Shown here: one piece after another, positions 1-64,000 of the stretch
Layout of the letters: the number at the start of each line of letters is the position of its first letter
Position numbering within the stretch: the first letter of the stretch is position 1
From: Catenulispora sp. EB89
Lineage (GTDB): Bacteria; Actinomycetota; Actinomycetes; Streptomycetales; Catenulisporaceae
Assembly (NCBI RefSeq): GCF_041261445.1
Contig: NZ_JBGCCU010000001.1
Span: forward strand, 372,001-436,000
DNA length: 64,000 bases
Direction: 5' to 3'
Program-made: the position numbers and the translations under genes
The notes under the pieces: model-generated
The model's input: the letters and a program-made list of their open reading frames with translations, nothing else
What the model was told of the DNA's origin: nothing
Database searches by the model: none

Positions 1-191
1 GTGTTCTTGACGGTGTCGTAGGAGGCGCGCCAGGGGGAGTTCGCCCACAGCAGCCCGACGATGGCGAAGACGATGAGCAGTGCGCCGCCGACGGTCTCGG
101 TTCGCAGGACCGCCGCCACGTGCCTGCGCTCTATGCGCTTCAAGCGCGCAAAGGCCCGTATAGGTGCGGCGGGTCGTTCCGGGGGCGTCAT
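1..191 (-). CDS. nhaA: Na+/H+ antiporter NhaA, N-terminal part (runs off the left edge)
   Basis: Only the first 63 codons lie in the window, read on the minus strand from an ATG at 191. The N-terminus is basic and is followed by RTETVGGALLIVFAIVGLLW and then ANSPW, the characteristic first transmembrane region of NhaA. NhaA is an inner-membrane antiporter that exchanges sodium for protons in pH and salt homeostasis. A GAGG Shine-Dalgarno lies 8-10 nt upstream. An overlapping ATG at 204 is in another frame. The gene follows acs on the same strand after about 230 bp. The family call is firm from this short stretch; intactness cannot be judged. Confidence 0.85.
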   Translation of the reverse strand, partial: MTPPERPAAPIRAFARLKRIERRHVAAVLRTETVGGALLIVFAIVGLLWANSPWRASYDTVKN

Positions 192-419
192 CAGGCGTCC
201 TCATGGCTCGGGGGTCGGCGTCGGACGGGTGGTGATCAACGGACCACTACCCATGCCGACCAGACTTCCCGGCGCTCCTAGGCTGTTCAGGCTACCGGAG
301 TGTGAGGAAGCCGTGTGCGACCGTCCGGCTCCTGAGAACGCGGAACCGCCGGGTGCACGGGCCCTGAGGCCAACACACCCGGCGGTCAGTAGCGCGCCCG
401 CGGACGGGAACGGACTGGA

Positions 420-2375
420 TCAGTCCTCGGTCGCGTGCGGCAGCTTCGCCTTGATCAGGTCCATGACGGTGGAGTCGGCCAGCGTCGTGGTGTCGCCGAC
501 CGCGCGGTCCTCGGCGACGTCCTTCAGCAGGCGGCGCATGATCTTGCCGGAGCGGGTCTTGGGCAGCTCGGCCACGATCTGGATCTGCTTGGGCTTGGCG
601 ATCGGGCCGATCTCCTTGGAGACGTGGGCCTTCAGCGCCGCGTCCAGGTCAGCGGTCTCCTCCTCGCCGGCGCGCAGGATGACGAAGGCGACGATGCGCT
701 GTCCGGTGGTCTCGTCCTTGGCGCCGACCACCGCGGCCTCGGCGACCGCAGGGTAGGAGACCAGGGCCGACTCCACCTCGGTGGTGGAGATGTTGTGGCC
801 GGAGACGAGCATGATGTCGTCGACGCGGCCCAGCAGCCACAGGTCGCCGTCCTCGTCCTTCTTGGCGCCGTCGCCGGCGAAGTAGTACCCCTGCTCGGCG
901 AACCGCGCCCAGTAGGTGTCGACGAAGCGCTGCTGGTCGCCCCAGATGCCGCGGGCCATGGAGGGCCAGGGCTGGTCCAGGACCAGCAGGCCGCCGTGGC
1001 CGTTCTCGACGATGGTGCCGTCCTTGTCGACGACGTTCGCCGAGATGCCCGGCAGCGGCCGCATGGCCGAGCCCGGCTTGGCCTCGGTGACGCCCGGCAG
1101 CGGGGAGATCATGATCGCCCCGGTCTCGGTCTGCCACCAGGTGTCCACCACCGGCGTCCGGCCCCCGCCGATGTTCTCGCGGTACCAGATCCACGCCTCC
1201 GGGTTGATCGGCTCACCCACCGAACCCAACAGCCGCAGGGAACTGAGGTCGAACTTCGCCGGGATGTCGTCGCCCCACTTGGCGAACATGCGGATCGCGG
1301 TGGGCGCGGTGTAGAGAAGCGTGACCTTGTACTTCTGCACGATCTCCCAGAAGCGGCCCTGGTGCGGGGTGTCGGGGGTGCCCTCGTACATCACCTCTGT
1401 AGCGCCGTTGGAGAGCGGCCCATAGACGATGTAGGAGTGTCCGGTAACCCAGCCGACGTCAGCCGTGCACCAGTAGACGTCCGTCTCCGGCTTCAGGTCG
1501 AACACCGCGTGATGGGTGTACGAAGCCTGCGTCAGGTAGCCGCCGGTGGTGTGCAGGATCCCCTTGGGCTTACCCGTGGTGCCGGACGTGTAGAGGATGA
1601 ACAGCGGATTCTCGCTGTCGAACGCCTCCGGGGTGTGCTCGGTGCTCGCGGCACCGACGGTGTCGTGCCACCAGACGTCCTTGTCGCCCCACGCGACGTC
1701 CGCGCCGGTGCGCTTGACGACGAGCACGTGCTCGATGGTCTCCGCGCCCGCGGCGGCCTCGTCGGCGTTCGCCTTGAGGTTCACGGTGCCGCCGCGGCGG
1801 TGGTAGCCGTCCGCGGTGATGAGCAGCTTGGCGCCGGCGTCCTCGATGCGCGCGCGGAGCGCGTCGGGGGAGAACGCCGCGAACACCACGGAGTGCACCG
1901 CACCGATGCGCGCACAGGCGAGCATCGCTACAGCGGTCTCCGGGATCATCGGCATGTAGATCGCGACCCGGTCGCCCTGGCGCACCCCGAGCTCGGTCAG
2001 GGCGTTGGCGGCCTTGGAGACCTCGTCCTTGAGCTCGGCATAGGTGATGGCGCGGGAGTCGCCGGGCTCCCCCTCGAAGTGGATCGCGACACGGTCGCCG
2101 TTGCCGGCTTCGACGTGCCGGTCCACGCAGTTGTAGGCGACGTTGAGCTTCCCGCCGACGAACCACTTCGCCACCGGCTTGCCCGACCAGTCCAGCACCT
2201 CGCTCCAGGGGGCGCCCCAGGACAGGCGCTGGGCCTGCGTCTCCCAGAACGCCAGCCGGTCCGTCTCGGCCGCCGCGTACGCGTCGGCCTTGACGTTCGC
2301 GGCGGCGGCGAAGTCCGCGGGCGGCGCGAACCGGCGGTCCTCACGGAGCAAATTGGAAAGGGCCTCGTTCGACAC
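420..2375 (-). CDS. acs: acetyl-CoA synthetase (acetate--CoA ligase)
   Basis: AMP-forming acetyl-CoA synthetase, which activates acetate with ATP and CoA in the cytoplasm. It is 651 residues, the usual length. It has the N-terminal ACAS domain, the adenylate-forming P-loop YTSGTTGKPKG (about residue 263), DTWWQTETG, and near the C-terminus PKTRSGKIMRR, whose lysine is the residue silenced by acetylation in this family. The start is GTG at 2375 with GAGGAG 7-12 nt upstream. A CATAAT -10-like box and a Crp-type palindrome (2398-2413) lie just upstream, so control by carbon status is likely. A very long antisense reading frame covers the gene and is a GC-rich shadow. Confidence 0.97.
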   Translation of the reverse strand: MSNEALSNLLREDRRFAPPADFAAAANVKADAYAAAETDRLAFWETQAQRLSWGAPWSEVLDWSGKPVAKWFVGGKLNVAYNCVDRHVEAGNGDRVAIHFEGEPGDSRAITYAELKDEVSKAANALTELGVRQGDRVAIYMPMIPETAVAMLACARIGAVHSVVFAAFSPDALRARIEDAGAKLLITADGYHRRGGTVNLKANADEAAAGAETIEHVLVVKRTGADVAWGDKDVWWHDTVGAASTEHTPEAFDSENPLFILYTSGTTGKPKGILHTTGGYLTQASYTHHAVFDLKPETDVYWCTADVGWVTGHSYIVYGPLSNGATEVMYEGTPDTPHQGRFWEIVQKYKVTLLYTAPTAIRMFAKWGDDIPAKFDLSSLRLLGSVGEPINPEAWIWYRENIGGGRTPVVDTWWQTETGAIMISPLPGVTEAKPGSAMRPLPGISANVVDKDGTIVENGHGGLLVLDQPWPSMARGIWGDQQRFVDTYWARFAEQGYYFAGDGAKKDEDGDLWLLGRVDDIMLVSGHNISTTEVESALVSYPAVAEAAVVGAKDETTGQRIVAFVILRAGEEETADLDAALKAHVSKEIGPIAKPKQIQIVAELPKTRSGKIMRRLLKDVAEDRAVGDTTTLADSTVMDLIKAKLPHATED

Positions 2376-2397
2376 CGTCTCTCCTCGTTCGATGCAT

Positions 2398-2413
2398 TAT
2401 GACAGTGGTCACA
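2398..2413. promoter_or_regulatory. Crp/GlxR-like operator in the acs promoter
   Basis: The plus strand reads TATGACAGTGGTCACA; on the acs strand this is TGTGA-N6-TCATA, 9 of 10 conserved positions of the Crp consensus TGTGA-N6-TCACA. It overlaps the CATAAT -10-like box about 25 nt before the acs start, a position that suggests repression, as reported for GlxR in corynebacteria. Occupancy is inferred. Confidence 0.55.
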
Positions 2414-2500
2414 CTTTATCCAGGCAGTAGCACACCAAGGGACGGCCCGGAACACAAGGGTTTCGGCCCGATTGGTATAGACCTTTTACCTGGAGACACG

Positions 2501-2540
2501 GCACGCCGCCCACCAGGACCCGATTCGGCGGGCGGCGTGC
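2501..2540 (-). terminator. hairpin terminator downstream of the LytTR regulator
   Basis: A 14-bp inverted repeat (GCACGCCGCCCACC at 2501-2514 against GGCGGGCGGCGTGC at 2527-2540, one mismatched pair) with a 12-nt loop. It sits between the end of the response regulator gene (2624) and the acs promoter. No U-tract follows, which is common for actinobacterial terminators. Confidence 0.6.
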
Positions 2541-2623
2541 TCACGGTGCCGCGTGATGATCAACGAGTGATGGACGGCTGATCACCGCGTCAGCGGCGGA
2601 AGCTTAGCGCCGGGGCCGCGCGG

Positions 2624-3358
2624 TCAGCGGTGGCTGAGCCGTTCGCGCACTTCACGGGTGTGCCGGCGGGCCACGGGGATGGACGTCCCGCTGACGATGA
2701 CGGTCAGGTGGCCGCTCTCCCACCGGGTCTCGGAGACGGCGTCCACGCGGACCAGGAAGCGGCGGTGGGTGCGGGCGAAGCCGGCGCCGGACCAGTGCTC
2801 CTCCAGGACCGCCAGGGGGATGCGGACCAGGTGGCTGCTCTTGGTCGTGTACAGGCGCACGTAGTCGCCCTGGGCTTCCGCGTAGGAGACGTCCTGGCGC
2901 GGGACGAAGCGCGTGACGCCGGCCAACTCCACAGGGATGACGTCGTAGGGACCCGGTTCCGGGGCCCTACGCGGTGCGGACGCCGGTGCCATCCGGCGGA
3001 GGGCTTCGGCGAGGCGTTCTGCCCGGACCGGCTTGAGGAGGTAGTCGGAGGCGTGCAGGTCGAACGCCTCTAGAGCGAACTCTTCATGTGCGGTCACGAA
3101 GACGATCTGCGGAGGCGTGGCGAACTGGTTGAGGAGTGCCGCTATCTCCAGACCGTCCAGGCCTGGCATACGGATGTCGAGGAACAGTGCGTCCACTGGA
3201 GAGTTCTTCAGAACTCTCAACGCCTCTTCTCCGTCGTTGGCGGTCCGTACGGAGGAGACGCGGGGGTCGCGGGACAGGAGGTAGGCGAGTTCGGCGACGG
3301 CCGGGGGCTCGTCGTCGACCACGAGCACGCGCAGGCCGGTCGGCGTCGCGATGGTCAT
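2624..3358 (-). CDS. LytTR-family response regulator
   Basis: A 244-residue two-component regulator. Residues 9-125 form a receiver domain (VLVVDDEPP; phosphoacceptor Asp61 in LFLDIRMPG; switch Thr in FVTAHEE; Lys in LLKPVRAE). A linker leads to a C-terminal LytTR DNA-binding domain (about 140-244: QGDYVRLYTTKSSHLVR, THRRFLVRVDAV, VARRHTREVRERL). The start is ATG 3358; the reading frame is open further upstream, but that part overlaps the kinase gene and is Arg-rich shadow sequence. It follows the histidine kinase by 14 bp, so the two form one operon. Targets are unknown; the family usually controls cell-envelope, transport or starvation functions. Confidence 0.93.
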   Translation of the reverse strand: MTIATPTGLRVLVVDDEPPAVAELAYLLSRDPRVSSVRTANDGEEALRVLKNSPVDALFLDIRMPGLDGLEIAALLNQFATPPQIVFVTAHEEFALEAFDLHASDYLLKPVRAERLAEALRRMAPASAPRRAPEPGPYDVIPVELAGVTRFVPRQDVSYAEAQGDYVRLYTTKSSHLVRIPLAVLEEHWSGAGFARTHRRFLVRVDAVSETRWESGHLTVIVSGTSIPVARRHTREVRERLSHR

Positions 3359-3372
3359 GCGGTCTGTCGTCC

Positions 3373-4572
3373 CTACTTCTTGGGGATCCGGATCACCACG
3401 GTGGTACCCGCTCCGGGCTCGGACTCGATCGCCAGGCCGTAGGCGGTTCCGTAGACCGCGCGCAGCCGCTCGTGGACGTTGGACAGGCCGACCGAGGTGC
3501 GCGTGCCGGGCTCGGCCGGCGCGAGGGCTTCGCGCAGCACGTCCGGGGTGATGCCGACGCCGTCGTCCGCGACCGTGATGCGGTAGTGGTGCCGGGTCGG
3601 TTCGGCGGTGATCGTGACGTGGCCGGGGCCTGGCTTGCCTTCCAGGCCGTGCCTTACCGCGTTCTCCACTATGGGCTGAACGCATAGGAAGGGAACTTCC
3701 ACAGGAAGCACCTCGGGGGCGATCCGCAGACTCACCTGGAGGCGTTCTCCGAAGCGGGCACGTTCCAGCAACAGGTAGCGGTCCACGCAGCGCAGTTCCT
3801 CGGCGAGCGTCGTGAACTCGCCGTGGGCGCGGAACGAGTAGCGGGTGAAGTCCGCGAACTCCAGGAGGAGCTCTCTGGCGCGCTCTGGGTCGGTGCGCGT
3901 AAAAGAGGCGATGGCCGTCAGGGAGTTGTAGATGAAGTGCGGAGAGATCTGCGCACGCAACGCCCTGAGTTCGGTCTCCATCAGGCGGGTCCGCGACCGG
4001 TCGAGTTCGGCCAGCTCGATCTGCGTGGCGACCCAGTACGCGACCTCGCCGACGGCCCGCACCAGGGCCACTGAGGTGTTGGAGCTGTAGACGGACAGGG
4101 TCCCGATCGCGGTACTGCTGCCGTCGCGCAGCCCCCCGATGCTGCTCGGCGGGATGATCGGGGCGACGACCGCGTGGCGGATCACGCAGGAGTCGCTGCC
4201 GCAGTGCACTTCCTCGGGGCCGAGGACACGGACGGTCCCGGACTTGAGAGCCTCTGTAGAGAGCTCATAGGAGTCCTGAGAGTGCCGGTGCTGTCCGGCG
4301 CCGTCCCACGTGAGGGTGCGCTCGGTGTCGTTGAACGCCAGCGCCGCGGTGCCGAGGAGCGGCCGCAGATGCCGTGCGGCGCGGCGGGTGGAGTCCGGGG
4401 TCAGGCCGACCCGGAGCGGGGGGCCGGCCAGGGCGACGGCGTGCATGGCGGCGTAGGCGGCGCGCTCGGCGGACGTCCCGGCCAGGCGGTGCCGCTGGAC
4501 GGCACGGGACACCGCGACCGCCGGGGCGACGAGCGCGGCCACGATGCCGACGGTGGCGGGGTTGGATGCCAC
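3373..4572 (-). CDS. LytS/YehU-type sensor histidine kinase
   Basis: A 399-residue kinase, partner of the LytTR regulator. It starts with a single probable membrane helix (about residues 8-22), then a GAF-like sensor region (60-190), a His_kinase domain with phosphoacceptor His212 in ALRAQISPHFIYNSL, and an ATPase domain with the N-box IVENAVRHGLEG and G-box ADDGVGITPD. The GAF-like region holds a CGSDSC pair of cysteines (124 and 129), a possible redox or metal sensor (inference). The best start is GTG 4572; the frame is open for another 221 codons but that part is antisense to the TetR gene. It is divergent from tetR. Confidence 0.9.
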   Translation of the reverse strand: MASNPATVGIVAALVAPAVAVSRAVQRHRLAGTSAERAAYAAMHAVALAGPPLRVGLTPDSTRRAARHLRPLLGTAALAFNDTERTLTWDGAGQHRHSQDSYELSTEALKSGTVRVLGPEEVHCGSDSCVIRHAVVAPIIPPSSIGGLRDGSSTAIGTLSVYSSNTSVALVRAVGEVAYWVATQIELAELDRSRTRLMETELRALRAQISPHFIYNSLTAIASFTRTDPERARELLLEFADFTRYSFRAHGEFTTLAEELRCVDRYLLLERARFGERLQVSLRIAPEVLPVEVPFLCVQPIVENAVRHGLEGKPGPGHVTITAEPTRHHYRITVADDGVGITPDVLREALAPAEPGTRTSVGLSNVHERLRAVYGTAYGLAIESEPGAGTTVVIRIPKK

Positions 4573-4699
4573 ATGTCCCAGTCTGGTGCGGTCGGGGTGC
4601 GAAGTCGAGTGTGTCGGTGGCCTGATGTCGGCGAAGTGCGGGACGTGGCGACCGTGCCGGTCGCGCCCGATTCTCGTCTCGGTCGTGTCTGGGTCGCCT

Positions 4700-4717
4700 A
4701 CTCCGAACGGTCGTGCT
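4700..4717. promoter_or_regulatory. TetR operator overlapping the tetR promoter
   Basis: An 18-bp element matching 15 of 18 positions of the perfect palindrome inside the next gene (5355-5372, opposite orientation), with 14 identical bases in a row (CGAACGGTCGTGCT). It abuts the -10 box of tetR, as expected for autorepression. Confidence 0.6.
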
Positions 4718-4722
4718 ATTTT
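4717..4722 (+). promoter_or_regulatory. -10 box of leaderless tetR
   Basis: TATTTT, 6 nt before the GTG start at 4729 and with no Shine-Dalgarno between, so transcription probably begins at the start codon. Confidence 0.5.
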
Positions 4723-4728
4723 TGTCTT

Positions 4729-5310
4729 GTGAGCAAGGGCGAGGAGACCCGCAGGCAGGTGCTGGAAGCGGCCGTCGAGGTCGCGGCCTCCAGCGGGCTG
4801 GCCTCGCTCACCATCGGCTCGTTGGCCGAGCGGACCGGGATGTCCAAGAGCGGCCTGTTCGCGCACTTCAAGTCCAAGGAGGCGCTCCAGGTCCAGGTCC
4901 TGGAGTTCGCCAGCGAGGCGTTCGTCCAGGACGTCGTCCGGCCGGCGCTGTCCGCCCCGCGCGGCGAGAAGCGGATCACGACGCTTTTCGAGAGCTGGCT
5001 GGCGGTGTCGCGCGACGGCACCGCGGAGTGCCTGTTCGTCTCCGCGGCCTGGGAGTACGACGACCAGCCGGGTCCGGTGCGGGACCGCCTGGTCCGCATG
5101 CACCTGGACTTCAGCGACTCGGTGGCGCAGATGTTCCGGACCGGGATCGCCGAGGGCTTCTTCGCCGCCGACGCCGATCCGGAGCAGTTCGCCCACGACC
5201 TGCACGGGATCATGCTCATCTACTTTCAGGCGCACCGGCTGCTCGGTGACGCCAGGGCCGAGGAGCGGGCGCGCCGCGCGTTCTCCCGACTGATCGAATC
5301 CAACCGCTAG
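4729..5310 (+). CDS. TetR/AcrR-family transcriptional regulator
   Basis: A 193-residue regulator. The N-terminal helix-turn-helix is clear (residues 2-48: KGEETRRQVLEAAVEVAA, LTIGSLAERTGMSKSGLFAH, FKSKEALQ); the C-terminal part is a ligand-binding domain with WEYDDQPGPVRDRL. The start chosen is GTG 4729, which places a TATTTT -10 box 6 nt upstream (leaderless); the frame is open further upstream without a plausible start. The gene is 14 bp upstream of an alpha/beta hydrolase on the same strand. A matching operator lies in its own promoter and another inside the hydrolase gene, so it most likely represses both. Confidence 0.92.
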   Translation: MSKGEETRRQVLEAAVEVAASSGLASLTIGSLAERTGMSKSGLFAHFKSKEALQVQVLEFASEAFVQDVVRPALSAPRGEKRITTLFESWLAVSRDGTAECLFVSAAWEYDDQPGPVRDRLVRMHLDFSDSVAQMFRTGIAEGFFAADADPEQFAHDLHGIMLIYFQAHRLLGDARAEERARRAFSRLIESNR

Positions 5311-5324
5311 AGGGGGTCATCCAC

Positions 5325-6251
5325 ATGACCGCGTCATCGTCGTCGCGTAAAAAAAGCACGACCGTTCGTGCTAAAAAGGCGCTGGGGGTCGGCGCTTTGC
5401 GGACCGCGTTCGGGGTGCTGGAGGTCGTCGCGCCGGGGCCCGGCGCGCGCTGGGCCGAACGGATCTGGCTGAGCGTGCCCAAACGGCCCTGGCGGCCGAA
5501 GACGCCGATCGCGGTGTCCGCCGGCGAGCCGTTCACGATGACCGTGCGGCGCAGCACTGTGCGCGGAACGGTGTGGGGCACGGAAGGGCCGGTCGTCTAT
5601 CTCGTCCATGGCTGGGGCGGAGTGGCCGAACAGCTCGACGCCTTCGTGGAGCCGCTTCTGGCCGCAGGATGCCGGGTCGTGTCCTTTGACGCGCCTGGCC
5701 ACGGCAGGTCTACGCAGAGCCTCGCAGGACCGGGGCGCTCTACGCTTCCGGAGTTCTCAGAGAGCTTGTCCACAGCTGTGGACCGCTTTGGAGAAGCGCA
5801 TGCGGTGATCGCGCACTCCTTCGGCGCTGCCGCCGTCGTGCTGTCGGCGCTCGACGGCCTCCCTATGGGGAGGCTCGCTGTAGTCGCGCCGATGAGCGAC
5901 CCGATCGGGTTCTCCTATGAGTTCGCCAAGATGCTCGGCTTCAGAGAACGGATACGCGGGGGCTTCCTCAGGGTTCTGGAGAAGCGCGTGGGGACGCCCA
6001 TGGACAGGTTCGACATCCCGCAGCGGATGCGTTCCGAGGACCTGACGGACCTGCCGCCGTTGTTGATCGTCCACGATCTCGGCGACCGCGAGGTCCCGGT
6101 GGCCAACGGCGACCGCCTGGCGCGGCTGTGGCCCGGAGCGGAGCTCGACACCTGGACCAGCCTCGGCCATTTCCGGATCCTGACGGACCCGGACGTCGTG
6201 CGGAAGGTGACTGCGTTCAGCTCTGTGCCGCGAACGCTTCCGGTCCCATGA
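5325..6251 (+). CDS. alpha/beta hydrolase
   Basis: A 308-residue alpha/beta hydrolase-fold enzyme. Visible are the oxyanion-hole motif HGWGG (about residue 93), the nucleophile elbow AHSFGAAA (Ser about 165), the acid region LLIVHDLGDREVPV and catalytic His in SLGHFRILTD. Substrate unknown; esterase or lipase-like activity is the family expectation. The N-terminus is basic (SSSSRKKSTTVRAKK) with no signal peptide. An AGAGGGGG ribosome site precedes ATG 5325. The gene follows tetR by 14 bp. An A-rich segment with a perfect 18-bp palindrome lies inside codons 11-16. The 3' end overlaps the convergent ATPase gene by 35 bp. Confidence 0.88.
   Translation: MTASSSSRKKSTTVRAKKALGVGALRTAFGVLEVVAPGPGARWAERIWLSVPKRPWRPKTPIAVSAGEPFTMTVRRSTVRGTVWGTEGPVVYLVHGWGGVAEQLDAFVEPLLAAGCRVVSFDAPGHGRSTQSLAGPGRSTLPEFSESLSTAVDRFGEAHAVIAHSFGAAAVVLSALDGLPMGRLAVVAPMSDPIGFSYEFAKMLGFRERIRGGFLRVLEKRVGTPMDRFDIPQRMRSEDLTDLPPLLIVHDLGDREVPVANGDRLARLWPGAELDTWTSLGHFRILTDPDVVRKVTAFSSVPRTLPVP
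5355..5372. promoter_or_regulatory. intragenic TetR operator (perfect palindrome)
   Basis: AGCACGACCGTTCGTGCT: two perfect 7-bp arms and a 4-bp centre, flanked on both sides by runs of A, which is striking in this GC-rich DNA. It falls within codons 11-16 of the hydrolase and matches the tetR promoter element. It could act as a roadblock operator, or as an mRNA hairpin near the start codon. Confidence 0.6.
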
Positions 6252-7194
6252 CGAAGTCCGGGTCGACCTGCGCGCCGAGGTCCACGCCGGTCGCGCGGTC
6301 GCCCCAGGCCTGAGCGTTCTTCAGATGGAAGTGGACCGCCTGCCGGGTGAACTTGGCCCAGTCCTGCGGGACGGAGTCCACTTCCAGCTGGAGGCGGGCC
6401 AGAGCGGTGCGGTTGGCCGGCTCCAGCGTGTCGAAGCCCTTGTCCCGGCCCTGCTCCTGCGCGCGGACGTAGTGCGAGGCACCGAGGCAGGCCACGAGGT
6501 CGGCTCCGGTGTTCTCGCGCAGGTAGGCGATGTCGTCGGGGCCGGTGACCTTGTTGCCGACCACGCGGATGGTGACGTCGTACTCCTTCGCGTACTCCCG
6601 GTACTGCTGGTAGACGGAGACCGACTTGCGCGTCGGCTCCACCACCAGGCAGGTCAGGTCGAAGCGGGTGAACAGGCCGGAGGCGAAGGCGTCCGCCCCC
6701 GCGGTCATGTCCATCACCAGGTACTCGTCGGGCCCGTCGACCAGGTGGTTCAGGTAGAGCTCGGCGGCGCCGATCTTGGAGTGGTAGCAGGAGACGCCGA
6801 GGTCCTTGTCCTCGAAGCCGCCGGTCACCATCAGCCGGACGTTCTCCATCTCGCCGGTGAGCCGTGTCGCGCACAGGCTGTGGACGGCGTTCTCCTCCTC
6901 CAGCCGCACCAGGCGCGACCCGCGTCCCGGCGGCGTGGTCTTCACCATGGCCTCGGCGCCGGCGATCCGCGGGTTGTCGCCGCGCAGGTAGTCCTTGATC
7001 TCCGCCAGGTGTGCGGACATCGGGGTCAGCGCGGCGGCCTGGTCCTCCGGAAGGCCGAGCGCCACCCCGAGGTGCTGGTTGATGTCGGCGTCGACGGCGA
7101 CCACCGGGCGGCCGCCGGCCGCCAGGTGCCGGATCAGGAGGGCCGAGACCGTGGTCTTGCCGCTGCCGCCTTTGCCGACCAGGGCGATGCGCAT
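6217..7194 (-). CDS. CooC/MinD-like ATP-binding protein
   Basis: A 325-residue SIMIBI-class ATPase. The N-terminus has the deviant Walker A motif GKGGSGKTT (residues 7-15), then VVAVDADINQHLG, and a switch region DMTAGADAF. This resembles CooC-type metal-insertion ATPases and chromosomal ParA/MinD-like proteins. It is soluble, with no membrane-targeting C-terminal helix visible. ATG 7194 has AGGAGG upstream at ideal spacing. The upstream region shared with the divergent Fic-like gene holds a Zur-like palindrome at 7262-7276. No CO dehydrogenase or hydrogenase gene is nearby, so the client metalloenzyme is unknown. Confidence 0.8.
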   Translation of the reverse strand: MRIALVGKGGSGKTTVSALLIRHLAAGGRPVVAVDADINQHLGVALGLPEDQAAALTPMSAHLAEIKDYLRGDNPRIAGAEAMVKTTPPGRGSRLVRLEEENAVHSLCATRLTGEMENVRLMVTGGFEDKDLGVSCYHSKIGAAELYLNHLVDGPDEYLVMDMTAGADAFASGLFTRFDLTCLVVEPTRKSVSVYQQYREYAKEYDVTIRVVGNKVTGPDDIAYLRENTGADLVACLGASHYVRAQEQGRDKGFDTLEPANRTALARLQLEVDSVPQDWAKFTRQAVHFHLKNAQAWGDRATGVDLGAQVDPDFVMGPEAFAAQS

Positions 7195-7261
7195 GCCGGG
7201 ACCTCCTTGCGCCTGGGGGGCGGAGCACGTCGCGGGCCTCCGGGAGGAGGTCCGCGACTGA

Positions 7262-7276
7262 TGACAACCGTTTTCA
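7262..7276. promoter_or_regulatory. Zur-box-like palindrome
   Basis: TGACAACCGTTTTCA, a 7-1-7 inverted repeat with one mismatched pair, similar to the actinobacterial zinc-uptake-regulator box (TGAAAATNATTTTCA type). It lies 68 nt before the CooC-like ATPase start and 109 nt before the divergent Fic-like gene. Assignment to Zur is by resemblance only. Confidence 0.4.
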
Positions 7277-7371
7277 ATAAAACGGGTACGCGCCGAGTCT
7301 CGACGGCGCCGGCGCGGCGCGTCAACCATGCGTCCTCCGATCGGGTGGCGGCCCCACTACCCGCCGGTAGG

Positions 7372-7377
7372 TAAAGT
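7372..7377 (+). promoter_or_regulatory. -10 box of leaderless Fic-like gene
   Basis: TAAAGT, 7 nt before the ATG at 7385; no Shine-Dalgarno is present in between. Confidence 0.45.
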
Positions 7378-7384
7378 CCCGGGC

Positions 7385-8167
7385 ATGGACACCCGCTCCC
7401 CGATCCGCCGCCTGGCCGCCGCCCCGAACGCCGCCGAGGCGGCGGAGACCGCCCGGGAGGCCGTGGACCGCGTGCGCCGGCACAAGGTGCTGCGCAGCCA
7501 GTCGGCCCGCGTCACCGCCGAATCGCAGTTGCGCGGCGCCCGCGCCTCGGCCGCCCTCGGCTCCCTGACCGAGGCCGGCACCGACTGGCCGCTGGAGGAG
7601 GTCCGCCGCCGCACCGACCTCGGCGACGAGGACGGCAGCGGCCTCCTGCGCGGCGCCCTGCGCATCTCCGGCGAACTGGGCACCCTGGCCCCGGTCTGGA
7701 AGCGCTCCCCGATCCAGGCCCTGTCGCGCATGCACCTGCTCGCCGCCGCCGGCCACCTCGACCAGGACAAGGTCGGCCGCCCCCGCGACCCCGAGGCAGC
7801 GGCCGTACTGAACACCCTGGCCAACGAACTCCGCGACCCGGCCACCGCCGAAGTCCCGGCCGTGGTGGTCGCCGCGGCGGTCCACGCCGAACTCCTGGTG
7901 ACCGAACCCTTCGGCTGGGGCGACGGCCTCCTGGCCCGCGCGGCATCAAGGCTGATCCTGGCCGACCGGGGCCTGGACCCCCAGTCCCTGGCCGTGGTCG
8001 AAGCCGGCCACGTGGACCTCGGCGTGGACGAGTACCTGGCCGCCGCCCGCGCCTACGCGACCGGCACCGACGAGGCCCTGGCCACCTGGCTAGCACAGTA
8101 CGCGGAGGCGGTGGCGCTCGGCGCCCGCGAGTCGCTGGCGGTGTGCGAAGCGATCATGCGCGGCTGA
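7385..8167 (+). CDS. Fic-fold protein with degenerate active site
   Basis: A 260-residue protein that aligns by pattern with actinobacterial Fic/DOC-like proteins often labelled oxidoreductase. Fic enzymes transfer AMP using the loop HPFxxGNGRxxR. Here the equivalent segment at residues 174-185 reads EPFGWGDGLLAR: the catalytic His is Glu, the Asn is Asp and the phosphate-binding Arg is Leu. AMP transfer by the usual mechanism is therefore unlikely. It may be a pseudoenzyme or use other chemistry. It is rich in Ala and soluble. It faces the CooC-like ATPase across a 190-bp promoter region. An IS630 fragment begins at its stop codon, so its 3' end may have been altered. Confidence 0.7.
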   Translation: MDTRSPIRRLAAAPNAAEAAETAREAVDRVRRHKVLRSQSARVTAESQLRGARASAALGSLTEAGTDWPLEEVRRRTDLGDEDGSGLLRGALRISGELGTLAPVWKRSPIQALSRMHLLAAAGHLDQDKVGRPRDPEAAAVLNTLANELRDPATAEVPAVVVAAAVHAELLVTEPFGWGDGLLARAASRLILADRGLDPQSLAVVEAGHVDLGVDEYLAAARAYATGTDEALATWLAQYAEAVALGARESLAVCEAIMRG

Positions 8168-8256
8168 TCGACGCCCGGGCCTGGCTTACGGTGGTCCTGC
8201 TCTCTGCCAATGCTCCGGACCTGAACCCGGCCGAGGGTGTGTGGTGGAGCGCAAGA
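8164..8256 (+). pseudogene. IS630-family transposase remnant
   Basis: About 31 codons, beginning at the end of the Fic-like gene, read LIDARAWLTVVLLSANAPDL followed by NPAEGVWWSA. This matches the terminal part of the IS630/DDE_3 catalytic domain, where APDLNPxEGVW carries the last catalytic Glu. Nothing transposase-like precedes or follows, and no terminal repeats are visible, so this is a scrap of a former insertion. Its first codon overlaps the Fic stop codon. Confidence 0.6.
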
Positions 8257-8306
8257 CGTGGGAATTCAGTGGTGCTCATCGCGGATGGGCCCATACGTTC
8301 GCTGCC

Positions 8307-8765
8307 ATGCTTTCCACCCCGCGCCCAGGCGAGCGCCCGACAACCTCCGACGACGGGCCGCACCGCCAACTGGACCAGCGATCAAGCCCTGACCTGTGGG
8401 GCCGTCTGGTCGCGCGGACCTTTTCCCTGCCCGATGTCGTCGAGGGCCACAGCCAGGTCTCGCCAGCCTCCTCCAGGGCGGTCTTCCTGACCGACCGCCG
8501 CGAGGAACGCAGCCCGGAGACGTCGCTGGCTCCCGGAAAGCGTCTGGAACCGGTGCACCTGCACGGCGTGGAGGACACGAGCGTCCACCTCGTGCTTCCA
8601 GCAGAGCGCGGCCAGGAGCTGGAGTACCTCGGCTGGGCCGAGGCCCATCAGTATGCCGACTTCGGGACCGAGTTCATGGTCTACGGCCCTCGCTCCGACG
8701 ACGAACTGGATGCGATCGTCTCGGTCATCGCAGAGAGCCTCGCCTTCGCACGCGGCCAGCGCTGA
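8307..8765 (+). CDS. DUF5519 (luciferase-domain-like) protein
   Basis: A 152-residue protein from ATG 8307. The C-terminal two thirds carry features of the small DUF5519 family: a FSLPDVVEGHSQVSPASSRAV segment split by family-typical turns, an acidic HLHGVEDTSVHLVLP region, then GWAEAHQYADFGTEFMVYGP and an Asp/Glu-rich last helix (DDELDAIVSVIAESLAFA). The family has no established function. No clear ribosome site is visible and the N-terminus is low in conserved features, so the start is uncertain; it may have been displaced by the neighbouring IS630 remnant. Family assignment is by pattern only. Confidence 0.55.
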   Translation: MLSTPRPGERPTTSDDGPHRQLDQRSSPDLWGRLVARTFSLPDVVEGHSQVSPASSRAVFLTDRREERSPETSLAPGKRLEPVHLHGVEDTSVHLVLPAERGQELEYLGWAEAHQYADFGTEFMVYGPRSDDELDAIVSVIAESLAFARGQR

Positions 8766-8931
8766 CGGATCGCCTCACGGCCATCCACGATCAGCCCATC
8801 CCCAAAGAAGGAGCGCACGCCCAGGATCGGCGGCGGGTGCCGGCAGGTCAGGGCCCGCCGAGCGGATCGCCGCCGAAATTGCGCCGATCGTGGGCGCGGC
8901 GAGACGTACGTGCGCCTCGCCGCGCTCGCCC

Positions 8932-9711
8932 TCAGCTCCGCGCCAGCGTCGTCCCGCCGTTCACGTCCAGCACCACGCCGGTCGTGAACCCGTTCCCGGC
9001 CAGGAACAACACCGCGTCGGCGATGTCCTGCGGCTGCCCGATGCGCCCCACCGGGGTGGCCGCCGCCTGCTGGGCCATGAAGCCGTCGCGCTGCTCTCCC
9101 AGCGGGTGCCACCAGGCGGTGTCGATCACGCCGGGGGAGACCGCGTTGACGCGGACCGGGGCCAGTTCGGTGGCGAGCGGGCGGACTGCGGCGTCCAGGG
9201 CGCCGTTGGCCGCCGCCAGGGCGGTGGTGCCGGGGAATGCTGCGCGGGAGCTGCCGGCGCCGATGAATGTCACCGAGGCGTTCGGGGCCAGGTGCGGCAG
9301 GGCCGCCTTCAGGATCCTGAGTTGGGCGAAGACCTTGCCCTCGAAGCCTTCGCGCAGGGCCTCGTCGGTGAGGTCGGCCAGGGTGCCCAGGCCGACCATG
9401 CCGCCGCTGACCGCGAGGACGAGGTGGTCGATGTTCTTGTCCGCGGCCGCGAACAGGGCGTCCACGTCCTCCTGGCGGCGGGCGTCGGACTGGAAGACGC
9501 GGACCGGGTGGCCGATGCGCTCCGCGGCCGCCTCCAGGCGGTCCTTGGTGCGGCCGGTGATCAGGACGTCGGCTCCCTCGGCGGCGAACGCGCCGGCGAT
9601 CGCCTCGCCGATGCCGTGGCTGGCGCCGATGACGTACACGGTGCGGCCGGTGAACTTCCCCTGGGCGGACACGGTGGACGTGGTGGACACGGTGGAAGTG
9701 CTGGTGGACAT
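8932..9711 (-). CDS. short-chain dehydrogenase/reductase
   Basis: A 259-residue SDR oxidoreductase. After a Ser/Thr-rich leader (MSTSTSTVSTTSTVSAQGK) come the NAD(P)-binding motif VIGASHGIGEAI (TGxxxGIG type with Ala), the LAVSGG segment in place of NNAG, and the C-terminal PGVIDTAWWHPL. The usual YxxxK pair is absent: the equivalent stretch reads GTTALAAANGALDAA, so catalysis may be atypical, as in other atypical SDRs of this subgroup. GGAGGGG lies ahead of ATG 9711. Two tandem operators separate it from the divergent TetR gene, which probably represses it. Substrate unknown. Confidence 0.85.
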   Translation of the reverse strand: MSTSTSTVSTTSTVSAQGKFTGRTVYVIGASHGIGEAIAGAFAAEGADVLITGRTKDRLEAAAERIGHPVRVFQSDARRQEDVDALFAAADKNIDHLVLAVSGGMVGLGTLADLTDEALREGFEGKVFAQLRILKAALPHLAPNASVTFIGAGSSRAAFPGTTALAAANGALDAAVRPLATELAPVRVNAVSPGVIDTAWWHPLGEQRDGFMAQQAAATPVGRIGQPQDIADAVLFLAGNGFTTGVVLDVNGGTTLARS

Positions 9712-9737
9712 GCGGGTCCCCTCCGTCGGATGACTCT

Positions 9738-9762
9738 TTGTCGAAACGATCCGTCTCGACAA
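9738..9762. promoter_or_regulatory. TetR operator 1
   Basis: Arms TTGTCGAAACG and CGTCTCGACAA separated by ATC; 10 of 11 positions pair. It lies in the 98-bp region between the SDR and tetR. Confidence 0.7.
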
Positions 9763-9765
9763 TTA

Positions 9766-9790
9766 TTGCCGAGACGACGCGTCTAGACAA
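9766..9790. promoter_or_regulatory. TetR operator 2, overlapping the tetR -35 region
   Basis: Arms TTGCCGAGACG and CGTCTAGACAA separated by ACG; same 11-3-11 layout as operator 1, with centres 28 bp apart. It ends 6 bp before the tetR -10 box. Confidence 0.7.
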
Positions 9791-9796
9791 ATCCGT

Positions 9797-9802
9797 TAGG
9801 CT
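9797..9802 (+). promoter_or_regulatory. -10 box of leaderless tetR
   Basis: TAGGCT, 7 nt before ATG 9810, with the -35 region inside operator 2. Confidence 0.5.
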
Positions 9803-9809
9803 GCCCGTC

Positions 9810-10394
9810 ATGGAGCGCCCGCACACCGGTAGACGCCGCAACGAAGCAGCCCGTGAGGCGATCATCGACGCCGCCATCGCCCTGCTTCAGGAGGTCGGCT
9901 ACGAGGGCTTCACGATCGAGCGCCTGGCGCGCGACGCCGGCGTCGGCAAGCAGACGATCTACCGCTGGTGGCCCTCCAAGGCCGCGGTGATCGCCGAGGC
10001 GGTGGGCACGCGGGCGCAGCACACGATCCCGCTGCCCGACACCGGCACGCTGGCCGCCGACCTCAGGGAGTTCTTCCAGACCACCTTCCGGCAGTCCGAG
10101 GACCCCAAGGTCATGAGCGAGCTGAAGAGCATGATGGTCGCCTCCATCGAGAACCCCGAGGCGGCGCGGCCCTTTCACGACTTCCTGGCCAGCCGCCGCG
10201 CGACCCTGCGGGTCCTGCTGGAGCGCGGCGCGGCGCGCGACGAGGTGGCCGCCGACGCCGATCTGGACTTCCTCACCGACCTGGCCTACGGCCTGCTCTG
10301 GTACCGCGGTCTGGTCGGCCACCGGCCGCTCGACGACGAGGCGGCGGGCAAGCTCGCCGGGGCACTTGTCGCAGCCGCTGCGAATTCGCAGTAA
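9810..10394 (+). CDS. TetR/AcrR-family transcriptional regulator
   Basis: A 194-residue regulator: basic N-terminus TGRRRNEAAREAIIDAAI, helix-turn-helix FTIERLARDAGVGKQTIYRW with WPSKAAVI, and a C-terminal ligand domain of the TetR_C_33 type with GLLWYRGLVGHRPLDDE. The start ATG 9810 lies 7 nt after a TAGGCT -10 box, so the mRNA is probably leaderless; the open frame upstream covers the operators and is not coding. It is divergent from an SDR gene. The two tandem 25-bp operators between them indicate autoregulation and control of the SDR. Ligand unknown. Confidence 0.93.
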   Translation: MERPHTGRRRNEAAREAIIDAAIALLQEVGYEGFTIERLARDAGVGKQTIYRWWPSKAAVIAEAVGTRAQHTIPLPDTGTLAADLREFFQTTFRQSEDPKVMSELKSMMVASIENPEAARPFHDFLASRRATLRVLLERGAARDEVAADADLDFLTDLAYGLLWYRGLVGHRPLDDEAAGKLAGALVAAAANSQ

Positions 10395-10419
10395 TCCTCG
10401 CGAAAGAGCGCGGAACAGG

Positions 10420-10486
10420 AAAGGTCAGCGGAACTGGGAAAGGTCGGCGGAACCGTGAAAACCAGGGGACCGCAAAAGGTCAGCGG
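10420..10486. repeat. three copies of a 12-bp repeat downstream of tetR
   Basis: AAAGGTCAGCGG at 10420-10431 and 10475-10486 and AAAGGTCGGCGG at 10439-10450. On the minus strand these give pyrimidine-rich GACCTTT tails after the hairpin at 10482-10510. Confidence 0.6.
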
Positions 10487-10510
10487 TGCCGCTGCGCAAG
10501 CGGCACCGCT
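10482..10510. terminator. strong bidirectional hairpin
   Basis: A perfect 12-bp stem (AGCGGTGCCGCT against AGCGGCACCGCT) with the loop GCGCA. On the minus strand it is followed by GACCTTTT, so it could end a minus-strand transcript from the gene-free stretch to its right as well as the TetR transcript. Confidence 0.6.
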
Positions 10511-10889
10511 GTTACGAATGACACCGAGAACGAGTTAGCAAGCGTCTCTTGTCCGTAGTCGCCTTCCAGGTCCTCGCTGATCTCTCCGTCTGCCTGGCTG
10601 GCTGGCCCCTTAAGGGGTCGGTCTTTGCGTGGGTTCCCGATTCGATGTCGAGGTCGAGCGGCCTTGTGCCAAACCATTCCTTCTCTTTGAGTTGGGAGGT
10701 CGCCGGGCCTTGCTTTCTTTCTACGACCGATCAAGGTCGGTGCCAAGGGCTACCGGCCGGTTTTTACCCGTTGTCGACTGAATGGGGGAACATCGGCGCC
10801 TCAAGCTGCACAGTGGTCTCGGACATGCTCAGCAGTACCGCTCGAGTCCGCCTGTTCGCCTGGATCCGCCCCTTGTGCACGGCTCTCGC
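10511..10889. other. gene-free stretch, AT-richer than its surroundings; possible small RNA or element remnant
   Basis: No convincing protein gene. It contains a perfect palindrome CCCCTTAAGGGG (near 10610), a small hairpin around 10730-10745 (ACCGA/TCGGT arms), and on the minus strand a 20-codon frame ending at 10764 whose peptide begins MSETTVQLEAPMF. An 88-codon minus-strand frame (10480-10746) has no recognisable features. Base composition differs from the flanking genes. Possibilities are a minus-strand small RNA ending at the 10482-10510 hairpin or decayed mobile DNA. Confidence 0.4.
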
Positions 10890-10895
10890 TAGGGT
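10890..10895 (+). promoter_or_regulatory. -10 box of leaderless quinone oxidoreductase gene
   Basis: TAGGGT, 6 nt before ATG 10902. Confidence 0.5.
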
Positions 10896-10901
10896 GAAGT
10901 C

Positions 10902-11900
10902 ATGCGCGCCATCACGATCGCAGAGCCGGGCGGACCGGAGCAGCTGGTGTGGACCGAGGTGCCCGATCCGGTCGTCGCGGCCGGCGAGGTGCTGATCCAG
11001 GTCACGGCTTCGGCGGTGAACCGGGCCGACATCATGCAGCGGATGGGCCACTACTCGCCCCCGCCGGGAGCCTCGCCCTATCCGGGGCTGGAGTGCTCCG
11101 GCCGGGTCGTCGAGGTGGGCGCCGGGGTCAGCGGATTCGTGCCCGGGGACGAGGTCGTCGCGCTGCTGTCCGGCGGCGGGTACGCCGAGCTGGTCGCGGT
11201 GCCCGCGGGGCAGGTCGCGCCGCTGCCGAAGGGCATGAGCGCGATCGACGCCGGCGGTCTGATGGAGACCGTGTGCACCGTGTGGTCGAACGTCTTCATG
11301 TTGGCCGGGCTTCAAGCCGGCCAGACCCTGTTGGTCCACGGCGGATCCAGCGGCATCGGGACCACCGCGATCCAGCTCGCGCACGAGCTCGGCGCGCGGG
11401 TGATCGTCACGGCCGGCAGCGCCGCGAAGCTCCAGGCCTGCCGCGATCTCGGCGCCGACGTCGCGGTGAACTACCGCGACGAGGACTTCGTGGAGCGGGT
11501 ACGGGAAGTCACCGAGGGCCGCGGTGTGGACGTGATCCTCGACAACATGGGCGCCGCCTACCTCAGCCGCAACGTCGACGCGCTGGCGGTGAACGGCCGG
11601 CTGGTGATCATCGGGCTGCAGGGCGGCGTCAAGGGCGAGGTGAATCTGAACACGCTGCTGCGAAAGCGGGCCGACATCAGTGCAACCACTCTGCGTGCGC
11701 GGCCGTCTGAAGAGAAAGCGCAGATCGTCGCGGCGGCGCGGGACGCCGTGTGGCCGCTCATCGAACAAGGCCGTTTCCGGGTCGTCGTCGACCGGGTGCT
11801 GCCGATCGACCAGGCGGCCGAGGCACAGCGGATCGTCGAGGACAGCGGGCACGTGGGCAAGGTCCTGCTGGACGTCGCGGCGGCGGGAAGCGCCGGTTAG
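10902..11900 (+). CDS. NAD(P)H:quinone oxidoreductase (zeta-crystallin type)
   Basis: A 332-residue member of the medium-chain dehydrogenase family without catalytic zinc ligands. It has the GroES-like N-terminal domain (NRADIMQRMGHYSPPPGASP, GLECSGRVVEVG), the nucleotide-binding motif HGGSSGIGTTAIQLAHELGA (about residue 146) and VNYRDEDF. It reduces quinones or enoyl substrates with NADPH in the cytoplasm. ATG 10902 lies 6 nt after TAGGGT, indicating leaderless expression. It is 47 bp upstream of bpa on the same strand, so the two may be cotranscribed; this gene order is common in actinomycetes as I recall it, but that is not shown here. Confidence 0.92.
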   Translation: MRAITIAEPGGPEQLVWTEVPDPVVAAGEVLIQVTASAVNRADIMQRMGHYSPPPGASPYPGLECSGRVVEVGAGVSGFVPGDEVVALLSGGGYAELVAVPAGQVAPLPKGMSAIDAGGLMETVCTVWSNVFMLAGLQAGQTLLVHGGSSGIGTTAIQLAHELGARVIVTAGSAAKLQACRDLGADVAVNYRDEDFVERVREVTEGRGVDVILDNMGAAYLSRNVDALAVNGRLVIIGLQGGVKGEVNLNTLLRKRADISATTLRARPSEEKAQIVAAARDAVWPLIEQGRFRVVVDRVLPIDQAAEAQRIVEDSGHVGKVLLDVAAAGSAG

Positions 11901-11947
11901 CCGGGAACGCCCGTGTGGAAACAGCATTTGAATCTAGGGACGGATAC

Positions 11948-12544
11948 ATGACGGGATTGAACGGCGACATCTTCGGAGCGATGAACATGAGCCTGAACAA
12001 CGACCCCGACGCCGAGGACCACGGCGATCTGGCCGGCCGGGTGATCGTGGTGCCCTCCGAGTCCCACGGGGACGACGAGTCCGGCGAGAACCCGATGAAC
12101 GTCGCCGAGATGGTCGAGCAGCCCGCGAAGGTGATGCGGATCGGCTCGATGATCAAGCAGCTGCTGGAGGAAGTGCGCGCCGCGCCTCTGGACGAGGCCT
12201 CCCGGGCCCGCCTGCGCGAGATCCACCGCTCCTCGATCGCCGAGCTGGAGAAGGGCCTGGCCCCGGAACTGGTCGCCGAGCTGGAGCGGCTGTCGCTGCC
12301 GTTCGCCGAGGACGAGGTCCCCAGCGAGTCCGAGCTGCGCATCGCCCAGGCGCAGCTGGTCGGGTGGCTGGAGGGGCTCTTCCACGGCATCCAGACCGCG
12401 CTGTTCGCGCAGCAGATGGCCGCGCGGGCGCAGCTGGAGCAGATCCGCCGGGCGCTGCCGCCCGGGTCCGTGCCGCCCGGTGCGGGCCTGGCCGCGGACG
12501 GCGAGCAGCCGGGGCGGATCAGCGGCGCGGGGCCGTACCTGTAG
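11948..12544 (+). CDS. bpa: bacterial proteasome activator Bpa/PafE
   Basis: A 198-residue protein of the former DUF2587 family. Bpa forms a dodecameric ring that opens the 20S proteasome without ATP and passes partly unfolded substrates. The helical core is visible (NPMNVAEMVEQPAKVMRIGS, then MIKQLLEEVRAAPLDEASR, SELRIAQAQLVGWLEGLFHG). The last residues GPYL correspond to the GQYL motif that docks into proteasome pockets; Gln is Pro here. ATG 11948 is chosen; an internal ATG 36 nt further is possible. It lies about 3.5 kb from dnaK-hspR. In mycobacteria HspR is a known substrate. The 3' end overlaps the convergent kinase gene by 26 bp. Confidence 0.9.
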   Translation: MTGLNGDIFGAMNMSLNNDPDAEDHGDLAGRVIVVPSESHGDDESGENPMNVAEMVEQPAKVMRIGSMIKQLLEEVRAAPLDEASRARLREIHRSSIAELEKGLAPELVAELERLSLPFAEDEVPSESELRIAQAQLVGWLEGLFHGIQTALFAQQMAARAQLEQIRRALPPGSVPPGAGLAADGEQPGRISGAGPYL

Positions 12545-13631
12545 CCGTAGAGGCGCCGTCCAGGAAGGCGTCCAGGACCTTCGCGTAGTTCTCCGTCCAC
12601 CACGGCACCAGTGCCGCGGTGGCGGGGAACAGCGAGTCCGCGCGGTGGTCGGCGTGTTGGTAGTGCCAGGTCAGGATCCAGAAGTCGGTCAGACGCTCCC
12701 ACCAGACGCGGCGCACGGAGTCGGTGAGCTCCCGCTCCGAGAAGTGCGGCCGAGCCGCGACATACCCCCCGACGAACGCCCTGACCAGATCCAGGTCGAG
12801 CTGACCTGAGTACTCCCCTGTGAAGAACACTAAAGCGGTGCTCACCACCTCGTCCCCACAAGGTGCGACCGCGGTCTTCTCCCAGTCGACGACCGCCGTG
12901 ACCCGGCTTCCGGGTTCCATCCCCGACCACATGACGTTCCCGGCGTGGAAGTCGCCGTGGATGTAGCCGACGGTTCCGACGGCATCGGGGGCCGGGCGTA
13001 GGTGCGCGACCTCGGGAATGAGCGCTAAGCGCTCCCGTAATCGGTGCGCGGAGAGCGCGTCCATCTCGCTCTGGACGGTGCCTGTGCCGGCACCGGTGTC
13101 GACCAGAGCCAGGAGTTGTTCGGCCTCTGTGACGGCGTGCTGCTCGGAGGTGGTCGCGACGAACAGCGGCTGTGGAACCTGTGGAAGAACTCGCGCCAGG
13201 CCCGTGTGGATGTCGGCCAGGACGCCGCCGAGGCAGAACGCGTCAACATCCTGCATATGTCTGCCGTGACGGTGGACTCCGTCGTTCCAGGGGAACACTG
13301 CAAAAGGGCGTCCCCGTACATATGCGACTGTACGGCCATGTAAATCCCTTAGTGGGGCGACTGCGGGGAGACCCGCCGCCTGTAATCGGATCACGGCTTC
13401 GTGCTGCCAGCGCAGTGTGCGGTCCGCGGAGCGCTTGCGGCCGTGCTCGTCGGGGAGCCCTGATCCGATTCCCCGCCAGGGCAGATAGTGCTTCAGGAAG
13501 TAGCGCCTGCCGGGCGAAGTAATCTGATATGACCGATTGAGAAGTCCGCTGTCCACCGGGTGGAAAGCGGTCGGCGCGGGCAGCCCGAACCGCAGAAACA
13601 GCGCCTGGAGTGGCCCTGATGTCTCCGGCAT
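12519..13631 (-). CDS. aminoglycoside phosphotransferase-family (APH/choline kinase-like) protein
   Basis: A 370-residue small-molecule kinase-like protein. It shows the nucleotide-binding lobe (NRSYQITSPGRRYFLKHY), the catalytic loop YIHGDFHAGNVMW and the metal-binding VVDWEKTAVAP. Family members phosphorylate aminoglycosides, homoserine, choline or other alcohols; the substrate cannot be read here. The Ser/Thr kinase fold looks intact. A TAGAGT -10 box (13638-13643) lies 6 nt before ATG 13631, so it is probably leaderless. It converges on bpa with a 26-bp overlap. Nothing nearby suggests antibiotic production, so a metabolic role is more likely than resistance. Confidence 0.82.
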   Translation of the reverse strand: MPETSGPLQALFLRFGLPAPTAFHPVDSGLLNRSYQITSPGRRYFLKHYLPWRGIGSGLPDEHGRKRSADRTLRWQHEAVIRLQAAGLPAVAPLRDLHGRTVAYVRGRPFAVFPWNDGVHRHGRHMQDVDAFCLGGVLADIHTGLARVLPQVPQPLFVATTSEQHAVTEAEQLLALVDTGAGTGTVQSEMDALSAHRLRERLALIPEVAHLRPAPDAVGTVGYIHGDFHAGNVMWSGMEPGSRVTAVVDWEKTAVAPCGDEVVSTALVFFTGEYSGQLDLDLVRAFVGGYVAARPHFSERELTDSVRRVWWERLTDFWILTWHYQHADHRADSLFPATAALVPWWTENYAKVLDAFLDGASTATGTAPRR

Positions 13632-13637
13632 GCGCGC

Positions 13638-13643
13638 ACTCTA
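13638..13643 (-). promoter_or_regulatory. -10 box of leaderless APH-like gene
   Basis: TAGAGT on the minus strand, 6 nt before ATG 13631. Confidence 0.45.
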
Positions 13644-13781
13644 CATTGCGGATCATCCTTAACCTGCGCTTTATGTGGCGTGACTAGCCTCGAATGAACC
13701 AGTGGACATCCCGCGTGCCCTCGGTGAGGGCGGCAGGACGTGGCAGCGCTCCGGTCCGGAGCGTGGGGAGGCGGACGGACT

Positions 13782-14951
13782 ATGGCGGCGAGCGCGGCGA
13801 GAGGACATCGTCGTGCGCCCAAGCGCAGAGGTCGGTCCCCGCTGCGGGCCGTCTCCCTGTTCGTCATAAGCACCGCGTTGGTCGTGGGCTCCGGCGTGGC
13901 CTTCGGTTACGCCACGCACCACTTCGGCAACCATCAGAGTGCGGACGACGCCAGCATCGTCCCTCCCCCGACCGGTCCGCTCGCCGGATCCACCGCCGAC
14001 TCCGCGTCGGCCACCGACAACTCGGCCCCCGGCGCGCGGCCGGGCGCGGCCGCGCCCACCACCCCGCGCCCGGCGCCCAAGGCCACCGGCCCGGGCACGG
14101 TGACGACGCTGAACGTGCCGTCGGCGGACGACGACATGAAGACCCGGCCGGTCGACGTCTACCGCCCCGCGGTACCGGCGAACGTGGTGCTGCCGGTGGT
14201 CTACCTGCTGCACGGCGTGCCCGGCGAGCCGGACCGCATGATGGAGGCCGTCAAGGACGTGCTGGACCAGGCGTTCACCTCCGGTGCCGAGGCGCCGTTC
14301 ATCGTGGCGGCGCCCACCGGCGGCGGCAACGCGCACAACGACACCGAGTGGGCGGACGCGCAGGACGGCAAGGACATGGTCGAGTCCTACCTGATCAAGA
14401 ACGTGATACCGGCGGTGGAGGGCAACTCGCCCCGGCCGGCCAGCATGCGCGCGATAGTCGGCTTCTCGATGGGCGGCTACGGCGCGGCCAACCTCGCGCT
14501 GCGGCACCCGGACCTGTTCGACCAGTTCGTCTCGATGGCCGGGTACTTCCACGTCGACGACCCGGACGGGATGTTCGGCTCGGATCCCAAGGTGGAGGCC
14601 GCCAACACGCCGGACGACATGGTGCAGAAGGCGGCCGGCAAGCGGGTGATGCTGCTGGAGGACCAGGACGAGACGGACCCGTTGATCGAGGGTGAGGCCG
14701 CCGAGTTCGCACAGCGGCTGCACGACTGCGCCTGCGGCGTCGATCTGTCCTGGCACCTCGAGCCCGGCGGGCACTCCTACGACTTCGTCACCGGGTCCTT
14801 CCCGAAGGTGATCACGTTCCTGGATCAGGGCTTCACCGCGGGGACCACCGCCGCGCAGTCGCAGGCGCCGTCCCCCGCCGGCCCGAGCGCCACGCCCTCG
14901 GCCGGGGCGTCGTCGGCAGCGGCGGCCGGCGCCACCCCGTCCAGCGGGTGA
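13782..14951 (+). CDS. secreted or membrane-anchored esterase (esterase D/antigen 85-like)
   Basis: A 389-residue protein. A basic N-terminus (GHRRAPKRRGRSP) precedes one hydrophobic helix (AVSLFVISTALVVGSGVAFG, about 24-43), so it is exported and probably anchored. A Ser/Pro/Ala/Thr-rich linker (to about 105) leads to an alpha/beta hydrolase of the esterase PF00756 type: VVYLLHGVPGEPD, the nucleophile elbow GFSMGGYGAA, the acid in LLEDQDETDPL and the catalytic His in PGGHSYDF. The C-terminal 35 residues are again low-complexity Ala/Ser/Pro. GGGGAGG precedes ATG 13782. Substrates may be cell-wall esters; this is inferred. Confidence 0.85.
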   Translation: MAASAARGHRRAPKRRGRSPLRAVSLFVISTALVVGSGVAFGYATHHFGNHQSADDASIVPPPTGPLAGSTADSASATDNSAPGARPGAAAPTTPRPAPKATGPGTVTTLNVPSADDDMKTRPVDVYRPAVPANVVLPVVYLLHGVPGEPDRMMEAVKDVLDQAFTSGAEAPFIVAAPTGGGNAHNDTEWADAQDGKDMVESYLIKNVIPAVEGNSPRPASMRAIVGFSMGGYGAANLALRHPDLFDQFVSMAGYFHVDDPDGMFGSDPKVEAANTPDDMVQKAAGKRVMLLEDQDETDPLIEGEAAEFAQRLHDCACGVDLSWHLEPGGHSYDFVTGSFPKVITFLDQGFTAGTTAAQSQAPSPAGPSATPSAGASSAAAAGATPSSG

Positions 14952-14964
14952 CGCCGAGGCCGGC

Positions 14965-14984
14965 GATGTTTCACGTGAAACATC
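14965..14984. promoter_or_regulatory. parS: parS centromere site (ParB binding)
   Basis: GATGTTTCACGTGAAACATC, a perfect palindrome containing the canonical 16-bp parS TGTTTCACGTGAAACA at 14967-14982. One further base pair on each side also pairs. It lies between two convergent genes. ParB binds such sites, spreads and loads SMC for chromosome segregation. Confidence 0.95.
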
Positions 14985-14996
14985 GTCCCTGTGCGC

Positions 14997-15719
14997 TCAG
15001 TTCTGCTGCTTGGGCTGCGTCGAGGCGTCCTCGTCCAGGCCGAGCATCTGGCGCTCTTCCTTGCTGAGCCGTTCGGTGCCGGTGCGTTCGGCGGGCCCTG
15101 CGGCGCCTGCCGAGGCCGAGGCGGTCGGTGCCGGTGCCTGGGCCTGTGCCGGTGTCGGAGCGGCTGGAGCGGCCGGAGCGGCCGGGTTCTTGTCCACCGG
15201 TGCGGTCGTGGTGATCGCCGGTGCCCGGGAGGTCGTCGCGGCCGTGCCGTACGTGCTCTGATCCGCCGTGTTCGCCGCGGGCCGCTCGACCACCACGGTG
15301 CGTGTCGGCCGGCCGGCCATCATCAGGGAACCGATGATCATCAGCAGTCCGCCGCCGAACGCGTAGGCCACCCCGGTGCCGAGCCCGCGGTTGTCCGCCC
15401 CGGTGATGGTCAGCTCGCCGGCCGCCTGGCCCTGGCGCACCATCCACAGGATCGTGAAGCCGAGCGCGACCACGCCGGCGAAGCCCACCATGGCCCGGGA
15501 GCGCAGCAGCACGCCGGCCACCGCCAGCACCGCCATGACCAGGAAGACCAGGAAGACCGAGTCCATGACCCCGGACCCCGACGGCGTGATCCCGGACCCG
15601 AAGACCTCCCAGAACTTGTAGGTGCTCCCGTGCCGGTTGTTGTACCAGGCCCGCCAAGGACTGAAGAGCGTGGCCGCCGCGCCGATCAGCGCGAGGAGGC
15701 CGCCTAGGACGTTCCGCAT
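14997..15719 (-). CDS. membrane protein of unknown function
   Basis: A 240-residue protein with four probable transmembrane helices in the first 140 residues (NVLGGLLALIGAAATLFSPW; SVFLVFLVMAVLAVAGVLL; MVGFAGVVALGFTILWMV; GVAYAFGGGLLMIIGSLMMA), then a cytoplasmic Ala/Pro-rich tail ending ERLSKEERQMLGLDEDAS. Between helices 1 and 2 is an aromatic loop (WRAWYNNRHGSTYKFWEVFG). This layout is frequent in actinobacterial proteins of unknown function. The start is ATG 15719 with GGAG upstream; the open frame to 16037 runs across the dnaK promoter and is not coding. parS lies just beyond its stop codon. Confidence 0.75.
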   Translation of the reverse strand: MRNVLGGLLALIGAAATLFSPWRAWYNNRHGSTYKFWEVFGSGITPSGSGVMDSVFLVFLVMAVLAVAGVLLRSRAMVGFAGVVALGFTILWMVRQGQAAGELTITGADNRGLGTGVAYAFGGGLLMIIGSLMMAGRPTRTVVVERPAANTADQSTYGTAATTSRAPAITTTAPVDKNPAAPAAPAAPTPAQAQAPAPTASASAGAAGPAERTGTERLSKEERQMLGLDEDASTQPKQQN

Positions 15720-15875
15720 GTTGCAGGCTCCTTCCACCGCCCCCACAGATCGACGGTAAGACGCCGGTCGGTACCGTGCACCTTGACGCAGCGCTCGCGG
15801 GGCCGTCCGGGCGCCATGATCGCCGAAACTTTTTTGTGAGGTTTCGCGCAGGTCAGAACCATTCAGCGCATCAAA

Positions 15876-15896
15876 GTTGAGCGCTGTCCGCGCAAC
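15876..15896. promoter_or_regulatory. HAIR-like HspR site, upstream copy
   Basis: GTTGAGC and GCGCAAC separated by 7 bp, the 7-7-7 spacing of the HspR element CTTGAGT-N7-ACTCAAG but with several changed bases. It lies immediately upstream of the dnaK -35 box. Confidence 0.5.
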
Positions 15897-15899
15897 CTT

Positions 15900-15929
15900 T
15901 TGACTTCGACCCACCGCACCGTGCATCAT
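15900..15929 (+). promoter_or_regulatory. dnaK promoter
   Basis: TTGACT (15900-15905), an 18-bp spacer, and CATCAT (15924-15929); about 95 nt of leader precedes dnaK. HAIR elements flank it on both sides. The whole gap between 15720 and 16030 holds only this regulatory region. Confidence 0.65.
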
Positions 15930-15948
15930 TGAGCGAACTCGACTCAAC
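15928..15948. promoter_or_regulatory. HAIR element (HspR operator) over the dnaK transcription start
   Basis: ATTGAGC and ACTCAAC separated by exactly 7 bp; 11 of 14 consensus positions of CTTGAGT-N7-ACTCAAG. It overlaps the end of the -10 box and the expected start point, a classic repressing position. Confidence 0.8.
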
Positions 15949-16030
15949 CTGCCGCGGGCCTTCCCCACGCAACACGCGACGCACAGCAGACACGTGGCAG
16001 CAACGAAACGTCTTTCGCGGAGGAACCCCC

Positions 16031-17908
<1,878 letters not shown>

Positions 17909-17963
17909 CGCAGGCCCGCCCCAGGTTCCACCTGACGAGCGAAGCACTACGGCTAGACGGGGC

Positions 17964-18006
17964 CGCGCGGGGCGCCGATCATCTGTGATGATCCGGCACC
18001 CGCGCG
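17964..18006 (+). promoter_or_regulatory. two-part hairpin between dnaK and grpE
   Basis: Outer arms CGCGCGGG (17964-17971) and CCCGCGCG (17999-18006), a 5-nt internal loop on each side, and inner arms GATCATC/GATGATC (17977-17983, 17987-17993) around TGT. It may trim or stabilise dnaK mRNA or act as a partial terminator that lowers grpE-dnaJ expression. Confidence 0.55.
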
Positions 18007-18073
18007 GCGCCACCCCCAGCGACACTGAAGCCTTCCCGACTGTGGGGAAGCGGCGGGTTCAGGAGGACCTTTC

Positions 18074-18805
18074 GTGAGCGACGAGTACGCGGCCGAGCCG
18101 GGAGGCGAGGGCGAACGCGCCAACCTCGCGGTGACCGAGCTGCTGGCCAAACTCGCCGAGCGGACCAATGAGCTGCAAGGTGTGCAGGCGGAGTTGGCCG
18201 AGCGCACCAACGACCTGCAGCGGCTGCAGGCCGAGTTCAGCAACTACAAGAAGCGCGTCGAGCGCGACCGGCAGGTGGTCAAGGAGACCGCGGTCGCCGG
18301 GGCGCTGTCGGAGCTGCTGCCGGTGCTGGACGACATCGGCCGGGCCCGCGAGCACGGCGAGTTGGAAGGCGGCTTCCGGCAGGTCGGCGAGGCGTTCGAG
18401 GCCGTGGTGGCCAAGCAGGGCCTGGCCCGCTTCGGCGCGGCCGGCGAGATCTTCGACCCGAACCTGCACGAGGCGCTGATGAGCACCACGTCCCCGGACG
18501 TCGACGAGGTGACCGTGGCGGTGCTGTTCCGCCCCGGCTACCGGATCGGCGAGCGGGTGGTCCGTCCGGCGCAGGTGCAGGTCGCCGAGCCCGGACCGGC
18601 CCCGGAGGCCGAGCCGGCCCCGGAGCCGGCCAAGCCGAAGCCCGGCCCCGCCGCGTCGGCCGCGAAGAGCGCGCCGAACAGCAGCGGGAACGGCGCCGGC
18701 ACCAGCGGTGGCAGCGGCACCAGCGGCACCAGCGGCGGCGCCGGGAACAAGGCAGCGGCTGACGCGGCTGTGGAAGTCGACGACGACGACGATTCGGGGC
18801 TGTGA
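18074..18805 (+). CDS. grpE: nucleotide exchange factor GrpE with long C-terminal tail
   Basis: A 243-residue GrpE, nucleotide exchange factor for DnaK. The N-terminal coiled coil includes two near-identical 11-residue units (LAERTNELQGV, LAERTNDLQRL), followed by FSNYKKRVERDRQ, LLPVLDDIGRA and the beta-wing domain with EIFDPNLHEALMS and YRIGERVVRPAQVQVA (about 155-172). After that comes an unusual tail of about 70 residues: Pro/Ala/Glu-rich, then Gly/Ser/Thr repeats, ending DDDDDSGL. The tail is likely disordered. GTG 18074 follows AGGAGG. It is separated from dnaK by 165 bp including a strong hairpin. Confidence 0.95.
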   Translation: MSDEYAAEPGGEGERANLAVTELLAKLAERTNELQGVQAELAERTNDLQRLQAEFSNYKKRVERDRQVVKETAVAGALSELLPVLDDIGRAREHGELEGGFRQVGEAFEAVVAKQGLARFGAAGEIFDPNLHEALMSTTSPDVDEVTVAVLFRPGYRIGERVVRPAQVQVAEPGPAPEAEPAPEPAKPKPGPAASAAKSAPNSSGNGAGTSGGSGTSGTSGGAGNKAAADAAVEVDDDDDSGL

Positions 18806-18831
18806 GCCCGGGCCGGCGACGAGGGCGACGC

Positions 18832-18873
18832 GTGAACGACATGGCACAACCCGGACGGGAGGCGTGGGTTTAG
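18832..18873 (+). CDS. 13-codon leader frame directly abutting dnaJ
   Basis: GTG AAC GAC ATG ... TAG encodes 13 residues (MNDMAQPGREAWV). Its stop codon is immediately followed by the dnaJ GTG. The dnaJ ribosome site GGGAGG lies inside this frame, so translation of the leader could be coupled to dnaJ. No Shine-Dalgarno is clear for the leader itself. It could be chance. Confidence 0.25.
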   Translation: MNDMAQPGREAWV

Positions 18874-19998
18874 GTGGCCGTCAACAAGGACTACTACAAG
18901 ATCCTCGGAGTCCCCAAGGACGCGCCGGCTGCCGACATCAAGAAGGCCTACCGGAAGCTGGCGCGTCAGTACCACCCGGACGCCAACAAGGGCGACTCGG
19001 CGTCGGAGGAGAAGTTCAAGGAGATCTCCGAGGCCTATGACGTCCTGTCCGACGACAAGCGGCGCAAGGAGTACGACGACTCGCGCTCGGTCTTCGGCAA
19101 CGGCGGATTCCGGCCCCCCGGCGGCGGTGCCCCCGGCGGGTTCAACTTCGACCTCGGCGACCTGCTCGGCGGTCTGTTCAACCGCACCGGCGGCCCGACC
19201 ACCGGCACCGGCACCACCGGCCGCACCACCCAGGCGCGGCGCGGGGCGGACGTGGAGTCGGAGGTGACGCTGAAGTTCAGCGATTCCATCGACGGCGCCA
19301 CCGTCTCGCTCCGGCTGACCTCGGACACGCCGTGCTCGGCCTGTTCGGGCACCGGCGCCAAGGCCGGCACCACCCCGCGCGTGTGCCCGACCTGTTCGGG
19401 CACCGGCCAGGTGAGCCGGAACCAGGGCGGCTTCGCCTTCTCCGAACCCTGCCGGGACTGCAAGGGCCGCGGCCTGCTGGTCGACGACCCCTGCCCGGTG
19501 TGCCACGGCTCCGGCCGGGCCGCCAGTTCCCGGACGATCCAGGCCCGCATCCCGGCGGGGGTCCGCGACGGCCAGCGCATCCGGCTCAAGGGCAAGGGTG
19601 CCTCCGGCGAGCGCGGCGGCCCGGCCGGCGACCTGTATGTGGTGGTCCATGTGAGCCCGCACGCCGTCTTCGGACGTGAGGACGACAACCTGACCGTGAC
19701 CGTGCCCGTCACCTTCCCGGAGGCGGTCCTCGGAGCGGAGATCCAGGTCCCGACCCTGGGCGGCATGCCGGTGACGGTGAAGCTGCCCGCCAACTCGCAG
19801 AACGGCCGGGTGCTGCGCGTGCGCGGCCGCGGCGTGGCGCGCAAGGACGGGACCAAGGGCGATCTGCTGGTGCGCTTCGAGATCGCGGTCCCGGCCGAGA
19901 TCGGCGCCGACGCCCGCGCGGCGCTGGAGAAGTTCCAGGAGGCGACCGGCAACCACCACCCGCGGGCGGAGTTGCTGGACGCCGCGAAGGGAGAGTGA
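18874..19998 (+). CDS. dnaJ: type I chaperone DnaJ (Hsp40)
   Basis: A 374-residue cochaperone. J-domain residues 5-70 include HPD in QYHPDANKG; a Gly/Phe-rich region follows with LGDLLGGLFNRTGG; then four zinc-binding CxxCxGxG repeats (CSACSGTG, CPTCSGTG, CRDCKGRG, CPVCHGSG), and the two C-terminal substrate domains with ARIPAGVRDGQRIRLKGKG. It delivers substrates to DnaK and stimulates its ATPase. The start is GTG 18874 (MAVNKDYYKILG), matching other actinobacterial DnaJ1 proteins; GGGAGG lies 11 nt upstream. hspR begins 6 nt after the stop codon. Confidence 0.97.
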   Translation: MAVNKDYYKILGVPKDAPAADIKKAYRKLARQYHPDANKGDSASEEKFKEISEAYDVLSDDKRRKEYDDSRSVFGNGGFRPPGGGAPGGFNFDLGDLLGGLFNRTGGPTTGTGTTGRTTQARRGADVESEVTLKFSDSIDGATVSLRLTSDTPCSACSGTGAKAGTTPRVCPTCSGTGQVSRNQGGFAFSEPCRDCKGRGLLVDDPCPVCHGSGRAASSRTIQARIPAGVRDGQRIRLKGKGASGERGGPAGDLYVVVHVSPHAVFGREDDNLTVTVPVTFPEAVLGAEIQVPTLGGMPVTVKLPANSQNGRVLRVRGRGVARKDGTKGDLLVRFEIAVPAEIGADARAALEKFQEATGNHHPRAELLDAAKGE

Positions 19999-20004
19999 CG
20001 GACG

Positions 20005-20472
20005 ATGGCCAGGAATCCGTTCCTGCCGCTGACCGAGGAAACCCCGGTCTACGTGATCTCCGTGGCCGCTCAGCTGGCCGGGATGCACCCGCAGACCCTG
20101 CGCCAGTACGACCGGCTGGGCATCGTGTGCCCGGAGCGCACCGGCGGCGGTGGCCGCCGGTACTCCGCACGCGACATCGAAACCCTGCGCGAGGTGCAGC
20201 GCCTGTCCCAGGACGAGGGCGTGAACCTGGCCGGGATCAAGCGCATCCGCGAGCTCGAGGAGCAGGTCGCGGCGCTGTCCCGGCGGGTCGCCGAGCTCGA
20301 GGCCGTGACCCTCTACCCGACCGGGAAGAGCGCCGTCCCGGTCGCGTCGCCGGTGGCCCCGCCGGTCTCGCCGCTGCCGCCGGCCCCGCCGGGCTACCGC
20401 GGCGACCTGCTGCCGGCTCTGCCGGCCACGTTCACCACCGCCCTGGCGGTCTGGAAGCCCCAGGGCAAGTGA
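20005..20472 (+). CDS. hspR: heat-shock repressor HspR (MerR family)
   Basis: A 155-residue MerR-family repressor. The DNA-binding part reads VYVISVAAQLAGMHPQTLRQ then YDRLGIVCPERTGGGGRRYS (residues 15-55), typical of HspR, followed by an EGVNLAGIKRIRELEEQV coiled coil. A Pro/Ala-rich C-terminal tail of about 50 residues follows. HspR binds HAIR elements and represses dnaK, clpB and others, with DnaK as corepressor; heat or misfolded protein releases it. It is the fourth gene of the dnaK operon, giving feedback control. In mycobacteria it is degraded through Bpa and the proteasome; bpa lies about 8 kb away. Confidence 0.97.
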   Translation: MARNPFLPLTEETPVYVISVAAQLAGMHPQTLRQYDRLGIVCPERTGGGGRRYSARDIETLREVQRLSQDEGVNLAGIKRIRELEEQVAALSRRVAELEAVTLYPTGKSAVPVASPVAPPVSPLPPAPPGYRGDLLPALPATFTTALAVWKPQGK

Positions 20473-20506
20473 GCCTCGGCGGATGACCCGGGTTGGGTGA
20501 CCCGGG

Positions 20507-20534
20507 TCGACCGAGCCGGGTCGACCGAGCCGGG
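20507..20534. repeat. tandem 14-bp repeat between hspR and clpB
   Basis: TCGACCGAGCCGGG twice in direct succession, preceded by two GACCCGGGT units that can pair with each other. It may fold as a terminator that separates clpB from the dnaK operon. Confidence 0.55.
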
Positions 20535-20609
20535 TCAGGTGAGCGCGCGGCGCTCGGCAGAGCGCTGACAACTGAATGTTCGGGGGGCTTTTCTCTTGGA
20601 GGTTTCACA

Positions 20610-23252
<2,643 letters not shown>

Positions 23253-23285
23253 TGGAGATGATCGAACGTCGGAGGTGCGTCTAGC

Positions 23286-24164
23286 GTGGTGTCTGTGCCT
23301 GTTGCCGCCGCTCTGCCGATCGTCACCGCCACCCGGTACGTGACCCCGCTCCGCGAGGGCGGTTCGCTGCCCGGACTGGTCGAGGCCTCGGACCTCGGGA
23401 CGTACGTGGTGAAGTTCCGCTCGGCGGGCCAGGGCCGCAAGGCCCTGGTCGCCGAGGTGATCGCCGGGGAACTGGCGCGGTCCCTGGGCCTGCCGGTGCC
23501 GGCGCTGGTCGGGATCGAGCTGGATCCGGTCATCGGCGCGGCCGAGCCCGACCAGGAGATCCAGGAGCTCCTCAAGGGGAGCAAGGGCCTGAACCTCGGT
23601 ATGGACTATCTGCCGGGGTCGCTGGGATACGACCCCTTGGCGTTTCCCGTGGAGTCCGAACTCGCCAGCCGCATCGTGTGGTTCGACGCGCTGGTGCGCA
23701 ACGTGGACCGGTCGTGGCGGAACCCGAACCTGCTGCTGTGGCACCGCAAGCTCTATCTGATCGACCACGGCGCCTCGCTGATCTTCCACCACAACTGGCC
23801 CGGCGCGCAGAAGGGTGCACTGGCTCCCTTTGACGCGGGCGACCATGTGCTCGCCTCTTATGCGAAGGACATGCCGGGTGCCGACGCGGCCCTCGCACCG
23901 CTCGTCACGGAGGAACTGCTGCGCTCCGTCGTGGCGGTCGTACCGGACGAGTGGCTGGCCGACGAGCCCGGATTCGAGTCCGCGGACGCGGTGCGCGACG
24001 CGTACGTCAGCTATCTGCTGACCCGTGTCATCGGACCGCGCGATTGGTTTCCACAGCTTGTGGATAGTTCCGCGCAGGAAGCCGCGCGGTCTGTGCAGAG
24101 CTCCGATCTCAAGGCGCGCCTGAAGGCGAAGCACCCGAACTGGATGCAGGGACGGGTGAAGTGA
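23286..24164 (+). CDS. HipA-like kinase-fold protein
   Basis: A 292-residue protein resembling the short HipA-like kinase family rather than full HipA toxins. It has a nucleotide-lobe lysine in YVVKFRSAGQG, GMDYLPGSLGYDPL, the catalytic loop WFDALVRNVDRSWRNPNLLL (Asp and Asn both present) and a metal-binding LIDHGASLIF. The catalytic residues look intact, so phosphotransfer is plausible. GTG 23286 has CGGAGG upstream. The next gene, a DUF3037 protein, overlaps by 4 bp (GTGA), so the two form a unit. HipA/DUF3037 pairs occur in many bacteria with no proven function; a toxin-antitoxin or regulatory phosphorylation role is only a hypothesis. Confidence 0.82.
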   Translation: MVSVPVAAALPIVTATRYVTPLREGGSLPGLVEASDLGTYVVKFRSAGQGRKALVAEVIAGELARSLGLPVPALVGIELDPVIGAAEPDQEIQELLKGSKGLNLGMDYLPGSLGYDPLAFPVESELASRIVWFDALVRNVDRSWRNPNLLLWHRKLYLIDHGASLIFHHNWPGAQKGALAPFDAGDHVLASYAKDMPGADAALAPLVTEELLRSVVAVVPDEWLADEPGFESADAVRDAYVSYLLTRVIGPRDWFPQLVDSSAQEAARSVQSSDLKARLKAKHPNWMQGRVK

Positions 24165-24544
24165 GCGTTCAGCCCTACGAGTACTCGGTACTGCGCGCCG
24201 TTCCCCGCGTCGAGCGCGGGGAGTACGTCAACGTCGGCGTGGTTCTCTACTGCCAGCAGCTCGACTTCCTGGGATGCGCCACGCAGGTGGACACCGTGCG
24301 GGTGCGTGCGCTGGATCCCACAGCGGACGTCGAGGGGATCGAGGCACTGCTCGGCGCCGTCTCGAAGGTCTGCTGCGGCGGACCGGACTCCGGCCCCGCC
24401 GGCCAGGACGCGCTGGGCCGGCGGTTCCGGTGGTTGATCGCGCCGCGTTCCACGGTGGTGCAGCCCGGTCCGGTGCACACCGGCCTTACTGCTGATCCCG
24501 CGGCCGCTCTGGATCGGTTGGCAGGCTCAGTCCTCGGCTGCTGA
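24161..24544 (+). CDS. DUF3037 protein, partner of the HipA-like kinase
   Basis: A 127-residue protein with the family signature YEYSVLRAVPRVERGEYVNV then GVVLYC near the N-terminus and RFRWLIAPRSTVVQPGPVHT near the C-terminus. It has several cysteines (CC at about residue 71). The GTG start overlaps the kinase stop codon (GTGA), a strong sign of translational coupling. The 3' end overlaps the convergent SDR gene by 18 bp. Function unknown; the constant pairing with HipA-like proteins suggests that it is a substrate, inhibitor or specificity subunit of the kinase. Confidence 0.85.
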   Translation: MSVQPYEYSVLRAVPRVERGEYVNVGVVLYCQQLDFLGCATQVDTVRVRALDPTADVEGIEALLGAVSKVCCGGPDSGPAGQDALGRRFRWLIAPRSTVVQPGPVHTGLTADPAAALDRLAGSVLGC

Positions 24545-25465
24545 CGCCTTCGCCGCCTTAGCCGCCGTGGCCGCCTGTGCGGCCGCGCCTCCCGGACCGG
24601 TCAGTCGCGACGACGCCTCGGCCCCGCGCTTCTCGATGTCCGCGATCATCTCGCGGTCCGCACGCGCGGCGGCTCTGGCGTTCGCCTTCTCCACCACCAC
24701 GGGCAGCATCCCGTGGATACGGCGCAGGTGGTTCACCCATGAGGGAACGCATATAACGCGGCTGCGCTTAGCGATTCCCTCCGTAACCGCCTCCCCGACC
24801 TTCTCCAGGGGATACACACGGGATGCGGGTCCGGGCGCGCTCTTACGGAACTTGCCCAGGACCGGATGCGCGTCCGCGCTCGTCACCAGATCGGTCTTGA
24901 TCCACGAGAAGTACGCGACACCGACGTCCACACCGAGGTGCTTCACTTCGGCGCGCAGGCTGTCGCCGAACGCCTCGGCACCGGCCTTGGACGCCGTATA
25001 GGCGGCCAACGCAGGGGGATGGATGAGCGCTGCCGCAGAGGACACCACGAGTACGTAACCTTTGCGCTCGATGACATGAGGCAGCGCGGTGCGGACCGTC
25101 CGCCAGACGCCGAGCAGGTTGATCTCGATGGTGCGCTCGAATGCCGCCGGGTCGATGGAGCGGATGAATCCGGTCGGTGCGACACCGGCGTTGGCCACCA
25201 CCACGTCGATGCCGCCGTAGTGCCCGACGATGCCGTCGATCGCGGTGCCGAGCTGCTCCCAGGACGTCACGTCCGCGTCCCACGCGGTCGCGTCGGGGCC
25301 GCAGGACTCCGCGGTCTTGCGCAGTTCCTCGGGCTCCAGCCCGATCAGTGCGACCTTAGCCCCGCGTCGCGCCAACCGGCGCGCGGCGTCCGCGCCGATC
25401 CCGCGCGCCGCGCCGGTGATGACCACGACTTTCCCGCTGACGCCTTGCGGTCCCCAGGTTCCCAT
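24527..25465 (-). CDS. short-chain dehydrogenase/reductase
   Basis: A 312-residue classical SDR: TGAARGIGADAARRLA (cofactor motif), VVANAGVAPTG (NAG motif), catalytic Ser in LVVSSAAALIHP, YTASKAG (YxxxK). The C-terminal 80 residues extend beyond the core and end in an Ala/Lys-rich tail. It probably oxidises or reduces a lipid or alcohol with NAD(P); substrate unknown. A TAGGGT -10 box 6 nt before ATG 25465 points to leaderless mRNA, and a 15-bp palindrome (25481-25495) lies just upstream of it, so a regulator outside the window is likely. Confidence 0.9.
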   Translation of the reverse strand: MGTWGPQGVSGKVVVITGAARGIGADAARRLARRGAKVALIGLEPEELRKTAESCGPDATAWDADVTSWEQLGTAIDGIVGHYGGIDVVVANAGVAPTGFIRSIDPAAFERTIEINLLGVWRTVRTALPHVIERKGYVLVVSSAAALIHPPALAAYTASKAGAEAFGDSLRAEVKHLGVDVGVAYFSWIKTDLVTSADAHPVLGKFRKSAPGPASRVYPLEKVGEAVTEGIAKRSRVICVPSWVNHLRRIHGMLPVVVEKANARAAARADREMIADIEKRGAEASSRLTGPGGAAAQAATAAKAAKASAAED

Positions 25466-25471
25466 GCCCGA

Positions 25472-25477
25472 ACCCTA
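25472..25477 (-). promoter_or_regulatory. -10 box of leaderless SDR gene
   Basis: TAGGGT on the minus strand, 6 nt before ATG 25465. Confidence 0.5.
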
Positions 25478-25480
25478 CCG

Positions 25481-25495
25481 CCGGTAACTTACTGG
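25481..25495. promoter_or_regulatory. operator-like palindrome upstream of the SDR
   Basis: CCGGTAACTTACTGG, a 7-1-7 inverted repeat with one mismatched pair, placed in the spacer region of the promoter. Flanking TACCGCC/GGCGGTA arms extend the symmetry roughly. No regulator gene is adjacent. Confidence 0.45.
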
Positions 25496-25519
25496 GCGGT
25501 AGGGGTGCGGTGGGGGCGG

Positions 25520-27226
25520 TTAGCCGCTGGTTTGCTGGCCCATGTCGTTCACGCAGTACATCGGGATCGGATAGTAGGCCGACGTGCCGTACTGGTTGAC
25601 CGTGGCGACCTGGATACAGGTGTTGTCGCCCGCCGGGAACTGATACGAGTAGCTGGTGCCGTCGACCGCGACGGTCTGGTCGGTCGGCGGGGGCGGGTTG
25701 AGTCCGCTGGTGGTGGTGGAGCTGTAGGTGTAGTGGAGTTTGTAGCTCGTCGCGTCGGAGTGCGCTTTCCACGAGATGTTGATCGTCGGCTCGCCGAACC
25801 AGTTCGGGATCAGGACCGTGATGTCGCCGGCACCCATCGGCCCGGGCGGGTTGTGGGCCGGCTGCGGCGGAGGCGCGGCGGTGGTCTTGTGCGTCGAGGG
25901 GTGGCTGGCCGGCTGCGACGCCGTGGAGGTGCCCTGAGAGGTGCCCGGGTTGTTCGGGCCGCTGTCGTTGACCGTCACCGTGACCGCTACCGAGCTGCCC
26001 TGAGTCGGAGCCGTGCTGCCGTTGCCGGGCTTCACCTGGCCGACCGGCCCGTTCGAAGTCGGAGACGGCTTGCCGCTTGCGGAAGCCTGTCCGCTGTCGC
26101 TGGAGGACCCGGGGGTGGCCGGGAACGAGCCGCCGGCCGACTGGCTTCCGGACAGCGAGCCGCCTGTCTGCGGACTGCCGGCCGCCGAGTTCCCCGGGCC
26201 GCCACTGCTGCCCTCGACGATGGCGATGCCGGTCAGGATGACCGCGGCGGCCGCGGCGCCGGAGATCACGGCGATCCGCCTGCCGCCGCGCTTCGGCGCG
26301 AGGGCCACGGTCGGCGAGTCGGCTGACTCGTTCGCGGTCACCGGCAGTCCGACGCCGAGGGGCGGCTGCTGCCACACCACTCCGGGGAGCGGCTGCCAGG
26401 CGATCTCGCCGAACAGATCGATGATCTGCTGGGGCGTGGGGCGGTTCTCGGCTTCCTTGGCCAGACAGCCTTCGATGAGTCGACGCAGGACGTCGTCGTT
26501 CTCGGCGACGCCGCTGAGGTCCGGCTCGTTGTTGACCACGCGGTGCAGGATCGCCAGCGGTGCGCCGTCGCCGAACGCGAGTCGGCCGGTAGCGGCGAAC
26601 ACCAGCAGTGAACCCAGGGCGAACACGTCGGAGGCGGCCTCTACAGAGCGTCCGTCGGCTTGCTCAGGGGACATATACGCGGGTGTGCCGAGAGTCTGGC
26701 CGGTGTTGGTCAGCAGGGAGGCATCCAGTGCGCGGGCCACCCCGAAGTCGATGACTTTGGGACCGTCCGGACCGAGCAGTACGTTCGCCGGCTTGAGGTC
26801 GCGGTGCACGACCTCTGCGGCGTGAATGACTTGCAGCGCCTGTGCGATCGCCACCGCCAAGGCGCGAAGCCGTGCATCGTCGAAACCGCCGCCCTGATCG
26901 ATCGCGTCCTGCAGTGTCGGGCCGGGCACGTATTCGGTGGCCAGCCACGGCCGTGCGCCCTCGGTCTCCGCGTTGTAGATCTCCGCGATACGTGGGGAGT
27001 GGATGCGTTCGGCGACTTGCAGCTCTCGCGCGAACCGCTTGCGGAACGCCGGGATCTCGGCCAGATCGGAGCGGACCATCTTGACGGCCGCCTGGCGGCC
27101 GTCGGCGTCGGTGCCGAGGAACACCCGGCCCATGGCACCCGATCCGAGCTGGGTGACGAGCAGATACGGCCCGACCCGGTCGGTCGCTGCGGCATCCCCC
27201 CTATGTACATTGCCGTTCACATTCAA
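25520..27226 (-). CDS. receptor-type Ser/Thr protein kinase
   Basis: A Pkn-type kinase of about 568 residues. The kinase domain (about 15-270) has the Gly loop LGSGAMGRVFLG, Lys in AAVKMV, HRDLKPANVL, VIDFGVARAL and GTPAYMSPEQA. A juxtamembrane stretch leads to one transmembrane helix (RIAVISGAAAAAVILTGIAI), then a long Ser/Gly/Pro/Thr extracellular linker and a C-terminal domain resembling fibronectin type III (INISWKAHSDATSYKLHYTY) with a possible disulfide pair. It may sense cell-wall or carbohydrate signals. Start uncertain: TTG 27226, 7 nt after GGGAGG, is preferred; GTG 27220 and ATG 27259 are possible. Confidence 0.92.
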   Translation of the reverse strand: MNVNGNVHRGDAAATDRVGPYLLVTQLGSGAMGRVFLGTDADGRQAAVKMVRSDLAEIPAFRKRFARELQVAERIHSPRIAEIYNAETEGARPWLATEYVPGPTLQDAIDQGGGFDDARLRALAVAIAQALQVIHAAEVVHRDLKPANVLLGPDGPKVIDFGVARALDASLLTNTGQTLGTPAYMSPEQADGRSVEAASDVFALGSLLVFAATGRLAFGDGAPLAILHRVVNNEPDLSGVAENDDVLRRLIEGCLAKEAENRPTPQQIIDLFGEIAWQPLPGVVWQQPPLGVGLPVTANESADSPTVALAPKRGGRRIAVISGAAAAAVILTGIAIVEGSSGGPGNSAAGSPQTGGSLSGSQSAGGSFPATPGSSSDSGQASASGKPSPTSNGPVGQVKPGNGSTAPTQGSSVAVTVTVNDSGPNNPGTSQGTSTASQPASHPSTHKTTAAPPPQPAHNPPGPMGAGDITVLIPNWFGEPTINISWKAHSDATSYKLHYTYSSTTTSGLNPPPPTDQTVAVDGTSYSYQFPAGDNTCIQVATVNQYGTSAYYPIPMYCVNDMGQQTSG

Positions 27227-27295
27227 CGTGCAGCCTCCCCTGTACGGCGTCCCGGCCATTATGGGGCAGCAGGTTGATGTGCCGTACCCCGGTCC

Positions 27296-28090
27296 TCAGC
27301 GCAGGCGGCGGTCGTTCAGAACAGGCAACGCGCTCCGTGTCCGCGCGACCAGTGCCGGATCCACATCCACCCGCAGAACCTCTTCACCGGTACCCGCTTC
27401 GGCCACGACATTCCCCCAGGGATCGATGACGACGGAACGTCCCCCCAGAGCGACCCCTCCGTTCGTCCCCACACAGTTCGTGGCGAAGACGAACACCTGG
27501 TCCTCGATCGCGCGGGCCTTGAGCAACACCCGCCAATGCTCGATCCGCTTCTCGGGCCACGCCGAGCAGACCACCAGGTGCTCCATGCCCTCGTCCAGGA
27601 GTCCCCGGAACAGCTCGGGGAAACGGATGTCATAACACGTAGCCAGTCCCAGTGTTCCCCATGGAGAGGGAACGGTGACGAGTTCCTCTCCGGCGCCCAT
27701 CAGGGTCGCCTCGCCCTCGCTGAAGCCGAACCGGTGGATCTTGCGGTATTGAGCCTGCACACCGTCCGGGCCGCGGAAGACCGCGGTGTTGTAGAGAGTC
27801 CCGTCAGACGCGCGCTCTACATAGGAACCGAAGTGCAGCCACATCTCCGGGCCCGCACCGTCTTGTGTCCGGACCTTCTCCAGAGCGGCGATCGGCCGGC
27901 TGTCGGCGATCGGCTCGGCGTGACCGGTCCAGTTCTTGTAGTCGAAGCCGCCCGCGACCCAGAGCTCGGGCAGGATCACCAGCTCCGCCCCGGTCTCCCG
28001 CTCGGCCTCGACCAGCTTCACCGCACGGTTCCAGCGGTCCTCGGGTGCTTCCGTGTCGTCGACGACAAGCTGCATGAGGGATACGCGCAT
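27296..28090 (-). CDS. carbon-nitrogen hydrolase (nitrilase/omega-amidase family)
   Basis: A 264-residue amidase of the nitrilase superfamily. The catalytic triad is readable: Glu42 in LPELW, Lys117 in YRKIHRF, Cys152 in CYDIRFPEL. Family members hydrolyse amides such as omega-amides of 2-oxoacids or deaminated glutathione; the exact substrate is not clear. It is soluble. It lies between the kinase and the 2-oxoacid dehydrogenase operon on the same strand, but a 17-bp terminator hairpin upstream makes it a separate transcription unit. No strong Shine-Dalgarno is visible before ATG 28090. Confidence 0.9.
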   Translation of the reverse strand: MRVSLMQLVVDDTEAPEDRWNRAVKLVEAERETGAELVILPELWVAGGFDYKNWTGHAEPIADSRPIAALEKVRTQDGAGPEMWLHFGSYVERASDGTLYNTAVFRGPDGVQAQYRKIHRFGFSEGEATLMGAGEELVTVPSPWGTLGLATCYDIRFPELFRGLLDEGMEHLVVCSAWPEKRIEHWRVLLKARAIEDQVFVFATNCVGTNGGVALGGRSVVIDPWGNVVAEAGTGEEVLRVDVDPALVARTRSALPVLNDRRLR

Positions 28091-28104
28091 ACTGCCGATC
28101 GTGC

Positions 28105-28141
28105 CAGAGGGGCACCGGTTCTGAGAACCGGTGCCCCTCTG
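28105..28141 (-). terminator. terminator of the 2-oxoacid dehydrogenase operon
   Basis: A perfect 17-bp stem (left arm 28105-28121, right arm 28125-28141) closed by TGA, with inner arms GCACCGGTTC/GAACCGGTGC. It has no U-tract, as is usual in actinomycetes. It lies between the E2 gene and the nitrilase gene. Confidence 0.85.
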
Positions 28142-28201
28142 TGTCAGACCACAACCCGCATGAGACCGCTGTAGGGATCCCTGTCGGGATTCCTCAGGCG
28201 A

Positions 28202-29719
28202 TCAGCTCCAGGCCAGCGCGGTCAGCGGATCGGCCAGCACCGCACCGACGTCCCGCAGCACCTTCGAGCCCAGCTCGCCGTCGACCAGGCGGTGGTCGAA
28301 GGACAGCGCCAGCGTGGTCACCTGACGCGGCTTCACCTTGCCCTTGTGCATCCACGGCTGCTCCCGCACCGCGCCGAACGCCAGGATCGACGCCTCGCCG
28401 GGGTTCAGGATCGGGGTGCCGGTGTCCACGCCGAACACGCCGACGTTGGTGATCGTCGCCGTGGCGCCGCTCATGTCGGCCAGCGAGGTCTTGCCCTCGC
28501 GCGCCACGTCGGTGAGCTTGTTGAGCGCGCGGCCCAGCTCCACCAGCGGCAGCAGGTCCGCGCCCTTGACGTTCGGCACCAGCAGGCCGCGCGGCGTGGC
28601 CGCCGCGATGCCCAGGGTGACGTGGTCGAAGTACACGATCTCGCCGTTGGCCTCGTCCCAGCGCGCGTTGATCTCCGGGTTCCGCGCCATCGCCACCAGG
28701 AACGCCTTGGCGACCAGCAGCAGCGGCGACACCCGCACGCCCTTGAAGTCCGGCATCTCCTTCAGACGCTGCACGAACTTCATGGTCGGGGTGACGTCGA
28801 CCGTCAGGAACTCGGTGACGTGCGGCGCGGTGAACGCCGACTGCACCATCGCCGCGGCGGTCGCCTTGCGCACGCCCTTGATCGGGACGCGGCGCTCGCC
28901 GTTGACGAAGGGCGCGGCGGCAGCCGGGGCGGCCTCGCCGGCGGCGGCCGGCGCGGTCTGCGTCCCGGAGGCGGCCGCGTGCACGTCGTCCCGGGTCACC
29001 GTGCCGTTGGCGCCCGTCGGGACCACCAGCGCCAGGTCGATGCCGAGGTCCTTGGCGAGCTTGCGGACCGGCGGCTTGGCCAGCGGCTTGGCGCCGATCG
29101 GCGCGGCCGGACCGGCCGGAGCCACCGGAGCAGCGGGCACGCTCGTGGTCGCGACCCGGACCGCCGGAGCGGCCTGCTCCGGCGCCGCGGACTGGCCGTA
29201 GTACGCGGGGGCCGGGACGTCGTCGACGACCGGCTCCTCGCGGACCGCGGCGCCCATGACGTCGGCCGCGGACGGCGCCGCGCCGGAGGCCTTGCGCGGA
29301 CGGCGGCTGGAAGCGGCCTGCTTTACGCCGTAGCCGACCAGGACGGCCTCGCGCTTGTCGCCGTTCGTGCCCGAGCCGGCCGGCGCGGCCTTGGCCTCGG
29401 CGGTGGCCGCGACGCCGGCGGTCATGTCGTCCCGGCCGCCGGCCGCCGGAGCGCTCGGAGCGCTCGGCGTGCTCGGGTCGAGGTCGATCCCGATGATCGG
29501 GGTGCCGACGTCGACCGTCTGCCCCTCGTCCACCAGCAGCTCGACGACCTTGCCGGCCCACGGCGAGGGCAGCTCGACGGCGGCCTTCGCGGTCTCGATC
29601 TCGACCAGGATCTGGTTGACCGTGACCAGGTCGCCGACCTTGACCGACCAGGCCAGGATCTCGGCCTCGGTCAGACCCTCGCCGACGTCCGGGAGGTTGA
29701 ATCTCTTGATCTCACCCAT
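28202..29719 (-). CDS. 2-oxoacid dehydrogenase E2 (dihydrolipoamide acyltransferase)
   Basis: A 505-residue E2 subunit. One lipoyl domain (residues 1-80; the lipoylated Lys in EIETAKAAVE), a long Ala/Pro linker, a peripheral-subunit-binding domain (about 220-255: VRKLAKDLGIDLALVVPTGA), a second linker and the catalytic domain with DHRLVDG. It transfers the acyl group to CoA in a pyruvate or branched-chain 2-oxoacid dehydrogenase complex. The branched-chain type (Bkd) is favoured by the separate E1 alpha and beta genes and the gene order seen in streptomycetes. ATG 29719 follows GGGAG. It is the last gene of the operon; no E3 is present. Confidence 0.92.
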   Translation of the reverse strand: MGEIKRFNLPDVGEGLTEAEILAWSVKVGDLVTVNQILVEIETAKAAVELPSPWAGKVVELLVDEGQTVDVGTPIIGIDLDPSTPSAPSAPAAGGRDDMTAGVAATAEAKAAPAGSGTNGDKREAVLVGYGVKQAASSRRPRKASGAAPSAADVMGAAVREEPVVDDVPAPAYYGQSAAPEQAAPAVRVATTSVPAAPVAPAGPAAPIGAKPLAKPPVRKLAKDLGIDLALVVPTGANGTVTRDDVHAAASGTQTAPAAAGEAAPAAAAPFVNGERRVPIKGVRKATAAAMVQSAFTAPHVTEFLTVDVTPTMKFVQRLKEMPDFKGVRVSPLLLVAKAFLVAMARNPEINARWDEANGEIVYFDHVTLGIAAATPRGLLVPNVKGADLLPLVELGRALNKLTDVAREGKTSLADMSGATATITNVGVFGVDTGTPILNPGEASILAFGAVREQPWMHKGKVKPRQVTTLALSFDHRLVDGELGSKVLRDVGAVLADPLTALAWS

Positions 29720-29736
29720 GTGTGCTCCCAGATCCC

Positions 29737-30732
29737 TTAGAACGCGAACGCGCGGTCGACGGCGTCCAGCACTCGGTCCAGGTCCGGCAGGAACTCCTCC
29801 TCGACCCGCGACGGCGGGTAGGGGGTGTGCGGGGCGCCGACGCGCAGGACCGGTGCCTCCAGGGAGTAGAAGCACTTCTCGGTGACCTTCGCGGCGATCT
29901 CCGCACCCATGCCCAGGAAGACCGAGGCTTCGTGCACGGTGATCAGGCGGCCGGTCTTGCGGACCGAGGCGTACACCGGCTCCAGGTCGAGCGGGGACAG
30001 CGTGCGCAGGTCGATGACCTCCAGCGAGCGGCCCTCGTCGGCAGCCGCCGCGGCGGCCTCCAGACAGGTCTTCACCATCGGGCCGTAGGCGACCAGCGTC
30101 GCGTCCGTGCCCGGGCGCACCACGCGGGAGGCGTAGAGCGGGTACGGCGTGGCGGTCGGGTCCAGCTCGGCCTTGTCCCAGTACCGGCGCTTGGGCTCGA
30201 AGAAGATCACCGGGTCGTCGGAGGCGATGGCCTGCTGGATCATCCAGTAGGCCTCCACCGGGTTGGACGCGGCGACCACACGCAGGCCGGCGGTCATGGC
30301 GAAGTACGCCTCGGGGGACTCCGAGTGGTGCTCGACCGCGCCGATGCCGCCGCCGAACGGGATCCGGATCACGATCGGCATGCTGACCTTGCCCAGCGCC
30401 CGGGCCCGCATCTTGGCGACCTGGGTGACGATCTGGTCGAAGGCCGGGTAGACGAACCCGTCGAACTGGATCTCCACCACCGGCCGGTAGCCGGCCAGCG
30501 CCAGGCCGACCGCGGTGCCCACGATGCCGGACTCGGCCAGCGGGGTGTCCACGACCCGCGCTTCCCCGAAGTCCTTCTGCAGGCCGTCGGTGACGCGGAA
30601 GACGCCGCCGAGCTTGCCGATGTCCTCGCCCATGAGCAGGACCTTCGGGTCGTCCTCCAGGGCCCGCCGCAGGCCCAGGTTGATGCCCTTGCTGAGGGAG
30701 ATCTGCTGTGTCTTGGTAGTCGACTCTGACAT
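29737..30732 (-). CDS. 2-oxoacid dehydrogenase E1 beta subunit
   Basis: A 331-residue transketolase-like E1 beta: INLGLRRALEDDPKVLLMGE, DTPLAESGIVGTAVGLALAG, EIQFDGFVYPAFDQI and IRIPFGGGIGAVEHHSES. It forms the heterotetrameric alpha2-beta2 E1 that decarboxylates 2-oxoacids with thiamine diphosphate. The start chosen is ATG 30732, one base after the E1 alpha stop codon (TGACATG), which indicates coupled translation; a further ATG 12 nt upstream is inside the E1 alpha gene. It is followed 17 nt later by E2. In actinomycetes the complex makes branched acyl-CoA primers for iso/anteiso fatty acids. Confidence 0.93.
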   Translation of the reverse strand: MSESTTKTQQISLSKGINLGLRRALEDDPKVLLMGEDIGKLGGVFRVTDGLQKDFGEARVVDTPLAESGIVGTAVGLALAGYRPVVEIQFDGFVYPAFDQIVTQVAKMRARALGKVSMPIVIRIPFGGGIGAVEHHSESPEAYFAMTAGLRVVAASNPVEAYWMIQQAIASDDPVIFFEPKRRYWDKAELDPTATPYPLYASRVVRPGTDATLVAYGPMVKTCLEAAAAAADEGRSLEVIDLRTLSPLDLEPVYASVRKTGRLITVHEASVFLGMGAEIAAKVTEKCFYSLEAPVLRVGAPHTPYPPSRVEEEFLPDLDRVLDAVDRAFAF

Positions 30733-30733
30733 G

Positions 30734-31861
30734 TCAGTGAGCACCCTCGAAAGATTCCCAGTAAGCCCCGTACTCTGCGCGCTCCTCGTCCATCAGGGGG
30801 TGCGGCTCGGCGTAGACGTGGTCGAAGATCGAGATCGGCTGCGGGTCCGTCATGGCCACGCAGCGGGCCCGGATGTCCGCGGCGACCGCGTCCGCCTCGT
30901 CGTCGACCTCCTTGAAGAACGCCTCGTCGGCGTTCTTGCTGTTCTCCAGGAAGGCGCGCATGCGCATGATCGGGTCCTTGGCCTTCCACTCCTCCAACTC
31001 GTCCGCACTGCGGTAGCGCGTCGGGTCGTCGGTGGTGGTGTGCGCACCCATGCGGTAGGTGAAGGCTTCGACCAGCATCGGGCCGTTGCCGCTGCGCGCG
31101 TGCTCCAGGGCGGCGCGCGTGACGGCCAGGCAGGCCAGGACGTCGTTGCCGTCCACCCGCACGCCCGGGAAACCGAAGCCGGCGGCGCGCTGGTACAGCG
31201 GGACGCGGAACTGGCGCTCGTTGGGCTCGGAGATGGCCCACTGGTTGTTCTGGCAGAAGAACACCACCGGCGCGTTGTTCACGCTGGCGAAGACGAACGC
31301 CTCGTTGACGTCGCCCTGGGAGGACGCACCGTCGCCGAAGTAGGCGATCACCGCCCCCTCACGGCCGTCGCGCTGCATGCCCATGGCGTAGCCGGTGGCG
31401 TGCAGCGTCTGCGAGCCGATCACGATCGTGTAGAGGTGGAAGTTCTTCTCGTTCGGGTCCCAGCCGCCGTTGTTCACGCCGCGGAACATCCCGAGCAGGT
31501 TCACCGGGTCCACGTCGCGGCACCACGCCACGCCGTGCTCGCGGTAGGTGGGGAAGGCATAGTCCTCGGCGGTCTGCGCGCGGCCGGAGCCGACCTGCGC
31601 GGCCTCCTGGCCCAGCAGCGGGGCCCACAGCCCCAGCTCGCCCTGGCGCTGCAGCGCCGTGCCTTCGGCATCGATGCGGCGGACCAGGACCATGTCCCGG
31701 TACAGGCCGCGGTACTCCTCGGGCGTCAGGTCGATCGAGTACTCGGGGTGCTCGACCAGATCCCCTTCGGGCGTCAGTAGCTGCACGAGGTCGGGGTTCG
31801 TGGCCCCGGCCTTCTTCTTAGCAGCGGTCTTGCCACCCGCGCCCTTGCGTGAGGTCACCAC
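30734..31861 (-). CDS. pdhA: 2-oxoacid dehydrogenase E1 alpha subunit
   Basis: A 375-residue E1 alpha. The N-terminus is Lys/Ala-rich ([17 protein letters not shown]), then come [20 protein letters not shown], the thiamine diphosphate motif [20 protein letters not shown] and the phosphorylation-loop region [17 protein letters not shown]. It is first gene of the E1alpha-E1beta-E2 operon. It could be labelled PdhA or BkdA; the sequence alone does not settle pyruvate versus branched-chain specificity. The start is GTG 31861 (GTGGTG) with GAGGAG 9 nt upstream; an ATG 4 bases earlier is followed at once by TAG. It is divergent from a NarL-type regulator gene across about 210 bp. Confidence 0.92.
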
Positions 31862-32057
31862 TACATGTCTCCTCTACACGTATCTCAAACGGACGTACGG
31901 CGGGGTCGCCGCCGCGGCCAGCGAGGTGCGACGCCGGCCGCGGAGTTCGTGGTCGGGGTGTGACGTGGATCCCCCTCGGCCGTGCAGAGGCCACGTTACA
32001 GGGCGGAATGCGTGCGCGACGCCCCGCACCAAAGACGCGAAAGCTCCTGAGTATGGC

Positions 32058-32063
32058 TATGTT
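32058..32063 (+). promoter_or_regulatory. -10 box of leaderless response-regulator gene
   Basis: TATGTT, 6 nt before GTG 32070. Confidence 0.5.
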
Positions 32064-32069
32064 GTCGGT

Positions 32070-32771
32070 GTGCACTCTGATGCGGTCAAGTCGGGTATAA
32101 CGGACTCGATCCGGGTCTTCCTGCTGGACGACCACGAGTTGGTGCGGCGCGGAGTGGGCGAACTTCTGAGCGCCGAACCCGACATCGAGGTGGTCGGTCA
32201 GGCTGGCAGTGTGGCGCAGGCGCTGGCCGCCGCCGAGGCGGCCCGGCCGGACGTCGCCCTGCTGGACGTGCGGCTTCCCGACGGATCGGGCATCGAGGTG
32301 TGCCGCGAGCTGAAGTCGCGGGTGCCGGGTCTGGGCTGCCTGATGCTGACGTCGTTCTCGGACGACGACGCGTTGTTCGGCGCGATCATGGCCGGTGCGG
32401 CGGGCTACGTCCTGAAGGACATCCGGGGCTCCGCGCTCGTCGACGCGGTCCGGACGGTGGCGCGCGGGGGTTCGTTGCTCGACCCGACCGCCACCGAGCA
32501 CCTTCTGAGCCGGCTGCGCGTGGGGATTGTGTCGGGGGAGGCCGACCGGGAGGACGCGGCGAGCAAACTGGCGTCCCTCACGGTGTCCGAGAAGCGGATT
32601 CTCGAGCTGATCGCCGAGGGTCTCACCAACCGGCAGATCGGCGAGCGCCTGAACCTGGCCGAGAAGACGGTGAAGAACTACGTCACCGGGATCCTGGCGA
32701 AGCTGGCCATGCAGCGGCGTACGCAGGCTGCTGCGTTCGCTGTGCGGCATCTCCCTGGGCGTTCGCAGTAG
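32070..32771 (+). CDS. NarL/FixJ-family response regulator
   Basis: A 233-residue response regulator. The receiver has the acidic pair DDHELVRRG, the phosphoacceptor Asp66 in [11 protein letters not shown], Thr/Ser in LTSFSDD and Lys in VLKDIRG. The C-terminal LuxR-type helix-turn-helix reads [20 protein letters not shown] then [20 protein letters not shown]. No histidine kinase is adjacent, so it is an orphan here. GTG 32070 follows TATGTT by 6 nt and is probably leaderless; the frame continues upstream across the divergent promoter without sense. Its position next to the E1alpha-E2 operon suggests control of that operon (inference). Confidence 0.93.
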
Positions 32772-32811
32772 CGACTGCGCTCTTAGAGCGCGCCGACGCA
32801 TAGCGGGTTCC

Positions 32812-33408
32812 CTACTGTGCGGTGTCCTCCAGCATTCCTCGAAAGAGCTGGAGAAGGCCGGTGCGGATCTCCTCGCGCGTCGGAGCGGTGCGGTTGCCGG
32901 CCCCGGCGACCGAGTCGAACAGGATCCCTTCGCTGAAGGCGATGAACGTGCGGCCGTCGCGGTCCGGATCGGTGGAGCCGAGAGCCGCCATGAGACCGCG
33001 CGCCGGTTCACGGAAGGCGGCGCCGGCTTCGTCGTAGATCGCGCGCAGTTCCGGCCGTCTCGTCGCCTCCAGCGCGAGCTCGAAGCGGGCCAGTGACGGG
33101 GCGCGGCGGAGCGTGAGGGTGTCGTGCAGCTGGGTGGCCACCAGGTCGGCGGCGATCTCCGGGGTCGGATTCCCCAGTGCCAGCACGCCGCCGGGGTTCG
33201 CCGCGTCCTCGAAGACCTCCGCCTCCAGGCGGCACAGCCGGGCGAACGTCGTCTCCAGCAGGGCGCTGCGGGTCCGGGCGTGGTTGGAGGTGGACCCGGG
33301 CGGCAGGCCGGCGGCCTCGTCGACCGCGCGGTGAGTGAGCCCGCGCAGCCCGCGTTCGGCGAGCAGGGCGATCGCGGTGTCTCCGATGAGGTCCGGACGG
33401 GAGGTCAT
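32812..33408 (-). CDS. TetR/AcrR-family transcriptional regulator
   Basis: A 198-residue regulator with the DNA-binding region MTSRPDLIGDTAIALLAERG then LRGLTHRAVDEAAGLPPGST (residues 1-45) and a C-terminal ligand domain (FELALEATRRPELRAIYDEA, LFDSVAGAG). It is divergent from an FAD-dependent monooxygenase, a common arrangement for TetR regulators that respond to the monooxygenase substrate. Three 14-bp palindromes of the form ACTAC-N4-GTAGT lie in the 89-bp spacer and are its likely operators. The 3' end is 40 bp from the convergent NarL-type gene. Confidence 0.92.
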   Translation of the reverse strand: MTSRPDLIGDTAIALLAERGLRGLTHRAVDEAAGLPPGSTSNHARTRSALLETTFARLCRLEAEVFEDAANPGGVLALGNPTPEIAADLVATQLHDTLTLRRAPSLARFELALEATRRPELRAIYDEAGAAFREPARGLMAALGSTDPDRDGRTFIAFSEGILFDSVAGAGNRTAPTREEIRTGLLQLFRGMLEDTAQ

Positions 33409-33432
33409 GGTCCGAGACCTTAGCAGTTGACG

Positions 33433-33446
33433 ACTACGGCTGTAGT
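33433..33446. promoter_or_regulatory. TetR operator A
   Basis: ACTACGGCTGTAGT, palindromic arms ACTAC/GTAGT; nearest to tetR. Confidence 0.7.
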
Positions 33447-33454
33447 GGCGTAGA

Positions 33455-33468
33455 ACTACATCCGTAGT
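33455..33468. promoter_or_regulatory. TetR operator B
   Basis: ACTACATCCGTAGT, same arms; 22 bp from operator A. Confidence 0.7.
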
Positions 33469-33472
33469 TGGA

Positions 33473-33486
33473 ACTACGGATGTAGT
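33473..33486. promoter_or_regulatory. TetR operator C
   Basis: ACTACGGATGTAGT, reverse complement of operator B; 12 bp before the monooxygenase start and overlapping its ribosome site region. Confidence 0.7.
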
Positions 33487-33497
33487 GAGGAGCGGTC

Positions 33498-34658
33498 ATG
33501 AAGGCGATCGTGGTGGGCGCGGGATTCGGGGGACTCACAGCAGCGGCGGGGCTGTTCCAGCGCGGGTGGGACGTGACGGTCGTCGAGCGCGCGCCGGAGC
33601 TGCGGCCGGTGGGCTCGGGCCTGGCTGTTGCGCCGAACGGGTTGCGGGCGCTGGACACACTGGGAGCCGGCGACACGGTGCGGAAGCTGGCGGCGTTCCA
33701 GGGGGACGCCGCGGTGACCCGCTCGGACGGCCGGTTGATCGCCCGCACGGCGAGCCAGGCCATCATCCGGCGGTTCGGGGACGCGGTGATCCCCGCGACT
33801 CGGTCCTCGGTGATGGACGTGATCTCCGGGCTGTTGCCGACGGATGCGTTCCGGTTGGGGGTCGAGGCCAAGGGGGTCGAGCCGGGTAGCGCTTCTCAGC
33901 GACCGCGTCTGCTGACCGACTCCGGGCCTCTGGAAGCGGACCTGATCGTCGCCGCGGACGGAGTGAACTCGGTTCTTCGCAAAGCTCTGTTTCCAGAGCA
34001 TCCCGGCGCTGTCTACAGCGGTATCACCGCGTGGCGCCTTCTCGTTCCGACGCCTAAAGGTGACTTCTTGCCTGGCGAGGTATGGGGCGGCAGCAAGGTC
34101 TTCGGGATCACACCACTGGTGGACGGCCGGACGTATGCCTATGCCGCCGACTACGCCGAACCCGGAATCACCTATCCGGACGAGAAGGCCGAGCTGCTCA
34201 GGCGTTTCGGCACCTGGCACTTCCCGGTCCCCCAGCTCATCTCCGCCGCAGATTCCGAGACCGTTCTGCACAACGACATCTACGAGATCGCCAAGCCGTT
34301 GTCCGCGTACCACCGCGGTGCCGTCGCGATCCTCGGCGACGCCGCGCACGCCATGACGCCGCACCTGGGTCAGGGAGCGAATCAGGCCATGGAGGACGGC
34401 GTGACGTTGGCGGCGCTTGTGGGGCCGTCTAAGAGCTCTGCAGAGGTTGTCACTGCACTAGCGCACTACACCGCCCTGCGCGCCCCGAGAGGAGCGGACA
34501 TGGTGCGCCGGTCGCATCGGATGGGGGCTCTGACCCAGAGCACGTCGCGGCCCAAGGAAGCGTTGCGGAACCTGGGGATGCGACTCGCCGGGCGACTCGT
34601 GCCGGATCTGGCGCTTCGCGCGATGGATCCGGTGGTCGCGTGGCAGCCGCCCCGGTGA
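33498..34658 (+). CDS. FAD-dependent monooxygenase (aromatic hydroxylase type)
   Basis: A 386-residue group A flavoprotein monooxygenase. It shows the FAD-binding GAGFGGLTAAAGLFQRGWDV (residues 8-27), the DG motif region LIVAADGVNSVLRK, and the second FAD motif AVAILGDAAHAMTPHLGQG. Such enzymes hydroxylate aromatic or polycyclic compounds with NAD(P)H and oxygen. GTGAGGAG lies just before ATG 33498. Three operators for the divergent TetR regulator precede it, so induction by a substrate is likely. No other biosynthetic genes adjoin, which argues for a detoxification or degradation role. Confidence 0.92.
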   Translation: MKAIVVGAGFGGLTAAAGLFQRGWDVTVVERAPELRPVGSGLAVAPNGLRALDTLGAGDTVRKLAAFQGDAAVTRSDGRLIARTASQAIIRRFGDAVIPATRSSVMDVISGLLPTDAFRLGVEAKGVEPGSASQRPRLLTDSGPLEADLIVAADGVNSVLRKALFPEHPGAVYSGITAWRLLVPTPKGDFLPGEVWGGSKVFGITPLVDGRTYAYAADYAEPGITYPDEKAELLRRFGTWHFPVPQLISAADSETVLHNDIYEIAKPLSAYHRGAVAILGDAAHAMTPHLGQGANQAMEDGVTLAALVGPSKSSAEVVTALAHYTALRAPRGADMVRRSHRMGALTQSTSRPKEALRNLGMRLAGRLVPDLALRAMDPVVAWQPPR

Positions 34659-34661
34659 CCG

Positions 34662-34667
34662 TAGGCT
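34662..34667 (+). promoter_or_regulatory. -10 box of leaderless pheA
   Basis: TAGGCT, 7 nt before ATG 34675, immediately after the monooxygenase stop codon. Confidence 0.45.
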
Positions 34668-34674
34668 AGGCCGC

Positions 34675-35619
34675 ATGACCGAGAACGCGTCGCCTCCCGT
34701 CCTGACTCGCTACGGCTTCCTGGGCCCGGCGGGGACGTTTACCGAGGCGGCGCTTCTTCGCGTTCCCGGGGCCAGGGAGGCGGAGCGGGTTCCGTACGAG
34801 TCCGTCCCGGCCGCGCTGGACGCGGTGCGGCGCGGCGAGGTGGCGGGCGCGGTCGTCGCGTTCGAGAACTCGGTGGAGGGCGCGGTCCCGGCGACCCTCG
34901 ACGACCTGTCCACCGAGGAACCGCCGCTGCACATCGTGCGGGAGATCCTGCTGCCGGTGGAGTTCGCGCTCATGGGGCGGCCGGACACGGCGCTCGCCGA
35001 CATCAAGACGGTGTCGAGCCATCCGCACGCCTATCCGCAGTGCCGCCGCTGGCTGGCCGAGAACCTGCCGGACGCGCGCTGGGTCGCGGCGTCGTCCAAC
35101 GCGGACGCGGCGCGGCTGGTCTCCGAAGGCGTGCACGACGCCGCCCTGGCGGGGTCCTTCGCGGCGCCGTTCTACCGGCTCACACTGCTCGCGGAGAACA
35201 TCCACGACGTCAACGGGGCGGTCACCCGCTTCGTGATGGTGGTGCCGCCCGGCGCGCCGCCGGCCCGGACCGGCGCGGACAAGACGTCCCTCGCGGTGGT
35301 GCTGCGGGACAACCACCCCGGCGCGCTTCTTGAGATCCTTGAGGAGTTCGCGGTCCGGGGCGTGGACCTGATGCGCATCGAGTCCCGGCCCACGCGGTCG
35401 AAGCTGGGGACCTACTGGTTCTCCATCGACTGCGAGGGGCACCTCGACGACGCGCGGGTCGGGGAGGTGCTGACCGGCCTGCGGCGGGTCGCCGCCGAGG
35501 TCCGGTACCTCGGCAGCTACCCGCGCGCGGACGGGCTCGCCGCCGAGGTCCGCAGGGGGACCTCCGACGAGGACTTCCGCGAGGCCGCCGAGTGGTTGGC
35601 CGGCCTCAGGAGCCGATGA
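34675..35619 (+). CDS. pheA: prephenate dehydratase
   Basis: A 314-residue monofunctional prephenate dehydratase, which converts prephenate to phenylpyruvate in phenylalanine synthesis. The catalytic domain begins RYGFLGPAGTFTEAALL and includes FENSVEGAVPATLDDL, SSHPHAYPQCRRWL and NGAVTRFVMV (Thr-Arg-Phe motif). The C-terminal ACT domain (about 205-285) carries NHPGALLEILEEFAVRGVDL and the phenylalanine-binding ESRPTRSKLG, so feedback inhibition is expected. ATG 34675 follows TAGGCT by 7 nt, suggesting leaderless mRNA. Its 3' end overlaps the convergent J-domain-like gene by 14 bp. Confidence 0.96.
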   Translation: MTENASPPVLTRYGFLGPAGTFTEAALLRVPGAREAERVPYESVPAALDAVRRGEVAGAVVAFENSVEGAVPATLDDLSTEEPPLHIVREILLPVEFALMGRPDTALADIKTVSSHPHAYPQCRRWLAENLPDARWVAASSNADAARLVSEGVHDAALAGSFAAPFYRLTLLAENIHDVNGAVTRFVMVVPPGAPPARTGADKTSLAVVLRDNHPGALLEILEEFAVRGVDLMRIESRPTRSKLGTYWFSIDCEGHLDDARVGEVLTGLRRVAAEVRYLGSYPRADGLAAEVRRGTSDEDFREAAEWLAGLRSR

Positions 35620-36436
35620 GCGCGTTCAGCAGGGCCTCCCGCTCGGCGATCGCCGTGTAGAGCTGCTCGGAGATCGAGCGCAGCGCGGTCAGCGAGTCGT
35701 ACTGGTACGCCGCGAGCACATCCGCCATGGGGTTCTCCATCAGCGTCTGCCGCTCCAGCGCCAGCTCCGCCTGCTTCGCGCGCAGCCAGATCAGCCGGCC
35801 GCGCAGCCACATCTCGCGCTGCGGATTGTCCTTCGCCGGGCCCGAGGACGTCAGCGACCACTCCTCACTGAGCTTCTGCAGCCCGGGCAGGTCGTCCTTC
35901 TCGTAGGCGGCGTTCACGCGGGTGATGAAGGCGTGCCGGCGCGCGATCTCCGTCGGGTCCTGGACGAGGTCCGGGTGGGACCGGCGGGCCAGTTCCCGGT
36001 AGAGGCGCTGTGCGGTCTTGCTGGGCCGCACCGGCGTGTCCGGGTCCGGCTTCGGGGCCGCGGGCTCCTCGCGGGGCCTGCGGGGCGTCTCGGACTGCTC
36101 TGAGCCTTCCTCCTCGTCGTCGAGCAGGCCGGCGTTCGCCGCGGCGAACAGCATCGGGTCTTCGCCGTCCACGCGGGCCCGGGCCTCCACCGCACGGCGG
36201 ATGGCTTCGGGGTCGCCGGTCATGGCGGCTTCGGTCTCGGCGGTGAGCGCGTCCAGTTCGTCCAGCCGGCCGTACAACGGGCCCAGTTGGATCTGGTGCA
36301 GCCGGGTGAACTGGTCCAACTCGGCACGCAGCGACTCGACGGCCACCTGCGTGTCGAGCAGGGCCGTCTCGGCCACCACGACGGCGTCTTCCAGATTCTG
36401 GAACAACGGCTCACTCATTGCCTGGGCAGTCTCCAC
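35606..36436 (-). CDS. J-domain-like protein of unknown function
   Basis: A 276-residue protein. The N-terminal 75 residues form predicted coiled coil (VVAETALLDTQVAVESLRAE). An acidic, disordered stretch (LLDDEEEGSEQSETPRRPRE) follows. Residues about 140-190 resemble a J domain: RLYRELARRSHPDLVQDPTE with the HPD tripeptide, then RRHAFITRVNAAYEKDD. The C-terminal 80 residues are helical (REMWLRGRLIWLRAKQAELA). It may recruit DnaK to a specific client. GTG 36436 has TGAGGA upstream; an ATG 6 codons later is also possible. It converges on pheA. Confidence 0.75.
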   Translation of the reverse strand: METAQAMSEPLFQNLEDAVVVAETALLDTQVAVESLRAELDQFTRLHQIQLGPLYGRLDELDALTAETEAAMTGDPEAIRRAVEARARVDGEDPMLFAAANAGLLDDEEEGSEQSETPRRPREEPAAPKPDPDTPVRPSKTAQRLYRELARRSHPDLVQDPTEIARRHAFITRVNAAYEKDDLPGLQKLSEEWSLTSSGPAKDNPQREMWLRGRLIWLRAKQAELALERQTLMENPMADVLAAYQYDSLTALRSISEQLYTAIAEREALLNALIGS

Positions 36437-36535
36437 GGTTGGTCCTCACAGATTTACTCAGGGCACTGCGGCAGAGAGGGTACAGGAGCGACAAGGGGTG
36501 ACGACTCCGTCTTCGGGCGTACTGTGGTGCGCAGG

Positions 36536-37300
36536 ATGATCGACCTTAACGCAGATCTGGGCGAAGGCTTCGGCCGTTGGCGGCTCGGAGACGATGACGC
36601 CCTGCTGGAGCTGGTCACCAGCGCCAACGTCGCCTGCGGCTTCCACGCCGGCGATCCCTCCACCATGCGCCGGGTCTGTGCGGCGGCCATCGGCCGCGGC
36701 GTACGGGTCGGTGCCCAGGTCGGCTACCGTGACCTGGCCGGCTTCGGCCGCCGCGACATCGAGTACGACCCCCACGAGCTGGCTGACGATGTGCTCTTTC
36801 AGATCGGTGCCCTGGACGCCTTCGCCAAAGCAGCCGGCGACCGGGTGCGCTACGTGAAGCCGCACGGGGCTCTCTACAACCGTATCGTGCACGACGCGGT
36901 CCAAGCCGAGGCAGTCGTCCGCGCAGTGGTGGCATTCTCCTCCGCCTACGACGTCCAGATCCCGGTCCTGGGCCTTCCCGGCTCAGTATTCCTGGAACTG
37001 GCATCCACCGCAGGCCTTCCGACCGTAGCGGAAGCCTTCGCCGACCGCGCCTACACGCCCCAGGCGACCCTGGTCCCCCGCTCGACCCCGAATTCGGTCC
37101 TGACGGACCCGGACGAAGTAGCGGGCCGCGCGGTGGAGATGGCCGTGTCCGGAACCGTGGCGGCGATCGACGGAACGATAGTGAACGTGGCGGCGCGATC
37201 TTTGTGCGTGCACGGGGACTCGCCATCCGCGGTCGCGCTGGCGTCCGCGGTGCGAGACGGATTGCGGTCGGTGGGGGTCGAGGTCGCCGCGTTCACGTGA
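36536..37300 (+). CDS. pxpA: 5-oxoprolinase subunit A (LamB/YcsF family)
   Basis: A 254-residue LamB/YcsF protein. It begins MIDLNADLGEGFGRWRLGDD and contains SANVACGFHAGDPSTMRR, GAQVGYRDLAGFGRR and VKPHGALYNR, all family hallmarks. In characterised bacteria PxpA works with PxpB and PxpC to hydrolyse 5-oxoproline (pyroglutamate) to glutamate. No pxpB or pxpC is found beside it, so the partners are elsewhere or it acts alone. The start is ATG 36536; a GTG 12 nt upstream is in frame. A TACTGT box lies 10 nt before the ATG. It is divergent from the J-domain-like gene. Confidence 0.94.
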   Translation: MIDLNADLGEGFGRWRLGDDDALLELVTSANVACGFHAGDPSTMRRVCAAAIGRGVRVGAQVGYRDLAGFGRRDIEYDPHELADDVLFQIGALDAFAKAAGDRVRYVKPHGALYNRIVHDAVQAEAVVRAVVAFSSAYDVQIPVLGLPGSVFLELASTAGLPTVAEAFADRAYTPQATLVPRSTPNSVLTDPDEVAGRAVEMAVSGTVAAIDGTIVNVAARSLCVHGDSPSAVALASAVRDGLRSVGVEVAAFT

Positions 37301-37405
37301 GTGCGGCGGGTTTATTTGAGGTTCGGCGGCCGACTTGCCACGCACAAGATCGATTCACTGCGTACGAGGACTGAATTCGCCGCTGCCTTGATGGGTCCAG
37401 CTTCG

Positions 37406-37470
37406 GCCGACCATCCGGCGACGGGGGGATATCCCGTGATCCGGCCGGGATCCGCATCCGGATGGTCGGC
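37406..37470. terminator. branched hairpin between convergent genes
   Basis: Perfect 13-bp outer arms GCCGACCATCCGG (37406-37418) and CCGGATGGTCGGC (37458-37470). Inside are two smaller palindromes, GGGATATCCC and GATCCGGCCGGGATC, so the RNA could form a three-way junction in either direction. It probably serves pxpA and the repeat-protein gene as a bidirectional terminator. Confidence 0.65.
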
Positions 37471-37479
37471 GACTGGGGG

Positions 37480-37496
37480 CTGACGCGAGGCGTCAG
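37480..37496 (-). other. small hairpin overlapping the repeat-protein stop codon
   Basis: CTGACGC/GCGTCAG arms around GAG; it spans the stop codon of the minus-strand gene ending at 37493. Confidence 0.4.
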
Positions 37497-39124
37497 GTCG
37501 CCGTGCCGGACTGACCGCGCGGCGGGTTCATGTACGCACCGAGTGTGGCTCTGGCGATTGAGGATTGCGCACGGGAGAGAAAGCGCGAGCCGGGGCCCGA
37601 ATCCTTCTCGGAGTCGGCATCGGGTTTGGGCTGGGGCTGAGGGCTCGAGTCGGTTCGCTGGCGCGGGACACGGGGCGGGATCTGCGGGCGGTCCGGATTC
37701 GGCACGGCGATATCGCCTGCGAGTGCGGATACCTCGACGGACGCGGCAGCCGGGACCTGCTGCGCTTCGCTGGCGGGCGCAACGAAAGCCGGCACCTTTG
37801 CCGGGCCGGCGTCAGCTGGTGTCGGGTTGCCAACTGTGGCTGGCGGGGCCGGGTTCGCGCCGGCGCGTGCTACGAAGGCTGGCACCTTCGCCGGGCCGGG
37901 ATCAGTCGGTGTCAGGATGGCGGCTGTGGCCGGGTTCGCACCGGCGGGCGCTTCGAAAGCTGGCACCTTCGCCGGGCCGGTGTCAACCGGTGTCGGGTTG
38001 CCAACTGTGGCTGGCGGCGCCGGGTTCGCGCCGGCGCGCGCGACGAAAGCTGGCACCTTCGACGGACCGGGATCAGCTGGTGTCGGGGCGGCGACTGGGG
38101 CCGGCGGGGCCGGGTTCGCACCGGCGCGCGCTTCGAAAGCCAGCTTGTTGGTTGGACTGGGATCAGCCGGTGTCGGGTTGCCAGCTGTGGCTGCCGCGGC
38201 CGGGTTCGTGCCGGCGGCCGTGATGAAAGCCGGCACCGCAGGACTGGGATCTGCCAGCGCTGTGTTGGCTACTCCGGCCGGCGGGGCACCGGCAGACAGC
38301 GCGGCAGGATCGGCCGTGGTCTCGGCGGCAGTGTGGTGCGGGGCGGTCGGCGCTGTGCCGTCCCCGGAACGGGTATCAGGCGCGGGCACTCTCGTCGGGG
38401 CGGAGGCAGTGTCGCCGGCGGTGCCGTCCGGGGCGCTTGATGCTGAGGCGTCTGCGGAGCCGGTGCCGGGCGTTTCCGTGTGCGCCGAGGCTGTGTCGGC
38501 GGCGGTGTTGCTCGGGGCGCTTGATGCTGTGCCGTTTCCGGAGCGGGTGCCGGGCGTGGGTGCTTTGGTCGCAGCAGTGGCGGTACCGGTATCGGCGTCT
38601 GTGTCCGAGCTCGGCCCGGGCTCAATGCCAGGTGCCAGCATTTCCGTCGAGGCTGCGCCGGTGTCGGCGTCCGTACCCGAGCTCAGCGCGTCCTCCTCGA
38701 CGATGCTGAGCAGCAGCTCCGGGGTCGGTCGCAGGGTGTCGGGGTGGATCCAGCCCTGCTTGACGGCTTCTTGTTGGCAGCCGGTGCGGGAGCGGCCGTG
38801 GGCCAGGGAGATGGTCTTCCAGCTCTCGCCGGCTCGGACGCGGCGGAGGAGGTCGGTGCGTTCCTCGTCGGTCCAGCGGGTGCCGTGTTTGGGCCACTGG
38901 GCTTTGCGGCGGGCGGTTTCGGGGTTGGGTTGTTTGGCGAACCAGGTGATGGAGCGGAGTTGGCCCTGGGCTGCCACGTAGACGACGTCGCCCTGGTGGT
39001 GGAAGACGAGTTGGTCGTCGTGGAACTCCACGCCGTCGGCGGGGATCATCAGTTGGGCGCCCGGGGTGGTTTCGGGGCCGGCTATGAGTTCCGCGCGGAG
39101 CCAGGGTTGGGTGTAGGTGGTCAT
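37493..39124 (-). CDS. Myb-like DNA-binding protein with long Ala/Pro repeat region
   Basis: A 543-residue protein of unknown function. The N-terminal 65 residues look like a compact beta domain (PADGVEFHDDQLVFHHQGDV then VYVAAQGQLRSITWF). Residues about 80-130 form a Myb/SANT-like helix-turn-helix: HGTRWTDEERTDLLRRVRAG, ESWKTISLAHGRSRTGC. From about 150 on, the protein is low complexity: degenerate 26-28-residue Ser/Thr/Gly units, then five to six copies of a 30-residue unit (PAKVPAFVARAGANPAPPAT core), then a basic end. AGAGGGGG precedes ATG 39124. A perfect palindrome lies about 90 bp upstream. No family name can be given with confidence. Confidence 0.75.
   Translation of the reverse strand: MTTYTQPWLRAELIAGPETTPGAQLMIPADGVEFHDDQLVFHHQGDVVYVAAQGQLRSITWFAKQPNPETARRKAQWPKHGTRWTDEERTDLLRRVRAGESWKTISLAHGRSRTGCQQEAVKQGWIHPDTLRPTPELLLSIVEEDALSSGTDADTGAASTEMLAPGIEPGPSSDTDADTGTATAATKAPTPGTRSGNGTASSAPSNTAADTASAHTETPGTGSADASASSAPDGTAGDTASAPTRVPAPDTRSGDGTAPTAPHHTAAETTADPAALSAGAPPAGVANTALADPSPAVPAFITAAGTNPAAAATAGNPTPADPSPTNKLAFEARAGANPAPPAPVAAPTPADPGPSKVPAFVARAGANPAPPATVGNPTPVDTGPAKVPAFEAPAGANPATAAILTPTDPGPAKVPAFVARAGANPAPPATVGNPTPADAGPAKVPAFVAPASEAQQVPAAASVEVSALAGDIAVPNPDRPQIPPRVPRQRTDSSPQPQPKPDADSEKDSGPGSRFLSRAQSSIARATLGAYMNPPRGQSGTAT
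37775..38265 (-). repeat. in-frame tandem repeats, about 90 bp per unit
   Basis: Five to six copies encoding variants of KVPAFVARAGANPAPPATVG followed by NPTPADPG. The repeat is also clear in the DNA (for example GCTGGCACCTTCG recurs). One unit lacks three residues. Slippage or recombination may change copy number. Confidence 0.8.
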
Positions 39125-39211
39125 TGTTCCCCCTCTGTGGTGGTTTGGTACTTGTTTCACCAGGGTGGCAGAGGGGTGTGACAGGTTATAGGGCGTTTTG
39201 GGTGATGCGGG

Positions 39212-39225
39212 ATAAGACGTCTTAT
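39212..39225. promoter_or_regulatory. perfect 14-bp AT-rich palindrome
   Basis: ATAAGACGTCTTAT, between the LapA-like gene (stop codon at 39227) and the start of the repeat-protein gene (39124). It could be an operator of the repeat-protein gene, whose promoter would lie to its left, or a terminator loop. Confidence 0.4.
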
Positions 39226-39226
39226 A

Positions 39227-39505
39227 TTACCGCTCGTGCTTCTCGCGCTTCTTGGCTCGGGTGCGGGTCAGCAGGAGGCTGGTCAGCATGCCGCCTAGGA
39301 AGGTGCCCGCCAGGGTCAGCCACATGGGGCTGGTCACCGTCACCACCCAGAAGGTGATGCTGGCTTTGTGGGTGTTGGCCAGGATGAACCAGATCGCCAC
39401 CACGGCGATGACGATGCCGCCGATCATGCGGGAGCGCTGGGCCTTGTCGGCCGCGGTGCGCGGTGCTTGCGGGGCCGGTGGGGGCTGCGGCGCTTCGGTC
39501 GTCAT
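39227..39505 (-). CDS. LapA-domain (DUF1049) membrane protein
   Basis: A 92-residue protein with two probable transmembrane helices (MIGGIVIAVVAIWFILANTH and MWLTLAGTFLGGMLTSLLLT) separated by KASITFWVVTVTSP, and a basic C-terminus (RTRAKKREKHER). This is the LapA/DUF1049 layout; in proteobacteria LapA works in lipopolysaccharide assembly, which cannot apply here, so the role is unknown. The N-terminal 25 residues are Pro/Ala-rich. ATG 39505 is preceded by AAGGGGG. The frame continues far upstream through shadow sequence. Confidence 0.8.
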   Translation of the reverse strand: MTTEAPQPPPAPQAPRTAADKAQRSRMIGGIVIAVVAIWFILANTHKASITFWVVTVTSPMWLTLAGTFLGGMLTSLLLTRTRAKKREKHER

Positions 39506-39591
39506 GTCCGACCCCCTTACCGGGGGCGGGCGTCGGGAACCGTGCGTTGCCCCGAACAGGGGACACGGGGCAGGGGGCAGCGCGGGCGTTG

Positions 39592-40161
39592 TCAGCGGCC
39601 GTTGAGGGAGAAGACCACCGAGCCGAATGCCACCTCGTCGCCGGGGTGGACGGCGGTGGGTGCGGTGATGCGCCAGCCGTTGACCCGAGTGCCGTTGGTG
39701 GAGCCCAGGTCGACCAGGAACCAGCCGGTCGGGGAGCGGCGGAACTCGGCGTGGTAGCGGGACACCGTGGTGTCGAACAGCTGGAGGTCGCATTCGGGCA
39801 TGCGGCCGATGCGCAGGATGCCCTGGGGGCCGCCGGGCAGGGACAGGCGCGGCAGGGAGGGGCCGCGCCAGGCCGCCTTGACCTTGAAGCGGAAGTGCGC
39901 GACGGCCGACACCGCGTTCAGTACGCGCTGGCCGAAGCCCGGGTCCTGGGCCGGGATCGGCAGGTCGGAGACGAGCTGGGTCAGCTCGGTGTGCGACCGC
40001 ACCGCCAGGGCCTGGTCGATGCGCCGGGCGAACGTGTCGCCGGAGAGCCGGCCGGCCTCGGCGCCGGCGGCCAGAGCCTCGATGGCGTCGTCGCGCTCGG
40101 CATCAGATGGCCGGTGGTCCGGTGGCTGCCACGCCCCGTTCCCGAACGAAGGACCTCCCAT
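39592..40161 (-). CDS. DUF1707 and FHA domain protein
   Basis: A 189-residue protein. Residues about 18-70 match the SHOCT-like DUF1707 domain (SDAERDDAIEALAAGAEAGR, LSGDTFARRIDQALAVRSHT). Residues about 110-189 form an FHA phosphothreonine-binding domain: LRIGRMPECDLQLFDTTVSR, YHAEF, LVDLGSTNGTRVNG. The key Arg, Ser, His and Asn positions are intact. FHA proteins bind targets of Ser/Thr kinases; the receptor kinase at 25520 is one possible partner, by inference only. No clear Shine-Dalgarno is seen for ATG 40161. Confidence 0.9.
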   Translation of the reverse strand: MGGPSFGNGAWQPPDHRPSDAERDDAIEALAAGAEAGRLSGDTFARRIDQALAVRSHTELTQLVSDLPIPAQDPGFGQRVLNAVSAVAHFRFKVKAAWRGPSLPRLSLPGGPQGILRIGRMPECDLQLFDTTVSRYHAEFRRSPTGWFLVDLGSTNGTRVNGWRITAPTAVHPGDEVAFGSVVFSLNGR

Positions 40162-40228
40162 GCAAGCGATTGTCCAATGACGGCCGATCGGGTGTCCAGC
40201 AAGACGGTGCTGGTGCTCGAGCCCTGCG

Positions 40229-41509
40229 TTACCCCCGGGGGTCCGTCACCTGCCCGAAGAACACGATCTGGCCCGTCACGGTGTCCCGGATGAGGAAGAG
40301 GAAAGGCCGGTCGACGTGCATTTCCGTGGTCTGCACCGGAGCCGCGGCGGCGCCGGCCACCACTGTGACGCCCGAGGCCGCGGCCGCGGTGGTGCCGTCC
40401 TCGTCGACGGCGACGTGCGTCTTCTGCACGACCACGCCCACGTGCAGCGGCTCGGCCTTGGCGGGGATGCCGCTGAGGTCCGCAGAGTTCGGGTCGAACA
40501 CGGAGGTCATGCCCAGGCTCTTCAACGCCGATCCCAGATCGCGGCTGGTGTCGAAGCTGAACTTCGGCAGTTCGAGGTCCACCGGCGCCGGTGCGGCCGA
40601 GCCGGTCATCGCGGTGAGCTCGTCGGCCGTGAGCGACTTGCGGAAGGTGTCGAAGGAGCCGGCGGCCGGGAGCAGGATGCCCATCGCCAGGTGGTTCTGC
40701 TCATAGGGCAGTTCCGCGTACTGCCAGCCGCTGCCCTGCGCGTATGCGTAGCTGGTCTCGTTGCCCATCATCGAGACGTTGGCGGTGGTGCCGTTCACCA
40801 GCGTGAACGGTCTGTCCGCGGTCTCGCTCTTCTTGAAGGTGTCGGCCCACTTCGCCTTGAGGTACAGAGCATCGGTGAGCGCGAGCCGGGTGTCTCCGGA
40901 CATCGAGCCGGGGCCGAAGAGGTCCTTGATGAGTCCGTTCGTCTGATCCTCGACCGTTTTGTTGATCGTCTGGCGCGCGGCGTCGGGATCGGTGAAGTCG
41001 GTCTCGCGGATGCCGGCGTCGAAGGCCGAGGCCAGCGCCTGCAGATACGACGGCTGGATGGCGTATCCCTGCTGCGTCCACACGGTGTCGTACTGCTGGA
41101 GGTCCGCCTTGTCGGCGAGCTCGCGCTGCACGGTCGCCGAGTCCAGGGCGCCGAGCGCGTTCGCGAACTGGTCGGGGGACATCGTGGTGTGCAAGGTCCT
41201 GGCCATCTGGGCCTCGGTCTGCCCCTTGGCGCCGGGCATCAGCATGGTCAGCACGGTGGCCAGGCTGGTCGGCGAGATCATGACGTTCCCCTCGCCGCCG
41301 TCGGCGACGGAGTGGAAGATGTCGACGCCGAACGCGTTCACGCTGGCCGAGGCGGCGGTCAGGTCGCCCTGCCCGACGGTCGCCCGCGCGGCGTCCGTGC
41401 GCACCAGCGAACCGCTTCCCTTTCCCTGCGCGGTGCCGCCGGAGGACGAGCACGCCGTCAGAGCGGCGAGGGACGCGGCGGCGATCGCGGCTATCTGCTT
41501 GCGTGGCAT
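40229..41509 (-). CDS. serpin, lipoprotein
   Basis: A 426-residue serine protease inhibitor (serpin). The N-terminus is a lipoprotein signal with lipobox LTAC (Cys20), so it is anchored on the outer face of the membrane. The serpin core is recognisable (GNVMISPTSLATVLTMLMPG, TDALYLKAKWADTF, YEQNHLAMGILLP, RPFLFLIRDTVTGQIVFFG). The reactive-loop hinge at residues 370-379 reads EDGTTAAAAS, the pattern of inhibitory serpins. The loop then runs through small residues (VTVVAGAAAAPVQTT), so the target may be an elastase- or subtilisin-like protease. Bacterial serpins are uncommon. It is divergent from an acidic protein gene. Confidence 0.93.
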   Translation of the reverse strand: MPRKQIAAIAAASLAALTACSSSGGTAQGKGSGSLVRTDAARATVGQGDLTAASASVNAFGVDIFHSVADGGEGNVMISPTSLATVLTMLMPGAKGQTEAQMARTLHTTMSPDQFANALGALDSATVQRELADKADLQQYDTVWTQQGYAIQPSYLQALASAFDAGIRETDFTDPDAARQTINKTVEDQTNGLIKDLFGPGSMSGDTRLALTDALYLKAKWADTFKKSETADRPFTLVNGTTANVSMMGNETSYAYAQGSGWQYAELPYEQNHLAMGILLPAAGSFDTFRKSLTADELTAMTGSAAPAPVDLELPKFSFDTSRDLGSALKSLGMTSVFDPNSADLSGIPAKAEPLHVGVVVQKTHVAVDEDGTTAAAASGVTVVAGAAAAPVQTTEMHVDRPFLFLIRDTVTGQIVFFGQVTDPRG

Positions 41510-41589
41510 GCGGATTGGACGCGGGCCGGGCCGGTTCGGTTTCGTCCCGATGGGGGTGACCGTGTCCGGGGTCGATCGTTGAAACGTTC

Positions 41590-42129
41590 ATGAACGCGAT
41601 GACCGTGCCCCCGATGGCTCCCCCGGCGATGCCCCAGAACCAGGATCAGGAAGTACCCGAGGAAGTCGTTGACATCCCGCAGCAGCAGGACGCCGAACAG
41701 TCGGCGCGGAGCGCTGAGGAGGTGCCTGCGGAAGTCGCCGCCGAGACGGAGCCCGGGACCGATCCTGAGACGGATCCCGAGACGGAGCCGGCCGGCGAGG
41801 TCGGCGACGTCGTCGAGGAAAAGGGCGAGAAGGAAGAGAAAGAGGACAAGGACGAGAAGAAGGCGGCGGCCAAGCCGAAGCGCAAGAGCGCCCCGCGCAA
41901 GGCCGCCGGCGCCTCCAAGTCCCTCGTGGTCCTCAAGGAGGGCCGCGTCCAGTACGCCGACGCGGACGCGGTCGTCGTGGTGGACCTCGACGAGGCCGCC
42001 TCCCCCGACACCGACGTGCACGACGTCCTGGACCGCCTCACCGAGCTGCGCGAGGCGGCCGAGTCGCCGGCCAAGGCGGACGCGGTCAGGGCCCTGACAG
42101 ACCTGATCCAGGAGAAGGCGCTCGGCTAG
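41590..42129 (+). CDS. acidic/lysine-rich protein of unknown function
   Basis: A 179-residue protein. The first 70 residues are strongly acidic with Glu/Pro/Thr-Asp runs (ETEPGTDPETDPETEPAGE), followed by a charged EKGEKEEKEDKDEKKAAAK segment and a basic KPKRKSAPRKAAGASK patch. The last 75 residues look folded (SLVVLKEGRVQYADADAVVV then VDLDEAASPDTDVHDVLDRL, LTDLIQEKALG). It may be an actinobacterial protein with a conserved C-terminal domain; I do not recognise the family. ATG 41590 is used; an ATG 3 codons later is possible. It lies 80 bp from the divergent serpin and 4 bp from the convergent nitroreductase stop codon. Confidence 0.65.
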   Translation: MNAMTVPPMAPPAMPQNQDQEVPEEVVDIPQQQDAEQSARSAEEVPAEVAAETEPGTDPETDPETEPAGEVGDVVEEKGEKEEKEDKDEKKAAAKPKRKSAPRKAAGASKSLVVLKEGRVQYADADAVVVVDLDEAASPDTDVHDVLDRLTELREAAESPAKADAVRALTDLIQEKALG

Positions 42130-42133
42130 CCGC

Positions 42134-42805
42134 TCACGCCTCGTCGGACGGCTGCCACAGCGGCTCGTCGACGGTGAACCCCACCGGCTCGCCCCAGCCG
42201 TTCCGGTACGCGACCTCGTGTGCCGGACGGCGCGGGGCGACGCCCCAGCGGCCGGTCGGGTAGCCGAAGGACACGCAGCAGGACTGGGTCCACTTCTCGT
42301 CCGCCGGCACGCCGAGGATCTCCTTGACCTCGGCGTCATGGAAGCCGCCGAGGATCGAGGTGAGGGCGCTGCCCACGCCCTGGGCGCGGGCGGCCAGCTG
42401 GGCGTTCCAGACCGCCGGGAAGATCGAGCCGCCGGTGCGGTCGCGCTGGACGAAGGCGAACAGGAACAGCGGGACTTCTTCGAAGTGGTCGCCGAGCCAC
42501 TGCGAGGACTTCGTGACCTTCGCCATCTGCCGGGATTCCGGGCTGTCCGGGTCGGCGTCGATCGCGGCCAGCATCGGGGCGTAGACGGTCTTGTAGAGCT
42601 GGTCGAGGGCGTCGCGGTAGAGCGGGCCGATGAGGTTCTTCTTCTCCTGGTCGTCCAGGAGCAGGAACCGCCAGTTCTGCCCGTTGCCCCCGGAGGGCGC
42701 GCGGATCGCGGCGTCCAGGATGCGGGCCTGGACGGACTCCGGGACCGGGTCGGGCTTGACCCGGCGCATCGCCCGGGTGGTGTACAGCGCTTCGTAAATG
42801 TCCAT
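42134..42805 (-). CDS. nitroreductase-family protein
   Basis: A 223-residue FMN-dependent nitroreductase. It begins MDIYEALYTTRAMRRVKPDP and has AAIRAPSGGNGQNWRFLLLD (FMN-binding), FPAVWNAQLAARAQGVGSAL, and a C-terminal VSFGYPTGRWGVAPRR. Such enzymes reduce nitro groups, quinones or other acceptors with NAD(P)H. Start: ATG 42805; the reading frame extends 13 codons further but that part lacks family sequence. A TACCCT box lies 10 nt before the ATG. Physiological substrate unknown. Confidence 0.9.
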   Translation of the reverse strand: MDIYEALYTTRAMRRVKPDPVPESVQARILDAAIRAPSGGNGQNWRFLLLDDQEKKNLIGPLYRDALDQLYKTVYAPMLAAIDADPDSPESRQMAKVTKSSQWLGDHFEEVPLFLFAFVQRDRTGGSIFPAVWNAQLAARAQGVGSALTSILGGFHDAEVKEILGVPADEKWTQSCCVSFGYPTGRWGVAPRRPAHEVAYRNGWGEPVGFTVDEPLWQPSDEA

Positions 42806-42864
42806 GGTGATCCGCAGGGTAGATTTCTTCCCGGAGCGGGGCAAGGGTGGCGTTACTCACAGCG

Positions 42865-43419
42865 TCACCCCTGGCGCAGCGCGTAGCTCAGCCGGGCCGC
42901 GACGGCGGCTCGGGCCAGCCGGGCGGCGGTCGCGTTGTCCACAGCCAGGAACACCAGACCGCCGTCGTCCGGGGCGGAACGGGTGAGCGAACCGGGGTCC
43001 GCGGAGTGCGCGATCTCGAGCACTGAGACGCCGGCCGCGACCACGGTCTCACCCCGTGGCGGGTCCGCACTCGGCTCCTGGACGGCGCCGGCGATCGCGT
43101 CGGACGGACCCGGCGGTCCGCCGGGACCCGCGTCCCGGGCCGCCAGCACGTCGATCCGGTCGCCGGGGCGCAGATACCCGGTACTGCCCGCGTCGGCGAA
43201 CCGCACCGGGACCGCGACCAGGCCGCTCATCAGGGATTCCGCAGCGAACCGGGGCGGTCGGCGGGGCGGCGGCGCGGAGTGCTCGGCGGACAGCAGCGCC
43301 ATCGAGACCCCGGCGAAACCGGCGGCCCCGAGGACGCGCAGCCGTCGGGTGCGGGACGTGTGGCGTCGGCCGGACATCCGGGCGACGAACTTCGGACGGG
43401 CGGTGGCGGTGCTCGGCAT
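42865..43419 (-). CDS. SAF-domain (CpaB/RcpC-like) protein
   Basis: A 184-residue protein with a basic N-terminus, one membrane helix (VLGAAGFAGVSMALLSA, about 29-45) and an SAF domain (VAVPVRFADAGSTGYLRPGD, RIDVLAA). The LRPGDRIDV motif is the hallmark of CpaB/RcpC Flp-pilus assembly proteins, where the domain is thought to contact the secretin or peptidoglycan. No pilus genes lie nearby, so the role is open. The start is ATG 43419. Two perfect DnaA boxes lie 85-115 bp upstream. It is followed by a divergent arrangement with FmdB on the same strand 137 bp upstream. Confidence 0.8.
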   Translation of the reverse strand: MPSTATARPKFVARMSGRRHTSRTRRLRVLGAAGFAGVSMALLSAEHSAPPPRRPPRFAAESLMSGLVAVPVRFADAGSTGYLRPGDRIDVLAARDAGPGGPPGPSDAIAGAVQEPSADPPRGETVVAAGVSVLEIAHSADPGSLTRSAPDDGGLVFLAVDNATAARLARAAVAARLSYALRQG

Positions 43420-43503
43420 GGTTCCCCCTGGCGTAGTCAGGACGCTTCGGGGAGTAATGATCCAAGCGGGTCGTCAAGGCTGTCCACCGGTTGCCGGGCA
43501 ACC

Positions 43504-43512
43504 TGTGGATAA
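43504..43512. promoter_or_regulatory. DnaA box 1
   Basis: TGTGGATAA, perfect complement of the consensus TTATCCACA. Confidence 0.6.
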
Positions 43513-43524
43513 CTGGCTTGGATC

Positions 43525-43533
43525 TGTGGATAA
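43525..43533. promoter_or_regulatory. DnaA box 2
   Basis: TGTGGATAA again, same orientation, 21 bp from box 1 (two helical turns). Weaker matches lie at 43480-43488 (CTGTCCACC) and 43566-43574 (TGTGGACGA). Confidence 0.6.
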
Positions 43534-43556
43534 CCCGGTGGAAAACCGGGAGCTCG

Positions 43557-43961
43557 TCAGCTCTTTGTGGACGACGACGAGCCCGAGCTTGACGACGAGG
43601 AGGACGACGTGCCCGAGGACGAGGACGACGACTGGCTCTTCGCCGAGCCGCCCGATCCCGAGCCGCTGGAGCCGCTCGAGCTGCCGGAGCCGCTGGAACT
43701 GCCCGAGTCGCTGGATCCGCTCGAACCGGAGCCCGAGGACCCCGACGACCCGTTCGACGCCGGCGGCGTGGACGAGCTCGACGCGGACCGGCTGTCGGTG
43801 CGGTAGAAGCCGCTGCCCTTGAACACGATGCCCACGGCGGAGAAGACCTTGCGCAGTTCGCCCTGGCAGTTCGGGCAGACGGTCAGCGCGTCGTCCGTGA
43901 ACTTCTGCACGACCTCCAGCGCTTCACCGCAGTCCTTGCACTGGTACTGGTAAGTCGGCAC
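43557..43961 (-). CDS. FmdB-type zinc-ribbon protein with serine-rich tail
   Basis: A 134-residue protein. Residues 1-55 form the FmdB (putative regulatory) zinc ribbon: MPTYQYQCKDCGEALEVVQK, CPNCQGELRKVFS, then VGIVFKGSGFYRTDSR. The remaining 75 residues are almost only Ser/Gly with a few Thr, Ala and Lys, probably disordered. Proteins of this kind are found beside MscL and SAF genes in actinomycetes; function not established. The acidic open frame on the opposite strand is a mirror of the serine tail. No Shine-Dalgarno stronger than GGAG is seen before ATG 43961. Confidence 0.88.
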   Translation of the reverse strand: MPTYQYQCKDCGEALEVVQKFTDDALTVCPNCQGELRKVFSAVGIVFKGSGFYRTDSRSASSSSTPPASNGSSGSSGSGSSGSSDSGSSSGSGSSSGSSGSGSGGSAKSQSSSSSSGTSSSSSSSSGSSSSTKS

Positions 43962-44114
43962 GGGGAGACTCCTTCATCGACCTGGCACTCTGGCCGCCAG
44001 ATTGCCAATTCTGCGGGATCGGCGCGCGGGCTGTCCAATACGGTGGGGCAGTACTGTGACGCACCTCACCGACGGCGCCGTGAAACGGGCCTCGATCCCT
44101 GCCCTCACCAGGCT

Positions 44115-46445
44115 TCAGAACAGCGGGATCTCGAACCAGACGAACTTGCCGGCGTCCGTGGGCCGAGCGCCCCAGCGCGCCGACAGCGCGTCCACCAGAT
44201 ACAACCCGCGGCCGCCCTCATCTGTTTCCGCGGCCTGCCGGATACGGGGCAGCCGCACGTCCGGGTCGTGCACCTCGATCCACAGCGCCCGCAGGCCCCG
44301 CCGCAGCACCAGGTCCAGCCGCCGCGAGCCGCCGGGCGCGGACAGCGTGCCGTCCAGCATCCCCAGCTCGTCCAGCAGACCGGGTTCGGCCAGCAGGTCC
44401 ATCTCGTTGTCCTCGTCCAGGGCGCCGAGGTGGTCGGCGTACTCCCGGACGGCCGCCAGCTCCATCATGTCCTCGGCCATCGGCGGCGGCTCGGGATCGG
44501 TGTACTGGTCGGAGTCGGAGAAGGACCACGGCGTCGGCCGCGGGCCGCTGGCGTGCCGCACCGCGTTGGTGATCAGCTCGGAGACCAGCAGCTCGGCCAG
44601 CTCGGCGTGCTCGCTCAGGCCCCACTCGCGAAGCACGGCGCGGGTGTGGTGCCGGGCCGCGAACGCCGCTTCCGGGCGCGCCGGCAGAGCCAGACGCGAC
44701 AGCGGCAGGTCGACAGTGGACGTCGCCATGGCGAGCACGGCCTGGTCGTCGTGCGCCTCGCTGCCGGCGGCCCGCAGCGCGGCCCGGCAGATCGCGCGCG
44801 GCTCGCGCACCACGCGCTCGATGGCCAGGCACAGGGTGCGCACGCCGGTGTCCACCGACTGGTCGCGCCGCTCCACGACCCCGTCCGTGTACATCACCAG
44901 GACGTCGCCCGGCGGGATGCTGAAGATGTGGTCCTCGAACTGCACCGCGCCCTTGCCGCCGCCCGGTCCGAGCGGACCGATGCCCAGCGGGACGTCCGGC
45001 GGGACCTCCATCGGATACGTGCCGTGCGCAGAGGCCAACAGCGGCGGCGGATGCCCGGCATTCGCTAAAGCACAGCGCCGCGTAAAGGGGTCGTAGATGG
45101 CGTACACACAGGTGACGAGGATCTCCTCGTTCAGGCCGCGGACCAACTCGTCCAGATACGACAGCAGCTGGCCGGGCTGTACGTCCAACACCGCGTAGGC
45201 CCGCAGGGCGGCGCGCAACTGCCCCATCACGGCAGCGGCGTGCGCACCGCGCCCCTGCACGTCCCCGATGACGACGCCGATCCGTCCGGCGGACAGCTCG
45301 ACGACGTCATAGAGGTCGCCACTCACTTCGGAAGCGGCACCCGGCGCATAGCCGACACGGATGGAGACGCCGTCGGGAAGCGGCAGATCGGTCGGCAGGA
45401 GGGACTTCTGCAGAGCCAAAGCCAGAGTCCGCTGCCGGTCGAACATGGCCGCGTTCTCCAGAGCCAGTCCGGCCCGCGCCGCCAGCTCCTCCACAAGCTC
45501 CAAGTCAGCGGTGTCGTACCGCGGCGTCGGATCGGCGTCCTCGGTCAGCGCGATGGCCAACACGCCACGCACCCCGCTCGGCGCCAACAGTGGAACAGCG
45601 ATCAGCGACTTCGCGTCCAGCAGGAGCGACTTGCGGTCGCACTCCTCATCCGGATCCAGCGCCTTCACCCGCGGCGCGCCCTGGATGAGGACCGGACGTC
45701 CGGTCCGCAGCGCGCGGTCGCAAGGATGGCGCGCCGGGTAGTGGATCTCTGTACCGGCGCGCATAGGGGGACACGGAGAGGTGTCCGTACTGTGCACCGT
45801 CACCAGACGCTGCGCAGTGCCGTTCTCGTCCAGCAGGTCCACGACGCAGGTGTCGGCGAACGCCGGGACCAGGATCTCGGCCAGGGCGGCGAGCGTCCGG
45901 CCGGTGTCCAGAGACGTCCCCAGCTGCATCCCCGCGCGGGACAGCACGGCGGCGCGCACAGCGGCCCTCGCCGCGGCGCGCTGCTGGTCGTCCCGGCTGG
46001 CGTCGGAGCCGAACAGGTCGATCGCGGTCACCACGGTGCCGGTGACCATGCCGCCGTTCATCATCGGCGCGGCCCGCACCCGGGCGAGCAGCGAATCGCC
46101 GTTACGCGTGGTGATGGGGAAGGAACCCTCCCAGGTCCCGCCGCGCTGGACGGTCGACCCGATGGAGTCCAGGTGTGACAGAGCGTTGCCGTTGGTGCCG
46201 TCGACGACCACGAACTCGGTCCAGGGGCGCCCCAGGACCTCTTCGCCGTACCAGCCGAACAGCTCTTCAGCGGCGGGGTTCCAGCCGGTGATCTGCCCCC
46301 GGTGGTTCAGCACCACGACCGGGTCGGGCAGGGCCTCCAGCACCGAGATCGCCGAGGTCTGGGTGCTGTTCGCCGGCACCAGCTCGGCGGAGGGCTGCGG
46401 CCGGGCGTGCGGGAGCTGTTCCCCGGTCCCCGGCTGACGTCGCAT
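44115..46445 (-). CDS. PAS/GAF PP2C (SpoIIE-type) phosphatase with C-terminal ATPase domain
   Basis: A 776-residue signalling protein. Order: N-terminal disordered segment, PAS domain (about 28-150, ALPDPVVVLNHRGQITGWNP), GAF domain (about 175-335), SpoIIE/PP2C phosphatase domain (about 350-570: GDLYDVVELSAGRIGVVIGD, ANAGHPPPLL, YTDGVVERR, AHDDQAVL) and an HATPase_c_2 domain of the anti-sigma-factor kinase type (HAELAELLVSELITNAVRHA). An acidic insertion of about 65 residues (DNEMDLLAEPGLLDELGML) splits the ATPase domain. Such proteins act in anti-anti-sigma switching; no sigma factor or antagonist is nearby. ATG 46445 lacks a clear ribosome site. Confidence 0.9.
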   Translation of the reverse strand: MRRQPGTGEQLPHARPQPSAELVPANSTQTSAISVLEALPDPVVVLNHRGQITGWNPAAEELFGWYGEEVLGRPWTEFVVVDGTNGNALSHLDSIGSTVQRGGTWEGSFPITTRNGDSLLARVRAAPMMNGGMVTGTVVTAIDLFGSDASRDDQQRAAARAAVRAAVLSRAGMQLGTSLDTGRTLAALAEILVPAFADTCVVDLLDENGTAQRLVTVHSTDTSPCPPMRAGTEIHYPARHPCDRALRTGRPVLIQGAPRVKALDPDEECDRKSLLLDAKSLIAVPLLAPSGVRGVLAIALTEDADPTPRYDTADLELVEELAARAGLALENAAMFDRQRTLALALQKSLLPTDLPLPDGVSIRVGYAPGAASEVSGDLYDVVELSAGRIGVVIGDVQGRGAHAAAVMGQLRAALRAYAVLDVQPGQLLSYLDELVRGLNEEILVTCVYAIYDPFTRRCALANAGHPPPLLASAHGTYPMEVPPDVPLGIGPLGPGGGKGAVQFEDHIFSIPPGDVLVMYTDGVVERRDQSVDTGVRTLCLAIERVVREPRAICRAALRAAGSEAHDDQAVLAMATSTVDLPLSRLALPARPEAAFAARHHTRAVLREWGLSEHAELAELLVSELITNAVRHASGPRPTPWSFSDSDQYTDPEPPPMAEDMMELAAVREYADHLGALDEDNEMDLLAEPGLLDELGMLDGTLSAPGGSRRLDLVLRRGLRALWIEVHDPDVRLPRIRQAAETDEGGRGLYLVDALSARWGARPTDAGKFVWFEIPLF

Positions 46446-46514
46446 GTGAGGTACCCAACCGCTCTGCCGAACCCTGACGTTCTTTAAGCGCCGAGTCTGC
46501 CACTAGCGGTCCCC

Positions 46515-47186
46515 TCAGCGCGAGAGAACCCCGCCGGTAGATTCGCCCCAATGGCGAACCGTTTCCCCGGCGACGGCCATGTCGACCGGGCGGTCGTGCG
46601 GCTCCACGGGGACATCCACGTCCAGCTCTCCGGGGTAGAGCAGGGCCGCCACCCGGGGGCGTGCGGGGCGCGGGGACGCCTCGATCCTGGCCAGCACCCG
46701 GTCGTAACTGCCGCCGCCGCGGCCCATGCGCATACCAGTGGGCGAGACCGCGAGGGCCGGTACGACGATCCAGGAGGCTGACAGCACAGCGTCCACGCCC
46801 AGTGACTCGGCCGGCTCGGGGATCGGGCTCGGCCGGGAGCCGCCGGGCGGAATCCTTCGAACGAGTGAATCAGGGCCGGAGAACCACCCCCACGACAGGT
46901 CCATGTCATTCTCTAGAATAGGTAACAGGACGCGAATACCGCGCCCGCGCAATTCCGCCAGCAGCGGGCCGGTGTCCGGCTCGGTGCCGAACGAGGCGTA
47001 GGCGGCGACCACGTTCTCCCCACCGCTGTGCCCCACCATTTGCGCCACCATCTGCCCCACCAGCAGTTCGCACGCCGCAGCCGCCCACGCCGCACGCCGC
47101 TCCGGGGCGCACGCGCGCCGGGCGGCCAGCAACCGTGACCGGATCGTGCCCTTGGCAAGGCCCGGGTCGTTGGATTGATTCGTCAT
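46515..47186 (-). CDS. 5-formyltetrahydrofolate cyclo-ligase
   Basis: A 223-residue protein of the 5-FTHF cyclo-ligase family, which converts 5-formyl-tetrahydrofolate to methenyl-tetrahydrofolate with ATP. It has the N-terminal [20 protein letters not shown] helix, [34 protein letters not shown] and the signature [13 protein letters not shown] near residue 165. The start is uncertain: ATG 47186 is preferred; an ATG 13 codons upstream lies inside the start region of the divergent gene. It is divergent from the diguanylate cyclase gene by 41 bp. A role in folate repair or salvage is standard. Confidence 0.93.
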
Positions 47187-47227
47187 GCTGTGCTCAAGAA
47201 TGCCAGGCCGGGAGAGGAGCCCCACCG

Positions 47228-47914
47228 ATGTCTCTCACGGCGGTGGTCTTGGTGTTGCTGGCGGTGGCCTGCGCCGCCTTAGCCGGCATGAACCTGGCCC
47301 TGCGCAGCCGGATGGAGCGCCTGGAGGAGAACACCCGCACCGCGCTGGCCGAGGCCGCCATCGAAGTGACCGGGCTGGAGCAAGGCCGCGAGGATCTGGA
47401 ACGGCTCTCCGCGCTCGATCCGCTGACCGGTGTGTGGAACTACCGCTATCTGCAGGGTGCGTTGGGCCGGGAACTCGAGTCCGCGCGGGCCACCGGGATA
47501 GGCGGTGCGTTGCTGATGATCGATGTCGACGACTTCCGCCAGGTCAACGCCGGTTACGGCCATCAGCGGGGGTCTGCGGTCCTGCGCGAGCTGGCCCAGC
47601 GCTTGGCACTTGAGGTTCGACATGCCGATACTTTCGCCAGATACGGGGGCGAGGAGTTCGTCCTCATCCTCCCGGGCACCAACGCGGACACCGCCGCGAA
47701 GGTTGCCGAGAGGCTTTGCTACGCGGTACGCAAACATACCTTCGACGCAGGTCCGGACGGAGATCCCGAGCAGGGTCCGTTCCAGTTGACGATCTCCGTC
47801 GGCGGCGTGATCTTCCCCGACCACGGGACGCACGCCGCGACGCTCCTCCGCGTCGCGGATGAACAACTCATGGCAGCTAAACGAGATTCTCATGGAAGTT
47901 GGCGCATCACCTGA
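47228..47914 (+). CDS. diguanylate cyclase (GGEEF)
   Basis: A 228-residue cyclase that makes c-di-GMP from two GTP. One N-terminal transmembrane helix ([20 protein letters not shown], residues 6-25) anchors it; a short coiled coil (residues 25-60) leads to a GGEEF domain (60-225) with [17 protein letters not shown] and the intact active site YGGEEF (GGEEF at 140-144). The inhibitory RxxD motif (RHAD at 131-134) is five residues upstream, so product inhibition is expected. There is no EAL domain. AGGAG precedes ATG 47228. The galU gene begins 14 bp downstream. In streptomycetes c-di-GMP controls BldD and development; whether this enzyme does so is inferred. Confidence 0.95.
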
Positions 47915-47920
47915 TAGCGT
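47915..47920 (+). promoter_or_regulatory. -10 box of galU, possibly leaderless
   Basis: TAGCGT, overlapping the end of the upstream stop codon and 8 nt before ATG 47929. Confidence 0.4.
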
Positions 47921-47928
47921 CCCGATCC

Positions 47929-48849
47929 ATGGTGGAGGTTCGCAAAGCAGTCATTCCATCGGCGGGTCTGGGGACTAGGTTCCTGCCGGCGACCAAGGCG
48001 ACGCCCAAGGAGATGCTCCCGGTCATCGACAAACCGACGATTCAGTATGTCGTCGAAGAAGCCGTGACCGCGGGCCTGACCGACATCCTCATGGTGACCG
48101 GGCGCAACAAGCGGCCCCTGGAAGACCACTTCGACCGTGCCGCGGAGCTGGAGGAGGCGCTGGCCGCCAAGGGCGACAAGGTCCGGCTGGAGCAGGTCCG
48201 CGCGTCCTCGGAGATGGCCAATGTCCACTACGTCCGGCAGGGCGACCCCAAGGGGCTGGGCCACGCAGTCCTCAAGGCGGAGTCCTATGTGCACGGCGAG
48301 CCGTTCGCCGTCCTGCTCGGTGACGACTTCATCGACGAGCGGGACCCGCTGCTGCCGGCCATGATCGAGGTCCGGAAGCGCTATGGCGGTTCGGTGGTAG
48401 CCCTTATTGAAGTTCCCGAAGAGCACATCCACATGTACGGGTGTGCCGCGGTGAAGCCGGCGGCGGACGGTCCGGCGCTGACCCAGGAGCACACCAGCCT
48501 CATCCAGATCACCGATCTGGTGGAGAAGCCCGCCAAGGAGCAGGCGCCCTCGAATCTCGCTGTGATCGGCCGCTATGTGCTGGACCCCGCAGTAATGGAT
48601 GTCCTGCGGGAGACCCCTCCGGGACGCGGTGGAGAGATCCAGCTGACCGACGCTCTGCGGACCCTGGCAGGGAATCCGGACATCGGCGGCCCGGTCCACG
48701 GTGTGGTGTTCACCGGGCGTCGGTACGACACCGGTAACCCCATCGACTACCTGAAGACCGTGGTCCAGCTCGCGGTGGACCGTCCCGACCTCGGTCAAGA
48801 GTTCCGGGAGTGGCTCTCGTCTTACGTTGGTGAGGGCTTCCAGGCCTGA
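47929..48849 (+). CDS. galU: UTP--glucose-1-phosphate uridylyltransferase
   Basis: A 306-residue GalU, which makes UDP-glucose from glucose-1-phosphate and UTP for glycan and cell-wall synthesis. It has KAVIPSAGLGTRFLPATKAT, PKEMLPVIDKPTIQYVVEEA, LLGDDFIDERDPLLP and RGGEIQLTDALR. The start is ATG 47929; an ATG 10 codons upstream overlaps the previous gene. A TAGCGT box 8 nt upstream allows leaderless expression. It is followed by a perfect 11-bp hairpin (48856-48880) before moeA. Confidence 0.97.
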   Translation: MVEVRKAVIPSAGLGTRFLPATKATPKEMLPVIDKPTIQYVVEEAVTAGLTDILMVTGRNKRPLEDHFDRAAELEEALAAKGDKVRLEQVRASSEMANVHYVRQGDPKGLGHAVLKAESYVHGEPFAVLLGDDFIDERDPLLPAMIEVRKRYGGSVVALIEVPEEHIHMYGCAAVKPAADGPALTQEHTSLIQITDLVEKPAKEQAPSNLAVIGRYVLDPAVMDVLRETPPGRGGEIQLTDALRTLAGNPDIGGPVHGVVFTGRRYDTGNPIDYLKTVVQLAVDRPDLGQEFREWLSSYVGEGFQA

Positions 48850-48855
48850 GGCGTT

Positions 48856-48880
48856 GATCTCCATCACATTGATGGAGATC
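48856..48880 (+). terminator. hairpin terminator after galU
   Basis: GATCTCCATCA and TGATGGAGATC form a perfect 11-bp stem around CAT, 6 bp after the galU stop codon. Confidence 0.75.
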
Positions 48881-48927
48881 GAACCGCCGCTGACGTCCGC
48901 GTCCGTGGCATAAGGGATGATGGACGC

Positions 48928-50169
48928 ATGTCCGATTCCGATAACGCGACGCTGCGCAGTGTCGATGACCACCTGAAGACGGTCCTCGACACCGTGCAGC
49001 TGCTCGCCCCGATGGAGCTCCCGATCACCGATGTGAACGGGTTGGTGCTCGCCGACGACGTGGTCGCGTCCATCTCGCTGCCGCCGTTCGACAACTCCTC
49101 GGTCGACGGTTACGCGGTGCGGCTGGCCGACCTGGAGGGCGCTGCCGAGGACAGCCCCGCGGAACTGAGCGTGATCGGCGACATCGCGGCCGGCTCGGTC
49201 CACGAGGGCATCCTGGAGCCGGGCACCTGCGCCCGGATCATGACCGGCGCGATGGTGCCGCACGGCGCCGAGGCGATCGTGCCGGTGGAGTGGACGGACG
49301 CCGGTACCGAGAGCGTCCGCATCACCCGGGTCCCGGAGCGCGACCAGAACATCCGGATACTCGGTTCCGATGTGAGGACCGGCGACGTCGTGCTCAAGGC
49401 CGGCACCCGCCTGGGCCCGCGCCAGATCGGCCTGCTCGCCGCGATCGGCCAGGTCCACGCGCCGGTGCACCCGCACCCGCGGGTCGTGGTGCTGTCCACC
49501 GGCTCGGAGCTGGTCGAACCGGGCACGGTGCTGGGCCCGGGCCAGATCAACGACGGCAACGGCCCGGCGCTGACCGCCGCGGTGAACGCCATGGGCGCGA
49601 CCGGCATCCGGGTCGGCATCGTCGGCGACGATCCGCAGGGCGTGCTGGACGCCATCGAGGACCAGCTGATCCGCGCCGACATCGTGATCACCACCGGTGG
49701 CGTCTCGGTCGGCGCCTACGACGTGGTGAAGGAGGTGCTCTCGACGCTGGGCACCGTGGAGTTCACCAAGGTCGCCATGCAGCCGGGGATGCCGCAGGGC
49801 TTCGGCACGGTCGGCGAGGACCGGATCCCGATCTTCACGCTGCCGGGCAACCCGGTGTCCGCCTACGTCTCCTTCGAGATCTACATCCGCCCCGCGATCG
49901 AGAAGATGATGGGCATCGCGACCGGGCCCCGCAAGACCGTGACCGCGACCTGCTTCGGCGCCTTCACCTCGCCCGAGGGCAAGCGCCAGTTCGCCCGCGG
50001 CGTCTACGACCCGGCGGCCCTGAGCGTCCGCCCCGTCGGCGGCCACGGCTCGCACCTGGTCGGCGACCTGGCCCTGGCGAACGCGTTGATAGTGGTGCCC
50101 GAGTACGTGACCGAGGTGGTCGACGGGGACGACGTCGAAGTGATCGTGCTGGACGGCGGCGTCCGATGA
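48928..50169 (+). CDS. moeA: molybdopterin molybdotransferase (MoeA)
   Basis: A 413-residue MoeA, which inserts molybdate into adenylylated molybdopterin. Features are LPPFDNSSVDGYAVRLADLE, IMTGAMVPHGAEAIVPVEW, LSTGSELVEPGTVLGPGQIN, TTGGVSVGAYDVVKEVL and LPGNPVSAYVSFE. No Shine-Dalgarno is seen; a GATGAT box lies 6 nt before ATG 48928. The moaC start codon overlaps its stop (ATGA), so the two genes are coupled. The galU-moeA-moaC order is one I recall from streptomycetes. Confidence 0.96.
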   Translation: MSDSDNATLRSVDDHLKTVLDTVQLLAPMELPITDVNGLVLADDVVASISLPPFDNSSVDGYAVRLADLEGAAEDSPAELSVIGDIAAGSVHEGILEPGTCARIMTGAMVPHGAEAIVPVEWTDAGTESVRITRVPERDQNIRILGSDVRTGDVVLKAGTRLGPRQIGLLAAIGQVHAPVHPHPRVVVLSTGSELVEPGTVLGPGQINDGNGPALTAAVNAMGATGIRVGIVGDDPQGVLDAIEDQLIRADIVITTGGVSVGAYDVVKEVLSTLGTVEFTKVAMQPGMPQGFGTVGEDRIPIFTLPGNPVSAYVSFEIYIRPAIEKMMGIATGPRKTVTATCFGAFTSPEGKRQFARGVYDPAALSVRPVGGHGSHLVGDLALANALIVVPEYVTEVVDGDDVEVIVLDGGVR

Positions 50170-50732
50170 CCGCGGCGGCGCGCAGCGAGCCGGACTCGGC
50201 GTCGGATTCGGCAGCAGCCTCGGCACCGGCTCCGGCCGCAGCGGCCGCAGCCGGCAAGTCCGACCACCTGACCCACATCGACGCCACCGGCGACGCGCGC
50301 ATGGTCGACGTCACCGAGAAGCCGGTCTCCGCGCGCCAGGCGCGGGCGACCGGCTTCGTGGAGGTCTCGCCGAAGGTGGTGGAGCTGCTGCGCGGCGAGG
50401 GCATGCCCAAGGGCGACGCCCTGTCGGTGGCGCGCATCGCCGGCATCATGGGCGCGAAGAAGACGCCGGAGCTGGTCCCGCTCTGCCACCCGATCGCGAT
50501 CAGCGGCGTGAAGGTGGCGCTGGAGGTCGAGGACACTGGCGTCGCCATCGCGGCGACCGTGAAGACCGCGGACCGCACCGGCGTCGAGATGGAGGCGCTG
50601 ACCGCGGTGGCGGTCGCCGGGCTGACCGTCATCGACATGGTCAAGGCGGTTGACCCGGCCGCGGTCCTGACCCGGGTCCGGGTGGAAACGAAATCTGGCG
50701 GTGTGTCAGGGGACTGGTCGCGGGAGGGTTAG
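50166..50732 (+). CDS. moaC: cyclic pyranopterin monophosphate synthase (MoaC)
   Basis: A 188-residue MoaC, which acts after MoaA in molybdenum cofactor synthesis. The first 30 residues are an Ala/Ser-rich extension; the core has HLTHIDATGDARMVDVTEKP, GIMGAKKTPELVPLCHPI and DRTGVEMEALTAVAVAGLTV (with the conserved Lys, His and Glu). ATG 50166 overlaps the moeA stop codon (ATGA). A second ATG about 45 codons later would remove conserved residues and is rejected. A small AACTC/GAGTT hairpin follows the stop codon. Confidence 0.96.
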   Translation: MTAAARSEPDSASDSAAASAPAPAAAAAAGKSDHLTHIDATGDARMVDVTEKPVSARQARATGFVEVSPKVVELLRGEGMPKGDALSVARIAGIMGAKKTPELVPLCHPIAISGVKVALEVEDTGVAIAATVKTADRTGVEMEALTAVAVAGLTVIDMVKAVDPAAVLTRVRVETKSGGVSGDWSREG

Positions 50733-50794
50733 AACGCCCGCTCGATAACTCTTGCGAGTTCGACGTCTCGGTGTCATGGTGCCCCGAACGCGGA

Positions 50795-50810
50795 CTGTGA
50801 GCATCCTCAC
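50795..50810. promoter_or_regulatory. perfect Crp box upstream of the MFS gene
   Basis: TGTGAGCATCCTCACA, exact match to TGTGA-N6-TCACA, centred about 64 bp before the MFS start codon. The position fits activation at a promoter about 20-30 bp before the gene. Confidence 0.75.
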
Positions 50811-50866
50811 AGGTCGGGTTCGTACAAGGCCGATCAGACATCTCCCCGAGATTTCAAGGACGCGCC

Positions 50867-52534
50867 ATGACCGATTCGAGTACAGCGGCGGCACTTCCCC
50901 CTGAGAACGACACGGGACGCCTGGACAACGCGTCCCGTGCGCGCATCTTCTCCGTCATCGCGGTCGTCGTACTCTTCGCCGAGGTGGCGCCGCTGCAGTA
51001 CACGATGGTCTCGCCGGCGGCGCAGCTGATCGGGCGCAGCTTCCCGGGCGTGGGCAGCAACATCGCGTGGATGACCATCATCTTCGGGCTGGTCGGCGGG
51101 GCCGCCACGCCGATCCTGGGCAAGCTGTCCGACCTGTACGGCAAGCGCAACATGCTGCTGGCGGTCGGGGTGTCGTTCCTGATCGGCTCGCTGATCTGCG
51201 CCACCACCAGCAACTGGACGCTCTTCCTGATCGGGCGTGCCTTCCAGGCGGTGGCGATCGCCGCGGCCACCGTCGCCTACGGCCTGATCCGCGACCTGAT
51301 CCCGCGCAAGTACGTGCCGCTGGCGATCGGGCTGGTGTCCACCGGGCTCGGCGTGTCGGGCGTCGGCGGGATCATGCTCTCCGGCGTGCTGACCGACACC
51401 GCCGGCTGGAGCTACAAGGCGCTGTTCTGGTTCCTGGTGATCTACACCCTGGTGACGCTGCCCCTGGTGTTCCTGATCTGTCCGGAGACCAAGTTCCGCG
51501 CCCGCCAGAAGCTGGACCCGTTCGGCGCGCTGCTGCTGGCCGGCGGCGTGGGCTTCGCGCTGCTCTACGTGTCCAACGGCGCGAACGTCGGCTGGACCGA
51601 TCCGCTCTATCTGGGATACCTGGTCTTCGGTCTGCTCCTCATCGGGGCGTTCGTCGGACTGGAGAAGAGGATCAGCCAGCCGATCATCGATCTGCGCCTG
51701 CTGTTCTCGCCGAAGGTCTCGATGGTGCTCTTCATCGCCTTCTTCGCCTCGATCGTGGTCGGCATCCAGGCCTTCGCGATCCCGTACATGGTCTCCACAC
51801 CGACGCACAACGGCCTGATCGCCATGACCCAACAAGGCGCGGCGGCCCGGTTCAAAGGACTGGTACAGCCGGACCAGATCCCGGTGAAGGTACTCGGCAA
51901 CCTCAGCTATGGGCTCGGATTCACATTGCTGGGCTTGGCGTTCCGCGTCCAGGTCTGGGGTTCCACCGTCGCGATGTTCTCCGGCGCGGCGTCGGGCCAG
52001 TTGTCGGGGAAGATCGGCGCACGGAGGCCATTGCTCGTGGGCATGTTCGCCTTCGCCGCGACCAGTGGCATCTACGCGGCAGCGCATCACGGAGCACTGA
52101 CGTTGGCCATCGTCGGCATCGTCTTCGGTGTCGGGTTCGGCGCCTACTACGCGACTACGCCGAACCTCCTCGTAGAGGCCTCTCCACCGGAGCAGCAGGG
52201 GATTACCGCAGGGATGCTCGGAGTGTCCAACTCCATCGGCACCGCGGTGGGAACCGCTATAGCGGCGGCGTTCCAGGCGGCCCATCCTGTGAAGCTGATA
52301 GTGGCCGGCCAGACAGTGCTCGCGGGTACTCCGGATCCGAAGACCGGTATAACGGAGCGCGCGGGAGTCTTCACCGACTCCGCCTATACGCAGATCTTCA
52401 TAGCCGCTGCTATAGCGGGCGCGATCGCCTTGATCGGCACCTACTTCATGCGTTCGGGACGGACAGCGTCTACTGGCGGTCTCGGGTACCTGTCCGATGC
52501 GAAGCCGCCTGCTAAGGAAGCCGCGACGGCCTAG
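50867..52534 (+). CDS. MFS transporter, DHA2 (14-helix) type
   Basis: A 555-residue major facilitator transporter with about 14 hydrophobic segments (for example IFSVIAVVVLFAEVAPLQYT, AFQAVAIAAATVAYGLIRDL, KVSMVLFIAFFASIVVGIQA). The motif A region reads GKLSDLYGKRNMLL, and motif C-like glycines are in VSTGLGVSGVGGIMLSGVLT, typical of drug/H+ antiporters. Between helices 9 and 10 is a long extracellular loop of about 45 residues (PTHNGLIAMTQQGAAARFKG), which is unusual. AAGGA precedes ATG 50867. A perfect Crp box upstream suggests control by carbon status. Substrate unknown. Confidence 0.9.
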   Translation: MTDSSTAAALPPENDTGRLDNASRARIFSVIAVVVLFAEVAPLQYTMVSPAAQLIGRSFPGVGSNIAWMTIIFGLVGGAATPILGKLSDLYGKRNMLLAVGVSFLIGSLICATTSNWTLFLIGRAFQAVAIAAATVAYGLIRDLIPRKYVPLAIGLVSTGLGVSGVGGIMLSGVLTDTAGWSYKALFWFLVIYTLVTLPLVFLICPETKFRARQKLDPFGALLLAGGVGFALLYVSNGANVGWTDPLYLGYLVFGLLLIGAFVGLEKRISQPIIDLRLLFSPKVSMVLFIAFFASIVVGIQAFAIPYMVSTPTHNGLIAMTQQGAAARFKGLVQPDQIPVKVLGNLSYGLGFTLLGLAFRVQVWGSTVAMFSGAASGQLSGKIGARRPLLVGMFAFAATSGIYAAAHHGALTLAIVGIVFGVGFGAYYATTPNLLVEASPPEQQGITAGMLGVSNSIGTAVGTAIAAAFQAAHPVKLIVAGQTVLAGTPDPKTGITERAGVFTDSAYTQIFIAAAIAGAIALIGTYFMRSGRTASTGGLGYLSDAKPPAKEAATA

Positions 52535-52554
52535 ACGCGTAGCGCTAAGGGGAC

Positions 52555-54003
52555 TCAGGCAGGCGCCGCCACCATGATGGGCTCGCACCGGGCGTTCAGA
52601 CACAGGCCGGTGGTGAGTGAGAAGTCGAAGTTGTGCGCCAGGCAGCGCAGAACCAGACCCTCCGGCGCCTCCTCTATCACCGCGCCCTCTGCAAGGTCTT
52701 CACCGGAGTGCGGGCAATACCGCGTCACCTCGAAGGTCCGCTCTCCGGAGTTCACCGTGACGGTGGCGTCCGGGTCGCGCTTGTCGTAGTCCTCTATAGC
52801 CTGCAACGCATCAACGTCGGCGTGCCTCAGCAGCGCGAACAGATAGGGATTGGCGACGTCGGGAGAGTGCGTAACCGAGAGGCGTCGCGAGAGAAGCAGA
52901 TCCTCCCAAGGGATCTCTCCACTGAGAACCGCTTCCAGCCAACGGGCCTCCACACAGAACGTGTACTGAGGTGTTTCGTCAGAGGGCCCGAGGTGGACTT
53001 CCCATATCCCGCCATCCGCGCCGGCCACCTCGAACCGGACCGTCATGGCGATCCGCTCCAAGAAGTACGGACTCATCCGGCCCAGCCGCACAAAGTGCTC
53101 CGCGAAGTGCTCCCCGAGACCCGAGCCGGCGACAGGATCAGGATGCGCTGCCCACACCTCAGCGATCTCTTGCGCGCGTGAAGCAACGTAGGACTCAAGG
53201 TGGTTCGCCACAGCGAGGGAGTCGCTATAAGAGAAGTTCTCCCAACGCGGATCCCTGGTGACGTCATGGCTTGTCGGCGTTATACGAACACTGTCCCCCG
53301 GAAACAACCGCAGCGTCTCAGCCGGGAGTTCGTCTGGCTCGGCGATTTGCGCGTTGTCATCCGCGAGTGCCGGATCCAGAACGCACGGCGGACCGCCGTA
53401 CGGCATCACCAGACGCGGTTTCACAGTACGCACCAGTCGCTTCACCGCCCTGAACCGCGGCCCCGACGCGTCCAACGCCAGCAGATCCAACGGCCCGCCG
53501 ACCTCGATCATCGCTCGCCGCGTCTGCGACAGGGAGAGCTGCGCATCGTTGCAGTGCAGGACGGAGATCCCGTCCGCGACGACAAGGAACCCAGCGCGAT
53601 GCGACATCGGCGACTGTTCAGGAATGGCCGTCAGCCAGTCGCCCCGGGAGTTGAGCGGCAGCCGCTGCCACCCCTCGACCTCCACGACGTTCTTCACACC
53701 CGCCGCAGTAAGCCGGTCGCGCAGAACAGACGACGGATACGCCGGGATCACGACCCGCACACCGTCATCGAGCCCGGCCAAGAACGCCAGGTCCATATGG
53801 TCCGCGTGCGCGCTCGACAGCGCGATCCACTCGGCTTCCAGAAAGCCCGGAACTCCTTGCAGATGGCCATTGTCCGGGAACGGGAACCACGATCCGAGGA
53901 ACGCCCCGCCCCGCGACACCCACGGATCGCACAACAGCCGCAGATCCGGTGCCTCGACGCGCAAACCCGCGTGTCCTGTCGAACTGACGAGTGGCCCGGG
54001 CAC
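52555..54003 (-). CDS. metallo-beta-lactamase-fold protein fused to a C-terminal Rieske domain
   Basis: A 482-residue protein. Residues 1-260 resemble an UlaG/CMAH-like metallo-beta-lactamase fold (STGHAGLRVEAPDLRLLCDP, SSAHADHMDLAFLAG, LDLLALDASGPRF). The metal motif HxHxDH reads SAHADH, so the first His is Ser. Residues about 420-475 form a Rieske 2Fe-2S centre: CPHSGEDL, then CLAHNFDFSLTTG (C-x-H, C-x2-H). CMP-sialic acid hydroxylase has these two domains in the reverse order. The function is unknown; a redox-dependent oxygenase is possible. It is downstream of the SGNH esterase gene on the same strand. Confidence 0.82.
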   Translation of the reverse strand: MPGPLVSSTGHAGLRVEAPDLRLLCDPWVSRGGAFLGSWFPFPDNGHLQGVPGFLEAEWIALSSAHADHMDLAFLAGLDDGVRVVIPAYPSSVLRDRLTAAGVKNVVEVEGWQRLPLNSRGDWLTAIPEQSPMSHRAGFLVVADGISVLHCNDAQLSLSQTRRAMIEVGGPLDLLALDASGPRFRAVKRLVRTVKPRLVMPYGGPPCVLDPALADDNAQIAEPDELPAETLRLFPGDSVRITPTSHDVTRDPRWENFSYSDSLAVANHLESYVASRAQEIAEVWAAHPDPVAGSGLGEHFAEHFVRLGRMSPYFLERIAMTVRFEVAGADGGIWEVHLGPSDETPQYTFCVEARWLEAVLSGEIPWEDLLLSRRLSVTHSPDVANPYLFALLRHADVDALQAIEDYDKRDPDATVTVNSGERTFEVTRYCPHSGEDLAEGAVIEEAPEGLVLRCLAHNFDFSLTTGLCLNARCEPIMVAAPA

Positions 54004-54101
54004 CGGCTCATCCTGCCCGAGAACGCGGCCGGGGCCAACCCCGAGTCGGGTCGGCCCCAGCTGACCTGCGCAGAAGCGCGAAGCTGTGAAACAGGGCTAT
54101 G

Positions 54102-54986
54102 TCAGATGGCTGCCTCGAAGGCCTTCGCCATCACCTGGTACCCCGCGTCGTTCGCGTGGATGTTGGGCCCGACCGGCGCCGGCGCGCACATCCAGGTCCA
54201 CTGGCAGATGCGGGCCACGTTCAGCGGCACCGACAGCCCCGGCTTCAACGGCACCTGGTCGACGAAGTCGTTGCTCTGGAAGGCCGAGCTGACGTCGGCG
54301 ACCCGGTCCCCGTGCAGCGGGTACTCGACCGCGAAGACCGCGTTGAACAGGTTCAGGAAGACCGCCGACAGCACGGCGGTGCTCTGTCCGGAGGACCCGG
54401 TGAGCCACGACGCGAGGAACGGGTTGTAGTACGTCGACCCGACGAACTCGGTCTTGTGCCCGGCCGCCGCGTGCAGCGTCTTCAGGATGACCGGCAGGTC
54501 CTGCGAGGTCTGCTTGATCCCGTTCAGGCCGCACTGGATGTCCAGGCCGGTGGCGCTCGCGCAGCCGTCGACGTCGTTCGCGCCGATGTCGATGGTCACC
54601 AGCACCCGGTCGCCCTTGTGCGCCTTCAGGAACGAGGCGGCGGCGTCGAGCTGGTTCTTGTACGGCTCCGGGTACGGGCAGCCGCCGTGGATCATCGAGC
54701 CCGTGGTCTCGCCGGGGCACGCCAGGTTCACGTACTTGGTGCCCTGGGCCTTCAGCGAGGCGGCGATGTCGTCGGCGTAGCCGCGGCCGCTGATGTAGCC
54801 CTGGCCGGTGACCGCGTTCGGCTGCCAGCCGGCGCCGAGCGAGTCGCCGAGCGCCAGGTAGTAGTCGTAGGGCCGGTGCTTCCAGCCGTCCGACGCGCTC
54901 GCCGGGCCGGCGCTCACCGCCAGGCCGCACAGCGCGGCGGCCGCGACCGCGGCGGCCTTGCGCAGGCTGAGTTTGGGAACGTGCAT
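54102..54986 (-). CDS. secreted SGNH/GDSL esterase
   Basis: A 294-residue secreted hydrolase. Signal peptide residues 1-30 (KLSLRKAAAVAAAALCGLAV, cleavage near ASAS-DG). SGNH blocks are present: ALGDSLGAGW (nucleophile Ser), GETTGSMIHGG, DIGANDVDGC (block III) and the C-terminal DxxH-type element ANDAGYQVMAKAF (Asp/His region; His lies in PNIHANDAG). Several Cys suggest disulfides. It probably cleaves lipids or polysaccharide esters outside the cell. ATG 54986 is used; the frame is open upstream to 55058. It is preceded by GGGAGGGG. Confidence 0.9.
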   Translation of the reverse strand: MHVPKLSLRKAAAVAAAALCGLAVSAGPASASDGWKHRPYDYYLALGDSLGAGWQPNAVTGQGYISGRGYADDIAASLKAQGTKYVNLACPGETTGSMIHGGCPYPEPYKNQLDAAASFLKAHKGDRVLVTIDIGANDVDGCASATGLDIQCGLNGIKQTSQDLPVILKTLHAAAGHKTEFVGSTYYNPFLASWLTGSSGQSTAVLSAVFLNLFNAVFAVEYPLHGDRVADVSSAFQSNDFVDQVPLKPGLSVPLNVARICQWTWMCAPAPVGPNIHANDAGYQVMAKAFEAAI

Positions 54987-55199
54987 GCTTCTGGGTCCCC
55001 TCCCGTGGAGATCGCGCCGCCTGCAAGGGCTTCTTCGCACAGATGTGGCGGCGAACACCCGGATGCTACCGGCAGGTAGCCATCAGGGATAGGGGGAGGT
55101 GATTCGATGTTAACGGCGCGGAAAACTCTCCCCGGAGAGGGCAACGGCGGCATCGTTGGATCGGCGGCAGGCAAAGAGCGCCGAACGGTATGGAAGACC

Positions 55200-55835
55200 T
55201 CAGTTGTCGAAGGGCAGGACCAGCGTCCGCAGCAGCCCGGCCAGGGCCTTGCGTTCGTCGGCGGACAGCCCGTCGAGCAGGTCGCGCTCCTGGGCCAGCA
55301 GCCCCTCGAAGGCGCCGTCCACACGCTCCCGGCCGGTGTCGGACAGCTGCACCAGCACCCCGCGCCGGTCGCCGGGGTCGGGCAGCCGCTTGACCAGGTC
55401 CTTGGCGGCCAGCCGGTCGATGCGGTTGGTCATCGTGCCGCTGGTGACCAGCGTCTGGGTCAGCAGTTTGCTGGGCGTGAGCTGGTAGGGCGCGCCGGCC
55501 CGGCGCAGCGCGGAGAGCACGTCGAACTCCCACGGCTCCAGGTCGTGTTCGGCGAAAGCCGTGCGGCGCGCGCGGTCCAGGTGCCGGGCCAGGCGCGAGA
55601 CCCGGGAGAGGACTTCGAGCGGGGCCACGTCCAGGTCCGGGCGCTCGTGCCGCCAGGCCTCGACCAGCCGGTCGACCTCGTCCCGGCAGCCCTGCGGGTC
55701 CGGTCCGGGGTGCAGCCGGGGATGCGCTCCGGTGTGCGGCCCGGGATGTGGCCCAGGCGAGCCGGCCGGGGCGGCGGCGCCGTTCTCGGCGGGGGGCGTG
55801 ACGGCGTCCAGGTCGTGCGTGTGTGGCGTCTCCAC
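55200..55835 (-). CDS. tamR: MarR-family regulator TamR
   Basis: A 211-residue MarR protein. The N-terminal 45 residues are Pro/His/Gly-rich (SPGPHPGPHTGAHPRLHPGP), perhaps a flexible or metal-binding extension. The winged helix follows (EVLSRVSRLARHLDRARRTA, LTPSKLLTQTLVTSGTMTNR, DPGDRRGVLVQLSDTGRERV). Divergent from the trans-aconitate methyltransferase gene, it matches TamR of streptomycetes, which responds to citrate and trans-aconitate. The start is GTG 55835 with GAGGAGAAGG upstream; the frame runs on to 56849 only as shadow. Two palindromes between the genes are its operators. Confidence 0.88.
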   Translation of the reverse strand: METPHTHDLDAVTPPAENGAAAPAGSPGPHPGPHTGAHPRLHPGPDPQGCRDEVDRLVEAWRHERPDLDVAPLEVLSRVSRLARHLDRARRTAFAEHDLEPWEFDVLSALRRAGAPYQLTPSKLLTQTLVTSGTMTNRIDRLAAKDLVKRLPDPGDRRGVLVQLSDTGRERVDGAFEGLLAQERDLLDGLSADERKALAGLLRTLVLPFDN

Positions 55836-55896
55836 CGCGTACCTTCTCCTCGCCGATGTTCCGAGATCCCAGCCTACCGGGAAGGTCGGCGCCGAG

Positions 55897-55914
55897 CATC
55901 TTGACATCGAGATT
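55897..55914. promoter_or_regulatory. TamR operator 1 (imperfect)
   Basis: CATCTTGACATCGAGATT, same layout as operator 2 with three mismatched pairs, 62 bp before tamR. Confidence 0.65.
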
Positions 55915-55935
55915 CTTGACCGGGCAGACTCTAGG

Positions 55936-55953
55936 TATCTCGACGTCGAGATA
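55936..55953. promoter_or_regulatory. TamR operator 2 (perfect palindrome)
   Basis: TATCTCGACGTCGAGATA, a perfect 18-bp palindrome 32 bp before the tam start, matching the TamR site type TCTCGACNTCGAGA. Confidence 0.85.
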
Positions 55954-55985
55954 CTTTTCCGAACATCCCACCGCCAGGAGGCGTC

Positions 55986-56792
55986 ATGGCCGGCGACATC
56001 TGGAACGCCCAGCAGTACCTGCGCTTCGAGAACGACCGCCTGCGCCCCTTCCTGGACCTGGTCACCCAGCTCGACCCGGACGGCGAGGTGCACACCGTGG
56101 TCGACCTGGGCTGCGGCCCCGGCAACGCGACAGCGCTGCTGGTCGACTGGTGGCCGGACGCCCGGATCGTCGGCGTCGACTCCTCCCCGGCGATGATCGA
56201 GGCCGCGCAGCAGCAGGCGGTGCCCGGCCAGGTCGAGTTCGAACTCGGCGACCTGCGGGACTGGCACCCGGACGGCAAGGTGGACGTGCTGCTGGCCAAC
56301 GCGGTGCTGCAGTGGGTCCCGGACCACCTGGACCTGCTCCCGAGCCTGGCCGCGCAGCTCGCGCCCGGCGGCGTGTTCGGCTTCCAGGTCCCCGGCAACT
56401 TCCAGGCGCCCTCGCACCTGGCCCTGGCCGAGATGAAGCAGCGGTGGGGCGACCGCGTCCCGGCCGACCTGCAGAAGCCTGCCTCCCACGACCCGGCCGT
56501 CTACCTCGGGAAGCTCGCCGAGGCCGGGCTGGAGCCGGACGTGTGGGAGACCACGTACACCTACCTGGTCGCCGCCGACCCGGATCCGAAGGTGCCCTGC
56601 GGGGTGACCGAGTTCGTGCGCGGCTCCGCGCTGCGTCCGGCGATCAAGGCCCTGAACGAGAGCGACGCAGCGGACTTCGTCGCCGAGTACGACGCCCTGG
56701 TCCGCGTCGCCTACCCGATCCGCGAGATCGGCGGCCGCACGGTCCAGCTGCTTCCGTACCGCCGAATCTTCGCCATCGGCCGGGCCGCCTGA
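55986..56792 (+). CDS. tam: trans-aconitate 2-methyltransferase
   Basis: A 268-residue SAM-dependent methyltransferase. It begins MAGDIWNAQQYLRFENDRLR, has motif I VVDLGCGPGNATALLVDWWP, motif II-like LLANAVLQWVPDHL and RRIFAIGRA at the end, all typical of Tam. The enzyme methylates trans-aconitate, an inhibitor of aconitase that arises from cis-aconitate, to relieve the citric acid cycle. CCAGGAGG precedes ATG 55986. The perfect TamR operator lies 32 bp upstream. A VOC protein gene follows 30 bp later. Confidence 0.95.
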   Translation: MAGDIWNAQQYLRFENDRLRPFLDLVTQLDPDGEVHTVVDLGCGPGNATALLVDWWPDARIVGVDSSPAMIEAAQQQAVPGQVEFELGDLRDWHPDGKVDVLLANAVLQWVPDHLDLLPSLAAQLAPGGVFGFQVPGNFQAPSHLALAEMKQRWGDRVPADLQKPASHDPAVYLGKLAEAGLEPDVWETTYTYLVAADPDPKVPCGVTEFVRGSALRPAIKALNESDAADFVAEYDALVRVAYPIREIGGRTVQLLPYRRIFAIGRAA

Positions 56793-56822
56793 CATTCTGG
56801 AGAGAGTGATTCCGAGGGGAGA

Positions 56823-57185
56823 ATGACGATGCTCGCTGCACTCCATCACGCTCAGGTGGCTGTTCCCAAGGGCGCCGAGGACATCTCACGGGCCTACTAC
56901 GTCGGGGTCCTCGGCATGACCGAGCTGCCCAAGCCGCCGGTCCTGGCGGCCCGCGGCGGCTGCTGGTTCGCGGCCGGCGGCCTGGAGATCCACACCGGTG
57001 TCGAGGAGCCGTTCATCCCGGCCCGCAAGGCGCATCCGGCGATCCTGGTCACCGACATCGACGAGCTGGTCGCCGCGCTCACCGCGGCCGGCCACGAGTT
57101 CACCTGGGACCTGACCATCCCCGAGTGCCGGCGGCTGCACACCTTCGACCCGCACGGCAACCGCCTGGAGTTCATCCAGCAGTAG
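56823..57185 (+). CDS. VOC (glyoxalase/bleomycin-resistance-like) protein
   Basis: A 120-residue VOC-superfamily protein: LHHAQVAVPKGAEDISRAYY, VGVLGMTELPKP, GGLEIHTGVEE, HPAILVTDID and FDPHGNRLEFIQ. Metal ligands are plausible at His8, His55-type and Glu near the C-terminus. The function is not resolved; the family includes glyoxalase and resistance proteins. GGGGAGA precedes ATG 56823. It follows tam by 30 bp and may be cotranscribed. A hairpin follows. Confidence 0.88.
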   Translation: MTMLAALHHAQVAVPKGAEDISRAYYVGVLGMTELPKPPVLAARGGCWFAAGGLEIHTGVEEPFIPARKAHPAILVTDIDELVAALTAAGHEFTWDLTIPECRRLHTFDPHGNRLEFIQQ

Positions 57186-57197
57186 GGGCCGGACCCC

Positions 57198-57233
57198 GGC
57201 GCGGCTCCCGAAGCGTCACTCCTGAGCCGCGCC
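57198..57233. terminator. bidirectional hairpin after the VOC gene
   Basis: GGCGCGGCTC and GAGCCGCGCC form a perfect 10-bp stem with a 16-nt loop, between two convergent genes. Confidence 0.65.
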
Positions 57234-57268
57234 CGCCGAGCGCGAACCCCAAGTGCGAACCCCCGGCA

Positions 57269-57772
57269 CTAGTCCCGGGGGATGTCCCGCGCCCGCTCTT
57301 CCAACTCTTTGAGCAGAGCCTGGAGCTCGCCGCGCACGTAGTCGCGGGTGGCGACCTCGCCGACGGCCATCCGCAGCGAGGCGATCTCCCGGGTCAGGTA
57401 CTCCATCGTCGCGATCGACATCTCCTCGCGGTTCCGGTCCTCGGCGATCTGCACCTTGTCCCGCTCGGCCTGCCGGTTCTGCGCCAGCAGGATCAGCGGC
57501 GCGGCGTAAGCGGCCTGCGTCGAGAACGCCAGGTTCAGCAGGATGAACGGATACGGGTCCCAGCGGATCGCCTTGGTGATCACCAGGATGTTCAGCCCGA
57601 TCCAGACGATGACGAGCACGGTCTGGATCACCAGGTACCGCGCCGTACCGAAGAACCGTGCGATGGTCTCCGACACCCGGCCGAAGGCGTCCGGGTCGAA
57701 CGACGGCTTCAACGAGACCTGACGCCGTCCCCGGGGCTGGTCCAGCCGCGGCGGGATGTACTCGCGCGCCAC
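57269..57772 (-). CDS. DUF1003 membrane protein
   Basis: A 167-residue DUF1003 protein: an N-terminal cytoplasmic stretch, SETIARFFGTARYLVIQTVL, two transmembrane helices (YLVIQTVLVIVWIGLNILV and PFILLNLAFSTQAAYAAPLI) with DPYPF between, then a coiled-coil tail (AERDKVQIAEDRNREEMSIA). It is directly downstream of the CBS-domain gene with no spacing (its start abuts the other stop codon at 57772/57773). Pairs of DUF1003 and MgtE-N/CBS proteins occur in many actinomycetes, which suggests a joint role in magnesium or other cation transport, unproven. Confidence 0.9.
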   Translation of the reverse strand: MAREYIPPRLDQPRGRRQVSLKPSFDPDAFGRVSETIARFFGTARYLVIQTVLVIVWIGLNILVITKAIRWDPYPFILLNLAFSTQAAYAAPLILLAQNRQAERDKVQIAEDRNREEMSIATMEYLTREIASLRMAVGEVATRDYVRGELQALLKELEERARDIPRD

Positions 57773-59134
57773 TTATCGCTCCCCTGCTTCGGTTCCGGCC
57801 CGGTTCCGGCCGGCTGTCGTGCCGTCCGCGCCGTCCTGTTCCTCCAGCAGCTCCACGACCTCGCGGGCCTCCGGCGGCAGCTCGTCGTGCGGGTGGCCGC
57901 CCGGCCGCATCCGCCAGTCGTCGGGCAGCAGGTGGTCCAGCACGTCGTCCACCGTCACCGCGCCCAGCAGCCGGTCGTCGGCGTCCACCACCGGGGCCGC
58001 GACCAGGTTGTACGTCGCCATGTACGCCGTGACCTCGTTCAGCGGGGCGTCCGGGGCCAGCGGCTCCAGCTCGACGTCCACCGCCGCCGACACCAGCGCC
58101 ATCGGGGGCTCGCGCAGCAGCCGCTGGATGTGCACGGCGCCCAGGTAGCGGCCGGTCGGCGTCTCGGTCGGCGCGCGGGTGACGAACACCAGCGAGGCGT
58201 TCGCCGGCGTCCGCTCCTCGTCCCGGACCAGCGCCAGCGCCTCGGCCACGGTCGCGTTCGGCAGCAGGATGATCGGGTCGGAGTTCATCAGGCCGCCGGC
58301 GGTGTCCTCGCGGTAGGACAGCAGCCGCCGCACCGGGTTCGCGTCCTGCGGCTCCATCAGGGCCAGCAGCCGCTCGGCCTCGTCCGTGCTCAGCTCGCCG
58401 AGCAGGTCCGCGGCGTCGTCGGGGTCCATCGCCTCCAGCACGTCGGCGGCGCGCTCCGACTCCAGTTCGCCCAGGATCTCCACCTGGTCGTCCTCGGGCA
58501 GCTCCTCCATGACGTCGGCCAGCCGGTCGTCGTCCAGCGCCGCGGCCACCTCGCCGCGCCGCTTGGGCGACAGCTCGTGCATGACCTGCGCCAGGTCCGC
58601 GGCGTGCAGCTTGTCCAGGGCCGCGACCAGCTCCGCGGCGCCCTGCACGCCGGAGACCTCCAGGCCCTGGACCGCGTCCCAGTCCACGGTCAGCGTCTCG
58701 CCCCGGCGCCGCAGTCCGCCCTTGGCCGCCTTCTGCACGAACAGCTTGGTGACCGCCATCTCCTTGCCGGCGCGTTCGGGCTCCAGGGCCACGTCGCGCA
58801 CGGTCGCGGTCTCGCCGGTGGCCTTCAGCGTCACCCGGCGGTCCAGCAGCTCGGCGAGCACCAGGGTCTCCCCGGGGCGCTGCTGGAAATGCCGCATGTT
58901 CACCAGGCCGCTGGAGACCACCTGCTGGTTCTCGATCGAGGTGACCCGGCCGATCGGCAGGAACACCCGCCGCCGGCCGTGCATCTCCAACACCAGGCCG
59001 AGCACGCGCGGCGCGCTGTCGCCGGCGCCCATGCTGACCACGATGTCGCGGATCCGGCCGACCGGCTCGCCGTCGGCGTCGAACACGGAGCGTCCCGCAA
59101 GGTGGGAGACGTAAACGCGGGACAGGGCCCTCAA
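57773..59134 (-). CDS. MgtE-N and CBS domain protein
   Basis: A soluble protein of 453 residues. Order: PRC-barrel-like repeats (SHLAGRSVFDADGEPVGRIR, about 8-140), the MgtE N-domain (about 175-290, LAQVMHELSPKRRGEVAAAL, ADLLGELSTDEAERLL), and a pair of CBS domains (about 300-420). The MgtE transmembrane channel is missing. It may sense magnesium or nucleotides for another transporter. Start: TTG 59134 with GGAGG 5 nt upstream; ATG 59194, without a ribosome site, would add a basic extension. The next gene is DUF1003. Confidence 0.88.
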   Translation of the reverse strand: MRALSRVYVSHLAGRSVFDADGEPVGRIRDIVVSMGAGDSAPRVLGLVLEMHGRRRVFLPIGRVTSIENQQVVSSGLVNMRHFQQRPGETLVLAELLDRRVTLKATGETATVRDVALEPERAGKEMAVTKLFVQKAAKGGLRRRGETLTVDWDAVQGLEVSGVQGAAELVAALDKLHAADLAQVMHELSPKRRGEVAAALDDDRLADVMEELPEDDQVEILGELESERAADVLEAMDPDDAADLLGELSTDEAERLLALMEPQDANPVRRLLSYREDTAGGLMNSDPIILLPNATVAEALALVRDEERTPANASLVFVTRAPTETPTGRYLGAVHIQRLLREPPMALVSAAVDVELEPLAPDAPLNEVTAYMATYNLVAAPVVDADDRLLGAVTVDDVLDHLLPDDWRMRPGGHPHDELPPEAREVVELLEEQDGADGTTAGRNRAGTEAGER

Positions 59135-59369
59135 GTCAACCTCCGCATCCGGTCGACGTCGCCGGCGGTGGGGGCGCCGACTACCGGTGGTCATGGTGAA
59201 TGTGCTGCCACACGGGCTCACTGAAACGCCGCCGACTGTGCGACCTCCCAGGTCCGATGATGTGATCAGGCTACCGGTTCCGGGACCGGCGTGGCCGACT
59301 CCGCTACTCCTTCCCCGCCGCGTTCGCCGACCGTCTAGTCTCGTGGCGACACCGATCGACTGGAGCATC

Positions 59370-60170
59370 GTGCGCACGTCCCGAGGAACCGCCGTCCGAA
59401 CAGGAGCCGCGCTGGTCGCGGCCGTGGCGGCGCTGGCCGGATGCGGATCCACCGGTACCAACGGCGTGGCCAAGAAGGGCGCCGGATCCATCGTCGCCAC
59501 CGCCGAGGACGCGGTGCTGAACGCCAGCAGCGTGCACATCCAGGGCCAGTTCACCTCCGGGGCCCAGCAGGTCGCGCTGGACCTGCGGCTGGAGAAGGAC
59601 AAGGGCGCCTCCGGCACCGTCACCATCGGCAGCGAGGTGATCGAGCTGCTGCGGGTCGGGCCGGACGTCTACGTGAAGGGCGACCAGGCGTTCTACCGCT
59701 CGGTGCTGTCACGGCTCGGCGACACCTCGCCGGCGCCCAGCGCGGCCGGGGCCCCCTCGACCTCCGGTTCGCCGTCGTCCGGCGGCAGCCCGAGCGCGGG
59801 GCAGAGTTCTTCGGACAACAGCATCGCGGTGACCGCCATGCAGATCAACTACCTGCACATCGGCCCGGCCGACGCGCAGTACCAGACCTTCGCCTCGCTC
59901 ACCGATCCGCGCCAGCTGCTGGCGCAGATCATGCAGGGCATCGGGTCGCTGGGCAAGGACGGCCAGAAGGACATCCGGGGCACCAAGTCGATCGTGCTGT
60001 CCGGGGCGAAGGACACCCGGGTGTACGTGGCCATCGACGGCGAGCCCTACCTGGAGCGGGTGCTGCCGCCCGGCGGCGGGACGCTGGACTTCATGGACTA
60101 CGGCACCCCGGTGACGCTCAACCCGCCGCCGCCGGGACAGGTCGTCGACATAGCGAAGATCGCGAAGTAG
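59370..60170 (+). CDS. LppX/LprG-like lipoprotein
   Basis: A 266-residue lipoprotein. Signal sequence with lipobox LAGC (Cys about 25: AALVAAVAALAGCG). The mature part looks like the LppX_LprAFG fold, which binds lipids (SIVATAEDAVLNASSVHIQG, VIELLRVGPDVYVKGDQAFY). A Ser/Gly/Pro-rich insertion (about 125-150) interrupts it. In mycobacteria these proteins carry lipids to the outer membrane; in a Gram-positive without one the role is open. The start is GTG 59370 with GGAG 5 nt upstream; the longer frame overlaps the divergent CBS gene. Confidence 0.8.
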   Translation: MRTSRGTAVRTGAALVAAVAALAGCGSTGTNGVAKKGAGSIVATAEDAVLNASSVHIQGQFTSGAQQVALDLRLEKDKGASGTVTIGSEVIELLRVGPDVYVKGDQAFYRSVLSRLGDTSPAPSAAGAPSTSGSPSSGGSPSAGQSSSDNSIAVTAMQINYLHIGPADAQYQTFASLTDPRQLLAQIMQGIGSLGKDGQKDIRGTKSIVLSGAKDTRVYVAIDGEPYLERVLPPGGGTLDFMDYGTPVTLNPPPPGQVVDIAKIAK

Positions 60171-60180
60171 CAGCGATCCG

Positions 60181-61020
60181 TCACACCACCGAGGCGAAGG
60201 CCTTGCCGTCCAGCACGATCTCCGGCTCGACCCCCAGCGCCGCGTACACATGCGCCGCGACGTCAACGTGCCGCAGCGTCCCGTAGTCCGCGCCGCCCTC
60301 GATGCCCGGACCGCACGCCGCGATCCACGCGGTCCGCTCGGCCTCGCTGCCGCCGCCGTGGCCGCCTTCGAGCACCTGGCCGTGGTCGGTCACCAGGATG
60401 AAGGTCCAGTTCTCCCCGGCCCGCTCCGGCCGCGACGCGACCGCCGCCAGCAGCCGCCCGACCCGCGCGTCGGTGCGGCGGATGGCGGCCCGGTACAGAT
60501 CCCCGCAGCCCTGGTCGTGGCCGGTGGCGTCATTCACGCCGAGGTAGACGAACGCCGCCGCGACGTCCTCGGCGGCCAGCACGCGCTCGGCGTCCCCGGT
60601 GACCGCCTCGTCGCCGCGGTCGCAGCCCGGGGCCGACTGCCCGAACGTGGCGAAGCTCAGGCGGGAGGGCGCGGCGAACATCGGGCCGTGGTCGGCGGTG
60701 GTGGCCAGCGGCGGCCAGGCGCCGATCGCGAGATAGGTGTGCAGGCCGAAATCGCGCGTCAGCACGGTCAGGAAGTCCGGGTGGTCGGCCAGACGGTGCC
60801 CCGCGAAGTCATTGCTCCTGATGTTGTGCCGGTCGATCGTGGTTCCGGTGACGGCGGTGGCCCAGCAGGGTCCTGACACCGTCGGCGTGCCGTCCTCGAT
60901 CCACACCGGGGCCAGGAAGCCCTCGCCGACGATCCGGTCGATGTTCGGTGTCGGCTCGGCTTCCAGGAAGTCCAGGCGGGTGCCGTCGATCCCGATGACC
61001 AGTACGCGTGAAGTGCTCAT
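60181..61020 (-). CDS. alkaline-phosphatase-superfamily phosphodiesterase
   Basis: A 279-residue enzyme of the type I phosphodiesterase/nucleotide pyrophosphatase family (PF01663). Visible are VLVIGIDGTRLDFLEAEPTP (metal Asp), the nucleophile Thr region EDGTPTVSGPCW, FVYLGVNDATGHDQ (metal Asp/His) and VTDHGQVLEGGHGG (metal Asp/His). It should be a cytosolic hydrolase of phosphodiesters or of sugar-nucleotide-like compounds. GGGGAG precedes ATG 61020. It is followed by the lipoprotein convergently and preceded by a dehydrogenase gene 23 bp upstream on the same strand, so they may form an operon. Confidence 0.9.
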   Translation of the reverse strand: MSTSRVLVIGIDGTRLDFLEAEPTPNIDRIVGEGFLAPVWIEDGTPTVSGPCWATAVTGTTIDRHNIRSNDFAGHRLADHPDFLTVLTRDFGLHTYLAIGAWPPLATTADHGPMFAAPSRLSFATFGQSAPGCDRGDEAVTGDAERVLAAEDVAAAFVYLGVNDATGHDQGCGDLYRAAIRRTDARVGRLLAAVASRPERAGENWTFILVTDHGQVLEGGHGGGSEAERTAWIAACGPGIEGGADYGTLRHVDVAAHVYAALGVEPEIVLDGKAFASVV

Positions 61021-61043
61021 GTCTCCCCTGGGTTGTGAGTCGG

Positions 61044-62066
61044 CTAAGCGATCCGCGCGAGATCATCCTCACCGACCGCGCCGAGCAGCGGAAGCCCCGC
61101 CACGTACCGCTCGACCTCGGCCACCGCGTACGCGCCGAGCAGCGCCACCTCGGTCCCCATCGCCCCGGCCAGGTGCGGTGTCACGACCACGTTCGGCAGC
61201 AGGAACAACGGATGCGTCGGCGGCAGCGGTTCGTCCGGGTCGGTGACGTCCAGGAACGCGTCGATCCGGCCGCCGGCGCAGTGCCGCACCAGCGCCTCGG
61301 TGTCGATCAGGGCGCCGCGGGCGGTGTTGACGAGTACCGAGCCGTCGCGCATCAGCGCCAGCCGCCGGTCGTCGAGCAGGTGGTGCGTCTCCGGCAGGGA
61401 CGGTGCGTGCAGGGTCACCACATCGCTGCGCCGCAGCAGCTCGTCGAGCTCGACGAGCCGCACCGACCACGGCGCCGGCACCAGCGCCGCCGCCTCGGCG
61501 GCGCTCAGCGTCGGATCGGCGAGCAGCACCTCGAAGCCCTCGCGCGCCAGCATCGGCAGCACCAGCCGGCCGATCCGCGACGCGCCGACCACGCCGACCG
61601 TGCGGCCGACGTTGCCGAACCGCGGCGAGGTCGCGGACGGCTTGTAGCTGCCCCGGGCGTACTGCCGCGCCATCGCGAAGGTCCGCTTGCCGGCCAAGAG
61701 GATCACGCTCAGCGTGAACTGCGCGACCGGATAGGCGTTGGCGTCCGCGGCCGAGGACGCGAGGATGCCGCGCGCCCAGAAATCCGGGCCCAGATGGTGT
61801 TTCAGCGAGCCCGCCGCGTGGATCACCGCGCGCAGGTTCGGCGCCGCGTCCAGCGCCTCGGCGTCCAGCATCGGGCAGCCCCAGCCGGTCAGCAGGACCT
61901 CCGCGCCGGCCAGGGCCCGCCGGGCGCGCGGCTCCGCGAAGTCGGTCACGACCAGGCCGTGGTCGATCTCGACGACGGCGTCGAGCCGGGCGCGCAGCGC
62001 GGCGGGGAACGCCGCGTCGGCGACGTCCGGGCGCATGGCGAAGAACGCGGCGGCGCGGTCGGCCAT
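61044..62066 (-). CDS. D-isomer-specific 2-hydroxyacid dehydrogenase
   Basis: A 340-residue dehydrogenase: GRTVGVVGASRIGRLVLPML (NAD-binding), VVTLHAPSLPETHHLLD, SVLVNTARGALIDTEALVRH, and the catalytic His near PHLAGA. It reduces or oxidises 2-hydroxyacids with NAD. GAGGGAG precedes ATG 62066. A GTAACCGTTTT element 22-32 nt upstream matches the one in the promoter of the divergent ABC transporter, so both are likely under one LacI-type regulator. With the phosphodiesterase gene downstream it may take part in sugar or sugar-acid use. Confidence 0.92.
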   Translation of the reverse strand: MADRAAAFFAMRPDVADAAFPAALRARLDAVVEIDHGLVVTDFAEPRARRALAGAEVLLTGWGCPMLDAEALDAAPNLRAVIHAAGSLKHHLGPDFWARGILASSAADANAYPVAQFTLSVILLAGKRTFAMARQYARGSYKPSATSPRFGNVGRTVGVVGASRIGRLVLPMLAREGFEVLLADPTLSAAEAAALVPAPWSVRLVELDELLRRSDVVTLHAPSLPETHHLLDDRRLALMRDGSVLVNTARGALIDTEALVRHCAGGRIDAFLDVTDPDEPLPPTHPLFLLPNVVVTPHLAGAMGTEVALLGAYAVAEVERYVAGLPLLGAVGEDDLARIA

Positions 62067-62087
62067 CGAGTCTCCCTCTCAGTTCAG

Positions 62088-62098
62088 GTAACCGTTTT
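62088..62098. promoter_or_regulatory. LacI-type operator, dehydrogenase side
   Basis: GTAACCGTTTT, 22 bp from the dehydrogenase start codon; identical 11-mer to 62209-62219. Confidence 0.6.
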
Positions 62099-62195
62099 CG
62101 TAGCTCCCGGAGCGTAGGTCGTCGAAGGTGCGCGGTCAAGAAGGCCACGTCCACGTCACGTGAGATCACAAGTCGGCCACGCTGACGTCGATTGC

Positions 62196-62224
62196 TTGAC
62201 GCGGGACAGTAACCGTTTTAGGTT
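62196..62224 (+). promoter_or_regulatory. promoter of the ABC transporter operon
   Basis: TTGACG, a 17-bp spacer, and TAGGTT. The LacI-type operator lies within the spacer. Confidence 0.75.
62209..62219. promoter_or_regulatory. LacI-type operator, transporter side
   Basis: GTAACCGTTTT between -35 and -10; same 11-mer and orientation as 62088-62098. LacI-family sites often carry AACCGTT/AACGGTT cores. Confidence 0.65.
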
Positions 62225-62285
62225 CGCGTCCCGTCGCAAGAAAACGCTCCACAGACCGAATGCTCCAGAGGTTGGGAGGTACCGC

Positions 62286-63245
62286 ATGGCCGCAACGGCC
62301 GCCGCAGCCGCCACGTCATCCGCGGCCAAGCCCCGTGACCGGACCCGCTGGGCCCGCTTCCGGCGGGACAAGGTCCTGTTGCTGATGATGCTCCCGGGCG
62401 TGCTGTACTTCGGCGTCTTCCAGTACGCGGCGCAGCTCGGCAACATCATCGCCTTCAAGGACTACGTGCCCTTCGTCGGCATCAAGGACAGCGCCTGGGT
62501 CGGCTTCCAGCAGTTCTCGACGCTGTTCGCCGACCCGGACTTCTGGCACGCGGTCCGCAACACCTTCGAACTGGCCCTGATCCAGCTGGTCTTCTTCTTC
62601 CCGGTACCGCTGGCGCTGGCGATGTTCCTGTTCAGCCTGAGCCGGAACTGGGTGCGCAAGCTGGTGGTCAGCTTCGTCTACCTGCCGCACTTCATCTCGT
62701 GGGTGGTGGTGGTCGGGCTGTTCGTGCAGGTGCTCGGACCGTCCGGGATGGTCAACAGCTTCCTGACCCACGACAGCCACCACGTCGTGGTCAACGTCTT
62801 CCGCGACCCCTCCTGGTTCAAGCCGATGATGCTGATCGAGCTGATCTGGAAGGACTGCGGCTGGGGCACGATCATCTTCCTGGCCGCGCTGTACCAGGTG
62901 GACGACTCGCTCTACGAGGCCGCCTCGCTCGACGGCGCCGGCTGGGCCCGCCGCACCTGGCACGTCACCCTGCCCTCGATCCGGCCGGTCATCGTGCTGC
63001 TGCTGATCCTGCGGGTCGGCGACATCCTGTCGGTCGGCTTCGACCAGGTGATGCAGCAGCGCGACACGTTCACGCCGGCCGCGGCGGAAGTGATCGACAC
63101 CTACGTCTACAACCACGGCGTCGGCAGCGGCCAGTTCTCCGTCGCGGCGGTCGCCGGCCTGCTCAAGGGGCTGGTGGCGATGGTCCTGGTGATCGGCGCC
63201 AACAAGGTCGCGCACAAGCTCGGTGAGCAGGGGGTCTACCAGTGA
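62286..63245 (+). CDS. carbohydrate ABC transporter permease, LplB type
   Basis: A 319-residue permease with six or more transmembrane helices (LLLMMLPGVLYFGVFQY, FELALIQLVFFFPVPLALAM, LPHFISWVVVVGLFVQVLG) and the EAA loop YEAASLDGAGWARRTWHVTL that docks to the ATPase. The layout (IIAFKDYVPFVGIKDSAWVG after the first helix) fits LplB-like permeases of CUT1 importers for oligosaccharides such as aldouronates. GGGAGGTACC precedes ATG 62286. The next gene overlaps by 4 bp (GTGA). A LacI-type operator controls the promoter. Confidence 0.93.
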   Translation: MAATAAAAATSSAAKPRDRTRWARFRRDKVLLLMMLPGVLYFGVFQYAAQLGNIIAFKDYVPFVGIKDSAWVGFQQFSTLFADPDFWHAVRNTFELALIQLVFFFPVPLALAMFLFSLSRNWVRKLVVSFVYLPHFISWVVVVGLFVQVLGPSGMVNSFLTHDSHHVVVNVFRDPSWFKPMMLIELIWKDCGWGTIIFLAALYQVDDSLYEAASLDGAGWARRTWHVTLPSIRPVIVLLLILRVGDILSVGFDQVMQQRDTFTPAAAEVIDTYVYNHGVGSGQFSVAAVAGLLKGLVAMVLVIGANKVAHKLGEQGVYQ

Positions 63246-64000
63246 GCGTCGAGAGCTCGAATCTGCGCCCGGCGTGGATGGGCCGGCCCCGGCCGGCGGT
63301 CAGCGCGCTGAAGGCGGCCACGGTCGTGGTGATCCTGGCACTGATCGCGGTGCCGTTCTGGCTGGTGTTCGCCACCTCGGTGTCCTCCGACGCCAAGGTG
63401 AACGCCAACGGCGGCTGGTCGCTGTGGCCGGACGAGCTGGACTTCTCCGCCTACACCAACGTCTTCAAGGGCGGGACCATCGGCCACGCGCTGTGGGTCT
63501 CGGTCCTGGTGACCGTGCTCGGCACCGCGCTGAGCCTGGCCTCGACGACGTTCCTGGCCTACGCGCTGTCCCGGCCGAACGTGCTGGCCGGCAAGCCGAT
63601 CCTGCTGGCCGTCCTGTTCACGTTCCTGTTCCCGGCCGGCATGATCCCGAGCTTCCTGGTGGTCACCGACCTGCACCTGTTCGACCATCTGGCCGCGCTG
63701 TTCGTCCCGGTGATGATCAACGTCTTCAACCTGGTCATCATGCGCGGCTTCTTCCAGGGCATCCCGGAGGAGCTGTACGAGGCGGCGCGGCTGGACGGCG
63801 CCGGGGATCTCAGGACCCTGTTCCGGATCGTGCTGCCGCTGTCCAAGGCGATCATCGCGGTGGTCGGCCTGTACTACGCGGTCGGCTACTGGAACGACTA
63901 CTTCCGGGCGATGCTCTACACCAACGGCGGCTCGCTGAACCCGCTGTCCACGGTGCTGCGCGGCTTCGTCATCGCCGGCAACAACCCCAACGCCGAGGCC
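63242..64000 (+). CDS. carbohydrate ABC transporter permease, LplC/MalG type (runs off the right edge)
   Basis: Starts with GTG 63242 overlapping the previous stop codon (GTGA) and is open to the window end (253 codons). Helices include ATVVVILALIAVPFWLVFAT and ILLAVLFTFLFPAGMIPSFL; the EAA loop is YEAARLDGAGDLRTLFRIVL, followed by PLSKAIIAVVGLYYAVGYWN. This is the second CUT1 permease of the importer; the binding protein and possibly the ATPase or enzymes should follow outside the window. The gene is incomplete here only because of the window edge. Confidence 0.93.
   Translation, partial: MSVESSNLRPAWMGRPRPAVSALKAATVVVILALIAVPFWLVFATSVSSDAKVNANGGWSLWPDELDFSAYTNVFKGGTIGHALWVSVLVTVLGTALSLASTTFLAYALSRPNVLAGKPILLAVLFTFLFPAGMIPSFLVVTDLHLFDHLAALFVPVMINVFNLVIMRGFFQGIPEELYEAARLDGAGDLRTLFRIVLPLSKAIIAVVGLYYAVGYWNDYFRAMLYTNGGSLNPLSTVLRGFVIAGNNPNAEA

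Follow-up and report, generated by a model that had tools for sequence, protein, structure and literature searches.

parS is a highly conserved bacterial DNA motif, and the stretch of Catenulispora sp. EB89 DNA analyzed here (the window; 64,000 nucleotides at C1:372001-436000, the genome comprising 11,900,167 bases on 70 contigs) holds one perfect copy of it between two convergent genes. The questions that this locus raises are whether the site is a genuine chromosomal parS and, if so, why it stands alone. The features that bear on these questions are listed below, with coordinates in the window.

13740..14951, + strand: esterase-type alpha/beta hydrolase gene (PF00756), with its stop 15 bp before the 16-bp parS
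14964..14985, no strand: perfect 22-bp palindrome CGATGTTTCACGTGAAACATCG holding parS, read from the sequence
14967..14982, no strand: canonical symmetric 16-bp parS TGTTTCACGTGAAACA, an exact sequence match
14997..16037, - strand: convergent ORF with no Pfam match and an uncertain true start, with its stop 14 bp past the 16-bp parS
15929..17908, + strand: dnaK ORF (PF00012) beyond the convergent ORF, true start probably later

An earlier note, made from the letters of the window, had described a perfect parS with 22 bp of symmetry between two convergent genes, and both parts of this description hold. The 16-bp site (14967-14982) grows into a 22-bp palindrome (14964-14985) via CGA and TCG on either side, and it is contained in the 45 bp that separate the facing stops of the esterase gene (+, 14951) and the convergent ORF (-, 14997). 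The claim that it is the sole copy in the window was likewise confirmed, with no other match to the 16-mer even at up to three mismatches (mean of 0.03 in 100 shuffles). In the whole genome, exact TGTTTCACGTGAAACA occurs once, at C1:386967, where base composition predicts 0.00013 occurrences, and the window site is also the only copy of the exact symmetric 14-mer GTTTCACGTGAAAC across the 11.9 Mb; 18 copies of a one-base variant are present elsewhere in the genome.

The gene dnaA is located at C1:292642-294141, approximately 93 kb from the window parS, and the only ParB-family match of the genome is found at C1:286370-286912, approximately 100 kb away, with parA and gidB as the neighbors of parB in the main cluster. 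These positions bear out the expectation of the earlier note that the window is origin-proximal. The genome-wide mapping of parS sites against the origin, which it had proposed as a check, gave a divided answer: the site is indeed origin-proximal, and at the same time the perfect copy is a remote outlier from the parAB cluster. The features of a chromosomal parS that we found for this site are the 16-bp consensus, proximity to the origin, a cognate parAB with a parS-class ParB and a conserved position.

Scanning the own genome with the pattern GTTTC[A/C]CG[T/G]GAAAC identified 19 exact sites, of which 18 are mixed and one, the window site, is symmetric; sites with C in both halves (double-C), counted here genome-wide, are absent. 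The mixed site, GTTTCACGGGAAAC, is a broken palindrome in which one half is normal and the other carries an A-to-C change, and both orientations are used. Seventeen of the 18 mixed sites are located in C1:279397-288708 around parAB, i.e., 17 copies in 9.3 kb, while the remaining one, at C1:234717, lies 45 kb from the cluster; six more places differ from the scan pattern by one mismatch. Under random pairing of the 38 halves, the chance of obtaining 18 mixed sites of 19 is 1.5e-4. The parS reading of the earlier note thus stands insofar as the window site is chromosomal-type by sequence, and it fails insofar as it implied an ordinary, symmetric actinomycete parS set, since 17 of the 17 exact sites in the origin cluster are mixed.

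Several further observations concern this region. At C1:594299 (L022:9300), approximately 300 kb from dnaA, the sequence GATGTTTCGCGTGAAACATC differs from parS by one base and has extended outer arms on both sides. A gene for a 16S rRNA A1408 methyltransferase (NpmA family, PF24675; L019:11369-13003) lies inside the parS cluster by parAB. Additionally, parS copies are present inside parB itself, in the own genome (L019:17098) and likewise in the parB of other genomes. In the N-terminal part of parB, parS encodes VSRET in Catenulispora and FHVE in a sister genus with another parS variant; the parS dialect can thus be told from the peptide.

Is this composition a property of one genome or of the genus? 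We compared 14 genomes of the family, namely ten genus members (the own genome, G000, and G005-G013), which are related and whose sites are not independent, and four others. In the order G000, G005-G013, the mixed 14-mer occurs 18, 18, 23, 19, 19, 20, 13, 10, 18 and 21 times, and the symmetric 14-mer 1, 0, 0, 0, 1, 1, 10, 3, 1 and 0 times. G010 and G011 thus keep 10 and 3 symmetric sites, and symmetric sites are therefore tolerated in those genomes. The four family genomes outside the genus have no mixed 14-mer and 1, 1, 0 and 0 symmetric ones. Within the parB regions of the ten genus genomes, to which the double-C count across the genus refers, the 177 sites comprise 164 mixed, 12 symmetric and one double-C. 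In the sister genus, sites of the type GTTCCACGTGGAAC occur near parB at L063, L064 and L065 (G002, G003 and G004), repeated in G003 and G004 and present at least once in G002; GTTCCACGTGGAAC reportedly appears in the parS literature for Pseudomonas, Myxococcus and Xanthomonas.

At the window spot, a parS-like site occupies the syntenic gap in all ten genus genomes, and ParB therefore very probably does nucleate at the window site. The spot is symmetric in three of the ten (G000, G008 and G012), carries the C in the left half in G005 and in the right half in G006, G007 and G013, and has a left half GATTCAC, with a different base altered, in G009, G010 and G011; for G009 and G013, the orientation was taken from reversed matches. 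Judged by these orthologues, the altered half at this spot arose on different sides. The second remote site is mixed and has the same orientation in all ten genus genomes (own C1:234717, L018:9718; in the others L076, L078, L080, L081, L082, L085, L086, L088 and L090), with well conserved flanks that are possibly coding.

The two halves of a mixed site also differ in their surroundings. Among the 164 mixed sites of the ten parB regions, the base adjoining the normal half is T in 151, and the next three outward are A (128), G (111) and C (127); the matching outer bases by the C half are present in 72, 40, 64 and 104, respectively. For comparison, symmetric sites at 75 other named loci (348 in all) have, per half, outer T in 67%, A in 42%, G in 50% and C in 51%. 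The extended normal half ATGTTTCACG is followed by GGAAAC in 126 of 136 cases, and the altered half is therefore itself highly fixed. At locus L181 (G438), the AT flank is present on both sides in three of three mixed sites, which speaks against a general recognition of one half as strong and the other as weak. Conservation of the fourth outer base extends to the C half (the 104 of 164 given above), a further point against the explanation preferred below. The orientations of the mixed sites are divided 94 to 70. The spacings of neighboring sites (41 representative ones) gave a best period of 10.7 bp among the 26 tried, with a nominal Rayleigh z of 8.5; near-helical phasing is only suggested by this value, as the de-duplication across genomes was rough.

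In the alignment of the ten parB regions, both orientations are present in seven of the 28 columns common to at least two genomes, and parsimony requires at least 12 swaps in those seven columns. In two of them, sister species differ within near-identical flanks (27 of 27 flanking bases between G006 and G007 and 35 of 41 between G012 and G013); the best flank identity in the other five is 50-74%, and orthology is less sure there, alignment-based orthology of cluster sites being imperfect. One swap amounts to two substitutions; if these do not occur together, the intermediate is either symmetric or double-C. According to this alignment, the altered base changes halves between species while the site stays mixed.

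Loss and gain of the symmetric state were compared in a three-state model, fitted on a grid, with a null ratio of 2.33 derived from base composition (70% GC). The best loss/gain ratio was approximately 6 for all ten genomes, for which a value of 4 is not rejected either (2dlnL 2.3), 20 with G010 left out, and 80 with G011 left out as well, the omission of these two having been decided after their symmetric counts were known. The null ratio was rejected in each set (2dlnL of 10.7, 27.0 and 34.4, respectively). When the window site was added, with its column taken without G009-G011, in which a different base of the site varies, the ten-genome ratio remained at approximately 6 and the eight-genome ratio fell from 80 to 10; the window site therefore behaves unlike the cluster.

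Could the ParB protein account for the asymmetry? The recognition helix GKSRPHVTNTLRLLTL is common to the ParBs of all ten genus genomes, the commonest helix in the named Streptomyces loci is GRSRPQVSNTLRLLKL, and the sister-genus ParB of G003 and G004 has GRSRAYISNTLRLLRL, unlike that of Catenulispora. The own ParB, aligned to chain 6t1f, which we take to be Caulobacter ParB, has R, T, T and G at positions 173, 179, 184 and 201. This numbering follows the residues in the excerpted text of PMC7383237, according to which R173 and G201 are parS-class residues, Q173 and R201 are those of Noc, and C6 of the Noc site is read by R201. The own ParB has G201 rather than R201, and is therefore without the known residue for reading C6. 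The candidate specificity residues of the Catenulispora ParB are K171, H175, T177 and T184. Nevertheless, T177 is also present in six loci that have symmetric sites alone, and two Kineosporia-type mixed-site loci have the helix GRSRPQISNTIRLLRL, with none of these four residues, for which reasons a single recognition-helix change behind the asymmetry was rejected. Among the ParBs extracted from 94 loci tried, less 13 that lacked a ParB frame or motif (Metallococcus among them), no recognition-helix change common to all mixed-site lineages was found.

Beyond the genus, exact matches to the symmetric and the mixed 14-mer were sought in 256 phylum genomes, and matches to the mixed one in 391 genomes of the order. 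Two order genomes from outside the genus have 4 and 6 mixed sites, the second of them along with 34 symmetric ones, and in the others the count is 0-2. In eight genomes from another family of the order, presumably Streptomyces, the counts are 8-23 for symmetric sites and 0-2 for mixed ones. In the phylum, the symmetric form is present in 171 genomes and the mixed form in 17, and mixed sites exceed symmetric ones in six of the 256: the own genome (18:1) and others with 4:1, 3:0, 2:0, 1:0 and 1:0. Among the best 80 of a longer list of named loci, three show the same excess (Kineosporia sp. R_H_3, an Actinomycetota MAG and Metallococcus carri). The idea that mixed sites are unique to Catenulispora was thus rejected by five other phylum genomes, with 1-4 copies, and these three named loci. 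Small sets of mixed parS were observed at L093, L095, L159, L181 and L183 (Kineosporia-type, Metallococcus carri and two further genomes); such sets outside the genus presumably have independent origins. Two genomes of family f28 (G523 and G621; L184 and L188) have 114 and 110 exact GTTTCACGTGAAAC copies versus 0-23 in the other 254 phylum genomes. Among the places listed for G523, the copies are spread along the chromosome, some of them paired 34-36 bp apart, and this abundant sequence is perhaps the operator of a regulator or a repeat and not parS.

By the sequence features tested, the window site is a real, conserved and origin-proximal parS, ordinary in itself and an outlier in its genus. 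We consider it likely that the site is a genuine remote parS satellite and that the main centromere of the genus has been recoded to a heterotypic array. The presence and uniqueness of the site, its linkage to the origin, its conservation in place and the mixed halves with their swaps between species are observed directly; we infer ParB binding, the strong and weak reading of the halves and the reason for the asymmetry as follows. By analogy with the ParB/parS family, the window parS would be a remote satellite at which ParB dimers load as CTP-dependent sliding clamps, and the main centromere of Catenulispora would have become a dense heterotypic array around parAB. Each heterotypic site combines a normal half GTTTCAC, usually with outer CGAT, and a half GTTTCCC, whose change sits at the position separating parS from the Noc site. 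One ParB subunit may read the strong, extended half and its partner a weaker or differently read half, so that a mixed site would still nucleate ParB yet ease its departure. Many mixed sites in near-helical register would replace fewer strong ones. Double-altered sites hardly ever occur. The window site would have kept or regained two normal halves, perhaps aided by a hairpin between the convergent genes, whose role as a terminator may explain why it stays symmetric. A more demanding version, in which the ParB dimer obligately prefers two different half-sites, homotypic sites are selected out near the origin and clamps are loaded asymmetrically, seems to us possible but doubtful.

Its main rival, in our ranking, invokes GC-biased drift on a neutral plateau: ParB would tolerate one C half and not two, symmetric and mixed sites would be equal in function, and the window site would be one that has not drifted. 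The near absence of double-C sites (1 of 177), the many symmetric sites kept in G010 and G011 and the three symmetric sites of ten at the window spot agree with such drift, and the ten-genome ratio of approximately 6, with 4 not rejected, is modestly above what a GC bias might produce. Nevertheless, the composition-derived null was rejected in all three genome sets, the eight presumed Streptomyces genomes have retained their symmetric sites with at most two mixed ones, and the second half seldom carries any other single change, as the constancy of GGAAAC after the extended normal half indicates. We regard a neutral plateau as a tentative alternative, on the improbable side. If the window palindrome were instead mainly a bidirectional terminator hairpin and its parS match secondary, the short convergent gap would be expected, as would the good folding of the window + strand (-26.4 kcal/mol, z -2.8) and of the orthologous G012 hairpin (-38.4 kcal/mol, z -6.5, stem of 16 pairs). 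However, folding was carried out in five of the ten genomes and the other three loci reached a z of only -1.1 to -2.5, no T-run is visible by eye after the window hairpin, and what the orthologues preserve is the parS core, with one base changed in seven of ten, and not just any stem, which makes a primary terminator quite unlikely.

A restriction enzyme recognizing the central CACGTG could also have purged symmetric sites from the genus, as the A-to-C change abolishes this hexamer. CACGTG, however, shows no clear avoidance across 243 kb of the own genome (55 seen versus 62.2 expected, ratio 0.88; CCCGGG is alike, at 0.85), and this candidate, which we hold to be very improbable, was rejected. 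As a separate observation, CTCGAG is strongly depleted in the 243 kb around the own origin (39 seen versus 124.3 expected), and a restriction system may be the cause. The Noc binding site (NBS) is symmetric, with the sequence ATTTCCCGGGAAAT. That the Catenulispora sites are of this nucleoid occlusion type and not parS at all is an idea favored by the location of the A-to-C change on the base that distinguishes the Noc site, position 6 in the excerpt of PMC7383237. Against it, the genome has one ParB-family match, of parS class, with R173 and G201 and neither Q173 nor R201, the G at position 1 of the sites is retained, and the double-C form that a symmetric NBS would call for is absent from the own genome. 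A Noc-type recoding of ParB was rejected on its parS-class specificity residues, and we give the whole idea hardly any credence.

With the recoded, heterotypic centromere as the preferred reading, Catenulispora, which retains ParB yet has 10-23 rewritten centromere copies and exchanges the altered half between sister species while its sites stay mixed, would offer a natural experiment on why parS is palindromic, how ParB subunits share recognition and how ParB departs from the loading site after clamp closure. In practical terms, a search of such genomes for the exact palindrome would overlook almost all of the centromere and report one remote satellite.

The literature searched, which included few subscription papers and no preprints, contained no case of the asymmetric 16-mer serving a whole genus as a dense centromere code. 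A literature search by sequence returned no matching paper that concerns Catenulispora by its title, and the excerpt of PMC4255298 contains no description of a Catenulispora parS. The 16-mer itself is already in print: the single chromosomal parSc of Thermus thermophilus HB27, TGTTTCCCGTGAAACA, is an asymmetric 16-mer that ParBc binds in EMSA, according to the available portion of PMC4409726, and the excerpt of PMC7022226 has a table entry for the asymmetric parS of this organism. This 16-mer is equal to the Catenulispora mixed site. In Thermus, however, there is one site, whereas in Catenulispora it recurs as the consensus of a dense array found throughout the genus, with an altered half that changes sides, and it is this use that appears new within the literature searched.

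Other known sites resemble the Catenulispora array in part. The Bacillus subtilis parS consensus, TGTTNCACGTGAAACA as quoted in the same portion of PMC4409726, is also an imperfect palindrome with one variable half-site position; nevertheless, the variation falls on another position, which is an N rather than one fixed alternative base. The NBS, as described in the excerpt of PMC7383237, has C at position 6, as does the altered half, but A at position 1, and the Q173 and R201 of Noc are not found in the Catenulispora ParB. A close counterpart of the window site is the canonical parS/ParB system of Streptomyces, which has the identical 16 bp, an origin-proximal location, parA and gidB by parB, and multiple copies. 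The difference lies in the composition and density of the set: the 8-23 symmetric copies of the presumed Streptomyces genomes stand against one symmetric and 18 mixed sites in the own genome, and 3-8 symmetric sites per named Streptomyces parB locus, mostly of 19 kb, against 17 sites in the 9.3 kb of the own cluster.
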